This document shows, one piece after another, positions 1 to 64,000 of a stretch of DNA of 64,000 nt. This DNA is from Sulfurovum sp. NBC37-1 (GTDB taxonomy: Bacteria > Campylobacterota > Campylobacteria > Campylobacterales > Sulfurovaceae): the NCBI RefSeq assembly GCF_000010345.1, contig NC_009663.1, positions 1,240,001 through 1,304,000 on the forward strand, in the 5' to 3' direction. How positions within the stretch are numbered: the stretch's first letter is position 1; every line of letters starts with the position of its first letter. The notes beneath the pieces are model-generated. The model was not told the origin of the DNA, made no database searches, and saw only the letters and a list, made by a program, of their open reading frames with translations. The position numbers and the translations under genes were made by a program.

Positions 1-102
1 GGCAAAGGCCACCTCTTTGGGTATGCTGACCTTTTTGAAAGTTAGGATTGCTACGACAAAAAGTGCACCCGAAAGGGTAAAATTCAAAATAATAGAAAAC
101 AT
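1..102 (-). CDS. N-terminus of a small membrane protein (cut by left edge)
   Basis: An open frame begins with ATG at 102 and runs off the left edge after 34 codons. It encodes a hydrophobic segment (about residues 3-21) followed by a basic stretch, so it looks like the start of an integral membrane protein. The pattern of one helix, then KK, then PKEVAFA vaguely resembles the start of DUF6629-type proteins, but the fragment is too short to assign. A perfect TATAAT ends six bases before the ATG and no Shine-Dalgarno is visible, so the transcript may be leaderless. The frame stays open upstream to 183 but offers no other ATG, GTG or TTG start. Confidence 0.4.
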   Translation of the reverse strand, partial: MFSIILNFTLSGALFVVAILTFKKVSIPKEVAFA

Positions 103-170
103 AGGATTATTATACTTAAACCCTCTGAATATAGAATTGACTAATAGAATGGGATCTTCAGAACAGTGCT

Positions 171-1118
171 CTATACCAGAGGATCATCACTATCAATATA
201 CCATTGAAGTATCGTCTCCCAGGCCTCTTCAGCCGTTTCTACAAAGGTAAATATATCCATGTCTTCCGGGTCTATTACACCCTCTTCCACAAAACCTTCA
301 AAATAGACCATGTTTTTCCAGTAGCTTTCCCCTACGAATATGATGGGAATGGGATCGACTTTTCGTGTCTGAACCAGAGTCAGGACCTCAAAACACTCAT
401 CCATGGTACCAAAACCGCCAGGAAAAACCACCAGTGCCTTGGCACGTCTGAGAAAATGCATTTTCCTGACAGCAAAGTAATGGAGCCGGAAACAGAGTTC
501 AGGTGTGATATAGGGATTGGGGTACTGTTCATACGGCAAAGTGATGTTCAGTCCTATCGTTTTAGCACCGACATCAAAAGCCCCACGGTTCGCCGCTTCC
601 ATTATGCCCGGCCCTCCCCCTGTCATCAGTGTGACTCTTGCGTCATCAGGACCTTTCCCCGAATTACCTACAAGCCGTCCAAATTCCCTTGCCGTATCGT
701 AATAATGGGTTTTTGCCAATAGGTTTTTAGTCGTACGCAACTCCCTTTCCATGTCACTGTTATCACCTTTGTCACTAAGGCTCTCCTCGAGTTTTTCGAT
801 ACGTCTTTTTATTTCAGATTCTTCGGAAATACGTGTTGAACCAAAAACTACAATAGTATGCTCTATGCCATGTTCTTTCAGCAGTAACTCTGTTTTAAGG
901 TAATCTACTTCAAGCCTAACGCCACGTACTTCATCTCTTCGAAGAAAATCAGAATCACTGTCTGCCTCTATATAATTGTGGTTACGCATAATAGCTTCAA
1001 TACGTTCACGTACCTCAGGTTCTTCCTCTTCAGGTTTAGGGTGCTGCCATGGCATTAGCTTTTTATGAACTTTTGGTATCTTGTAAAACATTTCTTTTTT
1101 ATTGTTTTTTTCTTGCAT
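171..1118 (-). CDS. LOG-family (TIGR00730) Rossmann-fold protein
   Basis: This is a member of the lysine decarboxylase-like (LOG / TIGR00730) family. Many members are cytokinin-riboside 5'-monophosphate phosphoribohydrolases or related nucleotide-cleaving enzymes. The C-terminal two thirds carry the diagnostic motifs TGGGPGIMEAANRGA and PGGFGTMDE, the second holding the catalytic Glu. An N-terminal extension of about 100 charged residues precedes the Rossmann domain, making the protein (about 315 aa) longer than the usual 180-200 aa. Long forms of this kind are common in Campylobacterota. The ATG at 1118 has a GTGAG seven bases upstream. An in-frame GTG at 1130 is the alternative. The physiological substrate cannot be read from sequence. 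Confidence 0.85.
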   Translation of the reverse strand: MQEKNNKKEMFYKIPKVHKKLMPWQHPKPEEEEPEVRERIEAIMRNHNYIEADSDSDFLRRDEVRGVRLEVDYLKTELLLKEHGIEHTIVVFGSTRISEESEIKRRIEKLEESLSDKGDNSDMERELRTTKNLLAKTHYYDTAREFGRLVGNSGKGPDDARVTLMTGGGPGIMEAANRGAFDVGAKTIGLNITLPYEQYPNPYITPELCFRLHYFAVRKMHFLRRAKALVVFPGGFGTMDECFEVLTLVQTRKVDPIPIIFVGESYWKNMVYFEGFVEEGVIDPEDMDIFTFVETAEEAWETILQWYIDSDDPLV

Positions 1119-1152
1119 ATCAGAACTCACTTTTTACTTTTTTTCAATGAAC

Positions 1153-1223
1153 TACCCCGCTGCAAGCAACGGGGTATCAAATGGTTTTTAAATTTATCAT
1201 CGGGACGGAACCCTCGATAAATT
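1153..1223. other. Two hairpins between the E3 and LOG genes
   Basis: The 1119-1352 gap contains no gene. It holds two stem-loops: TACCCCG (1153-1159) paired with CGGGGTA (1170-1176), and AATTTATC (1191-1198) paired with GATAAATT (1216-1223), the latter with an inner GGG/CCC pairing. Neither is followed by a clean T-run on the minus strand, so they are possible transcript-end or processing structures, not convincing terminators. Confidence 0.4.
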
Positions 1224-1352
1224 ATTTTGACAGACTCCAACCGATACAAGCATCGGGAAAATTTTTTAGATAATATATACGTTCACCAGAGGAAAATCCA
1301 TTCCCGATAGTTCTTGCTATACGGCTGTAAGTATCGTTTTAGCGTAATGACC

Positions 1353-2681
1353 TTATAGACGCATAAAACTTTTTTCCAGACTCTCGCTGAAGGTGGGATG
1401 CGCCAGTATCGTCCGTTTGGCGAGTGTGGCATCCATCTCTCCGGCGATCGCCATGGCAACGATGGCAACAAGCTCTTCTGCATGGGGCGCAAAGATCTCG
1501 GCACCTATGATGAAGTTCTCTTCATCACTGTAGACAGCCATGAGCCCGAGGTCGGCATCGTTGATATGCGGATAGGGCAATCCTCCCAGCGGCACGCTGC
1601 TCTCATGATAGATCACACCCTCATCCTCCAGTTGCGAGCGTATCTTTCCGACATAGGCATAGGATGAGGGCAGCGTATGTATGAATTTGACGATATTATC
1701 TATACGTATCGCTTCACGCTGCTTCCCAAGGATACGGCGGACCACATAGAGTACTTCCGCCCGGGCGGCATGGGCAAGCTGAATCTTTCCGTTGCAGTCT
1801 CCGACGGCGTAGTGGTCTCGCAGCGTCGTTTCAAAATGCATGTCCGTCTCTATCCCTTTTTTGCCGACCTTCACTTCCTCGGTCTGTATGGCAGCCGTAT
1901 TGGCACGCCGGCCGGTGGCTACCAGCAGTTTGGGTACGTAGTGCTCTTTCCCATCACCAAAGACGATATGCACGCCGCGCTTCGTCTTCTTAGCCGTTTT
2001 GATCGTCTGGTATCCCATCAGGGTCACACCGAGATTCTCGAACTGTTTCATCAAATGCTTTGAGATCGTAGGATGTGCTTTCCTCAAAAGCCTATCATGC
2101 CGCCAGATCAGCTCGGTCTCTATTCCTGCAGCCGCAAAAAAGCTTGCCATTTCCAGACCGATCGCTCCGGAGCCGTACACTGCGATCTTCTCGGGAAGCT
2201 CCTTCATATTGAGCACATCGTCACTGCTGATGACATCTTCTCCGTCATAGTCGACCCCCTCAGGGATAAATGCAGAGGATCCTGTACCGATGACGATATG
2301 TTTTGCCGTAATAGTACGGTCAGCGACTTTTACGGTATATGGTGCGGTAAGGACCCCTTCCCCGTCTATCAGCTCCACATCGCTGCACTGCTTTGTGATC
2401 GCACCCGTCGCCCTGGAGAGCATGGCCTCTTTTTCGGCATCGAGTTTTGCCATATCCAGGGCTATCTTCCCCGTAAAATGGTTCTTTCTTGAAGCCAGGA
2501 CCGTTTCAGCGGCATGCAGGTACATTTTGGAAGGGATACACCCGTTATGCAGGCAGGTCCCTCCCAGATGTACCATCTTTTTTTCTACCAGTGCCGTTCT
2601 CAGCCCGGCTTTCGCCGCAGTTACGGCACCCGCATAGTTCAGGCCTCCGCCCAGAAAAAGAATATCATAGTCGTAAATCAT
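1353..2681 (-). CDS. Dihydrolipoyl dehydrogenase-like flavoprotein (E3, second copy)
   Basis: This class I pyridine-nucleotide disulfide oxidoreductase would reoxidise dihydrolipoamide on an E2 using FAD and NAD. It has an N-terminal FAD-binding GGG segment and the redox disulfide GGTCLHNGCIPSK near residue 45. The central NAD-binding motif is GSGAIGLE, and the C-terminal AHPTFSE supplies the catalytic His and Glu. At 442 aa it is close to family length. Its ATG overlaps the E2 stop codon (ATGA), with AAGGAGG upstream, so translation is coupled to E2. It differs clearly from the other E3-like gene at 4041-5435. A mercuric-reductase-like or other disulfide reductase role is possible, but its fusion to the E2 operon favours E3. 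Confidence 0.82.
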   Translation of the reverse strand: MIYDYDILFLGGGLNYAGAVTAAKAGLRTALVEKKMVHLGGTCLHNGCIPSKMYLHAAETVLASRKNHFTGKIALDMAKLDAEKEAMLSRATGAITKQCSDVELIDGEGVLTAPYTVKVADRTITAKHIVIGTGSSAFIPEGVDYDGEDVISSDDVLNMKELPEKIAVYGSGAIGLEMASFFAAAGIETELIWRHDRLLRKAHPTISKHLMKQFENLGVTLMGYQTIKTAKKTKRGVHIVFGDGKEHYVPKLLVATGRRANTAAIQTEEVKVGKKGIETDMHFETTLRDHYAVGDCNGKIQLAHAARAEVLYVVRRILGKQREAIRIDNIVKFIHTLPSSYAYVGKIRSQLEDEGVIYHESSVPLGGLPYPHINDADLGLMAVYSDEENFIIGAEIFAPHAEELVAIVAMAIAGEMDATLAKRTILAHPTFSESLEKSFMRL

Positions 2682-4018
2682 TGTGCTACCTCCTTAAAGA
2701 ACATTTCATCCTGTGCCAGTGTTTTGAGTTCCTGCATGAACAATGCCGCCTGATATCCGTTAACGATGCGATGGTCGACCGTGAGAGTAACGGTGATCCT
2801 TCCCTCAATCTCACTGCCGATCGCCGCTATGGCACAGTCATCTTTGTTAATCATCGCATCGAACTGTTCAATACCGGTCATCCCCAGATTGGAGATTCCG
2901 AAGGTCGAACCTGTCAGGTCCTCCTTCGTCAGTTTCTTTTGGGAGATCTTTGTCTTGAACTGATGCAGTTCTTCTGCGATCGCCGCAGGGTTCTTTGTGT
3001 TCACTGTCTTGAATACCGGCATATAGAGGTACTCGCCATGGGCCATGGCAACGGAGATGGAAGCATTCGGCCAGAGTTGCATATGATCGTCCGTCAATGT
3101 TAAACGGAAATACTTCTGCCGCATCATCGCTTCAGCAAAGAGTTTGAGCAACCAGACCGTGATCGTCAGATCTTTGGATACATAGTGGTTCAGCAACGTG
3201 GCATCGATACGGTCCGTCATATGGTAGACCGGACGTTTCTGCGCAGCATTCACGATGGCTATCATCGCTTTGTGCGGCATGTCGATCGGTTCGGGCAGAG
3301 GTACTTCATGCGATTGGATATAGGCTATGATCTCGGCTTCGTCATGCTTCTTCCGCGCCTCGAAAAGATCGATCGAAAGGTTGTACCTGGCTATGAGTTC
3401 AAGTGCTTTGGGGGTAAAGTAGCGACGCAACCAATATCCTTTTACATCTGCCGAATGTGCCGGGACAGGCAGTTTGCCTTCATTCTGAAGTGTTTCAATG
3501 TCAAGACCGTACTTCGCGGCAAGCGCTCTGGCTCTTGGCGATGCATTGCCTCCGGTATAGGAGGACTTCTCTTCTGTTGAAGTATCAGAAATCCCCATAA
3601 GTATATCGATGGCACTTGGTACAGATGCCTGGGTTTCAACAGGTGCTTTTTTCGTTTCTACTGCAGGAGGACGCTTCTCTTTTACAGGTACGGTTTCTGT
3701 AGGTTTTTGGGCTGCAGAGACTGACGTGCTGTTTTGCTCTTTGGATTTTTCTTCCGTTTTAACACTGCTTCCTGAGCCCACATCCGTATCGATCACCGCC
3801 ATCGGCGTTCCGACCGGCACGGTACTACCCGCATCTATGAGCAGTTCTTTTACCGTCCCGCTTTTGAAGATCTGTATCTCCATGACCGCTTTGTCGCTCT
3901 CGACCTCTGCGATTACGTCACCGTTCCTGACCACATCCCCCGGCCGGATCTTCCATTCTACCAGTTGTCCTTCATCCATCGAATCCGATAGACGGGGCAT
4001 CACGACCTTGTAGTCCAT
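2678..4018 (-). CDS. 2-oxoacid dehydrogenase E2 (dihydrolipoyl acyltransferase)
   Basis: This is an E2 core of a 2-oxoacid dehydrogenase complex, which moves acyl groups from lipoyl-lysine to CoA. Residues 1-78 form a lipoyl domain with the modified Lys43 in ESDKAV, followed by a Lys/Pro/Glu-rich linker. Residues about 158-198 look like a peripheral subunit-binding domain (ASPRARALAAKYGLD). A second similar stretch follows at about 201-235 (FTPKALELIARYNLSIDLF). The C-terminal acyltransferase domain ends in DHRIVNG, where Asn420 occupies the place of the usual catalytic Asp. The start has a strong GGAGGAG. No E1 alpha or beta gene lies in the operon, so the substrate (pyruvate or another 2-oxoacid) is unproven. 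Confidence 0.85.
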   Translation of the reverse strand: MDYKVVMPRLSDSMDEGQLVEWKIRPGDVVRNGDVIAEVESDKAVMEIQIFKSGTVKELLIDAGSTVPVGTPMAVIDTDVGSGSSVKTEEKSKEQNSTSVSAAQKPTETVPVKEKRPPAVETKKAPVETQASVPSAIDILMGISDTSTEEKSSYTGGNASPRARALAAKYGLDIETLQNEGKLPVPAHSADVKGYWLRRYFTPKALELIARYNLSIDLFEARKKHDEAEIIAYIQSHEVPLPEPIDMPHKAMIAIVNAAQKRPVYHMTDRIDATLLNHYVSKDLTITVWLLKLFAEAMMRQKYFRLTLTDDHMQLWPNASISVAMAHGEYLYMPVFKTVNTKNPAAIAEELHQFKTKISQKKLTKEDLTGSTFGISNLGMTGIEQFDAMINKDDCAIAAIGSEIEGRITVTLTVDHRIVNGYQAALFMQELKTLAQDEMFFKEVAQ

Positions 4019-4040
4019 AGCACTCCTCCTGTCCTTTTAT

Positions 4041-5435
4041 TTATCTTCTTGGCTGCATCATACTTTTAAAAAAAATCTGCTGTGCCAGTTTTCCGAAGCT
4101 TTCCGTCAGTGTCGGATGCGGATGGATCGTTTTCATTACATCCATCGCTTTGAGTTCATTGGCAACGATCAGAGAAGCTTCACCACTGAGAGAAGAAGCA
4201 TCCTCACTCACGATCTGAATACCGCGTATGATCCCGCTTTTCTTTTCTATGACGAATTTCAGGAAGCCCTCTTCCGCTTTGTCAAGCTGGGCACGGGCAT
4301 CCACGGCATAGTCGTAACGTTCTACGGACACTTCCATCCCCTGTTTCTGTGCATCCGCTTCGCTAAGCCCCACAGAGGCGATCTGCGGATCTGAGAAGAG
4401 TACCCAGCTGAGTTTGGACATATCTGTTTTATGCTTCATAGGTGCGAAAATATTATGGATGGCTATCCCCGCTTCATAGGTGGCCCAGTGTGCGAACTTC
4501 GGCCCTACCGTACAGTCTCCTACCGCATAGATGTTCTCCTGCGTGGTCTGCAGCGTTTCATCGACATGGATACCGTGCCGGTCGAAGTCCACGCCTACAG
4601 TTTCAAGTCCGAGACCTTCCACATTGGCAGCGCGTCCCGTAGCGATGAGCAGATAGGGTGTTTCAAGGACTTTTGCTTCACCGTCCTGCGTATAGCTGAC
4701 GGAGAACGCCCCCTCTTCACCCTCTATTTTTCCAAAAGTGACATTGAGCTGCACATCGATGCCCTCACGTATCATCTTCTCCTGCACCACCATGGCTGAT
4801 TCTTCATCGATGTGCTTCAGAATTCTTTCACCCCGTTCAAGCATGTGGCATTTGGTTCCCAGTTTGTTGAACATCTGTACCAGCTCACAGCTGATCGCTC
4901 CCGCACCGATAAAGGTGATCTCTTCGGGAAGTTCCGTTTTTTCAAAAACTTCCGCATTGGTCCAGGCATTTTTGACCCCTTTCCCTTCAAAGGGAGGAAG
5001 GAATGCTGCAGCACCTGTCGCGATGATCGCATGGTCAAAGGCGATCTTCTCTCCATCGACATCAATGGTATGCGTATCGGTGAAGCGTGCCGTTCCCTGT
5101 CTGAACTCCAGGTTCGGAAACCTCTCCACTTGTTTCAACGCCCCCATCGACCTGCGTTTGAGTATCTGCTTTTTGTCCTCAAGTACGGCTTCCCAGTGTA
5201 TCTGCTCTTTGCCATCGACATCGATATGAAAGGCTTTCATCTCCTTGAATATTTCAAACCGGTTGGCGGCATTCTCCAGTACTTTGGAGGGAATACATCC
5301 TTCAAAAAGGCATTCTCCGCCGGGTGCATCTCTCTTGTCGACGAGCAATACGCTTTTACCAAACTGTGCCGCTGCCATAGCCGCAGGCGTACCGCCGGGC
5401 CCTGCCCCTATGACTACGAGATCATATTTCTTCAT
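4041..5435 (-). CDS. lpdA: Dihydrolipoyl dehydrogenase (E3, first copy)
   Basis: This is an FAD- and NAD-dependent dihydrolipoyl dehydrogenase of 464 aa. It starts with the FAD motif VVIGAGPGG, followed by the redox-active GGECLFEGCIPSK. The NAD site reads GAGAISCE and the C-terminus has HPHPTLTES, giving the catalytic His-Glu pair. The frame is open further upstream, but that extension overlaps the aldolase gene. The ATG at 5435 has AAAGGAAAAAG just upstream and begins the FAD strand, so it was chosen. The gene lies between fba and the E2 gene, 22 bases before E2, and is most likely the E3 of that complex. Confidence 0.87.
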   Translation of the reverse strand: MKKYDLVVIGAGPGGTPAAMAAAQFGKSVLLVDKRDAPGGECLFEGCIPSKVLENAANRFEIFKEMKAFHIDVDGKEQIHWEAVLEDKKQILKRRSMGALKQVERFPNLEFRQGTARFTDTHTIDVDGEKIAFDHAIIATGAAAFLPPFEGKGVKNAWTNAEVFEKTELPEEITFIGAGAISCELVQMFNKLGTKCHMLERGERILKHIDEESAMVVQEKMIREGIDVQLNVTFGKIEGEEGAFSVSYTQDGEAKVLETPYLLIATGRAANVEGLGLETVGVDFDRHGIHVDETLQTTQENIYAVGDCTVGPKFAHWATYEAGIAIHNIFAPMKHKTDMSKLSWVLFSDPQIASVGLSEADAQKQGMEVSVERYDYAVDARAQLDKAEEGFLKFVIEKKSGIIRGIQIVSEDASSLSGEASLIVANELKAMDVMKTIHPHPTLTESFGKLAQQIFFKSMMQPRR

Positions 5436-5460
5436 TCTTTTTCCTTTGTTTGAAAGGCTC

Positions 5461-6366
5461 TTACTTACCTTCCAGTATCTGCAAAGCTTCCTCGACAGAA
5501 GCGTTCTTGACCGTGACCGCATAAATGGCATCCGCCATACGGATAGCTTCATCGAGTGGACGCTGGTGGATGTTGCGCCCCGTTCCGTTCCCGCGGCTTT
5601 CGCCATGGTGTATCTGTTCATGCAGTTCCATCAGGAATGCTTCAGGCGACGTTTTGTCCCCGCCTTCACACAGCACACCTGTCCGTCCCGCAGCGGTTGT
5701 CACCTCTTTCAACCCCTCAGTATCGAGTTTACCGTCTATGTACGGTACTTTGAGTTTTGCAAAATCCGCTCCGAGTGCCGCACCTACTCCGGCCGCACCG
5801 GCAATGAGATGTCTGTCATGCTGGTCTTTGACAAAATTGCCTTTCGGGTAGATCCAGAGCACAGCGATCCAGCCGTTGAGATGCGCCTCATGCACGATAC
5901 GTGCCGCTTCGCGCAGCATGGCATGTTCATGTTCGCTGCCCAGATAAAGCGTATACCCCACCCCACGTATATCCAGCCCACTGCTCTTTTGAAAACGGAC
6001 GATATCTTCCACTTCCAACCACTGCTGTGAGTAAGGGTCTTTGGCTTCGTAGGGGATGAGATTGGTCTTGGCATTGAGTTTTACCAGATAGGGAATATCG
6101 CTGTAGTCACGTCCGTAACGGGTAATGAGCCCGAACTGTGTCGCAAAGACACCGATGTCGGCTTTTGAGGCGATCTTGAAAAGATGTTCGGGGTCATTGT
6201 CTTCGAGCGGAATACCTTCACCGTAGAAGTCATTGTTGAGATGCTCGACTTTCTGGTCTCCGGCAAAGAGCATTAGCCGTCCGCTTCCGCCGGTCGTTTT
6301 CTCGAAATTCTCAATAAACGCTTTTTCTTTATCGGCAGGGACATCTGCCGGGAGTGTCATTTTCAT
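5461..6366 (-). CDS. fba: Archaeal-type class I fructose-bisphosphate aldolase
   Basis: This DeoC/LacD-superfamily class I aldolase interconverts fructose 1,6-bisphosphate with DHAP and glyceraldehyde 3-phosphate. The TIM-barrel protein has LFAGDQKVEHLN near the N-terminus and GADFAKLKVPY, whose lysine is the expected Schiff-base residue, in the second half. It is about 300 aa, as usual for the archaeal-type family, and is unrelated to class II Fba. AAGGAG precedes a double ATG. The ATG at 6366 has the better spacing, and 6369 is the alternative. The gene starts about ten bases after gap in the gluconeogenic operon. Bifunctional FBP aldolase/phosphatase activity, as in some archaea, cannot be judged here. 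Confidence 0.85.
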   Translation of the reverse strand: MKMTLPADVPADKEKAFIENFEKTTGGSGRLMLFAGDQKVEHLNNDFYGEGIPLEDNDPEHLFKIASKADIGVFATQFGLITRYGRDYSDIPYLVKLNAKTNLIPYEAKDPYSQQWLEVEDIVRFQKSSGLDIRGVGYTLYLGSEHEHAMLREAARIVHEAHLNGWIAVLWIYPKGNFVKDQHDRHLIAGAAGVGAALGADFAKLKVPYIDGKLDTEGLKEVTTAAGRTGVLCEGGDKTSPEAFLMELHEQIHHGESRGNGTGRNIHQRPLDEAIRMADAIYAVTVKNASVEEALQILEGK

Positions 6367-6376
6367 CATCTTCTCC

Positions 6377-7390
6377 TTACGCTTCCATTTTTTTCGCGAC
6401 ATAATCGGCAAGTTCCAGCAGGCGCTGCGAATAGCCGTATTCGTTATCATACCATGCCAGCACTTTGACCATACGCTCACCTACAACCGCCGTCGAGAGA
6501 CCGTCGATAATGCTTGAGTGCAGATTACCCAGCATATCGGAGGAGACGACCTCTTCCGTCGTAATATCAAGAATACCTTTCATCTCGCCCCCAGCCGCGG
6601 TACTGTATGCCTTGTTCACCTCTTCGGCAGTCACCGGCTTGTTCAGCAGTGCCACGATCTCAGTCACCGCACCATCAGGTACCGGTACGCGCAGCGCCAT
6701 CGCTTCCATCTTGCCTTTGAGTGCAGGGATCACCTCTGTTGTCGCGATCGCCGCACCTGTCGTAGTCGGTATGATGTTTACCGCTGCCGCACGGCCGCGT
6801 CTGCGTTTTTTCGCACGCTTGTCCACCGTTGTCTGTGTCGAAGTATAGGCATGAGTTGTTGTGATCATCGCATTTTCTACACCGAAATTCTCTTCGAGCA
6901 CTTTCATGGCAGGTGCCAGTGAATTGGTCGTACAGGAAGCATTGGAGAGGATATGATGCGCCGCGGGATCGTATTCGTTCTCATTGACCCCGAGCACGAT
7001 CGTTTTGTCCACATTTTTCCCGGGAGCGGAAATGATCACTTTTTTTGCACCGGCTTCAAGATGCTGTGCCGCAAGGCTGCCTTCGGTGAAATGTCCCGTA
7101 CACTCCAGCACAATATCGATATTCAGCTCTTTCCACGGCAGTTCGCGGGGGTCATGGCTGCTGACGATCGCGATCTCGTGCCCGTCGATAATGAGTTTTT
7201 TCTCTTCCGTACCGATGTCGAAATCCGCCCGTCCGTGTACAGAGTCATATTTAAGCAGATAGGCTGCATCTTCAACACTCGATGTATTGGCGGCGACAAT
7301 TTCACAATGTGCGGGCAGTGCATGTATATAGTGTCTGAGTACCTGATTCCCTATGCGTCCGAGTCCGTTGATAGCAATACGTTTTTTCAT
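6377..7390 (-). CDS. gap: Glyceraldehyde-3-phosphate dehydrogenase
   Basis: This enzyme interconverts glyceraldehyde 3-phosphate and 1,3-bisphosphoglycerate. It carries the N-terminal INGLGRIGNQVLR dinucleotide fold and the catalytic SNASCTTN with the nucleophilic Cys. The protein is 337 aa, normal for the family. The residue after Asn35, Asp in NAD-specific enzymes (VAIND), is Thr here (VAANTSS). This suggests relaxed or NADP preference, as expected for a gluconeogenic/anabolic enzyme. AAAGGAAA precedes the ATG and the gene begins 12 bases after eno. Phosphoglycerate kinase and mutase, needed to link it to eno, are not in this window. Confidence 0.95.
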   Translation of the reverse strand: MKKRIAINGLGRIGNQVLRHYIHALPAHCEIVAANTSSVEDAAYLLKYDSVHGRADFDIGTEEKKLIIDGHEIAIVSSHDPRELPWKELNIDIVLECTGHFTEGSLAAQHLEAGAKKVIISAPGKNVDKTIVLGVNENEYDPAAHHILSNASCTTNSLAPAMKVLEENFGVENAMITTTHAYTSTQTTVDKRAKKRRRGRAAAVNIIPTTTGAAIATTEVIPALKGKMEAMALRVPVPDGAVTEIVALLNKPVTAEEVNKAYSTAAGGEMKGILDITTEEVVSSDMLGNLHSSIIDGLSTAVVGERMVKVLAWYDNEYGYSQRLLELADYVAKKMEA

Positions 7391-7402
7391 GAAGTTTCCT
7401 TT

Positions 7403-8680
7403 CTATTTCCAGTAGTATTTGGCATCCGTGCCAAGAGCGTGTTCGATCTCTAGGAGGCGGTTGTATTTGGCAAGGCGTTCACTGCGTGAGGCCGACCCGC
7501 TTTTGAGGTGGCCGCTCTGCATGGCAACGGCAAAGTCGGCGAGGAAGGTATCTGCAGTCTCACCGGAACGGTGGGAAAGAAACGATCTCCACCCGTTCTC
7601 TTCGCAGAGCCTGACCGCCGCAACGGTCTCGCTGACCGTGCCTATCTGGTTGAGTTTGATTAGAGAGGCATTGGCCGTATGTTCTCTAATACCGCGGGAG
7701 ATGAATTTCGTGTTGGTCACAAAGATATCGTCACCAACCACTTCTATCTTGTCCCCGAGCGCAGAGGTGAACTGGGCGAATCCCTCCCAGTCCTCTTCTG
7801 CCAAAGGGTCTTCCCAGAGTATGATAGGATACTTGTCAACCCACTCTTTGGCCAGTGCAATGAGGTCATTGCTCTGCATTTTTCCCGCACCGGACCATTT
7901 CAGGTCGTAATGCCCTTTTTTGTCAGTCGAGAACGAAGTGGCCGCACTGTCGATAGCTATGGAGATATCTTCTCCGGGACGGTAACCGCTTTTTTCGATC
8001 GCTTCTACAATGAGCTCAATGGCTTCTTCGTTGCTGCCGAGATCGGGAGCGAAACCGCCTTCATCGCCGACTGAGGTGGCAAGACCTCTCTCATGCAGCA
8101 GTTTTTTCAGCGTATGGAAAGTCTCTGCCACATAGCGCAGCCCTTCGGAGAAAGAGGGTGCACCGTGCGGTACCGCCATGAATTCCTGAAAATCCACACT
8201 GTTATCTGCATGTTCGCCGCCGTTGAGGATATTCATGCACGGTACGGGAAGACGTCTTGCTTCCGCACCGCCGAGGTAGCGGTACAGTGGTGTATGCTGA
8301 CTCTGTGCCGCCGCTTTGGCCGCCGCCATGGAAACCCCGAGGATCGCATTGGCACCCAGACGGCTTTTATCGTCCGTACCGTCGAGTTCGATCAGTGTAC
8401 GGTCTATCTTTGCCTGTTCCGAAGCATCCATGCCCAACAGGGTCGGTGCGATCTGTTTTACGATATTCTCACAGGCCTTTTTCACGCCCTTGCCTCCGTA
8501 ACGCTTTTTGTCACCGTCACGCAGTTCATGCGCCTCGTACTCTCCCGTACTGGCACCCGAAGGTACCGAAGCACTCGCTTCCGTACCGTCATCGAGTTCC
8601 ATCAGTACCCGTACGGTAGGATTGCCCCGTGAATCGAGGATCTCTATGGCGTCGATCGATACTATACTGCTCTTTGACAT
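7403..8680 (-). CDS. eno: Enolase
   Basis: Enolase interconverts 2-phosphoglycerate and phosphoenolpyruvate. The N-terminal EILDSRGNPTV and the PSGASTGEYEAHELRD loop are diagnostic. The middle contains SVGDEGGFAP, and the metal-binding and catalytic Asp/Glu/Lys residues fall in WEDPLAEEDWEG and LIKLNQIGTVSE. Length is 425 aa, the family norm. AAAGGAT precedes the ATG, and the gene is only 13 bases downstream of ppsA, so both are surely cotranscribed. In an rTCA-type autotroph it would run in the gluconeogenic direction. Confidence 0.97.
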   Translation of the reverse strand: MSKSSIVSIDAIEILDSRGNPTVRVLMELDDGTEASASVPSGASTGEYEAHELRDGDKKRYGGKGVKKACENIVKQIAPTLLGMDASEQAKIDRTLIELDGTDDKSRLGANAILGVSMAAAKAAAQSQHTPLYRYLGGAEARRLPVPCMNILNGGEHADNSVDFQEFMAVPHGAPSFSEGLRYVAETFHTLKKLLHERGLATSVGDEGGFAPDLGSNEEAIELIVEAIEKSGYRPGEDISIAIDSAATSFSTDKKGHYDLKWSGAGKMQSNDLIALAKEWVDKYPIILWEDPLAEEDWEGFAQFTSALGDKIEVVGDDIFVTNTKFISRGIREHTANASLIKLNQIGTVSETVAAVRLCEENGWRSFLSHRSGETADTFLADFAVAMQSGHLKSGSASRSERLAKYNRLLEIEHALGTDAKYYWK

Positions 8681-8693
8681 TTCTTATCCTTTT

Positions 8694-11108
8694 CTATCTT
8701 CCCAGCTCTTTTTCAAGTTTGCCGATGTTCTCTATGGTCTTCAGCACGCTGTCGGGGTTCAGGCTCATCGACTCGATGCCAAGCCGCACAAGATACTCCG
8801 CCATTTCCGGATAGTCTGACGGTGCCTGACCGCAGATACCGCTGTGCCGTTTGTTGCGCTTGCATCCTTCGACCGCCATTCTGATCATTTCTTTGACACC
8901 CTCGTCGCGTTCGTCATAATCAAACGCGACCACCTGACTGTCACGGTCTACACCGAGGGTAAGCTGCGTAAGATCATTGCTTCCGATGCTGAAACCGTCA
9001 AATAGCTTGCTGAAGGCATCTATCTGGATGACGTTATTCGGAATCTCGCACATTACGTAGATCTTCAAGCCGTTCTCGCCCTGTTTGAGTCCGTATTTGG
9101 CCATCGTATCGATGACCCTTTGTCCCTCATCCACCCTGCGGCAGAACGGTATCATCAAAGTGACATTATCAAATCCCATCTCGTCGCGTACACGCTTCAT
9201 GGCCGCACACTCAAGCGCAAAGCCCTCTTCATAGTTGGGATGGGCGTAACGTGATGCCCCGCGGAATCCGATCATGGGGTTGTCTTCTTTAAGCTCAAAG
9301 GTGTCACCGCCCAGAAGCGTGGCATATTCATTCGATTTAAAGTCACTCATACGCACGATACAGGGCTTGGGGTAAACAGCCGAAGCGATGGTAGCCACCC
9401 CTTCGGAAAGTGTTTTGACAAAGAAGTCTTCCATGGAATCATATGCCTGTGTCAACTCCTGAAGTTTGGCTCTTGTAGCTTCATCCACTTTTTCGGGATG
9501 CTTGAGCGCCATCGGGTGGGCTTTGATGTATTCGTTGATAATGAATTCCATACGTGCAAGACCGATCCCGTCGACCGGCAATGAGGAGAGTGAAAAAGCG
9601 ATATCCGGATTACCGAGATTCATCATGATCTCCGTTTTTGTTTTGGGAAGGTTGCTCAGGTCTGTTTTAATGATCTCGAAATCCAAAATACCTTCATAGA
9701 TATGTCCCTCTTCCCCCTCAGCACAACTCACTGTCACTTCATCTGCATCTTTGAGAACCTCCGTCGCATTGTCACACCCGACCACTGCCGGAATGCCGAG
9801 TTCACGGCTCAGGATCGCCGCATGGCAGGTACGCCCACCTTTGTTCGTGATGATAGCTGAAGCGATCTTCATAATGGGTTCCCAGTCAGGGTTGGTCGTA
9901 TCGGCGACGAGTACTTCGCCCGCTTTAAAGGTGTCGAGCTCTTTCACGCTTGCGATGTAGTGCGCTTTCCCCTGCCCTATTTTGGTACCTATGGCCTGTC
10001 CGGTTACCAGGACTTTGCCTTTCTCTTTAAGGTGGTAGGTTTCCAGGACATTGCCCTTTTTCTGTGACTGAACCGTTTCCGGACGTGCCTGTACCATGTA
10101 GAGATGCCCGTCGATCCCGTCCTTTGCCCACTCCATATCCATCGGTTTATGGAAGCCCGCTTTCTGTGAGTAATGGTTCTCCACTTTGATAGCATAGCCG
10201 GCCAGTACCATGACATCCTCGTCGGTGATACAGAAACGGTTCTGCTCTTCCTCTGTCGTCGGAACATTCTTCGTATACTCCACCGCAATATTGTCCAGGT
10301 TGATCGTATCGGTGAAGATCATCTTTTTCTCTTTGGAACCAAGAGAACGCTTCAGAACCGTTCTGAACCCTTTGTTGTAGGTAGGTTTATGAACATAGAA
10401 AGCATCCGGGTTAATGGTACCCTGTACGACATTCTCGCCAAGTCCGAGCGCGGCGTTAATGAATACGACATCTTTGAACCCTGTTTCCGTATCGAGAGAA
10501 AACATCACCCCGCTCGCACCGATATCACTACGCACCATCTTCATCACGACCACAGAGAGATAGACTTTGAGGTAGTCAAAATTATTGTCGTATTTATAGT
10601 GGATGGAACGGTCGGTAAAGTTGGAAGCCAGACAGCGTTTGTAGGCGTCTATCAGTTCGTCTTCGTTCGAAATATTCAGGTAAGTGTCGTTCTGTCCGGC
10701 AAAAGAGGCTTCGGGAGAATCTTCGGCTGTAGCAGAAGATCGGACGGCAAGTGAGAGGCTCTCATCATACTCCTCTTTGAGCTTTGCATAGGCAGAAAGG
10801 ATCTCCGACTTGAGATCATCGGGGAGCTCACAGTTGTAAACGATCTCTCGAGATGCCTTTCCCGCTTTCTGAAGCGCATCGACACTGGTCACATCGAGGT
10901 CATCAAGCAGCGCATGAAGCTTTTCCCACGCACCGTTGCTTTTCAGTACATGTCTGTAGGCACTGGAGGTCACGGCAAAACCGTTGGGAACACGGACGCC
11001 CTCCTGTGTCAGGTTTTGGTACATCTCACCAAGAGAAGCGTTCTTTCCTCCGACTTCGGCGACATCCTCAATACCTATCTCATTGAACCATTTGATATTT
11101 TTACTCAT
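8694..11108 (-). CDS. ppsA: Phosphoenolpyruvate synthase (pyruvate, water dikinase)
   Basis: PEP synthase converts pyruvate, ATP and water to PEP, AMP and phosphate, the entry step of gluconeogenesis. The order is an N-terminal ATP-grasp domain (GGKNASLGEM), a central phosphohistidine domain (GGRTCHAAILSRELGIPAVVG) and a C-terminal PEP-binding barrel. The barrel ends in CGQAPSDYPE with the acid/base Cys. It has 804 aa, close to E. coli PpsA. It is the first gene of the minus-strand operon ppsA-eno-gap-fba-E3-E2-E3 and has AAGGG upstream of ATG. A 240-base gap separates it from the IS element upstream. Confidence 0.95.
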   Translation of the reverse strand: MSKNIKWFNEIGIEDVAEVGGKNASLGEMYQNLTQEGVRVPNGFAVTSSAYRHVLKSNGAWEKLHALLDDLDVTSVDALQKAGKASREIVYNCELPDDLKSEILSAYAKLKEEYDESLSLAVRSSATAEDSPEASFAGQNDTYLNISNEDELIDAYKRCLASNFTDRSIHYKYDNNFDYLKVYLSVVVMKMVRSDIGASGVMFSLDTETGFKDVVFINAALGLGENVVQGTINPDAFYVHKPTYNKGFRTVLKRSLGSKEKKMIFTDTINLDNIAVEYTKNVPTTEEEQNRFCITDEDVMVLAGYAIKVENHYSQKAGFHKPMDMEWAKDGIDGHLYMVQARPETVQSQKKGNVLETYHLKEKGKVLVTGQAIGTKIGQGKAHYIASVKELDTFKAGEVLVADTTNPDWEPIMKIASAIITNKGGRTCHAAILSRELGIPAVVGCDNATEVLKDADEVTVSCAEGEEGHIYEGILDFEIIKTDLSNLPKTKTEIMMNLGNPDIAFSLSSLPVDGIGLARMEFIINEYIKAHPMALKHPEKVDEATRAKLQELTQAYDSMEDFFVKTLSEGVATIASAVYPKPCIVRMSDFKSNEYATLLGGDTFELKEDNPMIGFRGASRYAHPNYEEGFALECAAMKRVRDEMGFDNVTLMIPFCRRVDEGQRVIDTMAKYGLKQGENGLKIYVMCEIPNNVIQIDAFSKLFDGFSIGSNDLTQLTLGVDRDSQVVAFDYDERDEGVKEMIRMAVEGCKRNKRHSGICGQAPSDYPEMAEYLVRLGIESMSLNPDSVLKTIENIGKLEKELGR

Positions 11109-11169
11109 TGCATACCCTTTTTGATCTAATCATATATTTTAAAAGTTGCTCAAATTTACACATTAAATA

Positions 11170-11175
11170 AGTATA
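11170..11175 (-). promoter_or_regulatory. Possible -10 box of the ppsA operon
   Basis: On the minus strand TATACT lies 61 bases upstream of the ppsA ATG in an AT-rich leader, and is the best sigma-70-like -10 in the 11109-11350 gap. No convincing -35 is seen, as is common in Campylobacterota. The rest of the gap is AT-rich with no gene. Confidence 0.3.
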
Positions 11176-11350
11176 CTACGATTTTTGTTTACCATTTGTT
11201 AGTATCCACAAATCTAACACCAATTCAACCATAAATAAATTAACATCAATCTAATAAAACTAATCACTTATTTCTATTTTGGGATTTGGGAAACCTATTA
11301 TTGAGACTGTATGTAGGGAATAGTCTTGAAATACAAACTTAACATAAGTA

Positions 11351-12627
<1,277 letters not shown>

Positions 12628-12652
12628 TATATAATTTTATGAGGTTTTACAA

Positions 12653-12867
12653 ACAGGACATTTTGTCCGTTATTGCCAGAAATCAACAAATAATAGAACA
12701 CTTTGTCTGGATAATGGCTAATTTCAGCCTAAAGGGACATTATCAAATGTTATAAAAACACGAAATACTATAAAAATATACAAATTTAATCTCTTTTCGT
12801 AAATAACGAGACATATTGGATATACTATTAATACTGAAATATCGTAATAGCAGGACAAAGTGTTCTG
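12653..12867. repeat. Three related 25-base motifs upstream of the HNH gene
   Basis: Three copies of a motif close to ACAGRACAYTTTGTCC occur at 12653-12677 (plus), 12693-12718 (plus) and 12842-12867 (minus). Copies two and three share GAACACTTTGTC exactly, at 12696-12707 and inverted at 12854-12865. Copy one contains the perfect hairpin GGACA-TTT-TGTCC. Similar TATTGCC/ATAATGGC/CTATTA tails follow. The 12628-12918 gap has no gene. The motifs could be operator sites or the ends of a small non-autonomous element. Confidence 0.5.
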
Positions 12868-12918
12868 TTAATAAATAGTTATGTTCACAAAATATGAAGA
12901 AAAGGAAGTTTTTAATAA

Positions 12919-13782
12919 ATGAAGTTTGAATTGAAACCAGATAATCGAAATTCTTCTGACGAAGACCTTATTAGTGATTTGAAAAAAATCGCCAAAGAAC
13001 TTAATAAGACAAAAATCACGAGAAAAGAATATGATACACATGGCAGGTATTCAGAAGGAACATTAAGAAAAAGATTTGGTGGCTGGATTAAAGCTCTTGA
13101 AAAAGCAGGTCTTTCATCTCTTAAAGATTATGAAATTACAAAGAATGATTTAATCAAAGAACTTAAAAGAATTTCAAACCTTCCTAACGTAAATATTTTA
13201 AGTCGAGCAGTTTTCAATACACACAAAAAAATATCGAATACAAGTAAAATAGAACGTTGTTTTGGTTCATGGTCAAATGCACTTAAAGAAGCTGGTTTAA
13301 CTGTTGAAAGTTCGCAAAACCGATACTCTAACAAAGATTTATTTGAAAACATATTGAATGTTTGGATATATCATGGTAAACAACCAACTGTTACTCAAAT
13401 GAGTGAAGAGCCATCAAAAATAACTCGAAATACATATAGTAATAGATTTGGTAATTGGAGAAAAACACTAGAAGCTTTTATTGAATATACGAATCAAGAA
13501 GAGCCTGAAGCTTTAATAAAAGAAGAAAGCCAACCAAAGAAATTACCCTTAAATTCAATTCATCATAAAACATCAAGAACTATCAACCTTAGATTAAGAT
13601 TTAGAACATTTCAAAATGATAATTTTAAATGTAAAAATTGTGGAAGGTCACCTGCAACTGACCCAAAAACAATTTTACATGTTGACCATATTTATCCATG
13701 GTCTAAAGGTGGCGAAACTGTATTAGAAAATCTACAAACATTATGCTCAGATTGTAACTTAGGAAAAAGTGACTTAGTTTGA
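12919..13782 (+). CDS. HNH endonuclease with three homing-endonuclease-associated repeats
   Basis: This 287 aa protein has three N-terminal repeats (about residues 14-65, 75-127 and 138-186). Each ends in a signature like RFGGWIKALEKAGL, matching the homing-endonuclease-associated HNH repeat, thought to bind DNA. A C-terminal HNH nuclease domain follows (230-284), with CKNC at 238-241, HVDHIYPW at 254-261, Asn271 and CSDC at 276-279. The zinc and catalytic residues appear intact. The gene is strikingly AT-rich relative to the flanking operons and stands opposite in strand. An attC-like structure begins nine bases after its stop. Its biological target is unknown, and homing, defence or cassette-borne roles are all possible. 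Confidence 0.8.
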   Translation: MKFELKPDNRNSSDEDLISDLKKIAKELNKTKITRKEYDTHGRYSEGTLRKRFGGWIKALEKAGLSSLKDYEITKNDLIKELKRISNLPNVNILSRAVFNTHKKISNTSKIERCFGSWSNALKEAGLTVESSQNRYSNKDLFENILNVWIYHGKQPTVTQMSEEPSKITRNTYSNRFGNWRKTLEAFIEYTNQEEPEALIKEESQPKKLPLNSIHHKTSRTINLRLRFRTFQNDNFKCKNCGRSPATDPKTILHVDHIYPWSKGGETVLENLQTLCSDCNLGKSDLV

Positions 13783-13791
13783 AAAAAGAAA

Positions 13792-13861
13792 ACATAACAA
13801 ATACGAGGAGACCAATAATTTACCCTAGCGGGAAAATTATTGCTCACGACAAACGTTAGCC
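13792..13861 (+). other. attC-like recombination site 1
   Basis: This 70 bp imperfect palindrome starts with ACATAAC (13792-13798, cf. RYYYAAC) and ends with GTTAGCC (13855-13861, cf. GTTRRRY). Inner arms include CGAGGAG opposite CTCACG with unpaired extra bases. A central stem pairs CAATAATTT-A-CCC with GGG-A-AAATTATTG around a TAGC loop. It lies directly after the HNH stop codon and ends 14 bases before the next ATG, exactly where an integron cassette attC would sit. No integrase is in the window. Confidence 0.5.
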
Positions 13862-13875
13862 GCATAAGAAATCAC

Positions 13876-14172
13876 ATGAAGAACCCAGACAGAGAATCAG
13901 TATCAAGGTTGGAAGATCTTCCAAATATCGGAAGAGCCACTGCCCATGATCTTCATATGATTGGTATCGACCATCCGAAAAATTTGATCGGAAATGATCC
14001 CCTCAAAATGTATGAAAAGCTTTGCGCGATATCAGGGAAAAGGCATGATCCATGTGTTATTGATGTGTTTATGTCTGTCATCCATTTCATGGAGGGCGGA
14101 GAACCACTACCATGGTGGTCTTTTACCGAGACTCGAAAAAACGAGATGAATCAAAACAGGGAAATAAAATGA
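13876..14172 (+). CDS. Cdd1-family helix-hairpin-helix protein
   Basis: This 98 aa protein belongs to the 'pathogenicity locus' Cdd1 family, often annotated as mitomycin-resistance related. The signature is LEDLPNIGRATAHDLHMIGI, a helix-hairpin-helix-like element, followed by DPLKMYEKLCAISGKRHDPC and VIDVFMSVIHFMEGGEPLPWW. The biochemical function is not established, and DNA binding is suggested by the HhH-like fold. The ATG at 13876 was chosen because it follows the attC-like site and begins the conserved region. An upstream ATG at 13840 would lie inside that site. It overlaps the next gene by ATGA, so the two are coupled. Confidence 0.75.
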   Translation: MKNPDRESVSRLEDLPNIGRATAHDLHMIGIDHPKNLIGNDPLKMYEKLCAISGKRHDPCVIDVFMSVIHFMEGGEPLPWWSFTETRKNEMNQNREIK

Positions 14173-14561
14173 AATATGGATATACGATAATATATGTTTC
14201 ATCCGTAGAAGAAACACTGGAGTTCTATTCTAAAGCGTTTGGTTTTGAAATCAAATTCATTCATGAGTCCAAAGCTTATGGCGAGTTGAACACAGGTGAA
14301 ACAACATTGGCATTTGCATCCCATGAAATGGGAAATATGAACCTTGGCGGAAAGTACATAAAGGCAAGTGTAGAAGCTGAACCTTTTGGCATTGAATTGG
14401 CGTTTGTTACAGAGAATGTAGCATCGGCCTTTAATAAAGCTGTTGAGTCGGGGGCAATCCCAATCAAGGAGCCTGAAGAAAAGCCATGGGGCCAGCTTGT
14501 TGGCTATGTTAGAGCAGTGGATGGTTCAGTAATTGAGCTATGTTCACCAATCGGCAGCTAA
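14169..14561 (+). CDS. VOC-family (glyoxalase/bleomycin-resistance-like) protein
   Basis: This 130 aa vicinal-oxygen-chelate fold protein contains the usual opening (TIIYVSSVEETLEFYSKAFG) and closing strand (GQLVGYVRAVDGSVIELCSP). The terminal VIEL glutamate is a typical metal ligand. Two beta-alpha-beta-beta-beta modules are apparent. Family members include glyoxalase I, dioxygenases and fosfomycin or bleomycin resistance proteins, and the substrate here is unknown. The ATG overlaps the stop of the Cdd1 gene. VOC proteins are frequent passengers of integron cassettes, which fits the neighbouring attC-like sites. Confidence 0.8.
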   Translation: MKYGYTIIYVSSVEETLEFYSKAFGFEIKFIHESKAYGELNTGETTLAFASHEMGNMNLGGKYIKASVEAEPFGIELAFVTENVASAFNKAVESGAIPIKEPEEKPWGQLVGYVRAVDGSVIELCSPIGS

Positions 14562-14598
14562 GAATCACCGCCAGCATTATCTTACAAAAGGAACAGTT

Positions 14599-15015
14599 AT
14601 GAATGTTGAAAACATTCCACTAGTTAAATATTTAGGTATTTTTAGAAACCATGATGGCAACCTAGAACTGCCATTTCAGGAAAAGACAGAAAGTTTTTTT
14701 CAAACTCAACATGCTGGTTCCCAATTTACATTAGCTGAGACTGCCAGTATAGATTATCTACAAAGTAGATTTCCAGAGCTAATTGAAAAAACTGTTCCAG
14801 TTTTTAGAAGTTGTGAAACTAAGTTTAAACAACTTTCAAAAAATAACATTATTGCATTTGCATCAATTGATGATGATATAAAGTCTAAATTTCAAGAACA
14901 ACTTGAAAAAAAATCACGTGCAAACATTACTATTGACATTAAATTGATTGATAGTGATGGAGTAGAAACATTTAACGGTAAGTTTAACTGGTTTGTTCAA
15001 GTAACAAAAAAATAA
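14599..15015 (+). CDS. DUF4442 hotdog-fold thioesterase-like protein
   Basis: This 138 aa protein has the pattern of DUF4442 / YiiD-C-type hotdog proteins. An H-A-G-x-x-F-T-L-A-E-T-A core (HAGSQFTLAETASIDYL) is followed by alternating strands. The family is related to acyl-CoA thioesterases. The substrate is unknown. AAAGGAACAG precedes the ATG. The gene follows the VOC gene by 37 bases with no attC-like site between them, so Cdd1, VOC and DUF4442 could move as one multi-gene cassette. A second attC-like site begins at its stop codon. Confidence 0.65.
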   Translation: MNVENIPLVKYLGIFRNHDGNLELPFQEKTESFFQTQHAGSQFTLAETASIDYLQSRFPELIEKTVPVFRSCETKFKQLSKNNIIAFASIDDDIKSKFQEQLEKKSRANITIDIKLIDSDGVETFNGKFNWFVQVTKK

Positions 15016-15083
15016 GATAACAAGACATAGAAGCGAATAAAGTAGCCTTACGACGACTTATTAGCTCTATTCTACCGTTACAA
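15015..15083 (+). other. attC-like recombination site 2
   Basis: This 69 bp imperfect palindrome overlaps the DUF4442 stop codon. It opens with AGATAAC and closes with GTTACAA (15077-15083). Inside, ATAGAAGCGAATAA pairs with the complement of TTATTAGCTCTAT, leaving one extra adenine unpaired, a hallmark of attC sites. Its size and position relative to the upstream gene match site 1 almost exactly. The outer R-box matches are weaker than those of site 1 (5 of 7 positions each). Confidence 0.4.
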
Positions 15084-15105
15084 ATTTCTTGTTCACGAAA
15101 TTTAA

Positions 15106-15196
15106 AACCTTATAATCTAACATATTTTATAAGGTTATTCGCTGTAGCGACGTTTGCGAGCTATAAATCTAAGCCCTTCAATAAAAAACCTTATAA
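15106..15196. repeat. AT-rich palindromes in the gap before mrdA
   Basis: The 15084-15291 stretch has no gene. AACCTTATAA (15106-15115) pairs perfectly with TTATAAGGTT (15127-15136), and the same AACCTTATAA recurs at 15187-15196. AAATTTC and GAAATTT just upstream form another small stem. These may be remnants of further cassette boundaries, but no canonical ends are visible. Confidence 0.35.
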
Positions 15197-15291
15197 AAAG
15201 TTCTATATAGGAGATTTTATAATCTATTCAGTAGCCATTTAAGTCCCTTTATTCTAATCTTGCAATAAAAGGTATACATAAAATCTACACT

Positions 15292-15338
15292 AAGACACCA
15301 GGTGTAAAACATTTTCGACACCTCAGTGTACGTGTCTT
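15292..15338 (-). terminator. Nested stem-loop downstream of mrdA
   Basis: AAGACAC (15292-15298) pairs with GTGTCTT (15332-15338), and inside it AGGTGT (15300-15305) pairs with ACACCT (15318-15323). The structure begins 13 bases beyond the mrdA stop codon and is a plausible end for the long envelope operon. It lacks a strong T-run, so intrinsic termination is uncertain. Confidence 0.4.
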
Positions 15339-15350
15339 GAAGCTGTTTTC

Positions 15351-17285
15351 TTAAAAGAGTGACAGTCCCTCGCTGCTCTTCTTTCTGAGCTCTTCATTTC
15401 GTTTTCTGATCTTCTCTTTTTTCTTCTGTACTTCAACACTTTCCATCTGTTCTGTTCCGACCGCTGTATCAATATTTTTTTGCAGCTTGCTCGTGAAATA
15501 ATTGTTCTTATACAGCCAACGGTAGATATCTCCCGCCATAGGTGCAGAGGTACTACCACCGTGGCCGCCATGCTCGATGAGGACCGTTACAACGTATTGC
15601 GGATTGTCATAGGGGGCATAGGTCGTGATCCAAGCATGGGAACGGTGGAAGTAGGCCAGTTCGGATTCTTTGAGCCTCTTCCCCATTCCCTGTGGTATGG
15701 ATGTCACCTGGGATGTACCTGTCTTGCCCGCTACTTTAATAGGAAGATCATGCATAAGTCTGTACGCTGTACCATGTGGAATATTACAGACATCGTACAT
15801 TCCTTTACGTACCTCAGAGATAGATATCGGGTTGAATTTTATTGGAACACTTGTCATATTGATATCTACACCGTTGATACGCTTTGCCACACGTGGTGTA
15901 ACAAGATTACCCGTGGCTATCAATGCCGTATAGCGTGCTACCTGAAGTGGCGTGACAAGGTCATACCCCTGTCCGATAGCAGCAATGACCGTTTCTCCTA
16001 AGAACCATGATTTCTTGAATCGCTTCATTTTCCATGCTTTGTCCGGTATAACACCGTTGTATTCTCTTGGAAGGTCTACACCAGTTTTCACTCCCAGACC
16101 GAATGAGCGAAGATTTTTCGCCATCGCATCAATCCCCACTTGAAGGCTTTTCTTGTAAAAGTAAACGTCACAGCTCTGCATGATCGCTTTACGCAGATAT
16201 ACCGTACCATGACCACTATGTTTCCAGCATCGAAATTTATGTTTACTGTTCCCGATGGTCATGTAGCCTTTACAGTATTCGCTCTTCTCCAAAATACCCG
16301 GCTTGGCCTTGTCAAATGCCATGGCCATTCCCGGCTTAATGGAAGATCCAGGAGGATAGGTCCCGTGGGTGATCTTGTTGGTAAAAGGATGTGCCAGGTC
16401 TTCCTGCAGCGCTTTCCAGTCCTTTGAGCTGATCCCTCCGACAAAAAGATTCGGATCATAAGCAGGATAACTCACCGCTGCAATGATCTCACCCGTTGTT
16501 CGCATCACGATTGCCACACCGGTCGCATCACCAAAGTGTTCATAGATCATCTTTTGCAGGTCAATATCGATATTGAGCTCAAGGTTTCTATTGTCTTTGG
16601 GTAGCATTTTTTCAAGGACATCAATGGCCTTGTTCCTCGCGGTCACCTTGTTGACCTGGTATCCCAGTTCACCCTGAAGGAAACTGTTGTAATACTTTTC
16701 AAGCCCGCTTTTACCCACTTTCCCGACAACATCGACCACTTCATCTGATTCATTTTCTTTGGCATTTGACCTTCCGGTATACCCTATGAGATGGGCTGCG
16801 TATCTGCCATAGGGGTAGTATCGTTTCGTCTCTGCTTCTATTTTGATATCATCAAACATACTTAACCTTGGGTATGCCCCCATCATGTCCGCATAGTGTA
16901 GGAAATCGACCACTTTGATGTATTTGTGATTGTAGGGAGAACTCTTCTTTTTATATACTTTCATCATCATTGTTTTGTTCAGGTCGGGGAAGGTTTCAAT
17001 CAGGATATCCACTGCCTGCTCTAACTGGCTCTTCTTCCCCTCGACATTCTTCGTGGAAAGATGCGGTTTTATCGATAGAGAGAACCCGATCTGGTTCATT
17101 GCCAGAAGATTCCCGTTACGATCGGTGATCTCTCCTCTTACAGGTTTGATATACTCTTTTCTCTCTATGTTTGCCTTGGCAAGTCCTTCATAATAGAAGT
17201 TTGATTTGACACTTACATGATAGAGCCGAGTGATCATCGCTGCCCATACCAGTATGAAAAGCAGCAGTGTTATCTTATATCTCAT
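15351..17285 (-). CDS. mrdA: Penicillin-binding protein 2 (cell elongation transpeptidase)
   Basis: PBP2 is a class B penicillin-binding protein that cross-links lateral-wall peptidoglycan with RodA and MreBCD. A single N-terminal transmembrane helix (about residues 5-25) is followed by the pedestal domain (PVRGEITDRNGNLLA) and the transpeptidase domain. The active-site motifs are SSIK at 314-317, SCD at 371-373 (the SxN-type motif, with Asp as is usual in PBP2) and KTG at 521-523. Length is 644 aa, normal. Its start overlaps the mreD-like gene by four bases. It is the last gene of the envelope operon. Confidence 0.95.
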   Translation of the reverse strand: MRYKITLLLFILVWAAMITRLYHVSVKSNFYYEGLAKANIERKEYIKPVRGEITDRNGNLLAMNQIGFSLSIKPHLSTKNVEGKKSQLEQAVDILIETFPDLNKTMMMKVYKKKSSPYNHKYIKVVDFLHYADMMGAYPRLSMFDDIKIEAETKRYYPYGRYAAHLIGYTGRSNAKENESDEVVDVVGKVGKSGLEKYYNSFLQGELGYQVNKVTARNKAIDVLEKMLPKDNRNLELNIDIDLQKMIYEHFGDATGVAIVMRTTGEIIAAVSYPAYDPNLFVGGISSKDWKALQEDLAHPFTNKITHGTYPPGSSIKPGMAMAFDKAKPGILEKSEYCKGYMTIGNSKHKFRCWKHSGHGTVYLRKAIMQSCDVYFYKKSLQVGIDAMAKNLRSFGLGVKTGVDLPREYNGVIPDKAWKMKRFKKSWFLGETVIAAIGQGYDLVTPLQVARYTALIATGNLVTPRVAKRINGVDINMTSVPIKFNPISISEVRKGMYDVCNIPHGTAYRLMHDLPIKVAGKTGTSQVTSIPQGMGKRLKESELAYFHRSHAWITTYAPYDNPQYVVTVLIEHGGHGGSTSAPMAGDIYRWLYKNNYFTSKLQKNIDTAVGTEQMESVEVQKKKEKIRKRNEELRKKSSEGLSLF

Positions 17286-17743
17286 ATCACTACGACCACA
17301 AGGAGATCCACGATCAGGGAATAGAGCAGGATATTATCCAACACAATACTGTGGGTACTGAATATGAAATCATAGGCAAGCAAAATACCAAGATATACCA
17401 CATCGATAAGCAGTACGGTGAGGATCGGTACACATATCTTACACTTTTTCAAATGTGTCAGGGTACCGTAGAAGAGCATATAGACGATCAGTACTGAAAT
17501 AAGGATCAGAAAAAACGGAAGGGAGAGGTTGAGCTCCAGATTGATGAAATAGATCAGCGAGATCAAAACATAGCCCCACTTTCCCTGGTCTACCCCGCTA
17601 ATGAAAAGATACCCCATGACACCTACAAGCAACGGCAGGAAAACATAGAATGAGATCAGCATAGGGTAGAAGAGCACAAAGAAGAGTATCAATGCCCAGA
17701 AAAGCAGTTTCATCAGATATTTGGTCAGTGTAGGATTTTTCAT
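17282..17743 (-). CDS. Small polytopic membrane protein, probably MreD-like
   Basis: This 153 aa protein is almost entirely hydrophobic, with about five transmembrane helices and few charged loops. No catalytic motif is visible. Its position, overlapping both the mrdA start and the acetyltransferase stop by ATGA, together with its length, fits an MreD-type rod-shape protein. Sequence similarity to MreD cannot be confirmed by eye, so the call rests mainly on context and topology. Confidence 0.5.
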   Translation of the reverse strand: MKNPTLTKYLMKLLFWALILFFVLFYPMLISFYVFLPLLVGVMGYLFISGVDQGKWGYVLISLIYFINLELNLSLPFFLILISVLIVYMLFYGTLTHLKKCKICVPILTVLLIDVVYLGILLAYDFIFSTHSIVLDNILLYSLIVDLLVVVVI

Positions 17744-18204
17744 GAAAGTTTATACACCAGTGCCACTTCGTTGCAGACCGGGAAATGAATACATTTGATG
17801 CAGTCTGCCCAGATCTTGTGTTCAGGGATCGCTTCTTTGCTGATCTCCCTGAAACCGAGTTTCTCAAAAAATCCCGGTGTATAGGTCAATACCAATACAT
17901 CTTCCTCTACATGCAGGGCTTTCGCCTCTTCCACTGCGAATTCAACCAGTTTTTGGCCGATCCTCTGTCCGCGATACGCCTCATTCACGATGAGGCTTCG
18001 TATCTCTCCCAGCCTTCTGGAATGGATATGCAGCGCTGTATAACCTACCAGTTTTTCGCCTTCTTTAGCCAGCACATAAGAGCGTATGTTCGTGGCCACT
18101 TCATCTTCGCTGCGGTTGAGGATCACCCCGTCTTTTACCTCTGAAAGCACCAGTGACTGCATCTCGGGAATATCTGACAGGTTTGCTTTTACCAGAGTGA
18201 TCAA
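17740..18204 (-). CDS. GNAT N-acetyltransferase, ArgA-like
   Basis: This 154 aa GCN5-related acetyltransferase has the acetyl-CoA pyrophosphate loop in IVNEAYRGQRIGQKLV and a C-terminal KIWADCIKCIHFPVC. That Cys-containing ending is typical of the short ArgA-type N-acetylglutamate synthases of bacteria that lack classical ArgA. Synthesis of N-acetylglutamate for arginine is therefore the likeliest role, although other amine substrates cannot be excluded. It overlaps its neighbours by four bases on each side. Confidence 0.7.
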   Translation of the reverse strand: MITLVKANLSDIPEMQSLVLSEVKDGVILNRSEDEVATNIRSYVLAKEGEKLVGYTALHIHSRRLGEIRSLIVNEAYRGQRIGQKLVEFAVEEAKALHVEEDVLVLTYTPGFFEKLGFREISKEAIPEHKIWADCIKCIHFPVCNEVALVYKLS

Positions 18205-18842
18205 ACCGTTTTCTCCCCGTCAGGTTTTTTTGTTTCTTCATCGATACCGAAGATCGTACGGAGTATTTCATAATGAACCCTGTCATGGCCGTTCTTTTTT
18301 AGATTCGATACGGTAATGGAACCGGGAAATTCACGTTTGAGCTTTGCCCGTTCTTTCTGGTTGAGTTTGTCTATTTTGGTGAACACGGTCAGATAACGCT
18401 GATCGGGGCGGATGAACTCAGAAATATACGCTTCCACATCATCGTCTATCTTGGCATGGGGATGACGTGCATCGCGAAGATGGATGAAAAGTCTGATGGA
18501 TATACGGTGTTCGATGAACTCGACCAGATTTTTCTGCCATACCTCTTTAAGCGACTTGGAAACCTTGGCATATCCGAAACCGGGAAGATCGACAAAACGT
18601 ACGGGGAAACTCTCTTCATTGTAAAGGTAGCGTGTTTCGAAGAAATTGATCAACTGTGTTTTACCAGGAGTCGCAGAGCTTTTAGCCAGATTCTTTCGCT
18701 GTGTCAGGGAGTTAAGAGTTGAACTTTTACCTACGTTCGAGCGGCCAAGGAAGACCACTTCACTCATATCTTCAGGCAGGGAGTCGGCAATACTCTGTGC
18801 GGACTTGATAAAAGCAGCTTCTACGACTCGTGGGGCATTCAC
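18201..18842 (-). CDS. ysxC: Ribosome biogenesis GTP-binding protein YsxC/EngB
   Basis: This essential GTPase of the TrmE-Era-EngA-EngB-Septin group takes part in large-subunit ribosome assembly. G1 is GRSNVGKSS (33-41), the G2 threonine lies in ATPGKTQLINFF, G3 is DLPGFGYAKV and G4 is TKIDKLNQ. The length of 213 aa is normal. The gene overlaps lptA and the acetyltransferase gene by four bases each, consistent with strict translational coupling in the operon. Confidence 0.93.
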   Translation of the reverse strand: MNAPRVVEAAFIKSAQSIADSLPEDMSEVVFLGRSNVGKSSTLNSLTQRKNLAKSSATPGKTQLINFFETRYLYNEESFPVRFVDLPGFGYAKVSKSLKEVWQKNLVEFIEHRISIRLFIHLRDARHPHAKIDDDVEAYISEFIRPDQRYLTVFTKIDKLNQKERAKLKREFPGSITVSNLKKNGHDRVHYEILRTIFGIDEETKKPDGEKTV

Positions 18843-19312
18843 TTCTTCTCCTCCATATCAAAAATGAATTTAACCGGTTTCTTCCTGCTACCCTTGACTG
18901 TTGCATTTCCCGTGGTCATATCCAGAACTATAACATCTCCGTCGATATGACGCTTGTTAAGAAGGTCATCGATGACCGCTTTACCGGTCAGCACATATTT
19001 GGAAGTAAGAGGGTAATACTTCACATTCAAAGCACTCCCTTTATAAAACCCTTTTTTCTCTTTAACCTCGAATGTAACAACATTATCTTTACCGACCGCT
19101 TCATACATCCTGGTCTCATTGTTCTCGTCAAAATAGACGATGACCTTATCGCCGTGCAGCCAGCTGTCAAGCTGTTTAATTTTGACGTTCCCGATGAAAT
19201 GCACTTCTTTTTTAAGATCTTCGGCTTTCATGGAGTCAGAGGTCACTTCCACTTTTTCGGCATGCAAAGTACATAGCAACAGAAACGGGAGCAACAGCTT
19301 GGTGAAATTCAA
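18839..19312 (-). CDS. lptA: LPS transport periplasmic protein LptA
   Basis: This is an OstA-like protein forming the periplasmic bridge that carries LPS from LptBFGC to LptDE. A signal peptide (residues 1-18, ending LHA) is followed by a repetitive beta-jellyroll with motifs such as VEVTSDSMKAEDLKKEVHF and NVKIKQLDSWLHGDKVIVYF. Length is 157 aa, close to family size. lptC lies 42 bases upstream in the same operon, which strengthens the call. Confidence 0.85.
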   Translation of the reverse strand: MNFTKLLLPFLLLCTLHAEKVEVTSDSMKAEDLKKEVHFIGNVKIKQLDSWLHGDKVIVYFDENNETRMYEAVGKDNVVTFEVKEKKGFYKGSALNVKYYPLTSKYVLTGKAVIDDLLNKRHIDGDVIVLDMTTGNATVKGSRKKPVKFIFDMEEKK

Positions 19313-19354
19313 AATATAACCTTCTTAAAATTTGATATTTATTATACCATTTTA

Positions 19355-19867
19355 TTACTTTTCGGCCGTATAAAGCACGGCATCGACCTCTTTGGCAAAA
19401 AGGATTTTTTTACGGGTATCGTACCAGCCGGTATTGCCATGTACGATATTTTTGTCCATGACCGCTGTGAACTTCGAAGTGATGGTGAGTATCTCCGTCT
19501 TTTTGTCATACGCAGCATGTTCTGCTCTGTAGTTAAAACCCTCATTCTGCTTCATTTTTATATGCCCGTCAAGATAGACTTTATTATCGATAAATAGCCC
19601 TTTATCTGCCAATAAGTGTTCTATTGCATCCGTATGGTAGACAATATTCTCTACTGTCAAGATATCTCCCTGATGGATACCATAGGTACCAAATGCAGTA
19701 AAAACCAGTTTTTTGGTATCAACCTCCACCAGGGTTATATCAGTAAATTCCAATTCCTTTTTAGAAACTTTTTTCATCGATATATTATCAGTAATCTTGA
19801 TACTATAAGCAAGTGATAATATCGTTACAATTAGTACAGCAAGCAGTAGTTCAAGTTTTATGCCCAT
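19355..19867 (-). CDS. lptC: LPS export inner-membrane protein LptC
   Basis: This 170 aa bitopic protein has one N-terminal transmembrane helix (about residues 4-22) and a periplasmic beta-jellyroll domain of the LptC/YrbK type. The recurring pattern of a hydrophobic strand, a turn and another strand (VFTAFGTYGIHQGDILTVEN, KVYLDGHIKMKQNEG) matches LptA/LptC folds. It would link the LptBFG ABC transporter to LptA. It overlaps kdsC upstream by ten bases and is followed by lptA. Confidence 0.8.
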   Translation of the reverse strand: MGIKLELLLAVLIVTILSLAYSIKITDNISMKKVSKKELEFTDITLVEVDTKKLVFTAFGTYGIHQGDILTVENIVYHTDAIEHLLADKGLFIDNKVYLDGHIKMKQNEGFNYRAEHAAYDKKTEILTITSKFTAVMDKNIVHGNTGWYDTRKKILFAKEVDAVLYTAEK

Positions 19868-20355
19868 AATTCCAAATACTCTTTTTCCAGTCCCTCTTTG
19901 ACAATAAGATACTCTATCATTTCTCTCACCGCACCATCCCCTCCTCTTTTGGAGAGGACAACCGTAGCAATCCTGTCTACATGTGCAGAGGCATCCCTTG
20001 GCACAAAAGAGATCTCGGCCGCCTTGAGCATACTCAGATCATTGAGGTCATCACCTATGGCTGCTACATGCTTCATACTTATATCGAGTCTTTCCAAAAG
20101 AGCATCAAGAACCTCTTTTTTGTTCTCGACCCCCTGATAGAAATGCTCGATATGCAGCTCTTTGGCGCGGCGTTCGACAATGGCCGATTTCCTGCCGGTA
20201 ATGATAGCTACCTGCTTTCCCAGTTTTCTCCAGCTGGCGATGGCAAGACCGTCTTTGACGTTGAAAGATTTTATTTCATCACCGGTCTGTGAATAGGTAA
20301 TACGGCTGTCAGTCATGGTACCGTCGACATCAAGTACGATCAGTTCTATGCTCAC
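19858..20355 (-). CDS. kdsC: 3-deoxy-D-manno-octulosonate 8-phosphate phosphatase
   Basis: KdsC is a HAD-superfamily C0 phosphatase that dephosphorylates Kdo-8-phosphate in LPS core synthesis. The motifs are LDVDGTMTDSR (nucleophile Asp), FNVKDGLAI, AIITGRKS and IGDDLNDLSML. At 165 aa it has no cap domain, as expected for this tetrameric enzyme. It overlaps hisB and lptC, a common arrangement in Campylobacterota. Confidence 0.93.
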   Translation of the reverse strand: MSIELIVLDVDGTMTDSRITYSQTGDEIKSFNVKDGLAIASWRKLGKQVAIITGRKSAIVERRAKELHIEHFYQGVENKKEVLDALLERLDISMKHVAAIGDDLNDLSMLKAAEISFVPRDASAHVDRIATVVLSKRGGDGAVREMIEYLIVKEGLEKEYLELWA

Positions 20356-20924
20356 AGTACACCTTTGGTGCTCGGTATACCTGCATTCTCATTGATAGCT
20401 ACTGCACGTCTCAGTGACACAGCCAGGGCTTTAAAAGCCGCTTCGATGATGTGGTGTTTGTTCTTTCCGCGATTATAGATAAGATGCAGTGTCAATGGTA
20501 GATTGAAAGCAAAGGCTCTGAAGAACTCTTCGACCAGTTCTACATCGAACTCCCCTACTTTACCGCCAATAGGCAATTCAAAGACAAGAAAGCCACGGTT
20601 GGAGAGGTCAATGTCACAGGTCACACTTGCTTCATCCATTACGACCGTCGCATTCCCGAAACGCTCAATGCTCTTGACAGGGTAGATCGCCTCCCGCAAA
20701 GCCTGACCGATCACAATGCCTACATCTTCAACCGTATGGTGGTCATCGATATGTGTATCACCGGTACAGGTTACTTCCATATCGATGTGTGCATGTTTGG
20801 TAAATGCTTCGAGCATGTGGTCAAAGAATCCAACACCCGTGTCTATCTTCGCCTGTCCCTTCCCGTAAAGGTTCAGTTTCACCGAGATTTGTGTCTCTTT
20901 TGTCTCTCTTGTTACTTCAATCAT
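20352..20924 (-). CDS. hisB: Imidazoleglycerol-phosphate dehydratase
   Basis: This enzyme dehydrates imidazole glycerol phosphate to imidazole acetol phosphate in histidine synthesis. It is the monofunctional 190 aa form. The metal-binding motifs include GVGFFDHMLEAF, DDHHTVEDVGI and, near the C-terminus, KNKHHIIEAAFKALA. It sits in an otherwise envelope-related operon between rlpA and kdsC, and overlaps kdsC by four bases. Confidence 0.95.
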   Translation of the reverse strand: MIEVTRETKETQISVKLNLYGKGQAKIDTGVGFFDHMLEAFTKHAHIDMEVTCTGDTHIDDHHTVEDVGIVIGQALREAIYPVKSIERFGNATVVMDEASVTCDIDLSNRGFLVFELPIGGKVGEFDVELVEEFFRAFAFNLPLTLHLIYNRGKNKHHIIEAAFKALAVSLRRAVAINENAGIPSTKGVL

Positions 20925-20938
20925 TTTATCCCCTCATC

Positions 20939-21724
20939 TTAATTTCGTACAATGAATGCCCCAGACATATCGTTACAGTTTTTAAAGTCTCGTGCTTCAT
21001 CCTCTGAGCTGAAGCCCATCAGCCATACACGATAGAGCGGCGCACCGTTCACATCCGCGAACTTTTTGATGACCGTCTTGTACTTCGGATAGCGTCCGGC
21101 ATATTTCTCCCGGTAAATCTTCGCACCTTCATAGCGTCTGAACGCACCCACCTGTACACCGAAGTTCGTCAGTTTCACGCGTGCTTCGGTGTTGGTCCTG
21201 CGCGCTTTTGCAATGGCGGCATCAGACTGCACTTTCCCGGCGAACCCGACCACCTCTATCTGTACTTTGGCAATCCCCAATCTGTCAAGCCCGATCTCTT
21301 TTCCCGCTTTATAGGAACAGTCTATGATACGTCCTCTCACGAACGGCCCCCTGTCATTGACGCGGACGATCGTGTTCTTGCCGTTCTGCAGGTTGTGTAC
21401 CCTGACCATCGTGTCCATCGGCCAGGTCTTGTGCGCAGCTGTTCTGGCATACATATTGTAACGTTCACCATTACTGGTGTATTTGCCGTGAAAATTGGGC
21501 CCGTACCAACTCGAGATACCATTCATTTTCTGCCCTACTTTTACATAGGTGGGATTATAACGCTTCCCCCGTACCGTATAACAACGCATAGTAGACTTCT
21601 GTCTTGCCGCTGACGTATGACCTGACGCCTTGTATATCCGCTGTTTTTTACTTGCACATCCCGTAAACAACATGGTCGAAAATATGAAAACCGCAAGCAG
21701 CAGAAGTGTGGAAGATCGTCTCAA
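20939..21724 (-). CDS. rlpA: RlpA-like lytic transglycosylase lipoprotein
   Basis: This 261 aa outer-membrane lipoprotein has a lipobox (MLFTGC), a double-psi beta-barrel domain and a C-terminal SPOR domain. The barrel shows GISSWYGPNFHGKYTSNGE, with the substrate-binding and catalytic region, and VRVNDRGPFVRGRIIDCS, with the catalytic Asp. The SPOR domain (about residues 185-258) would bind denuded glycan strands at the septum. RlpA cleaves glycan strands lacking stem peptides, so it is linked to cell separation and to wall turnover with MltD next door. Confidence 0.9.
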   Translation of the reverse strand: MRRSSTLLLLAVFIFSTMLFTGCASKKQRIYKASGHTSAARQKSTMRCYTVRGKRYNPTYVKVGQKMNGISSWYGPNFHGKYTSNGERYNMYARTAAHKTWPMDTMVRVHNLQNGKNTIVRVNDRGPFVRGRIIDCSYKAGKEIGLDRLGIAKVQIEVVGFAGKVQSDAAIAKARRTNTEARVKLTNFGVQVGAFRRYEGAKIYREKYAGRYPKYKTVIKKFADVNGAPLYRVWLMGFSSEDEARDFKNCNDMSGAFIVRN

Positions 21725-21785
21725 ATAGGTCCCCGATTGTTTTTGAATATTATCTCTTTATTTCTCTTTATCTACGCTTGTCCGA

Positions 21786-22883
21786 CTAACGTGTCTGGAG
21801 CATCTTTTCAAAGGTTTCCCTGCTGACTGGTACAAGCAGAATAGAATCGAGTTCAAGAAAATCGTCTTCGAGTTTGTTGGCTGCCCTGATCTCTTCTACG
21901 GAACTGTGGTATTGTTCGGCAATACTCTGCAGTGTGTCCCTCATTTGAACGACATGGGAGACTAGATTGGGTTTGAAGCTTTTTTTCTCCTCTTTCAGTT
22001 CATATTTGAGATAGAAAAGTATCATCTTCTCTTCGGGGATCATCAAAGTATACAATGCTTTGTCCTTTGAAACTATACCTTTTTTGAACTGTCTGTTCAA
22101 GCTGAGAAGTTCCCGGGGTTTCATCTTCAGCATTTCAGCCAGTCTTCCCAGGTCAGTACCTCCCGATATTTCGACACGGTACAGCTTTTCATCGCTTCGT
22201 TCAGGGTTTGCAGAAAAATCGATGAATTTCCCTTCGCCTATCATCGCGGCAAGCAGAATCTTGCGTATGTAATTTCTTGTCTCTTTGGGCAGGTACCTGT
22301 CTCTTTCATCGGTCAGAATTTCCAGATCATCACTGCCTGCCAGTCTGATGGCTTTACGAAGACGCCCTTCACCGCAGTTATAGGCGATCACAGCAAGATA
22401 CCATTTGCCGAACTGTTCATGCAGTTTGCCAAGATAATCGATCGCTGCACTTGTGGCAGAGACAGGATCGCAGCGCTCATCAAAACCGTTACAGACTTCC
22501 AGTTTATAGTGCTGGGCTGTAGCAGGCATGAACTGCCAAAGTCCTACCGCCTTTTTTGACGAGACGATATCGGTGGAAAATCCTGATTCTACCATGGAGA
22601 TGTAGATGAAAAGATCGGACAACCCCTGGTCCATCAGGTAGCCTCTGACCATGGGAGAGAGTATCTCTCCTCTTTGCATGGAACGTTTGTAAAAACGTGT
22701 TATCTTTTTCTCGTTCTTATTAACAAAAGCTTCAAAGTCCTCATTGTCGATGTAGGACTCATCCACATCGAACTCTGAAAAAACATAACTGTAAACGGGG
22801 TATTTCTCGGCGAGCGAAGTAGAGAACAAAGCTGTCTGTATCAGTAACAACAGAAAGATGATACTTTTAAACGCTCTGTGCAT
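21786..22883 (-). CDS. mltD: Membrane-bound lytic murein transglycosylase D
   Basis: This 365 aa secreted protein has a signal peptide (about residues 1-25), a family-1 SLT lytic transglycosylase domain and one C-terminal LysM domain. The catalytic Glu is in ISMVESGFSTD, followed by AVGLWQFMPATAQ and the AYNCGEGRLRKAI motif. The LysM stretch (about residues 315-358) would bind peptidoglycan. It would release 1,6-anhydro-MurNAc muropeptides, the substrate class handled by the anmK/amgK/murU cluster at 31554-34688. Confidence 0.9.
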   Translation of the reverse strand: MHRAFKSIIFLLLLIQTALFSTSLAEKYPVYSYVFSEFDVDESYIDNEDFEAFVNKNEKKITRFYKRSMQRGEILSPMVRGYLMDQGLSDLFIYISMVESGFSTDIVSSKKAVGLWQFMPATAQHYKLEVCNGFDERCDPVSATSAAIDYLGKLHEQFGKWYLAVIAYNCGEGRLRKAIRLAGSDDLEILTDERDRYLPKETRNYIRKILLAAMIGEGKFIDFSANPERSDEKLYRVEISGGTDLGRLAEMLKMKPRELLSLNRQFKKGIVSKDKALYTLMIPEEKMILFYLKYELKEEKKSFKPNLVSHVVQMRDTLQSIAEQYHSSVEEIRAANKLEDDFLELDSILLVPVSRETFEKMLQTR

Positions 22884-22891
22884 CTTATGCC

Positions 22892-23662
22892 TTATATCCC
22901 AAACAGCCTGGCGGCATTCTCTGTCGTCAGTGTTTCCATCTTTTCACGAGGCAACCCACTGAGTTCACTCATCTTTTCTGCCACAAAAGTACAGTATGAA
23001 GGTTCATTGCGTTCTCCACGGTGCGGATGCGGTGTCAGGTAAGGTGCATCCGTTTCGATGAGGAGTTTCTCCTGCGGGATCTTCGGATAGACATTGATGA
23101 GCTTCCTTGCATTCTTGAATGTCAGTACCCCGCCGATTCCGTAATAGAAATTCCTGTCAGCAAGTTTCAGCAGAGATTCGTCCGCATTGTAACAATGCAG
23201 TACCCCACCCTCCTCTCCGGCATACTTTTGCAACAGTTCGAGAGAGTCCGCACTTGCATCACGGATGTGAACAATCAGCGGTTTCTTTTGCTCTTTTGCC
23301 AAAAGGATCTGGTCTATAAAAACCTCTTTCTGGCGTTTCTTTTCAGCTGTGATCTCCTCTTCAGATTCCGGAAGCCTGAAGTAGTCAAGACCGCATTCAC
23401 CGATGGCGACACACTTGGGATGGATCACATATTTCTCAAGAAAAGTTCGGTCGTAGTTTTGGGCATCGTAGGGGTGTACTCCTACGGCAAAATAGACAGA
23501 GTCATATTTTTCCGCGATCCAGACAGCCCTCTCAAGACTCTCCGGATCAGCACCAGGTATAATGAATTTCTCTACACTATTCTCTTCCGCTCTGTGTATC
23601 ACTTCATCCAGGTCATCATTGTAGCGTGTATCATCCAAATGGCAATGTGTATCTATGATCAT
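22892..23662 (-). CDS. tatD: TatD-family metal-dependent DNase
   Basis: This 256 aa TIM-barrel hydrolase has the N-terminal metal ligands IDTHCHLD, then AIGECGLDYF, IVHIRDA, and the late LLIETDAPYLTP. TatD proteins are Mg-dependent 3'-5' exonucleases acting on DNA or RNA. It is the first gene of the minus-strand operon running to mrdA, followed eight bases later by mltD. Confidence 0.93.
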   Translation of the reverse strand: MIIDTHCHLDDTRYNDDLDEVIHRAEENSVEKFIIPGADPESLERAVWIAEKYDSVYFAVGVHPYDAQNYDRTFLEKYVIHPKCVAIGECGLDYFRLPESEEEITAEKKRQKEVFIDQILLAKEQKKPLIVHIRDASADSLELLQKYAGEEGGVLHCYNADESLLKLADRNFYYGIGGVLTFKNARKLINVYPKIPQEKLLIETDAPYLTPHPHRGERNEPSYCTFVAEKMSELSGLPREKMETLTTENAARLFGI

Positions 23663-23805
23663 CGGTCAGTACCTGCTTTTTTGAAATGGATTATAGCAAA
23701 AAATCACAGAATCAGGGAATGGAATCCAAAAACAGAAGTGGGAAACTTTCTCTAATCTTAAATAAGATATAGTTTATATATTAAAAAGGTTGGAGGCTCT
23801 TTCTA

Positions 23806-24597
23806 ATGGTTGCATATTTTTTACTCTTTATTATGTTTCTGATCCTTGCTCTGCTTGTCTATAGTGAGAATCGAACTACAAAACCTCATCTAAAAAAAGA
23901 AGTTCCCAAACCAAAAATTAAGAAAAAGACAGAAAAACCGGTTACCCCGGAAGAAACTGAAGCCCAAGCAAAAGAAGCAAAAGAAGAGTTGAAAGAGGCT
24001 ACGGAACTCCAAAAAGAAAAAGCCAGACAACGAGCCCAAAGAGAAATACGGAAGAAAGCAAAAGAAAAAGCTGCCAGAGAAGCATCCGAAGCAAAAGAAG
24101 AAGCTGAAAAAGCTGCCGAGAAGGAAGCACAAAGAAAAGCTCTCGAAGAGACAGAAGCCAAAAGAAAAGCCCAGAAAGAGAAAGCTGCCAGGGAGACTGC
24201 CCAGGCAGAAGCTAAAAAACAGGCCAAGGAAGAGGCAGCCACAACAGCTAAAGAAGCAAAGGCCCTTCCAGCCTATCCCGACTTCGACCATTCAAGACTG
24301 GTTGAGATGGGACTCTCCGATGAAGAAGCGAAAGATTTCGTCAAAGAGCTTATCTCCCAGATAGAAGAACAGTTGCCTCTCATAGAAAAAGCCCTACAGG
24401 AGGGGGATTTTCATCAGATGGAGCAATTGACCCACAGTATCAAAGGCTCATCAACCAATATCGGTACAGGTGGTGTTGCCGATCTGCTCATAGACTACAA
24501 TACATATTTGAAAACAGGAAACGATCCCATACTCTCAAAATCTTACTATGAAGAGCTGAAGATCCAGCTTGAAAGACTCAAAGTGCAGTATCTCTAA
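23806..24597 (+). CDS. Membrane-anchored coiled-coil protein with C-terminal Hpt domain
   Basis: This 263 aa protein starts with a transmembrane helix (about residues 2-19). A very long Lys/Glu/Ala-rich helical or coiled-coil stretch (about 40-152) leads to an Hpt phosphotransfer domain (about 165-263). The phospho-acceptor is His210 in EQLTHSIKGSSTNIG. It could relay phosphate between a hybrid histidine kinase and a response regulator while tethered to the inner membrane. No kinase or receiver is adjacent. GGAGG precedes the ATG. Its end overlaps the convergent recN gene by 20 bases. Confidence 0.75.
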   Translation: MVAYFLLFIMFLILALLVYSENRTTKPHLKKEVPKPKIKKKTEKPVTPEETEAQAKEAKEELKEATELQKEKARQRAQREIRKKAKEKAAREASEAKEEAEKAAEKEAQRKALEETEAKRKAQKEKAARETAQAEAKKQAKEEAATTAKEAKALPAYPDFDHSRLVEMGLSDEEAKDFVKELISQIEEQLPLIEKALQEGDFHQMEQLTHSIKGSSTNIGTGGVADLLIDYNTYLKTGNDPILSKSYYEELKIQLERLKVQYL

Positions 24598-26116
24598 GCT
24601 TCTGCGCAAATGCTACCGCCTGTTCGGTTGGTTTTTCTCCCGAGATGATACGTGCGATCTCATTGATACGGCCTGCATCACCCAACACTTCCGCCCTGCT
24701 CTCATTCCCCTCTTTGGTGACCACGATATGCTGATCAGCCTTTACAGAGAGATGAGGTTGATGGGAAATGGCAAATATCTGATACACTGATGAAAGTTGG
24801 GCAATCATTGTTGCAATGGCGATGGATTCATCCCCGCTGACATTGGCATCGATCTCATCGAGTATCAGTACACCCTGCTTGTCAGCACCTTTATCGATGC
24901 TGACCGCCATCAGAGCCAGACGAAGACGGTTGAATTCCCCGCCGCTGAGTGTCGCTGTGGTTGAATTGCCAAGCATCATACCGGTTTCATCCATTCCTAA
25001 AGTATTCAGGGGCACACTGGTAAACTGAAACTGCATTTGAGGCAGTTTCAGGTTTGCAAGATATTCAGCCAACTTCTTTTCTATCTCCAAAGCCTCTTTT
25101 TTACGCGCCTGGGAGATCTTTCCGGCAAGAATGCCTAATTCGCTGTGTTCGAGTGCCAGAAACTGTTCGAGCATACTTTTGTCATGTTCTATGTTCACAT
25201 AGCCTGAAAGTTCCACTTTTTTAGCCTCTTTATATGCCAATGCCTCTTCAATGGAACCGTAACGGTTCTTCAGTGCAGTCAGGTCACTCAGTCTATCAAG
25301 GACCTCTTCGACATCAACTTCTTCCAGTTCGTCTGCAAGCAGTTGTGTGTCTTCAAAATCGGCACGCAGCTGGTTCATCGCTTCGAAGAAGAGATCACCT
25401 TCTTTATCCAGTAGATGGTAGACCTCCTCCACGCTGCTTTCAAAATGGAATATCTCCGAAGCGTTCTCAAGCGCCTCTTTGATCTTGTCTATGCGTGAAA
25501 GCTGCTGCTTGACCTGAAGCAGCTCCTCTTCCTCACCCGGGCAAGGATCGATGGCCTCTATCTTTTCTATCTCATAGGTAGCGAACTCTATCAGTTCTGC
25601 CAGCCTGGTCTCATCTTTTCTTATCTTTGCGAGTTCCTGTGCTTTCTCTCTGTAATTCAGATAGCGTTTTTTGTATTCTTTGAAAAGCTTTTTATATGAT
25701 TTGTCTTTCGTAAGCAGTGTACTATCGATCAACTCCAAAAGCGTTTCAGAATCAAAACCGCCTTTGTCACGTACACTCAGGTAGCGTACATAAGGAGAAA
25801 AAAGTCCGGACAATGCTTTCTTGGAGATATTCTGCCCATCAATGAAATAACGTAGCTTCTCCTTCTTCATTGTCCTGATGCTCAGATCCTCTTCAAGCAG
25901 ATAGGCTTCACTGGAAAGTTTTGGCGGTTTGATGACATTGAGTTCACAAAGTGCCGCCGCCCCCTGCGTACTGTAACCGAAACTGGAAAGAATGGCAGAC
26001 ATCAACACTGACTTTCCCGCACCGCTGGGCCCGGTAAAGACCACAAGCCCCTGCTCAAATTCAAGCTCGAGTGCCTGAAAGGTCACCAGGTCACGAAGAT
26101 AGAGACGCTCTACCAA
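24578..26116 (-). CDS. recN: DNA repair protein RecN
   Basis: This 512 aa SMC-like ATPase acts in double-strand-break repair. Walker A is GPSGAGKSVLMSAIL near the N-terminus. A long coiled-coil occupies the middle (about 150-360). The ABC signature is in TLSGGEFNRLRLALMA, and Walker B is GVLILDEIDANVSG. It is somewhat shorter than E. coli RecN (553 aa) but has all motifs. It overlaps nadK by seven bases, and nadK-recN is a widespread pairing. Confidence 0.92.
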   Translation of the reverse strand: MVERLYLRDLVTFQALELEFEQGLVVFTGPSGAGKSVLMSAILSSFGYSTQGAAALCELNVIKPPKLSSEAYLLEEDLSIRTMKKEKLRYFIDGQNISKKALSGLFSPYVRYLSVRDKGGFDSETLLELIDSTLLTKDKSYKKLFKEYKKRYLNYREKAQELAKIRKDETRLAELIEFATYEIEKIEAIDPCPGEEEELLQVKQQLSRIDKIKEALENASEIFHFESSVEEVYHLLDKEGDLFFEAMNQLRADFEDTQLLADELEEVDVEEVLDRLSDLTALKNRYGSIEEALAYKEAKKVELSGYVNIEHDKSMLEQFLALEHSELGILAGKISQARKKEALEIEKKLAEYLANLKLPQMQFQFTSVPLNTLGMDETGMMLGNSTTATLSGGEFNRLRLALMAVSIDKGADKQGVLILDEIDANVSGDESIAIATMIAQLSSVYQIFAISHQPHLSVKADQHIVVTKEGNESRAEVLGDAGRINEIARIISGEKPTEQAVAFAQKLRDTAL

Positions 26117-26988
26117 TTTCGGTCTCCCCAGTGAAGTTTTTCACGAAGTACAGAGAAGTAGTTGTGTTCCATCCTGTGGATCAGCTTCGCACCTTTTTTG
26201 GCACCGGCAATGTAGAGCACATCCCCCTCTTCGAGTTCATACACTTCCTGTCCGTCTATGGAAGCGATGGCACGGTACTTCTCCGCATCCAGTTCAATAC
26301 TGAAGTCCGCCGGTACGACCAGAGGACGCTGGTTTGCCAAAGAATGTGCCAGTACCGGGGTAATGATGAATGCCTGTGTCAACGGGTAGACAATGGGGCC
26401 TCCTGCTGAAAGGTTGTAGGCTGTCGATCCCGTAGGGGTGGAGATGATAAGCCCGTCACCCGTGTAGCTGTTGAAGCGTTCCCCGTCGATCGAAGCATTG
26501 ACTTTTACCATTTTGGAAGGCTCGGGAGAGGTGATGACCACATCGTTGAAGGCAATGAATTCTTTCTTTTCACCTGATCTTTTTGCAATATATCCTTTGA
26601 TCATCATACGGTCATCTATCCGGTACTCTCCGGAAAGCAGGCGTCCCAAAAAGGCATCGATATCATCCAGAGTGATATCCGCCAGAAACCCCAGGTTGCC
26701 GGCGTTGATACCGACAACCGGTTTATGATATCCGTAGCTGCGGCGGACCAGTGACAGCAGTGTACCATCCCCACCCAGGGAAACAAGAAAGTCAGCCTTG
26801 GCACACATTTCTTCAAAAGGCATGCCGTTCAAGTCTATCATCCTTGCAGACTTTTCAGAAAGCATTACACTGATACCTTTGGCTTCGAACTGCGTTTTGA
26901 TCTTCTCATAAAGAGGTCTGATCTCCGGAGAGTCAGGCTTTAAAATGAATCCGGCTGTTTTTATCTGTATAAGTTTCTCGTTACTCAT
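26110..26988 (-). CDS. nadK: NAD kinase
   Basis: This is an ATP-dependent NAD kinase, the source of NADP. The GGDGT motif appears in LVSLGGDGTLLSL, with GINAGNLGFLADI and the C-terminal PTGSTAYNLSAGGPIVYP also diagnostic. The start at 26988 has CAGGAAAACG directly upstream and gives 292 aa. A longer open frame to 27033 exists but adds residues without family character. It is translationally coupled to recN. Confidence 0.93.
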   Translation of the reverse strand: MSNEKLIQIKTAGFILKPDSPEIRPLYEKIKTQFEAKGISVMLSEKSARMIDLNGMPFEEMCAKADFLVSLGGDGTLLSLVRRSYGYHKPVVGINAGNLGFLADITLDDIDAFLGRLLSGEYRIDDRMMIKGYIAKRSGEKKEFIAFNDVVITSPEPSKMVKVNASIDGERFNSYTGDGLIISTPTGSTAYNLSAGGPIVYPLTQAFIITPVLAHSLANQRPLVVPADFSIELDAEKYRAIASIDGQEVYELEEGDVLYIAGAKKGAKLIHRMEHNYFSVLREKLHWGDRNW

Positions 26989-27142
26989 CGTTTTCCTGAA
27001 GGGTTTTGTATCGTATTGGTTGTAGAGTATCATAATCTTGCTTTTGAGGATTAAAAAACTGTCGAATTGTCAGGTTTATTCTTTCAGACTGTATAGAGAA
27101 TAGACATCCTCTGAAAAAATTTAAAGAATAATTATTATTATT

Positions 27143-27182
27143 TGACAATTTTAATTGTTATTAAGGATTTTTTCTTTATAAT
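27143..27182 (+). promoter_or_regulatory. Cytochrome c peroxidase promoter with near-perfect palindrome
   Basis: A TATAAT at 27177-27182 lies 30 bases before the ATG. Upstream, TGACAATT-TT-AATTGTTA (27143-27160) is an 18 bp palindrome with one G-T wobble, centred about 38 bases before the expected transcription start. That is the position where a class II CRP/FNR-type activator would bind next to sigma-70 polymerase. The half-site is not the classical FNR TTGAT, so the regulator is unknown. Confidence 0.45.
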
Positions 27183-27212
27183 ACGATTATCAAAAATTTT
27201 AGGGGTGTATAG

Positions 27213-28235
27213 ATGAAAATCATTAAATTTATGGGAATGTCGTTGTTGGCATCTTCACTGCTGCTTGGTGCAGCATCGGTTGCAGACAAAGCCAAAAATG
27301 CGGGATTAAAAGCGATCCCTGCGGACAAAGCAGAGCTGATGAAGCTGATCGATCCGAAGAATACCATCACGCCTGAAAGAGTTGAACTGGGCAAGAAACT
27401 CTATTTCGAACCAAGACTCTCAAAGAGCGGTATCATTTCATGTAATACCTGTCACAACATTGGTCTTGGCGGTGTAGACGGTGTACCTGCCGCGACAGGC
27501 CACAACTGGACGGCAAACCCGCATCACCTCAATTCGCCGACAGTCTACAATGCGGTATTCTTCGACAAACAGTTCTGGGACGGACGAAGCCCAGACCTTG
27601 AGGACCAGGCACAGGGTCCTATGCAGGCTGCACCTGAAATGGCTGCAGCACCTTCACTGGTAGAAGCAAGAGTCAATTCCATCCCTGCGTATGTGGATGA
27701 ATTCAAAAAAGCGTACGGAAAGGATGTCAAAGTAGATTTTGTCACTATCACTAAAACCATCGGTATCTTTGAAAGAACACTTGTAACACCTTCAAGATTC
27801 GATGACTACCTCAACGGGAAAGAAGATGCGTTGAGCGATGCCGAAAAAGCAGGTCTTGCTACATTCATCGACAAAGGATGTACTTCCTGCCATACAGGTA
27901 TCGCTCTGGGCGGAAGTATGCAGCCATTCCCTGCAGTTGGAAAGTTCAAATATGCCAACGTAGGTGACTTCAAGGGTGACAAGAACGGTATGGTCAAAGC
28001 ACCGACACTGAGAAACATTACCGAAACAGCACCTTATTTCCATAACGGTACTGTATGGGATCTGAAAGAAGCGGTCAAGATCATGGGTGAAACACAGCTT
28101 GGAATGAAGATCTCCGATGAAGATGCTGCCAAGATCGTGACATTCTTCAAGGCACTCGATGGGAAAAAACCTGAGATCGTTTACCCTCAGTTCCCGGAAA
28201 GTACACTCAAAACACCAAAGCCAGACTTCAAGTAA
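27213..28235 (+). CDS. Di-haem cytochrome c peroxidase
   Basis: This 340 aa periplasmic peroxidase reduces hydrogen peroxide with electrons from cytochrome c. After a signal peptide (about residues 1-20) come two c-type haem sites, CNTCH at 77-81 and CTSCH at 223-227. The conserved SPTVYNAVFFDKQFWDGR also appears. Two-haem spacing and length fit the CcpA/MauG-like family. AGGGG precedes the ATG, and a strong terminator follows the gene, so it is monocistronic. NnrS lies downstream, suggesting an oxidative/nitrosative stress neighbourhood. Confidence 0.92.
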   Translation: MKIIKFMGMSLLASSLLLGAASVADKAKNAGLKAIPADKAELMKLIDPKNTITPERVELGKKLYFEPRLSKSGIISCNTCHNIGLGGVDGVPAATGHNWTANPHHLNSPTVYNAVFFDKQFWDGRSPDLEDQAQGPMQAAPEMAAAPSLVEARVNSIPAYVDEFKKAYGKDVKVDFVTITKTIGIFERTLVTPSRFDDYLNGKEDALSDAEKAGLATFIDKGCTSCHTGIALGGSMQPFPAVGKFKYANVGDFKGDKNGMVKAPTLRNITETAPYFHNGTVWDLKEAVKIMGETQLGMKISDEDAAKIVTFFKALDGKKPEIVYPQFPESTLKTPKPDFK

Positions 28236-28245
28236 TCTCTCCTAT

Positions 28246-28277
28246 TGCCCCTTTTCGGGGCAGGACCTCTTTTTTTT
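28246..28277 (+). terminator. Rho-independent terminator after the peroxidase gene
   Basis: TGCCCC (28246-28251) pairs with GGGGCA (28257-28262) around TTTTC, followed after seven bases by a run of nine T. Confidence 0.75.
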
Positions 28278-28340
28278 CAAACTTTTTTGTTATGATGATG
28301 TTTTAACAATTTCCTCATAATATAAACAAAAGGTATCTTC

Positions 28341-29528
28341 ATGCATATGAAATTCTCGGAAGAGTCTGAAGACAGTTACTTCTTTTCACAGCCCCACCAG
28401 CCATTTTTCATTCTGGCGTTCATCTCCGCCCTTGCAGGGATGCTGATATTCATGCTTGCCTACAAAGGCGTACTGCATATGGCGGTCTCTCCGGTCGGGT
28501 TCCACGTCTACGTATTCACTTACCTGATGTTCACTCCGGCCTTTTTCGGTTTTCTTTTTACGACATTCCCACGCTTCACAGCCACGCCGGTCATCGGGAA
28601 AAGTACCTATATGCGTGTTTTCGGTTTCTATTACATCGGCGCAACGCTCGTGCTGCTTGGCAGTATCGTGACCCCTGTTTTTTCAGGTATCGGCATGGCT
28701 GTAGTGTTCATCGGCCATGTGATGGGGACCAACATACTCAGGAATATCTACAACACAACGACCATGGATGACAAACATGATGTCTACTGGATACTCACAG
28801 CGATGAAGATGGGGGTACTGGCACATTTTCTCTTCATCATTGCTGCATTCTTCTACTCACCGCTTATGGGACTTTCCACAGAGATATCCACCTATCTCTT
28901 CCTCTTTTTTCTGACCTTTTCAGTAGCTCAGCGAATGGTTCCTTTTTTCTCACACAGTATGGCGGGACGAAATGACTACCTGATGAAGACTATTTTCGTA
29001 CTGCTGATCCTGCATGTCCTTCTTGAAGGTATCTATACCAACAGTTCTTTCATCGTAGACCTGCTGATCGGTCTGTTCACAGGTAAAGAAATTCTTAGAT
29101 GGAAACTGCCCTTCCCCAACCCCAATCCTCTGCTCTGGATACTGCATATCGCACTCTTCTGGGTACCTGTTGCCTTCATTCTTTCAGCACTGGTAAATCT
29201 TACAACACTGCTAAGCGGTGTGAACTTTCTGGTACTCGATATTCACATGTTGGTACTCGGCTTTGTCCTTACCATCATGATCGGTTTCGGCACCCGAGTG
29301 ACCATCGGCCATTCAGGGAATATAATGCAGGCAGACAGATGGGTTACCTTCCTTTTCTACTGGACACAGGTTGTCGTAGCCTTACGTATACTTGTTTCCC
29401 TCGCAGCAGCACTGGGATGGAACTTCATGGTCCTCTTCGACGTCTCTGCAACGGCATGGCTTATCATGTTCACTGCCTGGGCTGTGCGTTTCTTCGCCGT
29501 TCTTATCAACGGGAAAAAGCTGAGTTGA
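28341..29528 (+). CDS. nnrS: NnrS-family haem/copper membrane protein
   Basis: This 395 aa polytopic protein (about 12 transmembrane helices) belongs to the NnrS family, implicated in protection against nitric oxide and its iron-nitrosyl products. The family hallmark near the N-terminus is present: FFSQPHQPFFILAF, then HMAVSPVGFHVYVFTYLMF. Histidines in helices (GHVMGTNILRN, FFSHSMAGRND, GTRVTIGHSGN) are candidate haem or copper ligands. AAAAGG lies ten bases upstream of the ATG. Confidence 0.88.
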   Translation: MHMKFSEESEDSYFFSQPHQPFFILAFISALAGMLIFMLAYKGVLHMAVSPVGFHVYVFTYLMFTPAFFGFLFTTFPRFTATPVIGKSTYMRVFGFYYIGATLVLLGSIVTPVFSGIGMAVVFIGHVMGTNILRNIYNTTTMDDKHDVYWILTAMKMGVLAHFLFIIAAFFYSPLMGLSTEISTYLFLFFLTFSVAQRMVPFFSHSMAGRNDYLMKTIFVLLILHVLLEGIYTNSSFIVDLLIGLFTGKEILRWKLPFPNPNPLLWILHIALFWVPVAFILSALVNLTTLLSGVNFLVLDIHMLVLGFVLTIMIGFGTRVTIGHSGNIMQADRWVTFLFYWTQVVVALRILVSLAAALGWNFMVLFDVSATAWLIMFTAWAVRFFAVLINGKKLS

Positions 29529-29544
29529 ATCTTTATGTCTAAAA

Positions 29545-29562
29545 GGTGCGTGGTTACGCACC
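29545..29562 (+). terminator. Hairpin after nnrS
   Basis: GGTGCG (29545-29550) pairs perfectly with CGCACC (29557-29562) around TGGTTA, 17 bases after the nnrS stop. No T-run follows, so termination efficiency is uncertain. Confidence 0.45.
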
Positions 29563-29576
29563 CTGCATTTCTATGC

Positions 29577-29582
29577 TATAAT
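29577..29582 (+). promoter_or_regulatory. Extended -10 box immediately before a start codon
   Basis: TGCTATAAT ends seven bases before the ATG at 29590, so transcription would begin at or within a base of the start codon. No Shine-Dalgarno is present. A leaderless transcript is predicted. Confidence 0.55.
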
Positions 29583-29589
29583 CCCATTT

Positions 29590-30330
29590 ATGAAAAAGTT
29601 TCTATATTCCATACTGCTCTCGACACTGCTCTTCTCCGCCACACCTGAACAGGTAGAACGCTACCTTACGGTCTCCTACTCGGAAGAACAGCTGCTTGAA
29701 CTCGAAAAGCAGTTTTCCATGATGCAGAACAACCTTAATCGCAATGAGAACAACGAAACCAGTACCTATGATATGCAGATGCTCCCCATACGCTTCAGAG
29801 AGTACCTTCAGAAAAATCTGAGCGAGGACGAGATGGATGAGATCATTAAGCAGTACCGTAACGTACTGCTTATGCGCTTCATATCGTCACAGAACGATCC
29901 GGAATTCGATCCCAAGCTGGCGGAATCCTACGTTAAGCGGATACAGCAGGACTCCGATGAATCTGCACGCATTGAACTGGCAGAAAAGATCGGCGAAGCA
30001 CTGTACACAAAAGATTCCATTGGCATTCTCTTTGACAACCTGATGAAACCGCTGATGCAGAACAGTATCGGTGGTGCCAAAATGGATGAAGCGAGCATGA
30101 AAAAAAGCCGGGAGAGATACATAAAAATGATGATGGAGACAGGGAAGATCGAAACGATCTATGCCGTCAAAGATTTCACCATTGAAGAACTCGAGGAACT
30201 GCTTGAGATCGTCAAAACACCTGTCATGGACCATGAATCCAAAGCTGTTTTCGGTGCAACAGCCTATGCACTTAAAGAGTTCTTCCTTTCTATTGCCAGC
30301 CGTTATGACCTTTCCAAACACCAAAGATAA
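29590..30330 (+). CDS. Secreted helical protein of unknown function
   Basis: The 246 aa product has a short signal peptide (about residues 1-17, MKKFLYSILLSTLLFSA) and is otherwise a soluble, strongly helical, charged protein without cysteines. Two internal halves each look like DUF2059-type helical segments (VERYLTVSYSEEQLLELEKQ and IYAVKDFTIEELEELLEIV), but no catalytic motif is visible. The start appears leaderless. The HAD phosphatase gene begins three bases after its stop, so the two are cotranscribed. Confidence 0.6.
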   Translation: MKKFLYSILLSTLLFSATPEQVERYLTVSYSEEQLLELEKQFSMMQNNLNRNENNETSTYDMQMLPIRFREYLQKNLSEDEMDEIIKQYRNVLLMRFISSQNDPEFDPKLAESYVKRIQQDSDESARIELAEKIGEALYTKDSIGILFDNLMKPLMQNSIGGAKMDEASMKKSRERYIKMMMETGKIETIYAVKDFTIEELEELLEIVKTPVMDHESKAVFGATAYALKEFFLSIASRYDLSKHQR

Positions 30331-30333
30331 ACA

Positions 30334-31152
30334 ATGAAACCCATCTATATTACAGACCTTGACCATACCTTTCTGCGTACAGACCTGAGCCTTAGTCCCT
30401 ATAGCATCGAAACATGGAACATGAAAGCAGAACATGCCCTCATGGGCATTGCTACTGCCCGAAGTTTCACCAAAGCGAAGGAGCTGCTGATCCAACTGCA
30501 AATCAATGCCCCCATGATCCTGCTGGACGGTTCCATTATCGTAACTCCGGAACAGGAGATCATAGACATCAAGACCATCGGGAAAACACTGGGAGATGCT
30601 ATTGTGGAAGTGGGCATAGCACATGATATTGACCCCTTCATTATCGGGGTGAAGGACAGTGATATCAATGAATCTTTTTTATACCCAAGAAAGCTCAATG
30701 ATTATCAACGTGATGTGCTCAAAGGCTACAAGGATGATCCGCGTATGCAGTTCAACCCTGACAACAGAACCATGGAACAGAACCTGAAGATCGTCTACTT
30801 CGGGTATGAAGCACAGCTGAGACCGCTTTATGAAGCACTTAAAAATACGTTTGGAAATGAGATAGAAGCGAAACTCTCTCCAGAGAAATACGGCGGAGGC
30901 TGGTTCCTCACCCTACTGCATCCCGAAGGGGACAAGGCCCATGCACTCAAAAAGGTCATGGAGTATCTCGAACGTGACCCTTCCGATGTCACAGTCTTCG
31001 GCGACTCGGTAAATGACATCGGTATGTTCAAACTTGCCGGTACTTCAGTGGCGGTCTCGAACGCGTTGGATGAAGTTAAGAGTGTTGCAGATATCGTCCT
31101 GCCCCACCGCAACGACGAGGATGCCGTGGCGAAATACCTGGCAGGAGTGTAG
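30334..31152 (+). CDS. Cof-type HAD-superfamily phosphatase
   Basis: This 272 aa HAD hydrolase has a C2B-type cap. Motif I is ITDLDHTFLRTDLSLS, with the nucleophilic Asp and Asp+2. Motif II is the Thr in GIATARSF, motif III is Lys935-equivalent in EGDKAHALKKVM, and motif IV is GDSVNDIGMF. Cof-type enzymes dephosphorylate sugar phosphates and cofactors such as pyridoxal phosphate or FMN. Its end is six bases from the convergent lipoprotein gene, and murU lies just beyond. A role on amino-sugar phosphates is possible but unproven. Confidence 0.85.
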   Translation: MKPIYITDLDHTFLRTDLSLSPYSIETWNMKAEHALMGIATARSFTKAKELLIQLQINAPMILLDGSIIVTPEQEIIDIKTIGKTLGDAIVEVGIAHDIDPFIIGVKDSDINESFLYPRKLNDYQRDVLKGYKDDPRMQFNPDNRTMEQNLKIVYFGYEAQLRPLYEALKNTFGNEIEAKLSPEKYGGGWFLTLLHPEGDKAHALKKVMEYLERDPSDVTVFGDSVNDIGMFKLAGTSVAVSNALDEVKSVADIVLPHRNDEDAVAKYLAGV

Positions 31153-31157
31153 TCGGT

Positions 31158-31508
31158 TTACTTGGAAGCTATGGGGCTTGCGCAGCCTATTCTTCCTTCC
31201 TTTGCAAGTTTTTTATAGATAGACTTGTCGCCTTTGCTGATAGCGATACCCATTTCTTCTTTGGCCTTTTCCTCTTCCCATGTCATGTCGCCTTTCCTAC
31301 ACGATTTCAAACCGATCTTCTGATAGAATTCAATCACTTTGTCATCGACATACGGTGAAGGGTGCGCGCCTTTGGGAATGTTGTATGATTTCCCTTTTAC
31401 CGATACCACTGTCGTGTCTGCAGGGTTGAATGCAGGCTGGTTTGTACTGCATGCCGTAACCAGCAGCAAAGTCGCACTTGTCGCTGCCAAAATCAATTTA
31501 TTATGCAT
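31158..31508 (-). CDS. Small lipoprotein of unknown function
   Basis: This 116 aa precursor has a lipobox at LVTACS (Cys at about residue 20) after a typical hydrophobic signal. The mature part contains one tight motif, KGKSYNIPKGAHPSPYVDDKV, and two further cysteines that may form a disulfide. GGAGGAG lies six bases before the ATG at 31508, which fixes the start. No family is recognised. It is convergent with the HAD gene. Confidence 0.65.
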   Translation of the reverse strand: MHNKLILAATSATLLLVTACSTNQPAFNPADTTVVSVKGKSYNIPKGAHPSPYVDDKVIEFYQKIGLKSCRKGDMTWEEEKAKEEMGIAISKGDKSIYKKLAKEGRIGCASPIASK

Positions 31509-31553
31509 TGTTTTCTCCTCCAATTGTAATTGCTTTATCCAAGATTATAGTAT

Positions 31554-32222
31554 TTAGTTACTATTGAAAAGCTGTGCGTTCAGAAGTTCCAGCCTTTCAG
31601 GCGTACCGATGTCAAGCCATTCACCCTCATAAAGCTCGCCGGTAATCCTTCCCTCTTTCATGGCTGCTTTGAGAAGCGGGACGATACTGTGTTTCCCATA
31701 GGGAACACCTTCGAAGAGTTTCGGAGAGTAGTAGCCGATACCCGCGAAGGTATACTCTTTGGCATCGACCACTTTTCCCTCGAGCAGGGCAAAGTCTCCT
31801 TCGGGATTGTGCTCGGGGTTGGGTACCAGCACAAGATGCGCCAGTATGCCCTCACCCAGTTTCATTTTGCAGTTAAAATCATAATCAGTGAAGATATCGC
31901 CATTGACGACAAGAAAAATCTCATCACCAAACAGCGGCAAGGCCTTAACGATCCCTCCACCGCTTTCCAGACATCCCTCTTCCTGTTCATCGGAGTAGCT
32001 GATCTTAACACCCCATTCGGAACCATCACCCAAAGCCTCGATGATCTTGTAACCCAGGTGCGCCACATTGATGACGATCTCCCTGAAGCCATCATGCTCA
32101 AGACGCTCAAGGTGCCAAACGATAAGGGGAATACCTCCTACCTCCAAAAGCGGTTTAGGGGTATGGTCCGTCAAAGGACGCATACGTGTTCCAAGCCCCG
32201 CTGCGAGTATCATTGCTTTCAT
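31554..32222 (-). CDS. murU: N-acetylmuramate alpha-1-phosphate uridylyltransferase
   Basis: This 222 aa nucleotidyltransferase starts with MILAAGLGTRMRPLTDHTPKPLL, the signature of sugar-1-phosphate nucleotidylyltransferases. NGDIFTDYDF is the metal-binding NGD motif. Length and the compact single-domain form match MurU of Pseudomonas, which converts MurNAc-1-P and UTP to UDP-MurNAc. The adjacent amgK (MurNAc 1-kinase) and anmK support this over glucose-1-phosphate transferases. AAAGGATG precedes the ATG at 32222. Confidence 0.83.
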   Translation of the reverse strand: MKAMILAAGLGTRMRPLTDHTPKPLLEVGGIPLIVWHLERLEHDGFREIVINVAHLGYKIIEALGDGSEWGVKISYSDEQEEGCLESGGGIVKALPLFGDEIFLVVNGDIFTDYDFNCKMKLGEGILAHLVLVPNPEHNPEGDFALLEGKVVDAKEYTFAGIGYYSPKLFEGVPYGKHSIVPLLKAAMKEGRITGELYEGEWLDIGTPERLELLNAQLFNSN

Positions 32223-32284
32223 ATATAAACATCCTTTCGGTGCGTGCCGCGCACCTTTTCCATTAATCACGCAAATCGTGCCTT

Positions 32285-32436
32285 GTCATCTCGAACGACA
32301 TTGCACCCCACTTACGCTTTAGCGACAGGGGTATCGGAATTTAGTGCCAGAAAAGCGAAGCGATTCGAGAGAGATGACGATTTTTTGCTTCGTTTTTTCT
32401 AAAAAAATGAAGAGAGTACTCACTTGCAATCTAAGA
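32285..32436. repeat. Palindromic repeat element, copy A
   Basis: This repeat lies between murU and amgK. GTCATCTC (32285-32292) pairs with GAGATGAC (32371-32378). The right part includes AAAGCGAAGCGATTCGAGA, then CGATTTTTTGCTTCG with a T-run, and the tail AAAAAAATGAAGAGAGTA. These last segments are nearly identical to copy B at 33424-33570, whereas the stem bases differ but still pair. No gene is seen in 32223-32459. Confidence 0.7.
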
Positions 32437-32459
32437 TGCAAATCATCTTCTCCATCAAA

Positions 32460-33407
32460 TCATACTATTGCTTCTAACATTTTAGCAAAACTTAGAGTCT
32501 CCGGATACCTGGAAGCCGTTTCCAGCACATACTTCAAAGTCAGCGGTATATCCTTCAGATACCCATCTTTCCCGTCTCTCAGAGAAAGCCGCGAGAAGAT
32601 CCCCAGTACCTTGATATGCCGCTGCAGGCCCATAAAGTAGAAGCACTTCAAAAATGCTGCATCATCTACTTTTAATCCTGCCTGGTCTCTATAATACAGA
32701 GCCAACTCTTCCACCGCCTCCTTAGGCCATTCGATATAACAGTCTTTTAGAAGGGAGACCAGATCATAGGTGACCGCCCCTGCTCTTGCATCCTGAAAAT
32801 CAATCACACCCACTTCGTTGCCGGGTATCAGCATAATATTCCTTGAATGGTAATCACGGTGCACGAAAACACCCTGCGGCTGTTCCAGTACCGTGTCAAC
32901 TATAATATCCAGCGTCTCTCTGATGATTTTCTGCTGATCTTCAGAAATTAATATTTGTAAATATTTATTGAGGTACCACTCCTCCATCAGATCCATTTCA
33001 AATAGAAGGAACGTTCTATCGTACAGAGGCAACCCCTCTGTGTCTGCCCTCTGCATTTTGACGATCTCATCGATGGCTTTCATATAAAGTTCACGATAAT
33101 TGTCCTCATTCAGCACATCGAGATAATGTGTACTGCCGAAGTCTTCAAGTATCAGGTATCCTGATTTAATATTTTTTACTATGATAGAAGGTACATGTAC
33201 ATCAACTGCACTAAGTCTTTCATTCATCTCTACGAAAGGAGGCAGGCTTTCAGGCATCAAAGAACTGTCCATAAGGATAAACGTCTCAGCATGACGTTGT
33301 CTTTTAAGCCTGTAGTAGGACCTGAAACTTGCATCGGCTGAAGCCACTTCGATCTCCCAGTCCCCCCAGCCGATACTCTCGAGCCATACTTTTATATTTT
33401 CATTCAT
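32460..33407 (-). CDS. amgK: N-acetylmuramate/N-acetylglucosamine kinase (AmgK-like)
   Basis: This 315 aa aminoglycoside-phosphotransferase-fold kinase has its catalytic loop in HRDYHSRNIML and its metal-binding Asp in GVIDFQDARAG. These match AmgK, the anomeric kinase that makes MurNAc-1-P in the cell-wall recycling bypass of MurA. Neighbouring murU and anmK give strong contextual support. The N-terminus has WLESIGWGDWEIEVASADASFRSY in family style, split here only by reading. Copies of the same palindromic repeat flank the gene on both sides. Confidence 0.82.
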   Translation of the reverse strand: MNENIKVWLESIGWGDWEIEVASADASFRSYYRLKRQRHAETFILMDSSLMPESLPPFVEMNERLSAVDVHVPSIIVKNIKSGYLILEDFGSTHYLDVLNEDNYRELYMKAIDEIVKMQRADTEGLPLYDRTFLLFEMDLMEEWYLNKYLQILISEDQQKIIRETLDIIVDTVLEQPQGVFVHRDYHSRNIMLIPGNEVGVIDFQDARAGAVTYDLVSLLKDCYIEWPKEAVEELALYYRDQAGLKVDDAAFLKCFYFMGLQRHIKVLGIFSRLSLRDGKDGYLKDIPLTLKYVLETASRYPETLSFAKMLEAIV

Positions 33408-33423
33408 TAAATTGCTCTTCCCT

Positions 33424-33570
33424 GTCGTGGTGAACGCCCTTGAAAGCGAAGCGATTCGAGAACCACGACGATTTTTTGCTTCGTTTTTTCTCTTGTGAAG
33501 TGAAACGGTGACGCAGTCATCACTCTCTTTGAGAAAAAAATGAAGAGAGTACTCACTTGAAATCTATGAT
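33424..33570. repeat. Palindromic repeat element, copy B
   Basis: This repeat lies between amgK and anmK. GTCGTGGT (33424-33431) pairs with ACCACGAC (33462-33469). Flanking and loop blocks are identical to copy A (AAAGCGAAGCGATTCGAGA; CGATTTTTTGCTTCG; AAAAAAATGAAGAGAGTA). A 42-base insertion containing TGAC-GCA-GTCA separates the T-run from the tail. The stem has changed on both arms relative to copy A. Confidence 0.7.
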
Positions 33571-33608
33571 GATAGTGAATATTTTTACACAATAAAAGTA
33601 AATATTGA

Positions 33609-34688
33609 CTATACATAGACACCTCCAAGAATGGCATTCTGCCTTGCTCCCGTCACATCTTTGAGATCCACGTGTTCATTGTGCAGACGTTTGTACGCCA
33701 GCCAGGCGAAGGTCATCGCTTCTATATTGTCGGCATCGTTGGCTATACCTATCTGAATGTTGGGCATCAGTGTACCAAGCCGTTCTACAAGAAAAGCGTT
33801 CTTTGCTCCTCCCCCGCAGAGCAGCAGGATATCCTGATTGAATTTCAGAACTTCATTGGAGATGCTGACGGCAGTCAGTTCCAACAATGTACGCTGTACA
33901 TCGTGAGCGTTGAGCGTTGAGTGCTGAGCGTTAAGATGTTTTTGAAGCCATGCTTCGTTGAATTTCTCCCTTCCTGTACTCTTGGGGTGAGGCTGAGAAA
34001 AATAGGGATCTTCCAGCATTGCTTCTAAAAGTGGGTAGATCACCTCTCCGCTTCGTGCCCATTCACCGTTTCTGTCATAAGTAACATCTTTATGCTCTGC
34101 GACCCACATATCCATAAGCACGTTTCCCGGGCCTGTATCGTAGCCCAAGAGCGTTTTCCCCAGAACGGTGATGTTTGCCATACCCCCGATGTTCAAAATG
34201 CTCACCGAGGCATCTGTGCCCCCAAAAAGAAAGGCATGGAAGGCCGGAGCGAAAGGTGCCCCCTGCCCTCCAAGCGCCATATCCTTTTGCCTGAAATCCG
34301 CTACGACTTTGATGCCGGTCCTCACCGCGATAGCAGAGGGGTCCCCCAGCTGCATGGAGAAGGGATACTTCCCTACAGGTTCATGCCAGAGCGTCTGTCC
34401 GTGCGAACCGATGGCTTTGATACTTTTGGGATCTATCTTCTCTATCTCCAGCAGGGCATTGACCGCATCGGAGAAAAGTATTCCCAGTCTAACATCCACA
34501 CTGCCCACCTGAGCCAAAGTGCATTTGCCGTTGATCATGGAGAGTATCTCCTTTTTCAGATCATCGGGGAACGGATATTCGACAGATGCTTTGAGCAGGC
34601 AGGACTTCTTGTCTATTTCACACAGTACCACATCCACGCCATCCAGTGATGTACCCGACATAATACCGATATAACGTTCTTTATTCAT
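33609..34688 (-). CDS. anmK: Anhydro-N-acetylmuramic acid kinase
   Basis: AnmK hydrolyses the 1,6-anhydro ring and phosphorylates anhMurNAc to MurNAc-6-P during peptidoglycan recycling. The N-terminal IGIMSGTSLDGVDVVL, GSHGQTLWHEP and the central LNIGGMANITVLG and GYDTGPGNVLMD are diagnostic of the family. Length is 359 aa from the ATG at 34688, which has AGGAAAGTC upstream. A longer frame to 34727 lacks family residues. It is the first gene of the minus-strand anmK-amgK-murU set. Confidence 0.93.
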   Translation of the reverse strand: MNKERYIGIMSGTSLDGVDVVLCEIDKKSCLLKASVEYPFPDDLKKEILSMINGKCTLAQVGSVDVRLGILFSDAVNALLEIEKIDPKSIKAIGSHGQTLWHEPVGKYPFSMQLGDPSAIAVRTGIKVVADFRQKDMALGGQGAPFAPAFHAFLFGGTDASVSILNIGGMANITVLGKTLLGYDTGPGNVLMDMWVAEHKDVTYDRNGEWARSGEVIYPLLEAMLEDPYFSQPHPKSTGREKFNEAWLQKHLNAQHSTLNAHDVQRTLLELTAVSISNEVLKFNQDILLLCGGGAKNAFLVERLGTLMPNIQIGIANDADNIEAMTFAWLAYKRLHNEHVDLKDVTGARQNAILGGVYV

Positions 34689-34822
34689 GACTTTCCTGTA
34701 TACGGATTTGAAACTGTATTTTATCATACTTTAGGAACTTCTCCACGATTGCTCCACTATGGCATCACAAAGCCTCCACAAACTTATTTTATCATGCCCT
34801 ATTACAATCAAAGGAGTCATCA

Positions 34823-35410
34823 ATGACACGTAAAATTTTAAAAATGCTAACTCTGATGGGTTTGGCTTTAATTTCCACTATACTGCTTGAAGCAAAGCCT
34901 CAGCCCATGAGTGAAGTCAAAATACAACAACTCGACAGACAACTGACACAGCAGAAAGCAAAACACCGTAAATTCCAAACAAAAGAAGAGTTCAAACGGC
35001 ACAGAAGATATTTAAACAATGTACATCATCCAAAACAATACCATCACAGTAACAGTCCTTCCCGTTATAATCATCCTACAGGGGCAAGGTATAAACAGAA
35101 ACAGCGCTATACTGAACGTTATTCCGAAGTTTTCTATGGTATCCCCAGAGACAACAATACACAATACGAACACGGACATAGACACTTTAAACGGGGATGG
35201 GTTCTCGCATACCGCTATGACAGAGCCGCCTTTTACGACCAAAACGGCTTTTACTATGGTTATTTTAACCGCTACGGATACTATTTTGAAGGTGTTTTTT
35301 ACCGATACGACCGTTTTTACGGCTACCATGACCGTCTAAAAGGAAAAGGCCTCTTTGACCGCTACTTCTACCGTCCAGCAGACTGGAGGTACTACGGATT
35401 TTGCAGATAG
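34823..35410 (+). CDS. Secreted Tyr/His/Arg-rich protein of unknown function
   Basis: This 195 aa protein has a signal peptide (about residues 1-24, ending ILLEAK), then a basic, Gln-rich helical stretch. The C-terminal half is extraordinarily rich in Tyr and Phe (FYYGYFNRYGYYFEG, FYRYDRFYGYHDR). AAAGGAG precedes the ATG. No enzymatic motif is visible. The alternating aromatic and basic residues suggest a surface, nucleic-acid- or glycan-binding or matrix-like protein. It stands alone on the plus strand between anmK and the symporter gene. Confidence 0.6.
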   Translation: MTRKILKMLTLMGLALISTILLEAKPQPMSEVKIQQLDRQLTQQKAKHRKFQTKEEFKRHRRYLNNVHHPKQYHHSNSPSRYNHPTGARYKQKQRYTERYSEVFYGIPRDNNTQYEHGHRHFKRGWVLAYRYDRAAFYDQNGFYYGYFNRYGYYFEGVFYRYDRFYGYHDRLKGKGLFDRYFYRPADWRYYGFCR

Positions 35411-35507
35411 TCCCACCTAAAAATCGGAACCAATAATGGCTTTAGTCCCGGCTGCTTTACAACAATTCACAGAATACATTGTGACAAAGTAGTCGTCAAA
35501 ATCCAAT

Positions 35508-37034
35508 CTATGTATTTTGATTAACTATGTCGTGATCTTTTGCACCCATCATGATCCCGAATGCCACGATCGTACCTATGAGTATCTGCCAGGCAAATCC
35601 CAGTTTGAAGTCAAATGCGGCACCAAGTACATAGGGCTGAAGAAGAAGCACGGTCATAAAACCGCCTATCAGAGAAAGCGGTACGGTTGTTGCACTGCCG
35701 CGTTTGGTAAATATGGCCGCAGCATAGACCCCCAACAGTCCGGTATAGGCAAAAGCCATGACACCCAGCGCAAAACTGAGCAGCGGCAGTTCGGTGTAGC
35801 GCTGCCAGTAGTAGCTGATCATCGCCATAGCTGAAAGGGCCACGGCAAATAGTAATACAGCCGCCCTGCCCGCTTTGACGAAATGCATCTCATCCACATT
35901 ACTTCTTTTGCGCTTCCAGGGTTTGTAAAGGTCTTCAATGGCCACGGAGGACATGGCACCCAATACGGAGTTGGAAGAAGAGAGGGCCGCAGCAACCGCT
36001 CCGACCGTCACCAGTCCGCGCATCCCCTCAGGCATCTCATGCAAAATATAGTACATGAATATCGTGATCTTCTCACCGTCGAATTTCTGTACCACTTCGG
36101 TATTGAGCCCAGAGAGTTCGGGATGTTGATAGAAGAGATAGAGCAACAGCCCTATACACAGGAACAGAATGGCCACGGGGATCGTCATATAGATCGAGAA
36201 CATCAGGGAGTTCTGCGCCTCTTTGGTATCTTTACAGGTCAAAGCCCGTTGCGTCATATCCTGATCCAGCCCATAGGCAGCAATGTTCAACAGCAGCCAT
36301 CCGCCAAGCAGTGCCCAGACTGAGAATCCACCGCTCAAAGACCAGTCAAGCAGTTTGAGTTTATGCTCTGTCTGCAGTGTCGAGACGATCGTACCCATAT
36401 CGGCATTCATACTCATATAGAGGTAGATCAGTACCGCAATCCCTGCCCCGATGTAGGTGACTGCCTGAATAATATCGGAAAAAATGACCGATTTTACCCC
36501 ACCAAAATAGACATAGGCCAGTGCACCCAGCATCAAAACGGCAATGGAAATGGCCACATGAGCGGCTGCAATATCCAGAAAAAGGATCATCGATATGGCC
36601 AGTGCTCCTATGTACAGCCGTGCTCCCGAAGCAAACAGGCGCCCCACAAGGAACATGACACCCGCCTGTTTCTTTGCAGATGCACCGTAACGCTTCTCAA
36701 GCAGTTCATAAACTGTCACCGCTTTAATGGCATAGAAACGGGGAATGAGCACTTTGGCCACAAACACAACAGCCAAAAAGGCAGAGAGGTAAAATCCGAT
36801 AAAGGTCAGATCTTTGCTGTAGGCGTATTCCGGGCCTCCCAGAAAGGTGGCTGCCGACTGCGAAGTGGCCAGTACCGAGATGGCTGCAGCCCACATCGGA
36901 ACGGTATTGCTTCCTACAAAATAGTCTCTGGTATTTCTGATCTTTCCTTGGCTTAAAAGAACGGATGTAACGATTAATACCAAAAAATATGAAGAAAAGA
37001 CCGCCCAGTCCAGCGTGGAGAAAGCCGAATGCAT
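35508..37034 (-). CDS. Sodium:solute symporter (SSS family)
   Basis: This 508 aa inner-membrane protein has about 13 transmembrane helices in the LeuT-like SSS fold. It shows an N-terminal DYFVGSNTVPMWAAAISVLATSQSAATFLGGPEY and the central GGVKSVIFSDIIQ segment typical of SSS transporters (shown here as family landmarks). Substrates of this family include sugars, sialic acid, proline and vitamins. The TAATG overlap with the secreted amidase gene, and the nearby anmK/amgK/murU genes, suggest import of a wall-derived sugar or muropeptide. That is inference from context. Confidence 0.85.
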   Translation of the reverse strand: MHSAFSTLDWAVFSSYFLVLIVTSVLLSQGKIRNTRDYFVGSNTVPMWAAAISVLATSQSAATFLGGPEYAYSKDLTFIGFYLSAFLAVVFVAKVLIPRFYAIKAVTVYELLEKRYGASAKKQAGVMFLVGRLFASGARLYIGALAISMILFLDIAAAHVAISIAVLMLGALAYVYFGGVKSVIFSDIIQAVTYIGAGIAVLIYLYMSMNADMGTIVSTLQTEHKLKLLDWSLSGGFSVWALLGGWLLLNIAAYGLDQDMTQRALTCKDTKEAQNSLMFSIYMTIPVAILFLCIGLLLYLFYQHPELSGLNTEVVQKFDGEKITIFMYYILHEMPEGMRGLVTVGAVAAALSSSNSVLGAMSSVAIEDLYKPWKRKRSNVDEMHFVKAGRAAVLLFAVALSAMAMISYYWQRYTELPLLSFALGVMAFAYTGLLGVYAAAIFTKRGSATTVPLSLIGGFMTVLLLQPYVLGAAFDFKLGFAWQILIGTIVAFGIMMGAKDHDIVNQNT

Positions 37035-37747
37035 TATCTGCCTCTGGGAGGCATCTTCAGATGCAGATCTTTTACATTTTTTCGTACAGCGGACATGAAC
37101 TTCCTGCCCGGGTCATTCTTGACCGTTCGGTAGCCTTTGTCCTTCTCAAGCCAGAGAGGAGTATGCTCCATCTGTCTGTACTCATAGTGGCCTATCAGGT
37201 ATTTTATAGTCGGATATTTTGCCTTGAGGTAACGCACCAGTGCGATGTTGGAGCGCAGCTGCGCAGGGGTGAGGTCTTCCGCCTTGTTCCCCTTCCCTCC
37301 AATGTTCTCAATACCGATACTCGAATAGTTCAGGCCGATGACATGACGCGCCATCCAGTTCTCCGGCATCAGACGGTAAATGGTCCCGTCACGGTCCACG
37401 AGAAACTGTGCGGAGACATTGAGCGCCGAAGCTTTGGCGATGTCTTTCCTGTCTGTCAACAGTCTTTGCGGTTTAAGCCGGTTAAAGGATTTTTTGAGGT
37501 CCATCTCCGCTGTCCAGTGCAGCACGATGATACGGGGCGTAATGGTGATGTTCTTCACTTTAAGCCCGTAATGCTGTCGTATATACGCTTTGGTCATGTT
37601 CACACGTTGCTTGCCGAAATCTATGGGCTTATCGACAATACGCAAAGGTGGCTGGATGGGTTTGGTCGTACATTTAAAGCTGTCTGCCGGCATGCTCTGC
37701 AGACCGAGTGTCAGAAACGCCAAAGCGCTTACTAAAGTTTTTGTCAT
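37034..37747 (-). CDS. Secreted N-acetylmuramoyl-L-alanine amidase (Amidase_2)
   Basis: This 237 aa protein has a signal peptide (about residues 1-22) and a type-2 amidase domain. The zinc ligands are visible: His in IVLHWTAE, His in YLIGHYEY and Asp in VKNDPGRKF. NYSSIGIENIGG is the conserved core strand. AmiD/AmpD-like enzymes cut the bond between MurNAc (or anhMurNAc) and L-Ala. A periplasmic or outer-membrane form would release free sugar and peptide outside the cytoplasm. Its stop overlaps the symporter start (TAATG). Confidence 0.85.
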   Translation of the reverse strand: MTKTLVSALAFLTLGLQSMPADSFKCTTKPIQPPLRIVDKPIDFGKQRVNMTKAYIRQHYGLKVKNITITPRIIVLHWTAEMDLKKSFNRLKPQRLLTDRKDIAKASALNVSAQFLVDRDGTIYRLMPENWMARHVIGLNYSSIGIENIGGKGNKAEDLTPAQLRSNIALVRYLKAKYPTIKYLIGHYEYRQMEHTPLWLEKDKGYRTVKNDPGRKFMSAVRKNVKDLHLKMPPRGR

Positions 37748-37773
37748 AAAGAGGTTCCTCTTGGCGATATCAT

Positions 37774-38328
37774 TTATTTTATCGAATCTTGGCTATGGTT
37801 CTCTTTGTTCCTGAGCAGGATCGTTACGATGATCACGGGAGGAATACCCAGTGCGACAATGTAGCTCGGTATATCCAGCAATCCATGCCTGTGCAGATAG
37901 AGGAATCCCAAAATGAGAACAGCATAGGCACCCAATCTGTAGAGTGACAGTGCCGCCTTTGTATCTTTGAGTACTTCAAAGGGTGTCCGTCTGTTCTCTT
38001 TGAGTTTCTTTTTTTCCTCCTTGACCGTCTGGGAAGGGTCCTTCTCCTCTTCTGATTCAAGCACCTCTTCACTGTAGAGGTCGTAGGGATCTTCGAGCTT
38101 ATCGATGACATCCTTGTCGATGTCCGTTGTGATCACTTCATTCTCAACCCTTGCGTTGACCATCCGGCGGTAGCTGAGCATCGAAGCGATCATCACGAGC
38201 GTTGCAGAGATAAAACCTATCTGAGTATTCCAGAGTGTTTTGATATCAAAAAATATTAATGAGACTCCTGTAAGAAGAATGTCTGCAATGACCAATATGA
38301 TGAAAAGTGTTTTATTAATACCTGTCAT
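37774..38328 (-). CDS. Membrane protein of unknown function downstream of AtpZ
   Basis: This protein of about 184 aa has two N-terminal transmembrane helices (about residues 5-22 and 33-50), a charged cytoplasmic middle (KLEDPYDLYSEEVLESEEEKD) and two C-terminal helices. No catalytic motif is visible. The ATG at 38328 begins the first helix and overlaps the AtpZ gene by 14 bases. Longer in-frame extension into AtpZ is out of character. The function is unknown, and coupling to AtpZ suggests a membrane-complex role. Confidence 0.6.
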   Translation of the reverse strand: MTGINKTLFIILVIADILLTGVSLIFFDIKTLWNTQIGFISATLVMIASMLSYRRMVNARVENEVITTDIDKDVIDKLEDPYDLYSEEVLESEEEKDPSQTVKEEKKKLKENRRTPFEVLKDTKAALSLYRLGAYAVLILGFLYLHRHGLLDIPSYIVALGIPPVIIVTILLRNKENHSQDSIK

Positions 38329-38626
38329 CCTCATCCTCATCATCGTCTGCCGTATATTTTCTCTGGTGTCGGTAACGCGGATCAGTCGCCAACTCATCCA
38401 GTGATCTCTTCTGCTTATCATACGCTTTGTAGACATTCAGGACTGCTGCAGCTATACCAATGAACACCCCTATCCAAAGTGTCCACATCGCACCGGTAAG
38501 TTTTTGCAACCCCAGCCCTATCGCAACACCTATCAGCACTGCCACGACCATGGAGATACCGAGGCTCAGTCCGTCAGCAGCATCTACGATCTTTTTGAAT
38601 TTTGGATCATCTTCTTTTCTTTGCAT
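38315..38626 (-). CDS. AtpZ/AtpI-family protein
   Basis: This 103 aa protein has two transmembrane helices with glycine-rich turns (GISMVVAVLIGVAIGLGL and LWIGVFIGIAAAVLNVYKA) in the arrangement of AtpZ/AtpI-type proteins. These help ATP synthase c-ring assembly or Mg/Ca uptake. An acidic tail (DDDEDEDD) ends the protein. No ATP synthase structural genes are nearby, which is usual in Campylobacterota. It overlaps the next membrane gene. Confidence 0.75.
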   Translation of the reverse strand: MQRKEDDPKFKKIVDAADGLSLGISMVVAVLIGVAIGLGLQKLTGAMWTLWIGVFIGIAAAVLNVYKAYDKQKRSLDELATDPRYRHQRKYTADDDEDEDDRY

Positions 38627-38736
38627 ATCTGTTTCCTTGGGAAGCTCGAATAATTATTGAAAGTATAACAAAATCTTTAATAAAAGATGTTTCTGTATAC
38701 TATAGAGCACATCTGATATAAAATTGAGAGAATACC

Positions 38737-39021
38737 ATGCGTTGGAACAAACAGTCATTCATACTCGTTCTTATTATTTTTGCGATCTCCTATATTTTTT
38801 CATCGAGATCCGACAATCAAATGAGTCTCAAAATAGAATCACAGCAGATAGCAGCATGTAAAGCACAAAAGGCGGATTATTGTGATCTGATAGACCTGTT
38901 TCATGAAACCTGTTTCGATAGAAGCTATAGAAGCTGGATGAAAACAAAACGATTTTATGACAAAGAGTATAAAGATTGCCTCGATAAAAAAATAACATCA
39001 TTTCAAAAAAAATGCATATAA
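38737..39021 (+). CDS. Small membrane-anchored Cys-containing protein
   Basis: The 94 aa product has one N-terminal transmembrane or signal-anchor helix (about residues 6-22). A soluble domain with five cysteines follows (ACKAQKADYC, HETCF, DCLDKK and a terminal KKCI), probably disulfide-bonded in the periplasm. No family is recognised. A TATACT/GATATAAAAT region lies upstream. Its stop codon is embedded in a perfect AT-rich palindrome preceding the YeeE/YedE pair. Confidence 0.55.
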   Translation: MRWNKQSFILVLIIFAISYIFSSRSDNQMSLKIESQQIAACKAQKADYCDLIDLFHETCFDRSYRSWMKTKRFYDKEYKDCLDKKITSFQKKCI

Positions 39022-39047
39022 TCATAAAATAATTTAATTTTATGATT
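39020..39047 (+). promoter_or_regulatory. 28 bp AT palindrome before the YeeE/YedE operon
   Basis: AATCATAAAAT (39020-39030) pairs perfectly with ATTTTATGATT (39037-39047). It overlaps the upstream stop codon and lies 16 bases before a TATAAT at 39063. It could be a weak terminator for the upstream gene or an operator for the sulfur-transport genes. Confidence 0.45.
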
Positions 39048-39062
39048 ATAATATCTTTTTGT

Positions 39063-39068
39063 TATAAT
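39063..39068 (+). promoter_or_regulatory. -10 box of the YeeE/YedE operon
   Basis: TATAAT within GTTATAATATG lies 27 bases before the ATG, with AAAGGATTACT as ribosome-binding site. Confidence 0.5.
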
Positions 39069-39095
39069 ATGAAAAATATCTATTAAAGGATTACT

Positions 39096-39599
39096 ATGGC
39101 TCGATTACCCTGGTGGATGGGTGGCATACTTATGTCACTGCTTCTTCTGATGACATTTTCCATATTCGGAGCAGACAGACCTATAGGTGCATCTACCTAC
39201 GTACCCTACTTCGCAGACCTCATCTTCGATCTTGATGCAGACAAATACACATACCTCAAAGAGATACAGAATCCCGGTGCTTGGGAAGGCGTGATGCTTA
39301 CGGGTGCCCTGTTCGGCGGGTTCGTCACCTCAGTGTTCATCACCAAAAGTTTCAGGTTCTCCCTTGTTCCGACGGGGTGGAAGAAATACAAGAACAATTC
39401 GGTTCTTTCCAGACTGCTCTGGAGTTTTGTTGCGGGATTCGTCATGATCATCGGTGCAAGGCTGGCAGGCGGATGCACCAGCGGTCACTTTATGTCAGGA
39501 ATGAGCCAGATGGCCATCTCTTCCATGATATTCGGTACCGTTGTAATGGTCGCTCTGCTCATTACGGGAAAACTTTTCTATAACAAGGAGGAGAAATAA
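39096..39599 (+). CDS. YeeE/YedE-family sulfur transport protein (first half)
   Basis: This 167 aa protein with about four transmembrane helices belongs to the YeeE/YedE (PF04143) sulfur-transport family. The conserved Cys motif is GARLAGGCTSGHFMSGMSQ. In the PmpA/PmpB-like split arrangement two half-size proteins together make a channel like YeeE/TsuA, which passes thiosulfate or reduced sulfur through successive cysteines. The stop overlaps the start of the second half (TAATG). Sulfur-oxidising metabolism would explain its presence. Confidence 0.85.
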   Translation: MARLPWWMGGILMSLLLLMTFSIFGADRPIGASTYVPYFADLIFDLDADKYTYLKEIQNPGAWEGVMLTGALFGGFVTSVFITKSFRFSLVPTGWKKYKNNSVLSRLLWSFVAGFVMIIGARLAGGCTSGHFMSGMSQMAISSMIFGTVVMVALLITGKLFYNKEEK

Positions 39600-40258
39600 T
39601 GGATATCGTAGTTAAAACTGCCGGTGATGACTTTTTTTCACGCCTGGCACAAATGTTCGAAAACGTGATCCATCAGGGGCACGGTTCTCTTGCACTAGTC
39701 TTTCTGATCGGCGTAATATTCGGTGGTATCATCCAGTATACCCGTGTCGACAAATTTGAAAAGATCGCCGGATTTGCCATGCTGAAGGACACCATTGTCC
39801 CTAAAATGCTCTTCCTTGCCGTGGGGCTTACCAGTATTGCACTCTATTTCATGATAGAAGCGGGATGGGCACACTACCATGTAAAACCCATCATCTGGCA
39901 GGGGCTGATCATAGGCGGTACGCTCTTCGGTATCTCCATGGCTATCTTCGGGAAATGTCCCGGAACAGGACCGGTCTCCATTGCAGAAGGACGTATCGAT
40001 GTTCTTGTAGGCGCTATCGGCGGACTACTCGGCGGCTTGGTTTTTACATTCTATTACGATGACTTCTTCAAACCGTTGATGGGAACAAGCGCAGGTAAAC
40101 TCACCCTCCCCGAACTTTTCCCGGGACATGAACATCTTGTGGTGCTGATCTTCGGTATCATAGTCACGCTTATCGCCATTGCCATTCCAAAAGTGGAAAT
40201 GTTCGATGAAGCCGATCTCTCCAAACTGCCTGACGACCAGAGACCGGACAGACAGTAA
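39599..40258 (+). CDS. YeeE/YedE-family sulfur transport protein (second half)
   Basis: This 219 aa partner of the preceding gene has about five or six transmembrane helices and the second Cys-containing motif FGKCPGTGPVSIAEGR. Its N-terminus has a short amphipathic cytosolic segment. GGAGG precedes the ATG, overlapping the end of the first gene, so the two are made together. A hairpin terminator follows. Confidence 0.85.
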   Translation: MDIVVKTAGDDFFSRLAQMFENVIHQGHGSLALVFLIGVIFGGIIQYTRVDKFEKIAGFAMLKDTIVPKMLFLAVGLTSIALYFMIEAGWAHYHVKPIIWQGLIIGGTLFGISMAIFGKCPGTGPVSIAEGRIDVLVGAIGGLLGGLVFTFYYDDFFKPLMGTSAGKLTLPELFPGHEHLVVLIFGIIVTLIAIAIPKVEMFDEADLSKLPDDQRPDRQ

Positions 40259-40277
40259 ACAAAATACATTTATCCAT

Positions 40278-40327
40278 ACAACATAATAGTGCACATTACT
40301 TCCAGATGAACATTATGTTGTTTTTTT
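40278..40327 (+). terminator. Rho-independent terminator of the YeeE/YedE operon
   Basis: ACAACATAAT (40278-40287) pairs perfectly with ATTATGTTGT (40312-40321), followed by a run of T. The loop is 24 bases. Confidence 0.75.
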
Positions 40328-40421
40328 CTTCCTGCAAATTTTAATTTTTTCTTGATTATTAACAACAAACTATGTAAAATATAAGATGTAGAAATACATA
40401 TAACTCAACAGAAGGATATAC

Positions 40422-40796
40422 ATGAAAAAAATTATTACAGGATCATTATTAACAGTTACTCTACTTATCGGACTTACAGGTTCAGTTTTTGCAGATGAGG
40501 TTGCACAGGAAGGTAAAAAGGTGGTGGAAAAGACCGGTGAAGCAGCAGCCGGATTGACAGGTGGAACTGTCGGTACTGCAGGTGGCGCGGCAGTAGGTGC
40601 CGTTAAAGGTACAGGGAAAGGGATCGAAGAAGGAGCCAAAAAGGGACATGAAGTCGTACCTGTAGTAGGTGATGTTGTTGGTGCTGCTGTAGGTGCCGTG
40701 GCAGGCGCTGTGGAAGGTACAGTAAAGGGTGCTGAAAAAGGTGCTGAAAAAGGTGCTGAAGCAGGCAAAAAAGTTGTCACGGGAGACAAAAAATAA
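40422..40796 (+). CDS. Secreted glycine-zipper protein with short repeats
   Basis: The 124 aa precursor has a signal peptide (about residues 1-24, ending VFA). The mature chain is Gly/Ala/Lys-rich, with zipper repeats (GGTVGTAGGAAVGAVKG, VVGAAVGAVAGAVEG) and a KGAEKGAEKGAE tail. Glycine-zipper segments usually insert in or associate with membranes. It has no Cys and no enzymatic motif. GAAGGA precedes the ATG. A bidirectional hairpin follows. Confidence 0.6.
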   Translation: MKKIITGSLLTVTLLIGLTGSVFADEVAQEGKKVVEKTGEAAAGLTGGTVGTAGGAAVGAVKGTGKGIEEGAKKGHEVVPVVGDVVGAAVGAVAGAVEGTVKGAEKGAEKGAEAGKKVVTGDKK

Positions 40797-40810
40797 TTCC
40801 CTCCAAATTT

Positions 40811-40837
40811 CAGGACTGCTTTTAAAAAGAAGTCCTG
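40811..40837. terminator. Bidirectional terminator hairpin
   Basis: CAGGACT (40811-40817) pairs with AGTCCTG (40831-40837) between two convergent genes. TTTTTT follows at 40848-40853 on the plus strand. Confidence 0.55.
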
Positions 40838-41368
40838 CTATTCCCTCTTTTTTGCCCTTTCAGCCGCGAGATCAGTCAACTTCACTTCATTCTTCCATTT
40901 ATCACTTCCCTCTTTCACTTTCAGATATGGTGCGATGAGCAGGATAGCATTATTTCCACTTCTGACTATCACTTCGAAAAGATTTTGTTTTGATGTCAAA
41001 ACGGCAACGGCTTCGTTTGGAGCACTATTCAATTTCTTTACAGCATTGCCCGGTGGAGCATAATAAGCTAGATCATGTGAGGCTGCATGCTGATTGTAAG
41101 TCAGGATTAGAAGCGGCATATCGTGGCTGACAGAGGTCCAGGTACAGGCAGAGGAATTCGGGTAAGTATGCTTTGTATCCCGTTTTCCATCATGGACTGC
41201 CTCACCTACCAATTGTGAAACTTCTGCTGTTGTCAACAGAGTACAAACATCCTCTTTTGCCACGGCACTGCCTTTTGATGCACTTCCGTTCGATGCATCG
41301 GAGGAAGCACCACAGCCTGAAATAGCCATACCAAACAGAATCGCTGCTGTTATCACTGATTTTTTCAT
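40838..41368 (-). CDS. Lipoprotein of unknown function (DUF3558-like)
   Basis: This 176 aa precursor has a lipobox GMAISGC, then a Ser/Gly/Ala linker. A domain follows with DVCTLLTTAEVSQLVGEAV and SSACTWTS, resembling DUF3558-type lipoproteins in which two Cys pair. The ATG at 41368 has AAAGGA at proper spacing, and the ATG at 41374 is too close to it. The function is unknown. Confidence 0.65.
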   Translation of the reverse strand: MKKSVITAAILFGMAISGCGASSDASNGSASKGSAVAKEDVCTLLTTAEVSQLVGEAVHDGKRDTKHTYPNSSACTWTSVSHDMPLLILTYNQHAASHDLAYYAPPGNAVKKLNSAPNEAVAVLTSKQNLFEVIVRSGNNAILLIAPYLKVKEGSDKWKNEVKLTDLAAERAKKRE

Positions 41369-41509
41369 TTCCATATTCCTTTCTATACAAATGTGCCAAA
41401 AGTATACCAAATTATTGTTCTAATGGTTATATCACTCATGTTTGAACACTTTTGGCACACTGTTTCATTATAATTGTGTAGTATTGAAAAAGCAGGTAAA
41501 GGAGCTGAA

Positions 41510-42412
41510 ATGAAAATTTTAATTTTGTTGGCCATAGTAAACGCTTTACTTTTTGGCTCAGTTACGGACGAAGCCTACAAAGAATATAAAAAAGGGCATT
41601 ATAAAAAGGCATTTTCCCTTTACTCTAAGGGGTATATGCAGGGCAATGTCAAGGCCGCGTATAACCTGGCCACATTTTACGAGAAGGGAATAGGCATTCA
41701 AAAGAATCCACAAAAAGCCTATTTTTACTATAACTTTGTGCATGCCGGTATAGAACTCAGACTCAGTGATCCGGCCATCTGCACCGATAAAATGCTGCCA
41801 TACTATTATAAAACGATTAAAAAAATGGCTGAGTACAATGGGAAAAGTTACTATAATGAACAATACGAAACCCTTAAGCAAACCTGTTCAAAAACACATG
41901 TTGATCCATTTATCAAAAAGTGTCCATCTGCAAATATCATAGCAAGACCTGACAGATACTGTCTTGATTGCTTCGACTGTATCCTTTACAAAAAGTACCC
42001 AAAGCGAATGCGAAAAATCTTGCATTTACACACCCGTTACAGAGCTATTGAACATCAAGCCTGTCGAACATATTTGAGTGAGGCATTGGAGAAAAAAGAA
42101 AAGGCTATCAGCAAAGAGATATACAAGCTCTCCAAGCCCATACTCAGGTATTACCTGAAGCAAGAGGAAAACTGTGTAAAAACAGCAAAAACAAAAGGGG
42201 ATTTACTTGGCTGTAGCTTAGGCTATTGCCAAGACATCGGTACACTTATTCCCTATCAGAACATGGAATGCGGCGGAATCGATCTACCCGATGAGCTCAG
42301 GAGAAAAGAAAAGATAAAGCTGTCACGACCAGCTCCACCAAAAGAGAAGCACGATTATCTGGAGGAAATTAAAAAAGAGTATAAAAACCCTCCCCTGAAT
42401 ATACAAATGTGA
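41510..42412 (+). CDS. Secreted Sel1-repeat protein with Cys-rich C-terminus
   Basis: The 300 aa product has a short signal peptide (about residues 1-16). One or two Sel1-like TPR repeats follow (YKKAFSLYSKGYMQGNVKAA, LATFYEKGIGIQKNPQKAYF). The remaining region of about 200 residues has some ten cysteines (CPSANI, CLDCFDCILY, CVKTAK, CSLGYCQD), likely disulfide-bonded. Sel1 repeats mediate protein-protein contacts. AAAGGAG at proper spacing fixes the ATG at 41510. Confidence 0.65.
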   Translation: MKILILLAIVNALLFGSVTDEAYKEYKKGHYKKAFSLYSKGYMQGNVKAAYNLATFYEKGIGIQKNPQKAYFYYNFVHAGIELRLSDPAICTDKMLPYYYKTIKKMAEYNGKSYYNEQYETLKQTCSKTHVDPFIKKCPSANIIARPDRYCLDCFDCILYKKYPKRMRKILHLHTRYRAIEHQACRTYLSEALEKKEKAISKEIYKLSKPILRYYLKQEENCVKTAKTKGDLLGCSLGYCQDIGTLIPYQNMECGGIDLPDELRRKEKIKLSRPAPPKEKHDYLEEIKKEYKNPPLNIQM

Positions 42413-42444
42413 CTGTTTTCTAGAACAAAAACAAGGTAAAAATC

Positions 42445-42912
42445 CTATTTAAGCTTTTGCGCACAGCAACGTTTATATTTCTTCTCAGAACCGCAAATAC
42501 AGGCCTCGTTGCGTAAAAAATTCACTTTATCTTCGTAAATGTCTCCATCCACATATTTCCACATGTCATTCACTTTCAAAAAAGCTGATTTTTCATGGTG
42601 CATATGCTGTACACCGTCGTAGATGTAATAGGCTTTAAACTCTACCGTATCTTCGTCATGATCAACGATCTCGAGATGCTGCCAGTGGCTGTTGTCCGCC
42701 CAGTCCTGTATAAACTTCAGCTCTTCATCGCTCCAGGTATGGTCATGCGTGGTCGCCTGCAGGTAGTTGACATCACCCAGACAGTAGGCGGAGTAGCGTG
42801 AACGCATGAGTGCCAGTGCAGTGGGAGCAGGTTCAAATACACGCAGAATGGGCTCACAACATTGTGAGAACGGTAGGCCACTTTTGCAGTAACACTGTTG
42901 CATGGGCTGCAT
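42445..42912 (-). CDS. YchJ-family protein with two SEC-C zinc motifs
   Basis: This 155 aa protein has a SEC-C zinc-binding motif at each end, CYCKSGLPFSQCCEP and CICGSEKKYKRCCAQ, around an NTF2-like central domain with MRSRYSAYCLGDVNYL. This is the YchJ/UPF0225 layout, whose function is not settled. Its start overlaps the hemL stop by one base (TAATG). Confidence 0.85.
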   Translation of the reverse strand: MQPMQQCYCKSGLPFSQCCEPILRVFEPAPTALALMRSRYSAYCLGDVNYLQATTHDHTWSDEELKFIQDWADNSHWQHLEIVDHDEDTVEFKAYYIYDGVQHMHHEKSAFLKVNDMWKYVDGDIYEDKVNFLRNEACICGSEKKYKRCCAQKLK

Positions 42913-44204
42913 TAGCCTTTGATCTCTTTGAGTGTCTCATAGGCCGCTTTGACCGTCTCATCTATCATCTCATCAGTGATGGCTGTTGAGATGAACCCTG
43001 TCTCGAAAGAGGAGCAGGCAAGGTAAATACCTCTGTCAAGCATCCCTTTGTGAAATTTGGCAAAGAGTTTCTGGTCGTTTTCCATCGCATCGGCAAAATT
43101 CTTGACCGGCTTGTCGGAGAAGAAGAAACCGAACATGGAACCTCTCACATCCGTGACCATGGGCACATTGACGGAATCTGCCGCCCTCTTCAGTCCTTCG
43201 ACCAGTTTTTTGGCCTTATTCCCCAGTTCGACATAGATGGCCGGATTGGCTTTGAGTTTTCTAAGACTGGTCAGTCCCGCTGCCATGGCGACCGGGTTAC
43301 CCGAAAGTGTTCCAGCCTGATAGACAGGCCCTTCGGGAGAGAGCTGTGCCATAGTCTCCGCTCCGGCTCCGAAGGCACCAACAGGCATACCCGCACCGAT
43401 GACCTTTCCAAGTGTCACCATATCAGGCTTCACTGTCGTAATACCCTGTGCACCTTTAAGGGAAGCCCTGAAGCCACTCATCACCTCATCGAAGATCAGC
43501 AGGGTACCATGTGCGTCGCATAGAGCTCTAAGCTGTTGCAGGAAGGTTTCATCCGCAGGTACAAGCCCCATATTTCCGGCGATCGGTTCGATGATTACAC
43601 AGGCGATCCCTTCCGGAGAGTCCGCAAAACACTTCTCGACACTTTCAATGTCATTGTAGGTCCCCAAAAGCGTATGTTTGGTCAGGTCAGCAGGCACTCC
43701 CGGGCTTGACGGTGTACCAAATGTCGCTAAGCCCGAACCTGCCTGTACCAGCAGCGAATCGGAGTGTCCGTGGTAGCATCCGGTGAATTTCAGGATGTTA
43801 TCCCTGCCCGTTGCCCCTCTTGCCAGACGGATCGCCGACATGACCGCTTCGGTTCCCGAACTGACAAAACGTACTTTGTCGATACTCTCGAACATCAAAA
43901 CGATCTCTTCGGCCAGTTCCGTCTCAACTGTTGTCGGTGCTCCGAAACTCAGTCCTTTTTTGACCGAATCGATAACTGAAGCTTCGATATCTGCATCGGT
44001 ATGACCGAAGATCAGCGGACCCCAGCTTTGTACATAATCGATATATCTGTTCCCGTCAATATCAAAAAGGTATGCCCCTTCACCTCTTTCTATGAACGGC
44101 GGTGTTCCCTCTACGCCGCTAAACGCACGTACTGGAGAGTCAACACCTCCGGGGATGACCTTGTAAGCCTCTTCAAATGCCGCAATACTTTTGTCGTATG
44201 CCAT
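42912..44204 (-). CDS. hemL: Glutamate-1-semialdehyde 2,1-aminomutase
   Basis: This PLP-dependent aminomutase makes 5-aminolevulinate in the C5 haem pathway. [13 protein letters not shown] at the start, [29 protein letters not shown] and the PLP-lysine in [16 protein letters not shown] are all diagnostic. Length from the ATG at 44204 is 430 aa, normal. A ten-codon in-frame extension upstream lacks family residues. An AAGGAT lies upstream. Confidence 0.95.
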
Positions 44205-44317
44205 AGTATTAATCCTTGTTAAGTATAATTGCATCCATTATGGATAAAGTATGGGGATTATACACTAAGGGGACTTAGGATACTTGAACACTACCAGACA
44301 AAAAGGCTGTACACACG

Positions 44318-45280
44318 ATGAAGATCAGAGGGAGAACCATACGTACGCTTGAGGGGCTTCTGCTTTCCCTACTGCTGCACCTGCTCATTTTTCTGCTCAT
44401 TTTCCTCCCGTTCAAAGAGATGAAGTTCCCTCCGCCACCGCCTCCGGGTAAAAAGATCTCCCTGAATCTCAAACAGTTCAAAACCGTACCACCGACACCT
44501 CCGGCACCCAGACCGGCCGTGCCACCCCAACCCAGACCACAACCGGTCCAGCCACAGCCACCACATTCCAAACCAAAACCCGTTGCACCTCCAAAGCCCA
44601 AGCCTGTTGAAAAAAAGCCCATAGAAAAGAAGCCTGTAAAAGCCCCTACTCCAATTGCCAGGAAAAAACTGCTCGATGAAAAAGCACGTCTGACCGTGAA
44701 GCAAAAAGAGAGTGAAGAGAACAATGTCACCAAGGTGGCCAAAAAAGAGGAAAAACCAAAAAAAGTAGTCAAGAAAAAAGAGCAGAAGCCAAAGAAGAGA
44801 ATAGTCAAAAAAAGCAAACCACAGAAACCAAGGAAACCGTCACATCCGAAAAAAGGACTGGCCGGCGCACTGATGGGTTCAGGCCGCTCCGTTTCACTGG
44901 CACCAAGCGCGCCTTCCAGACCCAATTACGGTTCGCAGATGATCAAACAGCTCTATGGCTCCGAGTTCAACAGCTTTACGCCTACGCAGAAAAAGTTCAT
45001 CAAAAGGAACCTTGGGGTCATTCACCGTATCACCCAGCGTACGCTCATTCAGAACGGCTATCCCGATGTGGCAGTAAGAACACACCAGGAAGGAACCAAC
45101 GTGGTCACCTTCTACCTTCACCCCAACGGGAATATCACCGGCCTTCATTTGCGGAGCCGTATCGGATACACGGCACTGGATGATAATACCTTGCAGGTCA
45201 TACGCATCGCCTACAAAGACTACCCACATCCCAAGACAACGACAAAGATCACTTTCTATGTACAATATAGTATTTATTAA
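44318..45280 (+). CDS. TonB-like energy transducer
   Basis: This 320 aa protein has an N-terminal transmembrane helix (about residues 10-32), then a long Pro/Lys-rich periplasmic spacer (about 38-195). A C-terminal TonB-type domain ends in TTTKITFYVQYSIY. The layout is that of TonB, which couples the proton motive force to outer-membrane receptors. ExbB/ExbD and receptor genes are not adjacent, so its partner cannot be named; a TolA-like role is the alternative. Confidence 0.75.
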   Translation: MKIRGRTIRTLEGLLLSLLLHLLIFLLIFLPFKEMKFPPPPPPGKKISLNLKQFKTVPPTPPAPRPAVPPQPRPQPVQPQPPHSKPKPVAPPKPKPVEKKPIEKKPVKAPTPIARKKLLDEKARLTVKQKESEENNVTKVAKKEEKPKKVVKKKEQKPKKRIVKKSKPQKPRKPSHPKKGLAGALMGSGRSVSLAPSAPSRPNYGSQMIKQLYGSEFNSFTPTQKKFIKRNLGVIHRITQRTLIQNGYPDVAVRTHQEGTNVVTFYLHPNGNITGLHLRSRIGYTALDDNTLQVIRIAYKDYPHPKTTTKITFYVQYSIY

Positions 45281-45293
45281 AAAAAATTTATGT

Positions 45294-45299
45294 TATAAT
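45294..45299 (+). promoter_or_regulatory. -10 box before the hemerythrin-like gene
   Basis: TATAAT in ATGTTATAATATAA lies 27 bases before the ATG, followed by GTGAGGAAA as ribosome-binding site. Confidence 0.45.
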
Positions 45300-45325
45300 A
45301 TAATAAAAAGTGAGGAAATTAGATT

Positions 45326-45763
45326 ATGTTCAGATCACTCTTTAAAACAAAAAATGAGAAATTAGTCGAAAAATGGGAAGAGGAACATAGAGCGATAGTA
45401 GCATTGGCTACCAAAGTGCTAGAATCCTATGATGCATATAATGAAAAAGCTGCAAAGCAGGCACTCAAAGAACTTAATAAGCTTGCAGTAGACCATGTGA
45501 TGGATGAAGACCTAAAACTCTTCAAACTGATGAAAGAAGAAACGGAAAAGATCGATAAACATATACAGTCAATGGTAGAAGATTTTGTCGTTGGTTTCAA
45601 ATCTACCAAAATCACTCTGATGAATTTTCTAGCAAAATATGCAAGCCCGGATGTACCGCTTGATGATGAGTTCTACACGACATTCAAAGAGCTTGTAGAC
45701 ATACTTGCACAGCGTATTAGCTTTGAAGAGTCAAATCTTTACTCAAAGCTCAATAGTGATTAA
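45326..45763 (+). CDS. Hemerythrin-like (HHE) protein
   Basis: This 145 aa four-helix protein has candidate di-iron ligands: His in EEEHRAIVAL, His and Glu in AVDHVMDEDLKLF, and FEESNLYSKL near the end. These form the H...HxxxE...E pattern of hemerythrin-like domains. Such proteins bind oxygen or sense oxygen or NO. Other family members need an additional His, so the exact ligand set should be treated with caution. It has its own promoter. Confidence 0.65.
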   Translation: MFRSLFKTKNEKLVEKWEEEHRAIVALATKVLESYDAYNEKAAKQALKELNKLAVDHVMDEDLKLFKLMKEETEKIDKHIQSMVEDFVVGFKSTKITLMNFLAKYASPDVPLDDEFYTTFKELVDILAQRISFEESNLYSKLNSD

Positions 45764-45944
45764 CTGTGAAATAAAGAAGGAAAGATCATCAAGAATGTTT
45801 TAATTATCGTAGTCCATCCAACAAACTTTCTCATAGCTCTTTATATGCTATAGCCTATGACTTTTTTGGATCAACTATTGCATCCAACCCTTTACCGCTT
45901 CTTTGCTATAATAACCCAAAATTGAAACCGCTACAGGACAATAG

Positions 45945-47042
45945 ATGAAACGAAGAGACTTTATAACCGCTACTGCATTAAATGCAGGTACCCTTGCACT
46001 TTCAGGATGCCACAGAGCTGAAGAAAAAATAGCCAAAGGCTCTGTTAATATCAAAAATGGTAAAAAGGTCACCCTTAAACTAGCCACCTCATGGCCGGCA
46101 CATTTTCCTATTATGGGAACAGGAGTAGATTCCTTTGCCCAGCGCTGTGGAGAACTTAGCGGCGGAACCTTGGAAATAAAGGTCTTTGCTAAGAATATTT
46201 TGGTACCGGCAATGCAAGTTTTCGATGCTACCTCTGCCGCACAGATAGATGCATTTCACTCCGGTGTCTACTACTGGAAGGGTAAGAACCCCGCTTTTTC
46301 CATCTTTGGTGGTATGCCGCTAGGGCTGACCAGTGAAGAGATGATCACCTGGCTGAAATTCGGAGGAGGCTATGAACTTTGGAGAGAACTGTACGGAAAG
46401 TTCAACCTCTATCCGCTCATAGGCGGTACGACCGGACCACAAATGGGCGGATGGTTCAAAAAGGAGATCAAAAGCCTTGCAGATCTGAAAGGTCTCAAAA
46501 TGCGCATTCCCGGACTGGGCGGAGAAGTAATGAAGCGTCTGGGGGTCAATCCCGTACTTCTTCCAGCCGGAGAAATATACACAGCACTTGAGCGCGGTAC
46601 CATTGATGCAACCGAATGGGTCGGACCAGCGCTTGACAGTATGATGGGTTTTGCCAAAGCGGCCCCCTACTACTACACCGGCTGGCATGAACCGGGCTCC
46701 ATTCTGGAAATCACGTTCAACAAAGCCCGCTGGGAGAAACTTAGTGAAGAACACAGGGCTATCATTACCGCAGCCAGTGAAGAGATGACAGGGAATATGC
46801 TGCAGGAATTCCGATTCAAAAATGCCAAAGCTTTGGCGGAACTACCGGACACAGTACAGATCAAAACATTCCCCAAAGAGATGATGGATGCAGCCAAAGT
46901 AGCACTTAAAGAGGTGCTGGCCGACGAAAGTACCAAAAGTAATGACTTCAAACGTGTACTTAAAAGTTACGAAGCATTCTACAAGCTGAATAAACCCTGG
47001 GATGATATCAGTACAAAGAACTTTCTTGAGATTAGGAGCTAA
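45945..47042 (+). CDS. TRAP-type substrate-binding protein with Tat/lipoprotein signal
   Basis: This 365 aa DctP-like periplasmic binding protein has a twin-arginine motif (KRRDFITA) and a lipobox (ALSGC) in its first 22 residues. The mature chain has KVTLKLATSWPAHFP, GGMPLGLTSEEM and LADLKGLKMRIPGLGGEVM, typical of the C4-dicarboxylate/alpha-keto-acid TRAP family. No DctQ or DctM permease gene is nearby, so it works with a permease encoded elsewhere. A TATAAT lies about 30 bases upstream. Confidence 0.85.
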   Translation: MKRRDFITATALNAGTLALSGCHRAEEKIAKGSVNIKNGKKVTLKLATSWPAHFPIMGTGVDSFAQRCGELSGGTLEIKVFAKNILVPAMQVFDATSAAQIDAFHSGVYYWKGKNPAFSIFGGMPLGLTSEEMITWLKFGGGYELWRELYGKFNLYPLIGGTTGPQMGGWFKKEIKSLADLKGLKMRIPGLGGEVMKRLGVNPVLLPAGEIYTALERGTIDATEWVGPALDSMMGFAKAAPYYYTGWHEPGSILEITFNKARWEKLSEEHRAIITAASEEMTGNMLQEFRFKNAKALAELPDTVQIKTFPKEMMDAAKVALKEVLADESTKSNDFKRVLKSYEAFYKLNKPWDDISTKNFLEIRS

Positions 47043-47090
47043 CTAAGATTTAACAGTTGTTTTCTTAGGGAATTATAACTATCAAATCTC

Positions 47091-47291
47091 TTAACGCCCT
47101 CCCAGAGGATTGTCACTGCGTTTCTTGACTTTTCTCTCCTGTTCCTCATCTACCTGAGGCTGGGAGAATTCCACCTGTCCGTAGATGATACAGCCTTTGC
47201 ATCCCGGATCACAGGGATGGTGCAGTTTCATGCACCAATCTTTAATATCACCGTTCTTTCCCATAAACTGGCATCCCCATCCACTTGCCAT
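47091..47291 (-). CDS. Small Cys-rich protein, possible metal binder
   Basis: This 66 aa protein has six cysteines in a compact block (GWGCQF, DWCMKLHHPCDPGCKGCII), a spacing suggestive of a zinc or iron-sulfur site. The ATG at 47291 was chosen because GGAG lies seven bases upstream. An in-frame ATG at 47327 lacks a ribosome-binding site. The C-terminus is charged (QERKVKKRSDN). The function is unknown. Confidence 0.6.
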   Translation of the reverse strand: MASGWGCQFMGKNGDIKDWCMKLHHPCDPGCKGCIIYGQVEFSQPQVDEEQERKVKKRSDNPLGGR

Positions 47292-47400
47292 TTTTATTCT
47301 CCATATTGATTTTTTATTGTTGTTCATGGCTTTCGCCATTCAGTTTCTTCTTGTGCCGGTTTCCTTATGTGGTGGGCAGGAATGCACCACCCTCCGGGAC

Positions 47401-47676
47401 TCAATATCTTATCTCGAAGCCATCCGTATTGAACTGGGCATCATCGATGATCTCATAGGTGATCTCATCGATACTGCTTAGGGGCGAGCCCTCTTTTAGT
47501 ATTTTCATGACACTGTCGAAATCGTCATCAAAGATCTCAACTACCACTTCTACCGTATCGTCAGGCAGATTTTGAATGTAACCTTTGATCTGCTTTCTCA
47601 TCAGTGCCTGTGAAACGAACTTTCGGTAGAAGACACCCTGCACTCTCCCGTGAATAATAAATCTGTACCATTCCAT
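47401..47676 (-). CDS. acyP: Acylphosphatase
   Basis: This 91 aa enzyme has the signature HGRVQGVFYRKF at the N-terminus with the catalytic Arg, and the catalytic Asn appears in the second motif (KGYIQNLPDDTVEVVVE). It hydrolyses carboxyl-phosphate bonds such as those of acyl phosphates. It lies two bases downstream of the TerB-like gene and is probably cotranscribed with it. Confidence 0.92.
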   Translation of the reverse strand: MEWYRFIIHGRVQGVFYRKFVSQALMRKQIKGYIQNLPDDTVEVVVEIFDDDFDSVMKILKEGSPLSSIDEITYEIIDDAQFNTDGFEIRY

Positions 47677-47678
47677 TT

Positions 47679-48116
47679 TTACATCCTACATTCATCTTTC
47701 AGGCTCTGCAGGAATTCGATGACACGCATCTGGAACAGTGCCTCATCGTCATTTTCATCCACACATTCATGCAATTGCATCAAAAGGCCGATATCGATCT
47801 TCTCACAGAAACGTTTTACCTCTTTAACCTCTTTTCGTACTTGTGCAACAAGATGCTCGAAATCCAGGCCATTGTTTGTCACGATCTTGGTATGGAACTC
47901 ATATACTGTATCGATCAGAAGTTCAGCCCGCTCCTGATCGTCATGATAGATCGTATGGGCGATCTCCTTGAGTTTCTGCCTTTCACATTCTGATATTTCA
48001 CTGTCAGAAGTGATCATCAGTGTCAGCAGTTTGGCCCGGAATTCCAGAGAGCTGTTGTGATAGACCAGGATCTCTCTGAACATCTTCATGACATTTCTTT
48101 TGAATATTTTAAACAT
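47679..48116 (-). CDS. TerB-like helical protein
   Basis: This 145 aa protein is predicted all-helical. The pattern LLTLMITSDSEISECERQKLKEIA resembles the metal-binding acidic helix of TerB-type tellurite-resistance proteins. The similarity is short and the rest is not recognised. AAGGAG fixes the start. Paired with acyP. Confidence 0.5.
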   Translation of the reverse strand: MFKIFKRNVMKMFREILVYHNSSLEFRAKLLTLMITSDSEISECERQKLKEIAHTIYHDDQERAELLIDTVYEFHTKIVTNNGLDFEHLVAQVRKEVKEVKRFCEKIDIGLLMQLHECVDENDDEALFQMRVIEFLQSLKDECRM

Positions 48117-48196
48117 TATGCTCCTTGATGAAACTTAACACCATTTTAACAAAAAAAGACTATAGTTTTATAATTTTTTGACCAAAGTGAGACAAA

Positions 48197-48982
48197 ATGA
48201 ACAATATTGATCTGCTCATTATTCTGAGTACCGCTTTTCTGGGCAGTGTGGGACACTGCATCGGTATGTGCGGGGGGATCGTCGTTGCCTACAGCTCAAG
48301 CAAGATTGACCATAAGGCTTCATGGGTACGACAGACCATCTCACATCTTGCCTACAACTTCGGAAGGGTGACCACATACAGTATATTGGGAGCTCTGTTT
48401 GGCCTAATGGGTAAAGCCATCGCCTTTACCCCGACCACCAAAGGAGTCCTCTTTGTGCTCACGGGTATCCTGATGGTGGCAGCCGGCCTCTCATTACTGG
48501 GCAATCTCAAATTTCTCAATTCTGCTGAATGGTCCGTCTCGAAGAACAAATGGTACCAGAACACGTTCAGAAAACTCATCAGCAGCAATTCTCTTTCAAG
48601 TTTCTACCTGCTTGGTATGCTCAACGGTATCATCCCCTGCGGGCTGGTCTACTCTTTTGCCATCTTTGCAGCAGCGACTGCCAGTCCACTCTGGGGCGCC
48701 ATCGTTATGGCGACCTTCGGACTGGCGACCATCCCTGCACTCTTCTTTTTGGGAACGGTCACGAAGTTCCTTCAAAAGGGCTCCTTGAGAGGTACTATGA
48801 TGAAACTGGCTGCTATGCTTGTGGTTTTTTACGGATTCTACACACTCTATAAAGGCTACAAATTCATTGCGCATCCCAAAGAAATGCAGCAAATGATGGA
48901 CAGTATGCAAACAGGAAGTGTGAAAAGCAAGCTGGAAGGGAAATGCGGAGGCATGAAGTGTGCCCCCGGCAAATGCGGTTAA
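48197..48982 (+). CDS. DsbD_2/TauE-type membrane transporter with Cys/Met-rich tail
   Basis: This 261 aa protein has six transmembrane helices and the motif GHCIGMCGGIVVAYS, typical of the PF13386 'sulfite exporter TauE/SafE or DsbD_2' group. Members in Campylobacterota act in copper handling or cytochrome oxidase assembly. The cytosolic or periplasmic tail is short and rich in Met and Cys (MQQMMDSM, GKCGGMKCAPGKCG), consistent with metal binding. Sulfite export is an alternative. Confidence 0.75.
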   Translation: MNNIDLLIILSTAFLGSVGHCIGMCGGIVVAYSSSKIDHKASWVRQTISHLAYNFGRVTTYSILGALFGLMGKAIAFTPTTKGVLFVLTGILMVAAGLSLLGNLKFLNSAEWSVSKNKWYQNTFRKLISSNSLSSFYLLGMLNGIIPCGLVYSFAIFAAATASPLWGAIVMATFGLATIPALFFLGTVTKFLQKGSLRGTMMKLAAMLVVFYGFYTLYKGYKFIAHPKEMQQMMDSMQTGSVKSKLEGKCGGMKCAPGKCG

Positions 48983-48994
48983 TAGAAAGGGTGA

Positions 48995-49783
48995 TCAGTC
49001 CCTGCCGTTAGCAAGGTCGATCAGGTAAAAACCTTTTTTCCAGTTCTTTCGGATGGTTTTCTGGAAATCCTCGATATCTTCATTGTTTGCGAAGAGTTCT
49101 TCTCTTTCCTTCGGGTAGACTGCAAAAAGCAGAAACCACTCTCCCGCCGTATATTCGATATTTACCAGTCGGTAACCGGCTTTCCATCGTTTTTTGATCA
49201 CGGAACTGACAAGATCCCAGTCATCGACCATATCGTACCCCTGGTTCTTGAAACCGGTGTTTCTGGCAAAGATCCCACTCCAATAACCTTCTGCAGCTTC
49301 GATATCGATCAACATATACCCCTGCTGCCAGCGTTTTATGATAGTCTTTTCAAAATCATCACGGTACCGTGTGTAGTCAAACACAACATCCTTGTATTTG
49401 GCTCCTTTGGCAAAAATACCCAGCCAGTCACCTGCGCCGTACTCGACATTGATCAGCGTGAAACCTTTTTCTTTGTAAGCCTCAACCGCCTGGGCGAATT
49501 TTTTGATATCACGTCTATGCGTATAGGCTTGCTGTTTGTACCCGGCACCTTCTGCATAGAGCGCCATCCAGACATCATGTCCGTAACAGACATCTATCAG
49601 GTCATAGCCCTTGGCCCATTCGTTGTCGATAGTCGTCTTCAGACGCGAAAGGCTTTTACTCGTCGTATAGGACTGACCGGTAAAGCCCGTATCTTTTGCA
49701 AAAAGACCCACCCAGAAATCTGCTGCCATCACACTTGCCGGCAGTATCAATGCTACCGCTGCTATTTTTAAAATCTTTTTCAT
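48995..49783 (-). CDS. Secreted repeat protein resembling DUF7477
   Basis: This 262 aa protein has a signal peptide (residues 1-20, ending VMA) and five tandem repeats of about 46 residues. Each combines a W-x-G/A-x-F/Y-A unit, a G-F/Y-x-x-Q-x-Y turn and a helix ending in W/K-x-K/Q-G-Y/F-x-L-I. The pattern resembles the DUF7477 beta-repeat found in some plant kinases and bacterial secreted proteins. The function is unknown. It is convergent with the DsbD_2-type gene. Confidence 0.6.
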   Translation of the reverse strand: MKKILKIAAVALILPASVMAADFWVGLFAKDTGFTGQSYTTSKSLSRLKTTIDNEWAKGYDLIDVCYGHDVWMALYAEGAGYKQQAYTHRRDIKKFAQAVEAYKEKGFTLINVEYGAGDWLGIFAKGAKYKDVVFDYTRYRDDFEKTIIKRWQQGYMLIDIEAAEGYWSGIFARNTGFKNQGYDMVDDWDLVSSVIKKRWKAGYRLVNIEYTAGEWFLLFAVYPKEREELFANNEDIEDFQKTIRKNWKKGFYLIDLANGRD

Positions 49784-49933
49784 CTATTCTCCTCAATCTC
49801 TTTTATTGAAATTATGAAATTGTATAAGTTCAACTAAACTTTATTGTATCGCATATCCAATAAAAAATAAGGTGGAACCGGACGACTTACCTTCATAGGG
49901 ATTAAAAATGTATCATACGGTGATAGATTTGGA

Positions 49934-49939
49934 TATAAT
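49934..49939 (+). promoter_or_regulatory. -10 box immediately before truD
   Basis: TATAAT ends six bases before the truD ATG and no ribosome-binding site is visible, so the transcript is probably leaderless. Confidence 0.55.
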
Positions 49940-49945
49940 TCCGAC

Positions 49946-51034
49946 ATGAATCACATTAAGACCTATGCCTACGACCATTCACCGCTTCACTTTGACTTCA
50001 ATCAGACCATTGAACGTTTTTTCGTTGAGGAAATACCTCTCTACGATTTTACGGGAACAGGAAATTTTCTCATTCTCAAGATCAAAAAGACCGATATGAG
50101 TACCTGGAAACTCGTGACCGTTCTGGCAAAAGCAACCGGACTTCAGGAACGCGATATCGGGTATGCGGGTCTGAAAGATAAAAATGCCACAACCATACAG
50201 TACATCTCTTTGCCTAAAAGATATGAAAAAGAGCTCAACAAAAATCTGACGACCGAACGCGTGGAAATACTCGAACGTACCTATAACAAAGCTCCTATCA
50301 AAATAGGCCATCTCAAAGGAAACCGTTTCAGCATTGTATTGCACAAGATCAACGAGAAAGATGCGAAGTTCTTCAACACCACTGCCAAGAAAATGCAGGT
50401 AGACGGTATACCGAACTATTACGGCTACCAGCGTTTTGGAGAGGACAGCCAGTCCTACCTTCAGGGCAAGGAGATCGCGCACAGTGGGAAAAAGCTTAAA
50501 GGGAGCAAAGAGAAACTGCTTGTTTCCGCCTATCAGAGCCACCTCTTCAACAAATGGCTCGCTTCGCGCGTCAAACTTTCTGCAGTCATTGCCAAAGAGA
50601 AGCCTGACAGCGCTGCCAAAAAACTCAAATATCCTCCTGAGCTGGTCAAAGTACTTGCCAAACAGCCGCAGTTCTTCAAACTCTTTCTGGGGGATATCAT
50701 CATGCCCTACCCTTACGGAAAACCAAACTATGTCAAAGATATGATGCAAAGCGCCCTGGCATTCAAACAGGCAAAGATCTCTCCGACAGGACTGCTCTGC
50801 GGTGCCAATGCCATGCGTGCCAAAAGTGACGCCTACCATCTCGAAGAGCCTTTTGACGATACGGAACTGAGTTCACTCAAGGGAGACAGACGTTTTGCCT
50901 GGATCTGGCCCAAAGAGGTCGAAACAGCATATCAGAAAGAGCAGCAGAAACTTATCGTGGACTTTTACCTTCCTAAAGGCGCTTATGCCACGACTTTCCT
51001 CGAAGAGATCGGGAAGTTCTCTCTTAAATCCTAA
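49946..51034 (+). CDS. truD: tRNA pseudouridine(13) synthase TruD
   Basis: TruD makes pseudouridine at tRNA position 13. The catalytic Asp78 is in GYAGLKDKNATTIQY. The insertion domain and the late NYYGYQRFGEDSQSY motif are typical. Length is 362 aa, near E. coli TruD (349). It ends one base before the convergent queC stop codon, so the two tRNA-modification genes meet tail to tail. Confidence 0.93.
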   Translation: MNHIKTYAYDHSPLHFDFNQTIERFFVEEIPLYDFTGTGNFLILKIKKTDMSTWKLVTVLAKATGLQERDIGYAGLKDKNATTIQYISLPKRYEKELNKNLTTERVEILERTYNKAPIKIGHLKGNRFSIVLHKINEKDAKFFNTTAKKMQVDGIPNYYGYQRFGEDSQSYLQGKEIAHSGKKLKGSKEKLLVSAYQSHLFNKWLASRVKLSAVIAKEKPDSAAKKLKYPPELVKVLAKQPQFFKLFLGDIIMPYPYGKPNYVKDMMQSALAFKQAKISPTGLLCGANAMRAKSDAYHLEEPFDDTELSSLKGDRRFAWIWPKEVETAYQKEQQKLIVDFYLPKGAYATTFLEEIGKFSLKS

Positions 51035-51703
51035 TCACTTTCTGTATGCTATAGGGTCTTTTACTCCGGCAACTTCAAACCCTCTCAGACGCAGGCGGCA
51101 GCTGTCGCAGACACCGCAGGCTGCATCTTCCGCCTGATAACAGCTCCATGTATCTTCAAGGGGAACACCCAGCTCAATGGCTTTTTGTACGATCTGGCTC
51201 TTTCTCAGTGAGACAAGAGGCATCTTTATCTCGATGTTCGTCTCATCTTTCGTACCCAGGTTGATCGCTTTTTGCATCTGTTCAATGTAGCTTTCACGAC
51301 AGTCCGGATAACCGGAACTGTCCTCTTCGACCACACCGATGAAGAGTGCTTCAGCCCCATGTTTCTCTGCAATAGCCGCAGCAATGGAGAGGAAGATGCC
51401 GTTTCTGAAAGGCACATAGGTCACCGGCACACCTTCTTCCAGCCCTCCGATAGGAACGTCAATACTTTTGTCCGTCAGTGCCGAGGCACCGATCTGCTCA
51501 AAGAAATCAAGATCGATCTCGTAAGATTCCGAGGCATTCAGCTCCTGAGTGATCTTTCGGAAACATTCCAGCTCTTTGTTCCGGGTACGCTGTCCATAGT
51601 TAAAATGCAAGGCAATAATCTCATAGCCCTCTTCCTGCGCGATCTTTGCACTTAGAGCACTGTCCATGCCTCCCGATATAATACAGACTGCTTTTTTACC
51701 CAT
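51035..51703 (-). CDS. queC: 7-cyano-7-deazaguanine synthase QueC
   Basis: QueC converts carboxy-deazaguanine to preQ0 for queuosine synthesis. It is a PP-loop ATPase ([15 protein letters not shown]) with four zinc-binding cysteines in [18 protein letters not shown]. Length is 222 aa, normal. The stop is adjacent to that of truD, and ybeY is divergent on the other side. Confidence 0.94.
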
Positions 51704-51757
51704 TACGATATCCTACTTTTTAATACCATTTTACCAAGATTTGGGTAAACTTCGGGC

Positions 51758-52201
51758 ATGCATACTATAATAGAACTGGACAATCAGACCACTTTAAATG
51801 TCGATATCGAAGCCCTCGAGAAGATCGCGCAGTCTTTGACCAACAGAGAGATAGAACTCATCATCACGGACAATGAGAACATACAGGAACTCAACCGGGA
51901 ATATAGAGACAGGGACAATCCCACCGATGTTCTCAGTTTTCCGCTGGAGACACCCTTTACAGAACAAAGTGTCTTCGATATCCCGCTGGGGACGATCGTC
52001 ATCTCGGCTGATTTTGTGAGAGAAAGAGCAAAGACATACGGCCATACAGAGCAGGACGAACTCAAACTGCTCTTCATACACGGACTCTTGCATCTGCTGG
52101 GATACGACCATGAAACGGATGAGGGCGAAATGCGCCAGAAAGAGCGGGAGATCATTGAAGAATTCGGTCTGCCTTCCAGTCTTATCATACGAAACGATTA
52201 A
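51758..52201 (+). CDS. ybeY: Endoribonuclease YbeY
   Basis: YbeY is a zinc-dependent single-strand endoribonuclease that helps mature the 3' end of 16S rRNA. The metal motif HGLLHLLGYDHETDEG (HGxLHLxGYDH) and the N-terminal NREYRDRDNPTDVLSFPL are diagnostic. Length is 147 aa. The CaCA antiporter gene follows nine bases after its stop. Confidence 0.94.
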   Translation: MHTIIELDNQTTLNVDIEALEKIAQSLTNREIELIITDNENIQELNREYRDRDNPTDVLSFPLETPFTEQSVFDIPLGTIVISADFVRERAKTYGHTEQDELKLLFIHGLLHLLGYDHETDEGEMRQKEREIIEEFGLPSSLIIRND

Positions 52202-52210
52202 AGGAAACCG

Positions 52211-53143
52211 ATGAATTTTGTCATTTTTGTCATTGCGATGGGTGCGCTCATCTGGGGCGCTGAACTCATCATCAAACAGAGTGAGAAGATCGCACTCAAG
52301 TTCAATATACCTGAGTTCATCATCGGGGCGACACTGATCGCACTTGGAACTTCCCTGCCTGAAATGGCAGCAAGTATCGCGGCAAGTATGAACCATAAGC
52401 CGGAGATCGCCATCTCCAACGTGATCGGAAGCAACATACTGAACATCACCCTGGTACTCGCAAGTGTGTTTCTCATTGCCAGAAATATCAGCCCCAAGCG
52501 GGATTTCTTCGCCAAGGACAGTACCTGGGCACTGGTACCCGTCCTGGTCTTCATCTTGATGATCCTCGATGGTGTCATCTCACGTTTTGATGCCGTACTG
52601 CTTCTGCTGCTCATGGGTGCCTATTTGCTCTTTTTACTCCAGGATGCCCAAAGTATCCCTCTTGAGGACCTCGATGAAATCGATGTAAGTCATTTCTCCT
52701 GGGCGGCGACGATCCCTGTACTTGTCGGTGCATTCATACTGGTGATCGTCGGCGCACATTTTACGGTAGAGAGTGCTTCAGAGATCGCTAAAAGTTTCGG
52801 CATCTCCGAGTGGGTCATTGGTATTGTCATGATCTCTCTGGGAACTTCCATGCCCGAACTTGTCGTCAGTATCTCGGCTGCCATGAAAGGAAAGGTCGAT
52901 ATGGCCATCGGTAATATCATCGGCTCGAACCTCGCCAATACAACCGTGGTGCTTGGCTCAGCAGCATTAGCAAATCCCATGCCCATCAATGCATCTGCCT
53001 ATCTTTTCGATATCTCTACGATGATCGTGGCCACACTGATCCTGGTCTTTCTTACCGCTAACAAACTGTACACCAAATCCGCCGGTATCAGCCTGGTGAT
53101 CATTCTAGGACTCTTTCTGAATAATACCATACAAAGTATGTAA
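52211..53143 (+). CDS. Calcium/sodium antiporter (CaCA family)
   Basis: This 310 aa membrane protein has about ten transmembrane helices and two internal repeats. Each carries an alpha-repeat motif: GATLIALGTSLPEMAAS and GIVMISLGTSMPELVVS. Conserved SNVIGSNILNI and GNIIGSNLANT follow. This is the YrbG-type K-independent Ca/Na exchanger. It sits directly downstream of ybeY and just before the IS relic. Confidence 0.88.
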   Translation: MNFVIFVIAMGALIWGAELIIKQSEKIALKFNIPEFIIGATLIALGTSLPEMAASIAASMNHKPEIAISNVIGSNILNITLVLASVFLIARNISPKRDFFAKDSTWALVPVLVFILMILDGVISRFDAVLLLLLMGAYLLFLLQDAQSIPLEDLDEIDVSHFSWAATIPVLVGAFILVIVGAHFTVESASEIAKSFGISEWVIGIVMISLGTSMPELVVSISAAMKGKVDMAIGNIIGSNLANTTVVLGSAALANPMPINASAYLFDISTMIVATLILVFLTANKLYTKSAGISLVIILGLFLNNTIQSM

Positions 53144-53246
53144 ATAATAAAATCAGAGTTAAAGTAAGAAAACGGGTTGCTAAAAACCTAAGCAAACCTC
53201 GGTAGTATGGGGTTTAAAAATATGGGCACTTCTAAAAACCACCATT

Positions 53247-53549
53247 TCAGTAGCCAAGATAAATCCATTCTAATTTTTTAAAATAATTCTCAACAATTCT
53301 TCTATTTTCAGTAGAAAAGTTGAGTGAACATCATTACCCTGTCAAATGGTGGTCTTCCTCAAGTGCTTTTGGTTCTATGTAGAGTGCCTCTTCTATAGGT
53401 TTATGAAATATGTCCCAGTCAATAATCTTATCCAATTTATTCAGTGGTAGCTGATGAGCATTGATCTTCTCTAATTCCCCTGAGTAAACCACCAGTTCTA
53501 CTGGTGGACTCCCAAAGTTTGACAGCTCCGGGAGTCTCTGTGATATCAT
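53247..53549 (-). pseudogene. IS5-type transposase, ends only
   Basis: From the ATG at 53549 an N-terminal piece (LPLNKLDKIIDWDIFHKPIEE) runs to a stop at 53334. In a shifted frame a C-terminal piece follows (STENRRIVENYFKKLEWIY, stop at 53247). The whole catalytic core is missing. Confidence 0.65.
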
Positions 53550-53594
53550 AAGTTCTTGAACTGCTCAAAGTTCAAAGAAAAAGGATGGCACAGG

Positions 53595-53964
53595 ATGAAT
53601 ATTATACAACAAACCATCAAACATAGTGTTTGGGAATGCAAGTACCATAGTAGTATGGATACCAAAATACAGAAAGAAAACACTGTACGGAGAACTGAGA
53701 AAGTATTTGGGAGAGATATTTCATGAACTTTCTAAACAAAAAGAGTGTAAAATTGAAGAAGGGCGTTTGATGAACGATCATGTTCTTATGCTCATTTCAA
53801 TTGCACGGATTTATCTTGGATGAAGAAAGAATTTAACAGGACAGAGTTTCTGGGCAAGAGGCTATCATGTGTCTACGGTTGGCAGGGATGAAGGAAAGAT
53901 GCGAAAGTATATTCGTCATCAAGAACAGTAAGATAGGAAGTTGGATAAACTGTCACTGTTTTGA
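53595..53964 (+). pseudogene. IS200/IS605-type transposase TnpA, decayed
   Basis: The start encodes HSVWECKYH, then a frameshift near 53645 leads into VVWIPKYRKKTLYGELRKYL and CKIEEGRLMNDHV. The HUH-type motif is damaged (DHVLML instead of DHVHML). A deletion of about 20 codons joins LISI to ARIYLG, a TGA follows, and the C-terminal part (GQSFWARGYHVSTVGRD, RKYIRHQEQ) is in yet another condition. At least three lesions make it inactive. Confidence 0.8.
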
Positions 53965-53988
53965 GTTGTTGCCTTTAGGCGATTAAGA

Positions 53989-54034
53989 CCGCTTTGAGCG
54001 GTTCATACTTTCATGCCTTCGGCTTTGCCGGAGG
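53989..54034 (+). repeat. Right-end hairpins of the IS200/IS605 remnant
   Basis: CCGCT-TTG-AGCGG (53989-54001) and CCTTCGGC-TTT-GCCGGAGG (54016-54034) are consecutive hairpins beginning 25 bases after tnpA. Subterminal hairpins of this kind are the recognition structures of IS200/IS605 ends. Confidence 0.6.
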
Positions 54035-54275
54035 TCTGTGACTGGTTCTCATAATCACACAGTCCTGGCATATACTTTTCCCTCTACTTCTCTTTGATTA
54101 TCTATTTTACCATATCGGTGATTTGGGATGGGTTTTTAGAGGTGCCCATATTCTATTTAGGTGATAGTAATTTCCGAGCTAAAGATATGTATTCCGATTT
54201 TTTAATAAGAAAGTAAATAATAGAAAAGGCTATCTCCACACTACTATGAAGATAGTGAAAAAAATCATATTGTAT

Positions 54276-54641
54276 TTACTTTACAGTTTTCTTTTCGTCG
54301 GAAACAGCTTCTTTTTCAAACGCTTTTATTTTTTTCGGTGCTTCGGCCTGGTCTTTTGCCTCAAGCTCTTTTACTTTTGTGACCTCATCAACTTTCTTTT
54401 CATCAGATGCAGCCTCTTTCTTGAACTTCTCTCTGTCCATTTTATCTTTAAACTCCCCTTCTGCAGCCGCTTCTTCTACCTTAGCCTTTGCTGCATGCTC
54501 ACCTTCTGTCATTTTGGGATTGGCCAGAGCCGCTGCCTCTTTTTTTGCTACAGAGTCACTAACACCTTCATTGGCAGCAAGGGTTGTCACTCCAAATACA
54601 ATAGTAGCTACTGCTGCAGTTGAGATGATAATTTTTTTCAT
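54276..54641 (-). CDS. Secreted Lys/Glu/Ala-rich protein
   Basis: This 121 aa precursor has a signal peptide (about residues 1-23, ending LAA) and a mature chain of Lys, Glu and Ala with no Cys, Trp or Tyr. It looks intrinsically disordered or helical. Short imperfect repeats (KKEAASDEKKVDE, EKEAVSDEKKTVK) occur near the end. AAAGGAGAGATTT precedes the ATG. No function can be assigned. Confidence 0.6.
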   Translation of the reverse strand: MKKIIISTAAVATIVFGVTTLAANEGVSDSVAKKEAAALANPKMTEGEHAAKAKVEEAAAEGEFKDKMDREKFKKEAASDEKKVDEVTKVKELEAKDQAEAPKKIKAFEKEAVSDEKKTVK

Positions 54642-54727
54642 AAATCTCTCCTTTTTTTAAATTTGGTTATTATTTATTCTATCATCATTCCTGTAACACA
54701 AAATTGATTTAAATCAACCCGTATCAT

Positions 54728-56653
54728 TCATTCTACAATTAATTTGAAATAGACAACACCGAGTGCCGGCATAGTGAAGCTGATAGAATCTTCTCTGTCC
54801 CACGCCAAATGTTTTTCACTCTCATAAATACTTTCACTGTCATGACTCCACCCTTCATATCTGCTGTTCTGCGAATTGAAGATCATTTTGTACTTACCCT
54901 CCTTGGGAACAGCAACTCTATAGTCCTCTCTCGTTCTGTCTGCAAAGTTGCATACCACGATGACCGTCTCATCGACATTGTCGCTTTTTCGGAAGAAAGA
55001 GATGGTATTGTGCAGATTGTCAGAGCGTTCCACCCATTCAAATCCGGCATGTTCACTATCATACTGATAGAGGGCTTTTTCATTTTTATATAACTGGTTC
55101 AGCTCCTTCAACATTGTGTGAATCCCTCTATGTCTCGGACTCTCAAGCAGATGCCAGTCGAGTGAGCTTTCATAGTCCCACTCCCGGTACTGGGCAAATT
55201 CTCCACCCATGAAAAGCAGTTTTTTACCCGGATGCGCCATCATGTAGGTATATAAAGCTCTAAGGTTCGCAAATTTCTGGTTGTCATCTCCCGCCATCTT
55301 GTTAATCAGGGAACCTTTCATATGTACGACCTCGTCGTGGCTTAATGGCAGTACGAAATTTTCATCGAACGCATACCAGATGCTGAAGGTCAGGTCATCC
55401 TGATGATGCTGCCTGTAGACAGGGTTCAGCGCAAAATATTTCAGCGTATCGTGCATCCATCCCATATTCCATTTGAACCCGAACCCCAGACCGCCGAGAT
55501 GGACCGGCTTGCTGACCATCGGATAGGCGGTGGATTCCTCTGCGATCATCACGATATCCTTGAATTCACCATACACTGACAGGTTCAGCTGTTTTAAAAA
55601 GTCGATGGCTTCGAGATTTTCCCTGCCGCCTTCTCTGTTGGGCAGCCACTCCCCCGCTTCTCTACCGTAGTCAAGATAAAGCATGGAAGCCACAGCATCC
55701 ACCCTGATACCGTCGATATGATACTTCTCGAACCAGAACGAAGCACTGCTTATCAGGAAAGCACGTACCTCATTCCTGCTGTAATTGAAGACCGCACTGC
55801 CCCACTGCGGCTGAAACCCCAGTCTGGGATCCCGATGCTCATACAGACAGGTTCCGTCAAATGTCGCAAGGCCATGGCCGTCCGTGACAAAGTGTGAGGG
55901 TACCCAGTCGAGTATCACGCCTATGCCGTTCCGGTGCAGCGTATCTACCAGTTTCATAAATTCTTTGGGTTTTCCGTAACGTGCCGTCGGAGCAAAATAT
56001 CCCGTGACCTGATAGCCCCAGGAACCCTTGAACGGGTATTCCGTAATAGGCATCAGTTCTACATGGGTATAGCCCATCTCCCTGACATACGCAACCAGTT
56101 CGTCTGCCAATTCGCTGTAGGTAAGGTAGCGGTTGCCCTCCTCCACCTTTCTTCTCCAGGAACCCAGATGTACTTCATAAATGCTCATAGGTTTGTCATG
56201 CCCATTGAAGTCGGCTCTCCTCTCCATCCAGTCACTGTCCTTCCATCGGTAGCCTTGAAGCTTGTAGGTGACAGAGGCCGAATTGGAGGGCTTTTCACAA
56301 TATTTGGCATACGGATCCGTCTTTAGGTTTACGATGTTGTGGTAATTTGAGACAATATGATATTTGTATGTCACATACTCCTTCACATTTTCAATGAAGC
56401 CTTCCCATATCCCTGAGTCATCGTCTCTCATTTTCAACGGATGTGCCCGCTCATCATAGGCATTGAAGTCGGCTACGACACTGACCCGTTTGGCATTGGG
56501 AGCCCAGACGGCAAAGTAAACACCGCTCCTGCCTTTGCTTCTCATAAAATGGGAACCGAATTTCTCATAAAGCTTGGTATGGGTTCCCTCTTTAAATAGA
56601 TAGATATCCAGCGGCTTGAACCGGGACACGTCATAGTGCATTGTATGAAGCAT
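54728..56653 (-). CDS. glgB: 1,4-alpha-glucan branching enzyme (GH13)
   Basis: GlgB introduces alpha-1,6 branches into glycogen. A CBM48-like N-terminal domain (VYFAVWAPNAKRVSVVADFN) is followed by the GH13 barrel. The conserved regions are DWVPSHF, GIRVDAVASMLYLDY (nucleophile Asp), IAEEST (acid/base Glu) and LSHDEVVH (stabilising Asp). At 641 aa it has the short N-terminus. The ATG overlaps the glgA stop codon by TAATG, with AAAGG upstream. It is the last gene of the glucan operon. Confidence 0.94.
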   Translation of the reverse strand: MLHTMHYDVSRFKPLDIYLFKEGTHTKLYEKFGSHFMRSKGRSGVYFAVWAPNAKRVSVVADFNAYDERAHPLKMRDDDSGIWEGFIENVKEYVTYKYHIVSNYHNIVNLKTDPYAKYCEKPSNSASVTYKLQGYRWKDSDWMERRADFNGHDKPMSIYEVHLGSWRRKVEEGNRYLTYSELADELVAYVREMGYTHVELMPITEYPFKGSWGYQVTGYFAPTARYGKPKEFMKLVDTLHRNGIGVILDWVPSHFVTDGHGLATFDGTCLYEHRDPRLGFQPQWGSAVFNYSRNEVRAFLISSASFWFEKYHIDGIRVDAVASMLYLDYGREAGEWLPNREGGRENLEAIDFLKQLNLSVYGEFKDIVMIAEESTAYPMVSKPVHLGGLGFGFKWNMGWMHDTLKYFALNPVYRQHHQDDLTFSIWYAFDENFVLPLSHDEVVHMKGSLINKMAGDDNQKFANLRALYTYMMAHPGKKLLFMGGEFAQYREWDYESSLDWHLLESPRHRGIHTMLKELNQLYKNEKALYQYDSEHAGFEWVERSDNLHNTISFFRKSDNVDETVIVVCNFADRTREDYRVAVPKEGKYKMIFNSQNSRYEGWSHDSESIYESEKHLAWDREDSISFTMPALGVVYFKLIVE

Positions 56654-58134
56654 TATTTATACCTTTGAATTTTTTGATGGTAATAGAGTGCCTTGTAGAT
56701 ATCGAGATACGCAGTGCCCGAATCCAGCCAGCTGAAATGTTCCCTCATAGCATTTTTCTGCATATGAAGGAAATCATCCTTCTCCTGATGATAGGTCTCT
56801 ACTGCCCATTTTACCGTATGGTAGAGGGCATCAGGAGTGGCATGGTAGAACTTGAATCCGTTGCCCTCTTTGGTCTGGGGGTCATAGTTCACGATCGTAT
56901 CATCCAGTCCGCCCGTGGCCCTGACGATGGGCAAGGTACCATATCGCAGGGAATAGATCTGGTTCAGTCCACAGGGCTCGAACAGTGAAGGCATCAGGAA
57001 AAGATCGCTCCCAGCTTCTATCTGGTGGGCCAGTTCGTTACTGTATCCGATATAGCATCCGAATTTATCAGGATGTCCGGCTGCTACCTGACTGAAGAAA
57101 TTTTCTGCCCAGAACTCTCCGTTGCCCAGCATCACGACCTGTATATCCATCTCAAGCAGTCCATCGATGACCGTGGCGATCAGCTCGATGCCTTTCTGTG
57201 TGACAAATCTACCGACAAAACCGATAAGAGGGACATCCTCTCTCTGGGGGAGATTAAATCTTTTCTGAAGATCCTGCTTGCATTTTTTCTTTTTTTCGAG
57301 TGTATCCACATCATAGTTCACAGCAATATATTTGTCTACCGAAGGATTCCACTCCGTGTAGTCGATCCCGTTGAGTATGCCGTACAGTTTGTGGGCATGG
57401 GCTCTCAGATGTTCATCGAGACCGAAACCGAATTCAGGTGTCTGTATCTCCCTGGCATATTTTTTACTGACCGTTGTCAAAGCATCACAGAAGGTAATAC
57501 CGCCTTTGAGGAGATTGACATTGTCCATTGCTTCAAGTTCCATGGGAGTAAAGTGTTCCCAGCCTACCCCAAGTACATTCATCAGTTCTTTGCCAAAAAC
57601 TCCCTGATGCTGCAAATTATGCACTGTCAGCACCGATGCACTCTCTTTGAAGAAATCATCTTCATGCAAAGAAGTCTTCAGCAGTATTGGCAGTGTAGCA
57701 GTGTGCCAGTCGTTGGCATGGACGATATCAGGTTTGAAATTGAGTGCCCGGCATAACTGCAATGCGGCTTTTGAGAGAAAAACAAATCGTTTGTCATTGT
57801 CCTCATAGGCTTCACTTTCATGGTAAAGGCCGCTTCGGCCGTAAAAGGCCTCATGATCGATAAAATAGATCTCGACTTCACTGTCCGGAAGATAAGTCCT
57901 GTAGACTCCGGCCCAAAGTTCCCCCATAGCTCCCATATCGACCCCCAGTGCCATGGGTATATGCTCCAGAGTGTTCTTGTCTATGGTATAGTAGCGGGGC
58001 ATGACCACCTTTATATCTGACCCGAGTCTGGCCAAAGCTTTCGGCAAAGCACCACTGACATCAGCCAGTCCCCCTGTTTTAGCAAAGGGTACGACTTCAC
58101 TCGCTACAAAAAGTGTCCTGATCTTTCTTTTCAT
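56653..58134 (-). CDS. glgA: Glycogen synthase GlgA (copy 1)
   Basis: This 493 aa GT5 glycosyltransferase elongates glucan chains from ADP- or UDP-glucose. The N-terminal SEVVPFAKTGGLADVSGALP is the donor-binding KxGGL motif. GFVGRFVTQKG, and PSLFEPCGLNQIYSLRYGT near the C-terminus, are diagnostic. It overlaps the ROK kinase gene by four bases and glgB by one. A second, divergent glgA lies two genes upstream in the same operon. Confidence 0.94.
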   Translation of the reverse strand: MKRKIRTLFVASEVVPFAKTGGLADVSGALPKALARLGSDIKVVMPRYYTIDKNTLEHIPMALGVDMGAMGELWAGVYRTYLPDSEVEIYFIDHEAFYGRSGLYHESEAYEDNDKRFVFLSKAALQLCRALNFKPDIVHANDWHTATLPILLKTSLHEDDFFKESASVLTVHNLQHQGVFGKELMNVLGVGWEHFTPMELEAMDNVNLLKGGITFCDALTTVSKKYAREIQTPEFGFGLDEHLRAHAHKLYGILNGIDYTEWNPSVDKYIAVNYDVDTLEKKKKCKQDLQKRFNLPQREDVPLIGFVGRFVTQKGIELIATVIDGLLEMDIQVVMLGNGEFWAENFFSQVAAGHPDKFGCYIGYSNELAHQIEAGSDLFLMPSLFEPCGLNQIYSLRYGTLPIVRATGGLDDTIVNYDPQTKEGNGFKFYHATPDALYHTVKWAVETYHQEKDDFLHMQKNAMREHFSWLDSGTAYLDIYKALYYHQKIQRYK

Positions 58135-58955
58135 AATTGTTTTGCTCCTTCTATTGATGCATTTTTTAATTGACTCAGCTTTATCTCCAAGCCTTCCAGG
58201 TTTGAGGCCAGCGCATATTTTCCGATCTTCTTTTCTACCTTCTCTTTCAAAAAATGATTGGCAGAAACGACACCTCCGCCAAGTACCAGGACTTTCGGAT
58301 TTGCCAGCGTCACAAGTGTAGCAGCCGCCCGGAACAGACCTTCCTGAAAGTTCTGATATATCTTCTTCGCATACTTGTCTTTAGACTTTCTCAATTCTTC
58401 CAAAGTCATTTGGGGGAGTCCGTAATAGGTATACCACTTTTTCAACCCGCTGCCGCTGCTGAAAAGCTCCAGACAGTTGTCTTTGCCGCAGCCGCACCGG
58501 AACGGTGCCTTTTTAAAAGGTACATGCCCTATCTCATATGCCAGATTTCGCTCACCCCTTACAATTTCACCCTGCTCCAGAACGGCGGACCCCATACCTG
58601 TACCTATGTATAACAGTGCCATATTTTTTCTCTTTATATCCTCTTTTTCTGCGAGCATCGCACAGTTGAGATCATTGTCTATTTTCAGGGATACCGGGTA
58701 TTTCTTTTCAATATATTTTTTAATATCATATTCTTTAACTGCAATATTCGGAGAGGAAACTATCTTTCCATGGTCTACCTGACCGGCAAAGGAGATCCCG
58801 ATCTCTGCTATGTCAGGATAGGCTCCTAACTTTTGTTCGAGGTATTCGCTCAAAGATATCCCCCGGCTTGACACTTTCTCTTTGAATGTTTTTCCATTTT
58901 TAAGCAGTTCGCTTCTCAGGTAGGTTCCGCCTATATCTATATAGAGTTTGCTCAC
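58131..58955 (-). CDS. ROK-family sugar kinase
   Basis: This 274 aa protein of the ROK (repressor, ORF, kinase) family has the N-terminal phosphate-binding YIDIGGTYLRSELLKNGK and the metal/ATP region LYIGTGMGSAVLEQGE. A zinc-type CGCGKDNCLE cluster is conserved in ROK glucokinases. Glucokinase is the likely activity, recycling glucose released from glucan. It has no HTH domain, so it is not a repressor. It overlaps both glgA genes by four bases. Confidence 0.88.
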   Translation of the reverse strand: MSKLYIDIGGTYLRSELLKNGKTFKEKVSSRGISLSEYLEQKLGAYPDIAEIGISFAGQVDHGKIVSSPNIAVKEYDIKKYIEKKYPVSLKIDNDLNCAMLAEKEDIKRKNMALLYIGTGMGSAVLEQGEIVRGERNLAYEIGHVPFKKAPFRCGCGKDNCLELFSSGSGLKKWYTYYGLPQMTLEELRKSKDKYAKKIYQNFQEGLFRAAATLVTLANPKVLVLGGGVVSANHFLKEKVEKKIGKYALASNLEGLEIKLSQLKNASIEGAKQL

Positions 58956-60325
58956 AACAGAGCCTCATAGATCTTCATATAGGCTTTTGCGCTTTTGTTA
59001 AAAGAAACATCGCATTGCATGTCATATGTCGATATCTTAATGTATGCCTTTTTGTCCCGATACAATGTCAAAGCTCTGTGGATGGCAGCAAGGCATTCCT
59101 TTTTGGAAAAAGGGTCAAATACCAATCCCTGTATACATTTTTTCTTTCCCTCAAACACACTGTCCTTTAACCCTCCGGTACTGTGTACCAACGGTACGGC
59201 TCCGTAGTGTGCAGCTATCATCTGGTTGAGCCCGCAGGGCTCGAACAGTGAAGGCATCAGCAGAAAATCTGCCGCTGCGTACAGACGGTGTGAAAGTGCC
59301 TCATCATATCCCTTTATGTAGTGAATGTTTTCATATTTACCTGACAGTATAGAGAGTTTTTTTTCTGTCTCCTGCTCCCCTTCTCCAAGCATGACCAACT
59401 CCAAAGGTTCCATTGAAAGATCTTTAAGCAGGTCTATGATGATCGATATTCCTTTTTGCTCCACCAGCCTGCCGATAAAAACGAACAGAGGTTTCTCCCT
59501 CTTTTTAATACCCAGCTTTTTGTAGTATTCTTTTTTATTTTTAACCTTATTTTCTATGTGGGCTGCATCAAAATTTACATAAATGGTACTGTCTCTCTGC
59601 GGATTGAAAAATGTAGTATCTATTCCGTTCAGTATTCCTTTGAGCTTTTTTTTGTGTTTTTTGAGAAATCCGTCCAGGCCGCATCCGTATGCCTCGGTGA
59701 GTATCTCCTTTGCATAGGTGGGGCTGACCGTCGTAATTTTGTCGCTGTAAGCGATCCCTGCCTTCATGAAATTGGCTTTCCCGTAAAACTCCAGACCTTC
59801 CATCGTAAAATATTTTTTATCGATAGCCAGTTTTTTCAACACTTTTTTGTCAAATATCCCCTGATAGGCAAGGTTATGTATCGTGAAAACGGTTTTGACG
59901 CGATCGTCTTTTAAAAGCAATGCGGCCAAAGCGGTATGCCAGTCATTCAAATGTACGATATCGACTTTCATCTTTCTGGCGACATCAGCGATGATATGGG
60001 AAAAGAGTCCGAAACGCAGTGCATCATTGTCATATCCGTAAAGCGCTTCGGATTCACATAAAACATCGTTATAGACGAACAGGGTATCACTCTCCTCTGA
60101 CCGGAAAAGCTCGTATGTATAGCTCTTTCCGGCAATAGACATCGTGCAGACGGTACCGGGAGAATTCAAACGAAATTTTTTCCTGTCTATAAAACGATAG
60201 AGCGGTGTAATACTGATGATACGGCATTGCTCTTTGAGTGCAAGCGGTAGAGAATGTGCCACATCTCCCAGTCCGCCGCTTTTGGAGTACGGGTAGATCT
60301 CACTGCTGGCAAAAAGGACCTTCAT
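58952..60325 (-). CDS. glgA: Glycogen synthase GlgA (copy 2)
   Basis: This 457 aa GT5 glycosyltransferase has the donor-binding SEIYPYSKSGGLGDVAHSLP and the C-terminal PSLFEPCGLNQMIAAHYG. It is shorter than copy 1 and more Lys-rich. The two copies differ enough to suggest different acceptors or donors instead of a recent duplication. It overlaps galT by four bases and the ROK kinase gene by four. Confidence 0.92.
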   Translation of the reverse strand: MKVLFASSEIYPYSKSGGLGDVAHSLPLALKEQCRIISITPLYRFIDRKKFRLNSPGTVCTMSIAGKSYTYELFRSEESDTLFVYNDVLCESEALYGYDNDALRFGLFSHIIADVARKMKVDIVHLNDWHTALAALLLKDDRVKTVFTIHNLAYQGIFDKKVLKKLAIDKKYFTMEGLEFYGKANFMKAGIAYSDKITTVSPTYAKEILTEAYGCGLDGFLKKHKKKLKGILNGIDTTFFNPQRDSTIYVNFDAAHIENKVKNKKEYYKKLGIKKREKPLFVFIGRLVEQKGISIIIDLLKDLSMEPLELVMLGEGEQETEKKLSILSGKYENIHYIKGYDEALSHRLYAAADFLLMPSLFEPCGLNQMIAAHYGAVPLVHSTGGLKDSVFEGKKKCIQGLVFDPFSKKECLAAIHRALTLYRDKKAYIKISTYDMQCDVSFNKSAKAYMKIYEALL

Positions 60326-61323
60326 CGCAGCAGTCCTGCTGCTTTTTCAGGGGCTAAGGGGTTGATCGTCATACTGCTCTGCAATTCGAAGCCTCCTGTC
60401 TGATACAGCCGGGGGATCACCCGTATATAAAACCTGTAAAAATTTTTGATATCGTCAAAAAACGCTTCTGTCTCATATGCTTTTTGAAAAGGCGGATTTT
60501 GTATATAGATATTATAGTCAAACTCTCTCAGCTCTCTTCTTAAACCCGATAATACTTTTTTAAGCAGTGAAGCTGCCTCTGCAAGCAGGCTGTCATGGCA
60601 TGAACCAATGTCTGACAGTTCGATCTTGGGCATAATGATAACTTCAAAAGCGAACTGACTACCATACGGGGCATAAGCCAGGAAATGCTCACTCTCATCC
60701 ACTACCCTGGTTTTCTGTTCCCTTTCATAGTCTACTATATCTTTGAACATGCTTCGTCCATGCTCTCTGTAATAGGCATAAAGATGCTTCAGAACCTGAA
60801 GCTCTTTTCTGGGAACGACCGGCAGTGCTATAAGCTGTGTATGTACATGGGGAAGGGTCGAACCGGCATTTTTACCCTGATTTTTAAAGAGGGTAAAATA
60901 GTGCAGTCGACTGTCTTTTTTCAGATCGTTACCCCTTTGTCTCATCGTCAGGAGCCAGTCGGTCATCTGTACAGCGCTCAATTCATCAAAATCTGTGACA
61001 TGTTCAGGAGTATCTACAATGATCTCGTGGGCACCGAAACCGTCTATTTTTTCATAGATTCCCTCTTCTTTTCTCTCATCGGTCGCTTCTATCGCAAGAG
61101 CTTTATAGAGGTTGGGGACCACCCGGGTTCTCCATCTGCCCTTGACATCTTTCAATACAAATATTTCAGGTGGTGTCATCGATTCATGTCCGGCACAGAA
61201 GGGACAGGCAGTTGTGTCTTTCAAGGCTGCCGAATGGGCCGGAAAAAGATTGGGACGGGTCAGTCTGTCGGGTGCAATGACTACATATGTATCATGCAGC
61301 ATATCGTAACGTATCTCAGACAT
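60322..61323 (-). CDS. galT: GalT-like hexose-1-phosphate uridylyltransferase (HIT superfamily)
   Basis: The protein has the galT layout: CPFCAGHESMTPPEI near residue 40 with Zn-type Cys and the HxH active site at LPHVHTQLIALP. A second half with AYAPYGSQFAFEVIIMP mirrors the first. The usual HPHGQ is HVHTQ here, a variant seen in thermophile and archaeal-type GalT relatives. It would exchange hexose-1-phosphate with UDP-glucose. In a glucan operon without a visible glgC, a role in supplying activated glucose is plausible but speculative. Confidence 0.8.
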   Translation of the reverse strand: MSEIRYDMLHDTYVVIAPDRLTRPNLFPAHSAALKDTTACPFCAGHESMTPPEIFVLKDVKGRWRTRVVPNLYKALAIEATDERKEEGIYEKIDGFGAHEIIVDTPEHVTDFDELSAVQMTDWLLTMRQRGNDLKKDSRLHYFTLFKNQGKNAGSTLPHVHTQLIALPVVPRKELQVLKHLYAYYREHGRSMFKDIVDYEREQKTRVVDESEHFLAYAPYGSQFAFEVIIMPKIELSDIGSCHDSLLAEAASLLKKVLSGLRRELREFDYNIYIQNPPFQKAYETEAFFDDIKNFYRFYIRVIPRLYQTGGFELQSSMTINPLAPEKAAGLLR

Positions 61324-63352
61324 CTTTTACCTCCAGGGAACCCTGAAGATTCAGGATCTCCACAAAAGGGAAGATCAGAATAAAACTGACTCCCTGTACC
61401 ATCCGGTCAAATCCCTTTTCACTTTTTGAGACCGTACAAAGCGGTGTTGCCAGTAGGGTAAAAGTATGGTCGAGCGTAAAAATGATCTCTTTTTGGGTAT
61501 AGCTGTCTCTTAAAGAAAAACATTTGATCCTCTCAAGTGTGATATCCTCGTTGAGCCTTTGTCCGTTCAGCAGTACATTCTCGAGATCGGCATAATGCTG
61601 ATTGAATTCCAATCCATACAGATAACTCTCCTGGCTTTGTGTCGTTATGTCTACAGAAAACTGTATGGCCTGCGCATCACAGATATAGCTTTTCACCACT
61701 GTCGTCTCATAGGTTTTGTCATCATAGATGCCACCGTCACGTTTGAACGTAAGTTTTCTTTTGTCGACAGCATAGATAAACGGCTGATCGGCAAAATCCC
61801 CATATTCTTTAAAGCGGCATTGTTTAAAATTCTCAAGCGTCAGACTTTTATCACTGACATGGTCAATAAAAGAATTTTTGATATACCAGTCAAAATACAA
61901 AGCCTCCCTGATGCCTCTGTCCGCATCTGATCTCAAGGTATGTATCGTAGCGATCTCCTCTTTTCGCTGAGCTTCTTCCCCTGTTGGCTGCATCTCTTCC
62001 AGCAGCGCCTGATGATAGGCTTCTTCCCGCCGGGTCAGGGTATTCTGATAGTTGAACTTTCTGTCCCTTTGCAAAAACTCTACCATCTGTCCTCCCTGCC
62101 TGCTGTCAAACCTTACTATAAAATTTTTGGTGACACTCTTTATCTCATCATATCCATCCAGATTTATATCTTTGACTTCCATCGTATGCTTTTCTTTTTG
62201 ATACCGTAAATTTTCACATTCACAAAGATAGGCATAGGCATTGTCTCTCAGGTTCGGCAGATAGAGCCCTCCAAAAATACCGTGCCAAAAGACATCATTA
62301 GTCTGCAGTCTGTAGAGTGCATCAAGGTATTTTTTGTTATCTGTCTGATGCTTTGAAACCTCTATCATCCTTTTATGAAGCCTGTTCGACTCTTCATATT
62401 TGACAAAAAAGTTTTTCCAGGAAGCACCTTTGACAAACTTATCTACATCTTTGGGATACTCTTTTGCAACTTCTTCTTTTATCGCTTTGAGCTTCAATGT
62501 ATCCTGTGACTTCAGGCTCCATTCTCCCATCTCTTCATAGGCGACATTATCGAGATAGACCAGACCTTTTGCTCTATGGGTTTCATGGAACTCTCTAAAA
62601 TGCAGGCTTTCAATATGCTCGTCTTTGTCAAGTGCACTCAAAAATGCTTCAAGCCACCCTTTTTCATAAACCCATTCATGGGTTTGCGGCCAAAGTCCGA
62701 ATTTTTCGGCATCATCAAAAATAATAGCTGCACCGCCGTCACGGGCGCTTTTTTTGACCGCCTCCACCGCCTCCTCCACATTTTTAAAAGGAAGTGCATA
62801 TCTCAATGTCTGGCTAATGGGGAAAAGAGCGATCTTCTCACCGTTATTTTCTGTCAGGAAGTATCCGTCAAGTACCTCTTCGTCAAATCCGCTTGCCCTG
62901 AAGTGATAGTCATCGACCATCACATAAGAGATATTGCATTCTATCAGTTCACTTATGATGCCATTCTCCCAGACCCTCTCCGTCAGCCACAACCCCTTCG
63001 GGATCTGTTTAAACTGTTTTTTGACCGCTTTGTTCAGTTTTTTTATCTGGGCCGTTCTGTTGCAGGGAGGAATGGCACACAGGACAGGCTCATAAAAACC
63101 GGCAGTGAAAAATTCTATGCTTCCCCTCTCATTTAACGCCTGTATATCAGCGAAAACCTCTTTATGTCGTTTTCTGATCTCCTCCATCAGCCATCCGCTG
63201 CAGTGCAGGGAAAACTTGAAAAAGGGGAACTTTTTTACGGTTTGAAAAAAAGGTTTGTAACATTTTTCTACAGCCTCGTCCACAGCTTCCCTGAAGTTGT
63301 CTACCGGCTGATGCATATGTATGCCAAAAAGCAGTTTGACTTTTTTATCCAT
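61316..63352 (-). CDS. GH57 4-alpha-glucanotransferase
   Basis: This 678 aa glycoside hydrolase family 57 enzyme has conserved region 1 HMHQP at residues 12-16, region 2 GFYEPV at 85-90, region 3 WLTERVWE with nucleophile Glu125, and region 4 IFDDAEKFG with acid/base Asp near 214. These align with Glu123 and Asp214 of the Thermococcus litoralis enzyme. DUF1925/DUF1926-type domains follow. It transfers maltodextrin segments and would remodel glucan side chains. It overlaps galT by eight bases. Confidence 0.88.
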   Translation of the reverse strand: MDKKVKLLFGIHMHQPVDNFREAVDEAVEKCYKPFFQTVKKFPFFKFSLHCSGWLMEEIRKRHKEVFADIQALNERGSIEFFTAGFYEPVLCAIPPCNRTAQIKKLNKAVKKQFKQIPKGLWLTERVWENGIISELIECNISYVMVDDYHFRASGFDEEVLDGYFLTENNGEKIALFPISQTLRYALPFKNVEEAVEAVKKSARDGGAAIIFDDAEKFGLWPQTHEWVYEKGWLEAFLSALDKDEHIESLHFREFHETHRAKGLVYLDNVAYEEMGEWSLKSQDTLKLKAIKEEVAKEYPKDVDKFVKGASWKNFFVKYEESNRLHKRMIEVSKHQTDNKKYLDALYRLQTNDVFWHGIFGGLYLPNLRDNAYAYLCECENLRYQKEKHTMEVKDINLDGYDEIKSVTKNFIVRFDSRQGGQMVEFLQRDRKFNYQNTLTRREEAYHQALLEEMQPTGEEAQRKEEIATIHTLRSDADRGIREALYFDWYIKNSFIDHVSDKSLTLENFKQCRFKEYGDFADQPFIYAVDKRKLTFKRDGGIYDDKTYETTVVKSYICDAQAIQFSVDITTQSQESYLYGLEFNQHYADLENVLLNGQRLNEDITLERIKCFSLRDSYTQKEIIFTLDHTFTLLATPLCTVSKSEKGFDRMVQGVSFILIFPFVEILNLQGSLEVKDV

Positions 63353-63360
63353 CTCTTTTC

Positions 63361-64000
63361 CTATATAAACCAGTTTTTACTGTAATCATCGAGGCACACT
63401 TCTATATCACCGAAGATCGGTACAAATTCACTGCTGTTTTGCTTATCTGTTATTTCCAGCTGAAGATGAAGATTGCTTTTTTTCTGACAGTATTTTTTAT
63501 CTATGGAGAATTCTACCATATCCTTGCATGCCAAAGTTAAACCATCCTGCTGATAATGTGTGGCTACAGGAAGAACGATGACATCGGCCAATTCTTTAAA
63601 ATGCAGTTTTATCTCCTTGTACGCTTGCAGGAACTGCTCCACATTCACGTCAAGCCTGAAATACATCATTGTTTCATTTTCACCATAGTAGAGTTTTTGC
63701 ACGATCCTTTTTGCACCGTCCATGGTAGAAAAGGCTTTGCTCTCATCTATCATACCGGCACCAAGCCATTCATAGAACGAACTCTCTTTTCCATCGACCT
63801 CTACCGACAGTGGGAATTGCGGTCTGACCTGGCTGAGAAAAACATTTCTTTTCCTGAAAATATTCAGATAAAGGTCTGACGGTACAGGTATACGGCACAG
63901 TTCGTAAATCGCTATAAGGTGCAAACGGAAAAGGGTATCGAACTCCTCAAGGAAATCACTGTAATGATCTTCTCCGTACCACCAGAACCAATCCGAACAT
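63361..64000 (-). CDS. GH57 glycoside hydrolase, C-terminal part (cut by right edge)
   Basis: The frame is open from the right edge to a stop at 63361 (about 212 codons), with no need of an internal start. It begins with SDWFWWYGEDHYSDFLEEF, the highly conserved C-terminal motif of the long alpha-amylase/amylopullulanase-type GH57 proteins (the DUF3536-like group). The last region is a beta-rich domain. The catalytic part lies outside the window. It is the most upstream visible gene of the glucan operon and ends eight bases before the 4-alpha-glucanotransferase start. Confidence 0.82.
   Translation of the reverse strand, partial: CSDWFWWYGEDHYSDFLEEFDTLFRLHLIAIYELCRIPVPSDLYLNIFRKRNVFLSQVRPQFPLSVEVDGKESSFYEWLGAGMIDESKAFSTMDGAKRIVQKLYYGENETMMYFRLDVNVEQFLQAYKEIKLHFKELADVIVLPVATHYQQDGLTLACKDMVEFSIDKKYCQKKSNLHLQLEITDKQNSSEFVPIFGDIEVCLDDYSKNWFI

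What the first reader, a model, noticed from the sequence alone, without database searches (positions are those of the whole stretch)
31554..37747. Candidate peptidoglycan-salvage locus with an SSS symporter instead of AmpG
murU, amgK and anmK lie together, then a secreted Amidase_2 enzyme is coupled by TAATG to a sodium:solute symporter. The known recycling route (anhMurNAc to UDP-MurNAc) is thus nearly complete in one place. A periplasmic amidase would free anhydro-disaccharide from peptide outside the cell, and the symporter could import the sugar. No AmpG-type permease, NagZ or MupP is visible. The HAD phosphatase at 30334-31152 is a possible MurNAc-6-P phosphatase. MltD and RlpA at 20939-22883 would feed the route.
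Basis: partly seen in the sequence, partly recalled or inferred. Interest (0 to 1): 0.68.

Follow-up and report, generated by a model that had tools for sequence, protein, structure and literature searches.

The report
AmpG-free cell-wall sugar recycling cassette
A sulfur bacterium of the Sulfurovum group appears to recycle its cell wall by cutting fragments down to a bare sugar outside the inner membrane and importing that sugar with a sodium-driven transporter, instead of importing whole fragments through the textbook AmpG permease.

Summary
In detail: murU, amgK, anmK, a sodium:solute symporter (SSS) and a secreted Amidase_2 enzyme lie together, the last two coupled by TAATG. The complete 2.56-Mb genome has no AmpG, MurQ, curated MupP or second Amidase_2. 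It does have a NagZ, which carries a signal peptide. In Sulfurimonas relatives the genes form one operon: secreted NagZ, usually fused to the amidase, then SSS, anmK, amgK, murU and an MltB-type lytic transglycosylase. Among 150 Campylobacterales genomes AnmK and this SSS occur in exactly the same 12 (4 of 62 genera). A 37-48% identical sister clade in Sphingomonadales sits with anmK and murQ, so the shared substrate is most likely anhydro-MurNAc or MurNAc. The symporter groups away from proline and acetate carriers; its nearest solved structure is the sialic-acid symporter SiaT. Best reading: NagZ and amidase strip fragments to anhMurNAc in the periplasm, the SSS imports it, and AnmK, a phosphatase, AmgK and MurU make UDP-MurNAc. 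Transport is untested and the MurNAc-6-P phosphatase is unassigned. New variant of a known kind; an SSS for MurNAc (Tannerella MurT) is already known.

The parts
31554..32270 (-). murU, MurNAc-1-phosphate uridylyltransferase (real start probably Met17, about 32222)
   Evidence: NF045761 295.7 bits over cut-off 250; linked to anmK/amgK in relatives
32460..33407 (-). amgK, MurNAc/GlcNAc anomeric kinase
   Evidence: NF045759 251.5 bits, below strict cut-off 550; PF01636; next to anmK and murU in relatives
33609..34727 (-). [quoted passage not shown]
   Evidence: PF03702 456 bits, NF007139 468 bits
34823..35410 (+). opposite-strand ORF of unknown function between anmK and the symporter; not part of the conserved cassette
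   Evidence: no Pfam/NCBIfam match; missing or weak in many relatives
35508..37034 (-). SSS-family sodium:solute symporter, proposed anhMurNAc/MurNAc importer
   Evidence: PF00474; best solved relative SiaT 5nv9; co-occurrence with anmK; sister clade next to murQ/anmK
37034..37747 (-). secreted Amidase_2 N-acetylmuramoyl-L-alanine amidase, translationally coupled (TAATG) to the symporter; fused to NagZ in Sulfurimonas
   Evidence: PF01510; only Amidase_2 of the genome; signal peptide and invariant H77/H187/D212, E147, K210; fusion
37774..38436 (-). small membrane protein of unknown function, conserved upstream of the amidase in Sulfurovum only
   Evidence: no family match; conserved position
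30334..31152 (+). Cof-type HAD-IIB phosphatase, convergent with murU; candidate but unproven MurNAc-6-P phosphatase
   Evidence: PF08282 140.6 bits; full-length in all 12 AnmK+ genomes but also in 38 AnmK- genomes

Best explanation
This is a peptidoglycan-recycling cassette that works without AmpG. Lytic transglycosylases release GlcNAc-anhMurNAc-peptides. A secreted NagZ removes GlcNAc and a secreted amidase removes the peptide, both outside the inner membrane. The SSS symporter then imports the bare anhMurNAc (perhaps also MurNAc) with Na+. Inside, AnmK gives MurNAc-6-P, an unassigned phosphatase gives MurNAc, and AmgK and MurU rebuild UDP-MurNAc. Shown by sequence: the genes, export signals, operon and fusion in relatives, absence of AmpG, MurQ and a second Amidase_2, and co-occurrence. 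Inferred: the transport itself, its substrate and ion, and the phosphatase.
For: No AmpG (TIGR00901) and no MurQ over the cut-off in a complete genome; the locus amidase is the only Amidase_2, so no AmpD of that family in the cytosol. The single GH3 enzyme is NagZ-like, has secreted B. subtilis NagZ (YbbD) among its best solved matches, keeps the D/H motif, and has a signal peptide. In Sulfurimonas: nagZ(-amidase)-SSS-anmK-amgK-murU-mltB. 65 of 65 loci with enough upstream DNA have nagZ and/or amidase there; 50 of 51 with enough downstream DNA have anmK; 47 of 51 have amgK and murU; 40 loci carry a NagZ-amidase ORF. AnmK and strong SSS hits fall in the same 12 of 150 genomes, 4 of 62 genera (chance of identical genus sets 1.8e-6 if independent). 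In G196 the two lie on different contigs and both are kept. The sister SSS in Novosphingobium, Sphingopyxis and Croceicoccus sits with anmK, murQ, nagA and a TonB receptor. SiaT fold (Z 41), with SiaT's carboxylate-binding Ser60 and Thr63 invariant.
Against: No transport data. SiaT's carboxylate-binding Arg135 is Ala here; two other invariant arginines (R132, R139) lie on the same helix but their orientation was not checked. No MurNAc-6-P phosphatase can be assigned. One AnmK+ genome (G020) shows no GH3, and a Sulfurimonas subgroup lacks the amidase domain next to NagZ. An Opp/Yej-type peptide ABC transporter exists in the genome and could import muropeptides. Linked genes can co-occur merely because they move as a block.
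Confidence: 0.8

Rival explanations
1. Muropeptides enter through the Opp/Yej-like ABC transporter encoded at about 196-203 kb of the genome, as YejBEF-YepA does in Agrobacterium, and the SSS carries something else such as GlcNAc or a sialic acid.
For: A four-gene ABC locus with a YejF-like double ATPase (616 bits, below cut-off 834) and Opp-type permeases exists. Agrobacterium lacks AmpG and uses YejBEF-YepA (PMC9790009).
Against: No cytosolic Amidase_2 or GH3 NagZ was found that would process imported muropeptides. The SSS is tied to anmK in two bacterial classes; the ABC genes were not tested for this. The substrate-binding protein has no NCBIfam match at E 1e-20 or better; YepA is reported only from Alphaproteobacteria (PMC9790009).
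Confidence: 0.1
2. The cassette salvages MurNAc or anhMurNAc from other, dying bacteria rather than recycling the cell's own wall.
For: The sphingomonad sister loci have a TonB receptor and a MurQ/NagA/NagB-type set, which looks like nutrient scavenging.
Against: In Campylobacterota no TonB receptor was seen in the cassette and the downstream route is anabolic (AmgK, MurU). A lytic transglycosylase is in the Sulfurimonas operon. The two uses are not exclusive.
Confidence: 0.25
3. The symporter imports the disaccharide GlcNAc-anhMurNAc, as the first reader partly implied.
For: The amidase alone would leave a disaccharide; in Sulfurovum NagZ is not beside the SSS.
Against: NagZ carries an export signal in 65 of 72 cases scanned and is read together with the amidase in 40 loci. 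The best structural relative transports a monosaccharide. No cytosolic GH3 was found.
Confidence: 0.08

Closest known systems
Pseudomonas putida anabolic recycling (AmpG, NagZ, AmpD, AnmK, MupP, AmgK, MurU; PMC5371407)
   Same: AnmK, AmgK and MurU steps to UDP-MurNAc; no MurQ
   Different: no AmpG, no curated MupP; NagZ and amidase exported; SSS symporter in the operon
Bacillus subtilis extracellular NagZ-AmiE route with PTS MurP (as summarised in PMC6987092)
   Same: NagZ and amidase act outside the membrane and the bare sugar is imported
   Different: Gram-negative; SSS instead of PTS; AnmK/AmgK/MurU instead of MurQ; Amidase_2 fused to NagZ in relatives
Tannerella forsythia MurT, an SSS-superfamily MurNAc transporter (PMC5790795, PMC7670621)
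   Same: sodium symporter family, muramic acid sugar
   Different: MurT sits with murK-murQ in a MurNAc auxotroph that also has AmpG and has no AnmK; relation of the sequences could not be tested
Proposed periplasmic NagZ route of Rhodothermus marinus (PMC6987092)
   Same: no AmpG or AmpD, periplasmic NagZ, AnmK inside
   Different: transporter there unknown; here a specific SSS is linked
Agrobacterium YejBEF-YepA (PMC9790009)
   Same: AmpG-free recycling
   Different: ABC transporter for whole muropeptides, with NagZ and AmpD acting on them inside the cell
SiaT sialic-acid symporter of Proteus mirabilis (5nv9; PMC5931594)
   Same: fold, Na2-site residues, Ser60/Thr63 carboxylate contacts
   Different: about 26% identity; Arg135 absent; R132/R139 instead

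Membership tests
AmpG-type peptidoglycan recycling | AmpG permease | tested here: not met
   no TIGR00901 match at E 1e-3 in the complete genome; in the order only weak matches, none in AnmK+ genomes
AmpG-type peptidoglycan recycling | cytosolic NagZ and AmpD | tested here: not met
   single GH3 with signal peptide; single Amidase_2, with signal peptide
Anabolic AnmK-MupP-AmgK-MurU pathway | AnmK and MurU | tested here: met
   over curated cut-offs
Anabolic AnmK-MupP-AmgK-MurU pathway | AmgK | tested here: inconclusive
   251 bits against a strict 550 cut-off; position next to murU/anmK supports it
Anabolic AnmK-MupP-AmgK-MurU pathway | MupP | tested here: not met
   best of three HAD_2 candidates 124.5 bits against cut-off 359 (NF009696); another phosphatase may do it
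SSS (sodium:solute symporter) family | Pfam SSF profile and LeuT-type fold | tested here: met
   PF00474 90.8 over 22.8; model aligns to 5nva with Z 41.4, rmsd 2.7 over 467 residues
SSS (sodium:solute symporter) family | Na2 site residues | tested here: met
   in the window protein A56, A349, S352, S353 align with SiaT A56, A339, S342, S343
SiaT sialic-acid symporters | Arg135 salt bridge to the substrate carboxylate | tested here: not met
   Ala135 in all 93 rows; R132 and R139 invariant instead
Proline (PutP) or acetate (ActP) carriers | clustering with PutP/ActP | tested here: not met
   16-20% identity, separate branch; long branches
Tannerella MurT MurNAc transporters | sequence orthology to Tanf_08375 | not testable with these tools
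YejBEF-YepA muropeptide importer | YejA/YepA-type binding protein with YejBEF | tested here: inconclusive
   YejF-like ATPase below cut-off, binding protein without NCBIfam match

The most novel reading that the evidence does not exclude
The symporter founds a family of dedicated Na+:anhydro-MurNAc importers found in Campylobacterota and Sphingomonadales. It is the key step of a recycling mode in which no muropeptide ever enters the cytoplasm, so the cytosolic muropeptide signalling known from AmpG bacteria cannot operate.
Probability: 0.6. Interest if true: 0.74.

Novelty: new variant of a known kind. Interest (0 to 1): 0.63.

Why it matters
AmpG import of whole anhydro-muropeptides is the textbook route in Gram-negative bacteria; PTS uptake and the YejBEF-YepA ABC importer are known alternatives. 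A sodium symporter coupled to a periplasmic NagZ-amidase would add a further solution. It would supply the kind of importer that the Rhodothermus study could not name for a periplasmic NagZ route. It would show how a group of environmental Campylobacterota recycles its wall, and give a directly testable candidate for a transporter of free anhydro-MurNAc; a search of open papers found no named one.

Tried and rejected
HAD 30334-31152 as the specific MurNAc-6-P phosphatase: all 12 AnmK+ genomes have it, but so do 38 AnmK- genomes, so it is not specific. The Gph-like HADs do not reach the MupP model. MltD/RlpA as part of the unit: no evidence of linkage. Chance grouping: rejected by recurrence in about 100 loci. 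Symporter as proline or acetate carrier: rejected, though the branches are long. Distribution outside Campylobacterota and Sphingomonadales: not settled, because the one genome-contig scan returned its best 80 of 353, all Campylobacterota by title apart from one called only 'bacterium'; the sphingomonad cases came from plasmid records.

Full report
Observation. The window is bases 1,240,001-1,304,000 of a single-contig, 100% complete genome of 2,562,277 bases. From memory that size is the one of Sulfurovum sp. NBC37-1, and the nearest named relatives are Sulfurovum and Sulfurimonas (Campylobacterota). ORFs for murU, amgK, anmK, an SSS symporter and an Amidase_2 enzyme lie on the minus strand as described. 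The amidase stop and symporter start overlap as TAATG. A plus-strand ORF (34823-35410) separates anmK from the symporter.

What the genome lacks and has. AmpG (TIGR00901) gives no match, although the same model rings in E. coli, Caulobacter and Bacteroides. MurQ gives only a short SIS-domain match in a 602-aa frame, 26.7 bits against a cut-off of 302. The locus amidase is the only Amidase_2 in the genome. Three full-length HAD_2 phosphatases exist, none near the MupP cut-off; one is Gph by its own model. It begins MKKIFLMVAVMAVTSLWAG, keeps the KHFPGHGxxxxDTH motif, and matches secreted NagZ/YbbD of B. subtilis among its best solved relatives. By a simple rule, amidase orthologues carry signal peptides or lipoboxes in 27 of 31 cases and NagZ orthologues signal peptides in 65 of 72; most of the rest have cut or misjudged starts.

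Relatives. In the same genus 41 of 48 relatives have the symporter, at 61-92% identity. Where contigs allow, amidase-symporter adjacency and nearby anmK-amgK-murU are usually kept. In Sulfurimonas the genes form one operon with NagZ first. In 40 loci NagZ and the amidase are read as one ORF, about 540-600 aa where complete; two that were scanned have GH3 then Amidase_2 domains behind one signal peptide. Downstream of murU there is usually an MltB-type lytic transglycosylase (SLT_2). Of 65 loci with at least 2.5 kb upstream, all have NagZ and/or amidase there. Of 51 with at least 4.5 kb downstream, 50 have anmK, 47 amgK and murU, and 39 the transglycosylase.

Co-occurrence. Over the same 150 Campylobacterales genomes (90% complete or more), AnmK occurs in 12 and strong SSS matches (E below 1e-190) in the same 12, from 4 of 62 genera. 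Weak AmpG-like matches occur in 9 others and never together with AnmK. If genera were independent, identical sets of 4 of 62 have probability 1.8e-6. Linkage lowers the weight of this, but in G196 the symporter and anmK-amgK-murU lie on different contigs and both persist. NagZ is broader (65 of 150), as is the HAD (50 of 150 full length).

A second class. In plasmid records of Sphingomonadales a full-length relative of 37-48% identity exists, well above the next SSS proteins at 26-28%. In Novosphingobium it stands between a TonB receptor and MurQ, with anmK, nagA, a NagB-II-like gene, a beta-N-acetylglucosaminidase and D-lactate dehydrogenase. Sphingopyxis and Croceicoccus show the same core. 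The common element of the anabolic (AmgK/MurU) and catabolic (MurQ) versions is AnmK plus this symporter. That points to anhMurNAc, or MurNAc, as the cargo. The two groups form one clade (100/100), apart from PutP, ActP, PanF, YidK, SiaT and SMCT1, although outgroup branches are long.

Structure and residues. The model (pLDDT 80.6) is closest to SiaT, Z 41.4, then sodium-iodide and sodium-glucose symporters. Against SiaT, the Na2-site residues, Asp182 of the Na3 site and the carboxylate contacts Ser60 and Thr63 are kept in the window protein. Arg135, which bridges the sialic-acid carboxylate (PMC5931594), is Ala; Arg132 and Arg139 on the same helix are invariant in 93 rows. This fits a carboxylated N-acetyl sugar other than sialic acid, but proves nothing.

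Mechanism. Most likely: transglycosylase, then periplasmic NagZ and amidase, then SSS import of anhMurNAc, then AnmK, an unassigned phosphatase, AmgK and MurU. Gene content, export signals and linkage are shown by sequence; transport, substrate and ion are inferred. Peptide uptake may be the job of the Opp/Yej-like ABC genes at about 196-203 kb, which are also the main rival importer.

Known or new. An SSS-type MurNAc transporter is known (Tannerella MurT, PMC5790795). A periplasmic NagZ route without AmpG has been suggested for Rhodothermus without a transporter (PMC6987092). B. subtilis does the extracellular version with a PTS. Agrobacterium replaced AmpG with an ABC importer (PMC9790009). 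I found no open paper naming an anhMurNAc importer or describing this cassette. Hence: a new variant of a known kind.

Noticed in passing
L245, L246, L247, L248: Sphingomonadales plasmids or chromids carry a MurNAc catabolic locus with TonB receptor, SSS, MurQ, AnmK, NagA and NagB-II-like genes, apparently a nutrient-scavenging relative of the finding.
   Followed up: partly
L241:2676-9479: Peptide-type ABC operon (binding protein, two permeases, YejF-like double ATPase) followed by a Gph-like HAD; possible importer of the peptides freed by the amidase.
   Followed up: partly
window 37774-38436: Small conserved membrane protein with no family match, usually just upstream of the amidase in Sulfurovum but not seen in Sulfurimonas.
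   Followed up: no
L139-L164 (e.g. L139:8886-9980): A Sulfurimonas subgroup has NagZ without the fused amidase before the symporter; where its amidase is was not examined.
   Followed up: no
L099:10398-10754: A DUF167/YggU-family gene is inserted between symporter and anmK in some Sulfurimonas operons.
   Followed up: no
L038:2937-3866: Close to nagZ in the window's genome lies an NlpC/P60-type peptidase, possibly another wall hydrolase of the route.
   Followed up: no
window 34823-35410: Basic, Tyr/Arg-rich ORF with a possible signal peptide and unknown function, opposite to the cassette and variably present in relatives.
   Followed up: no
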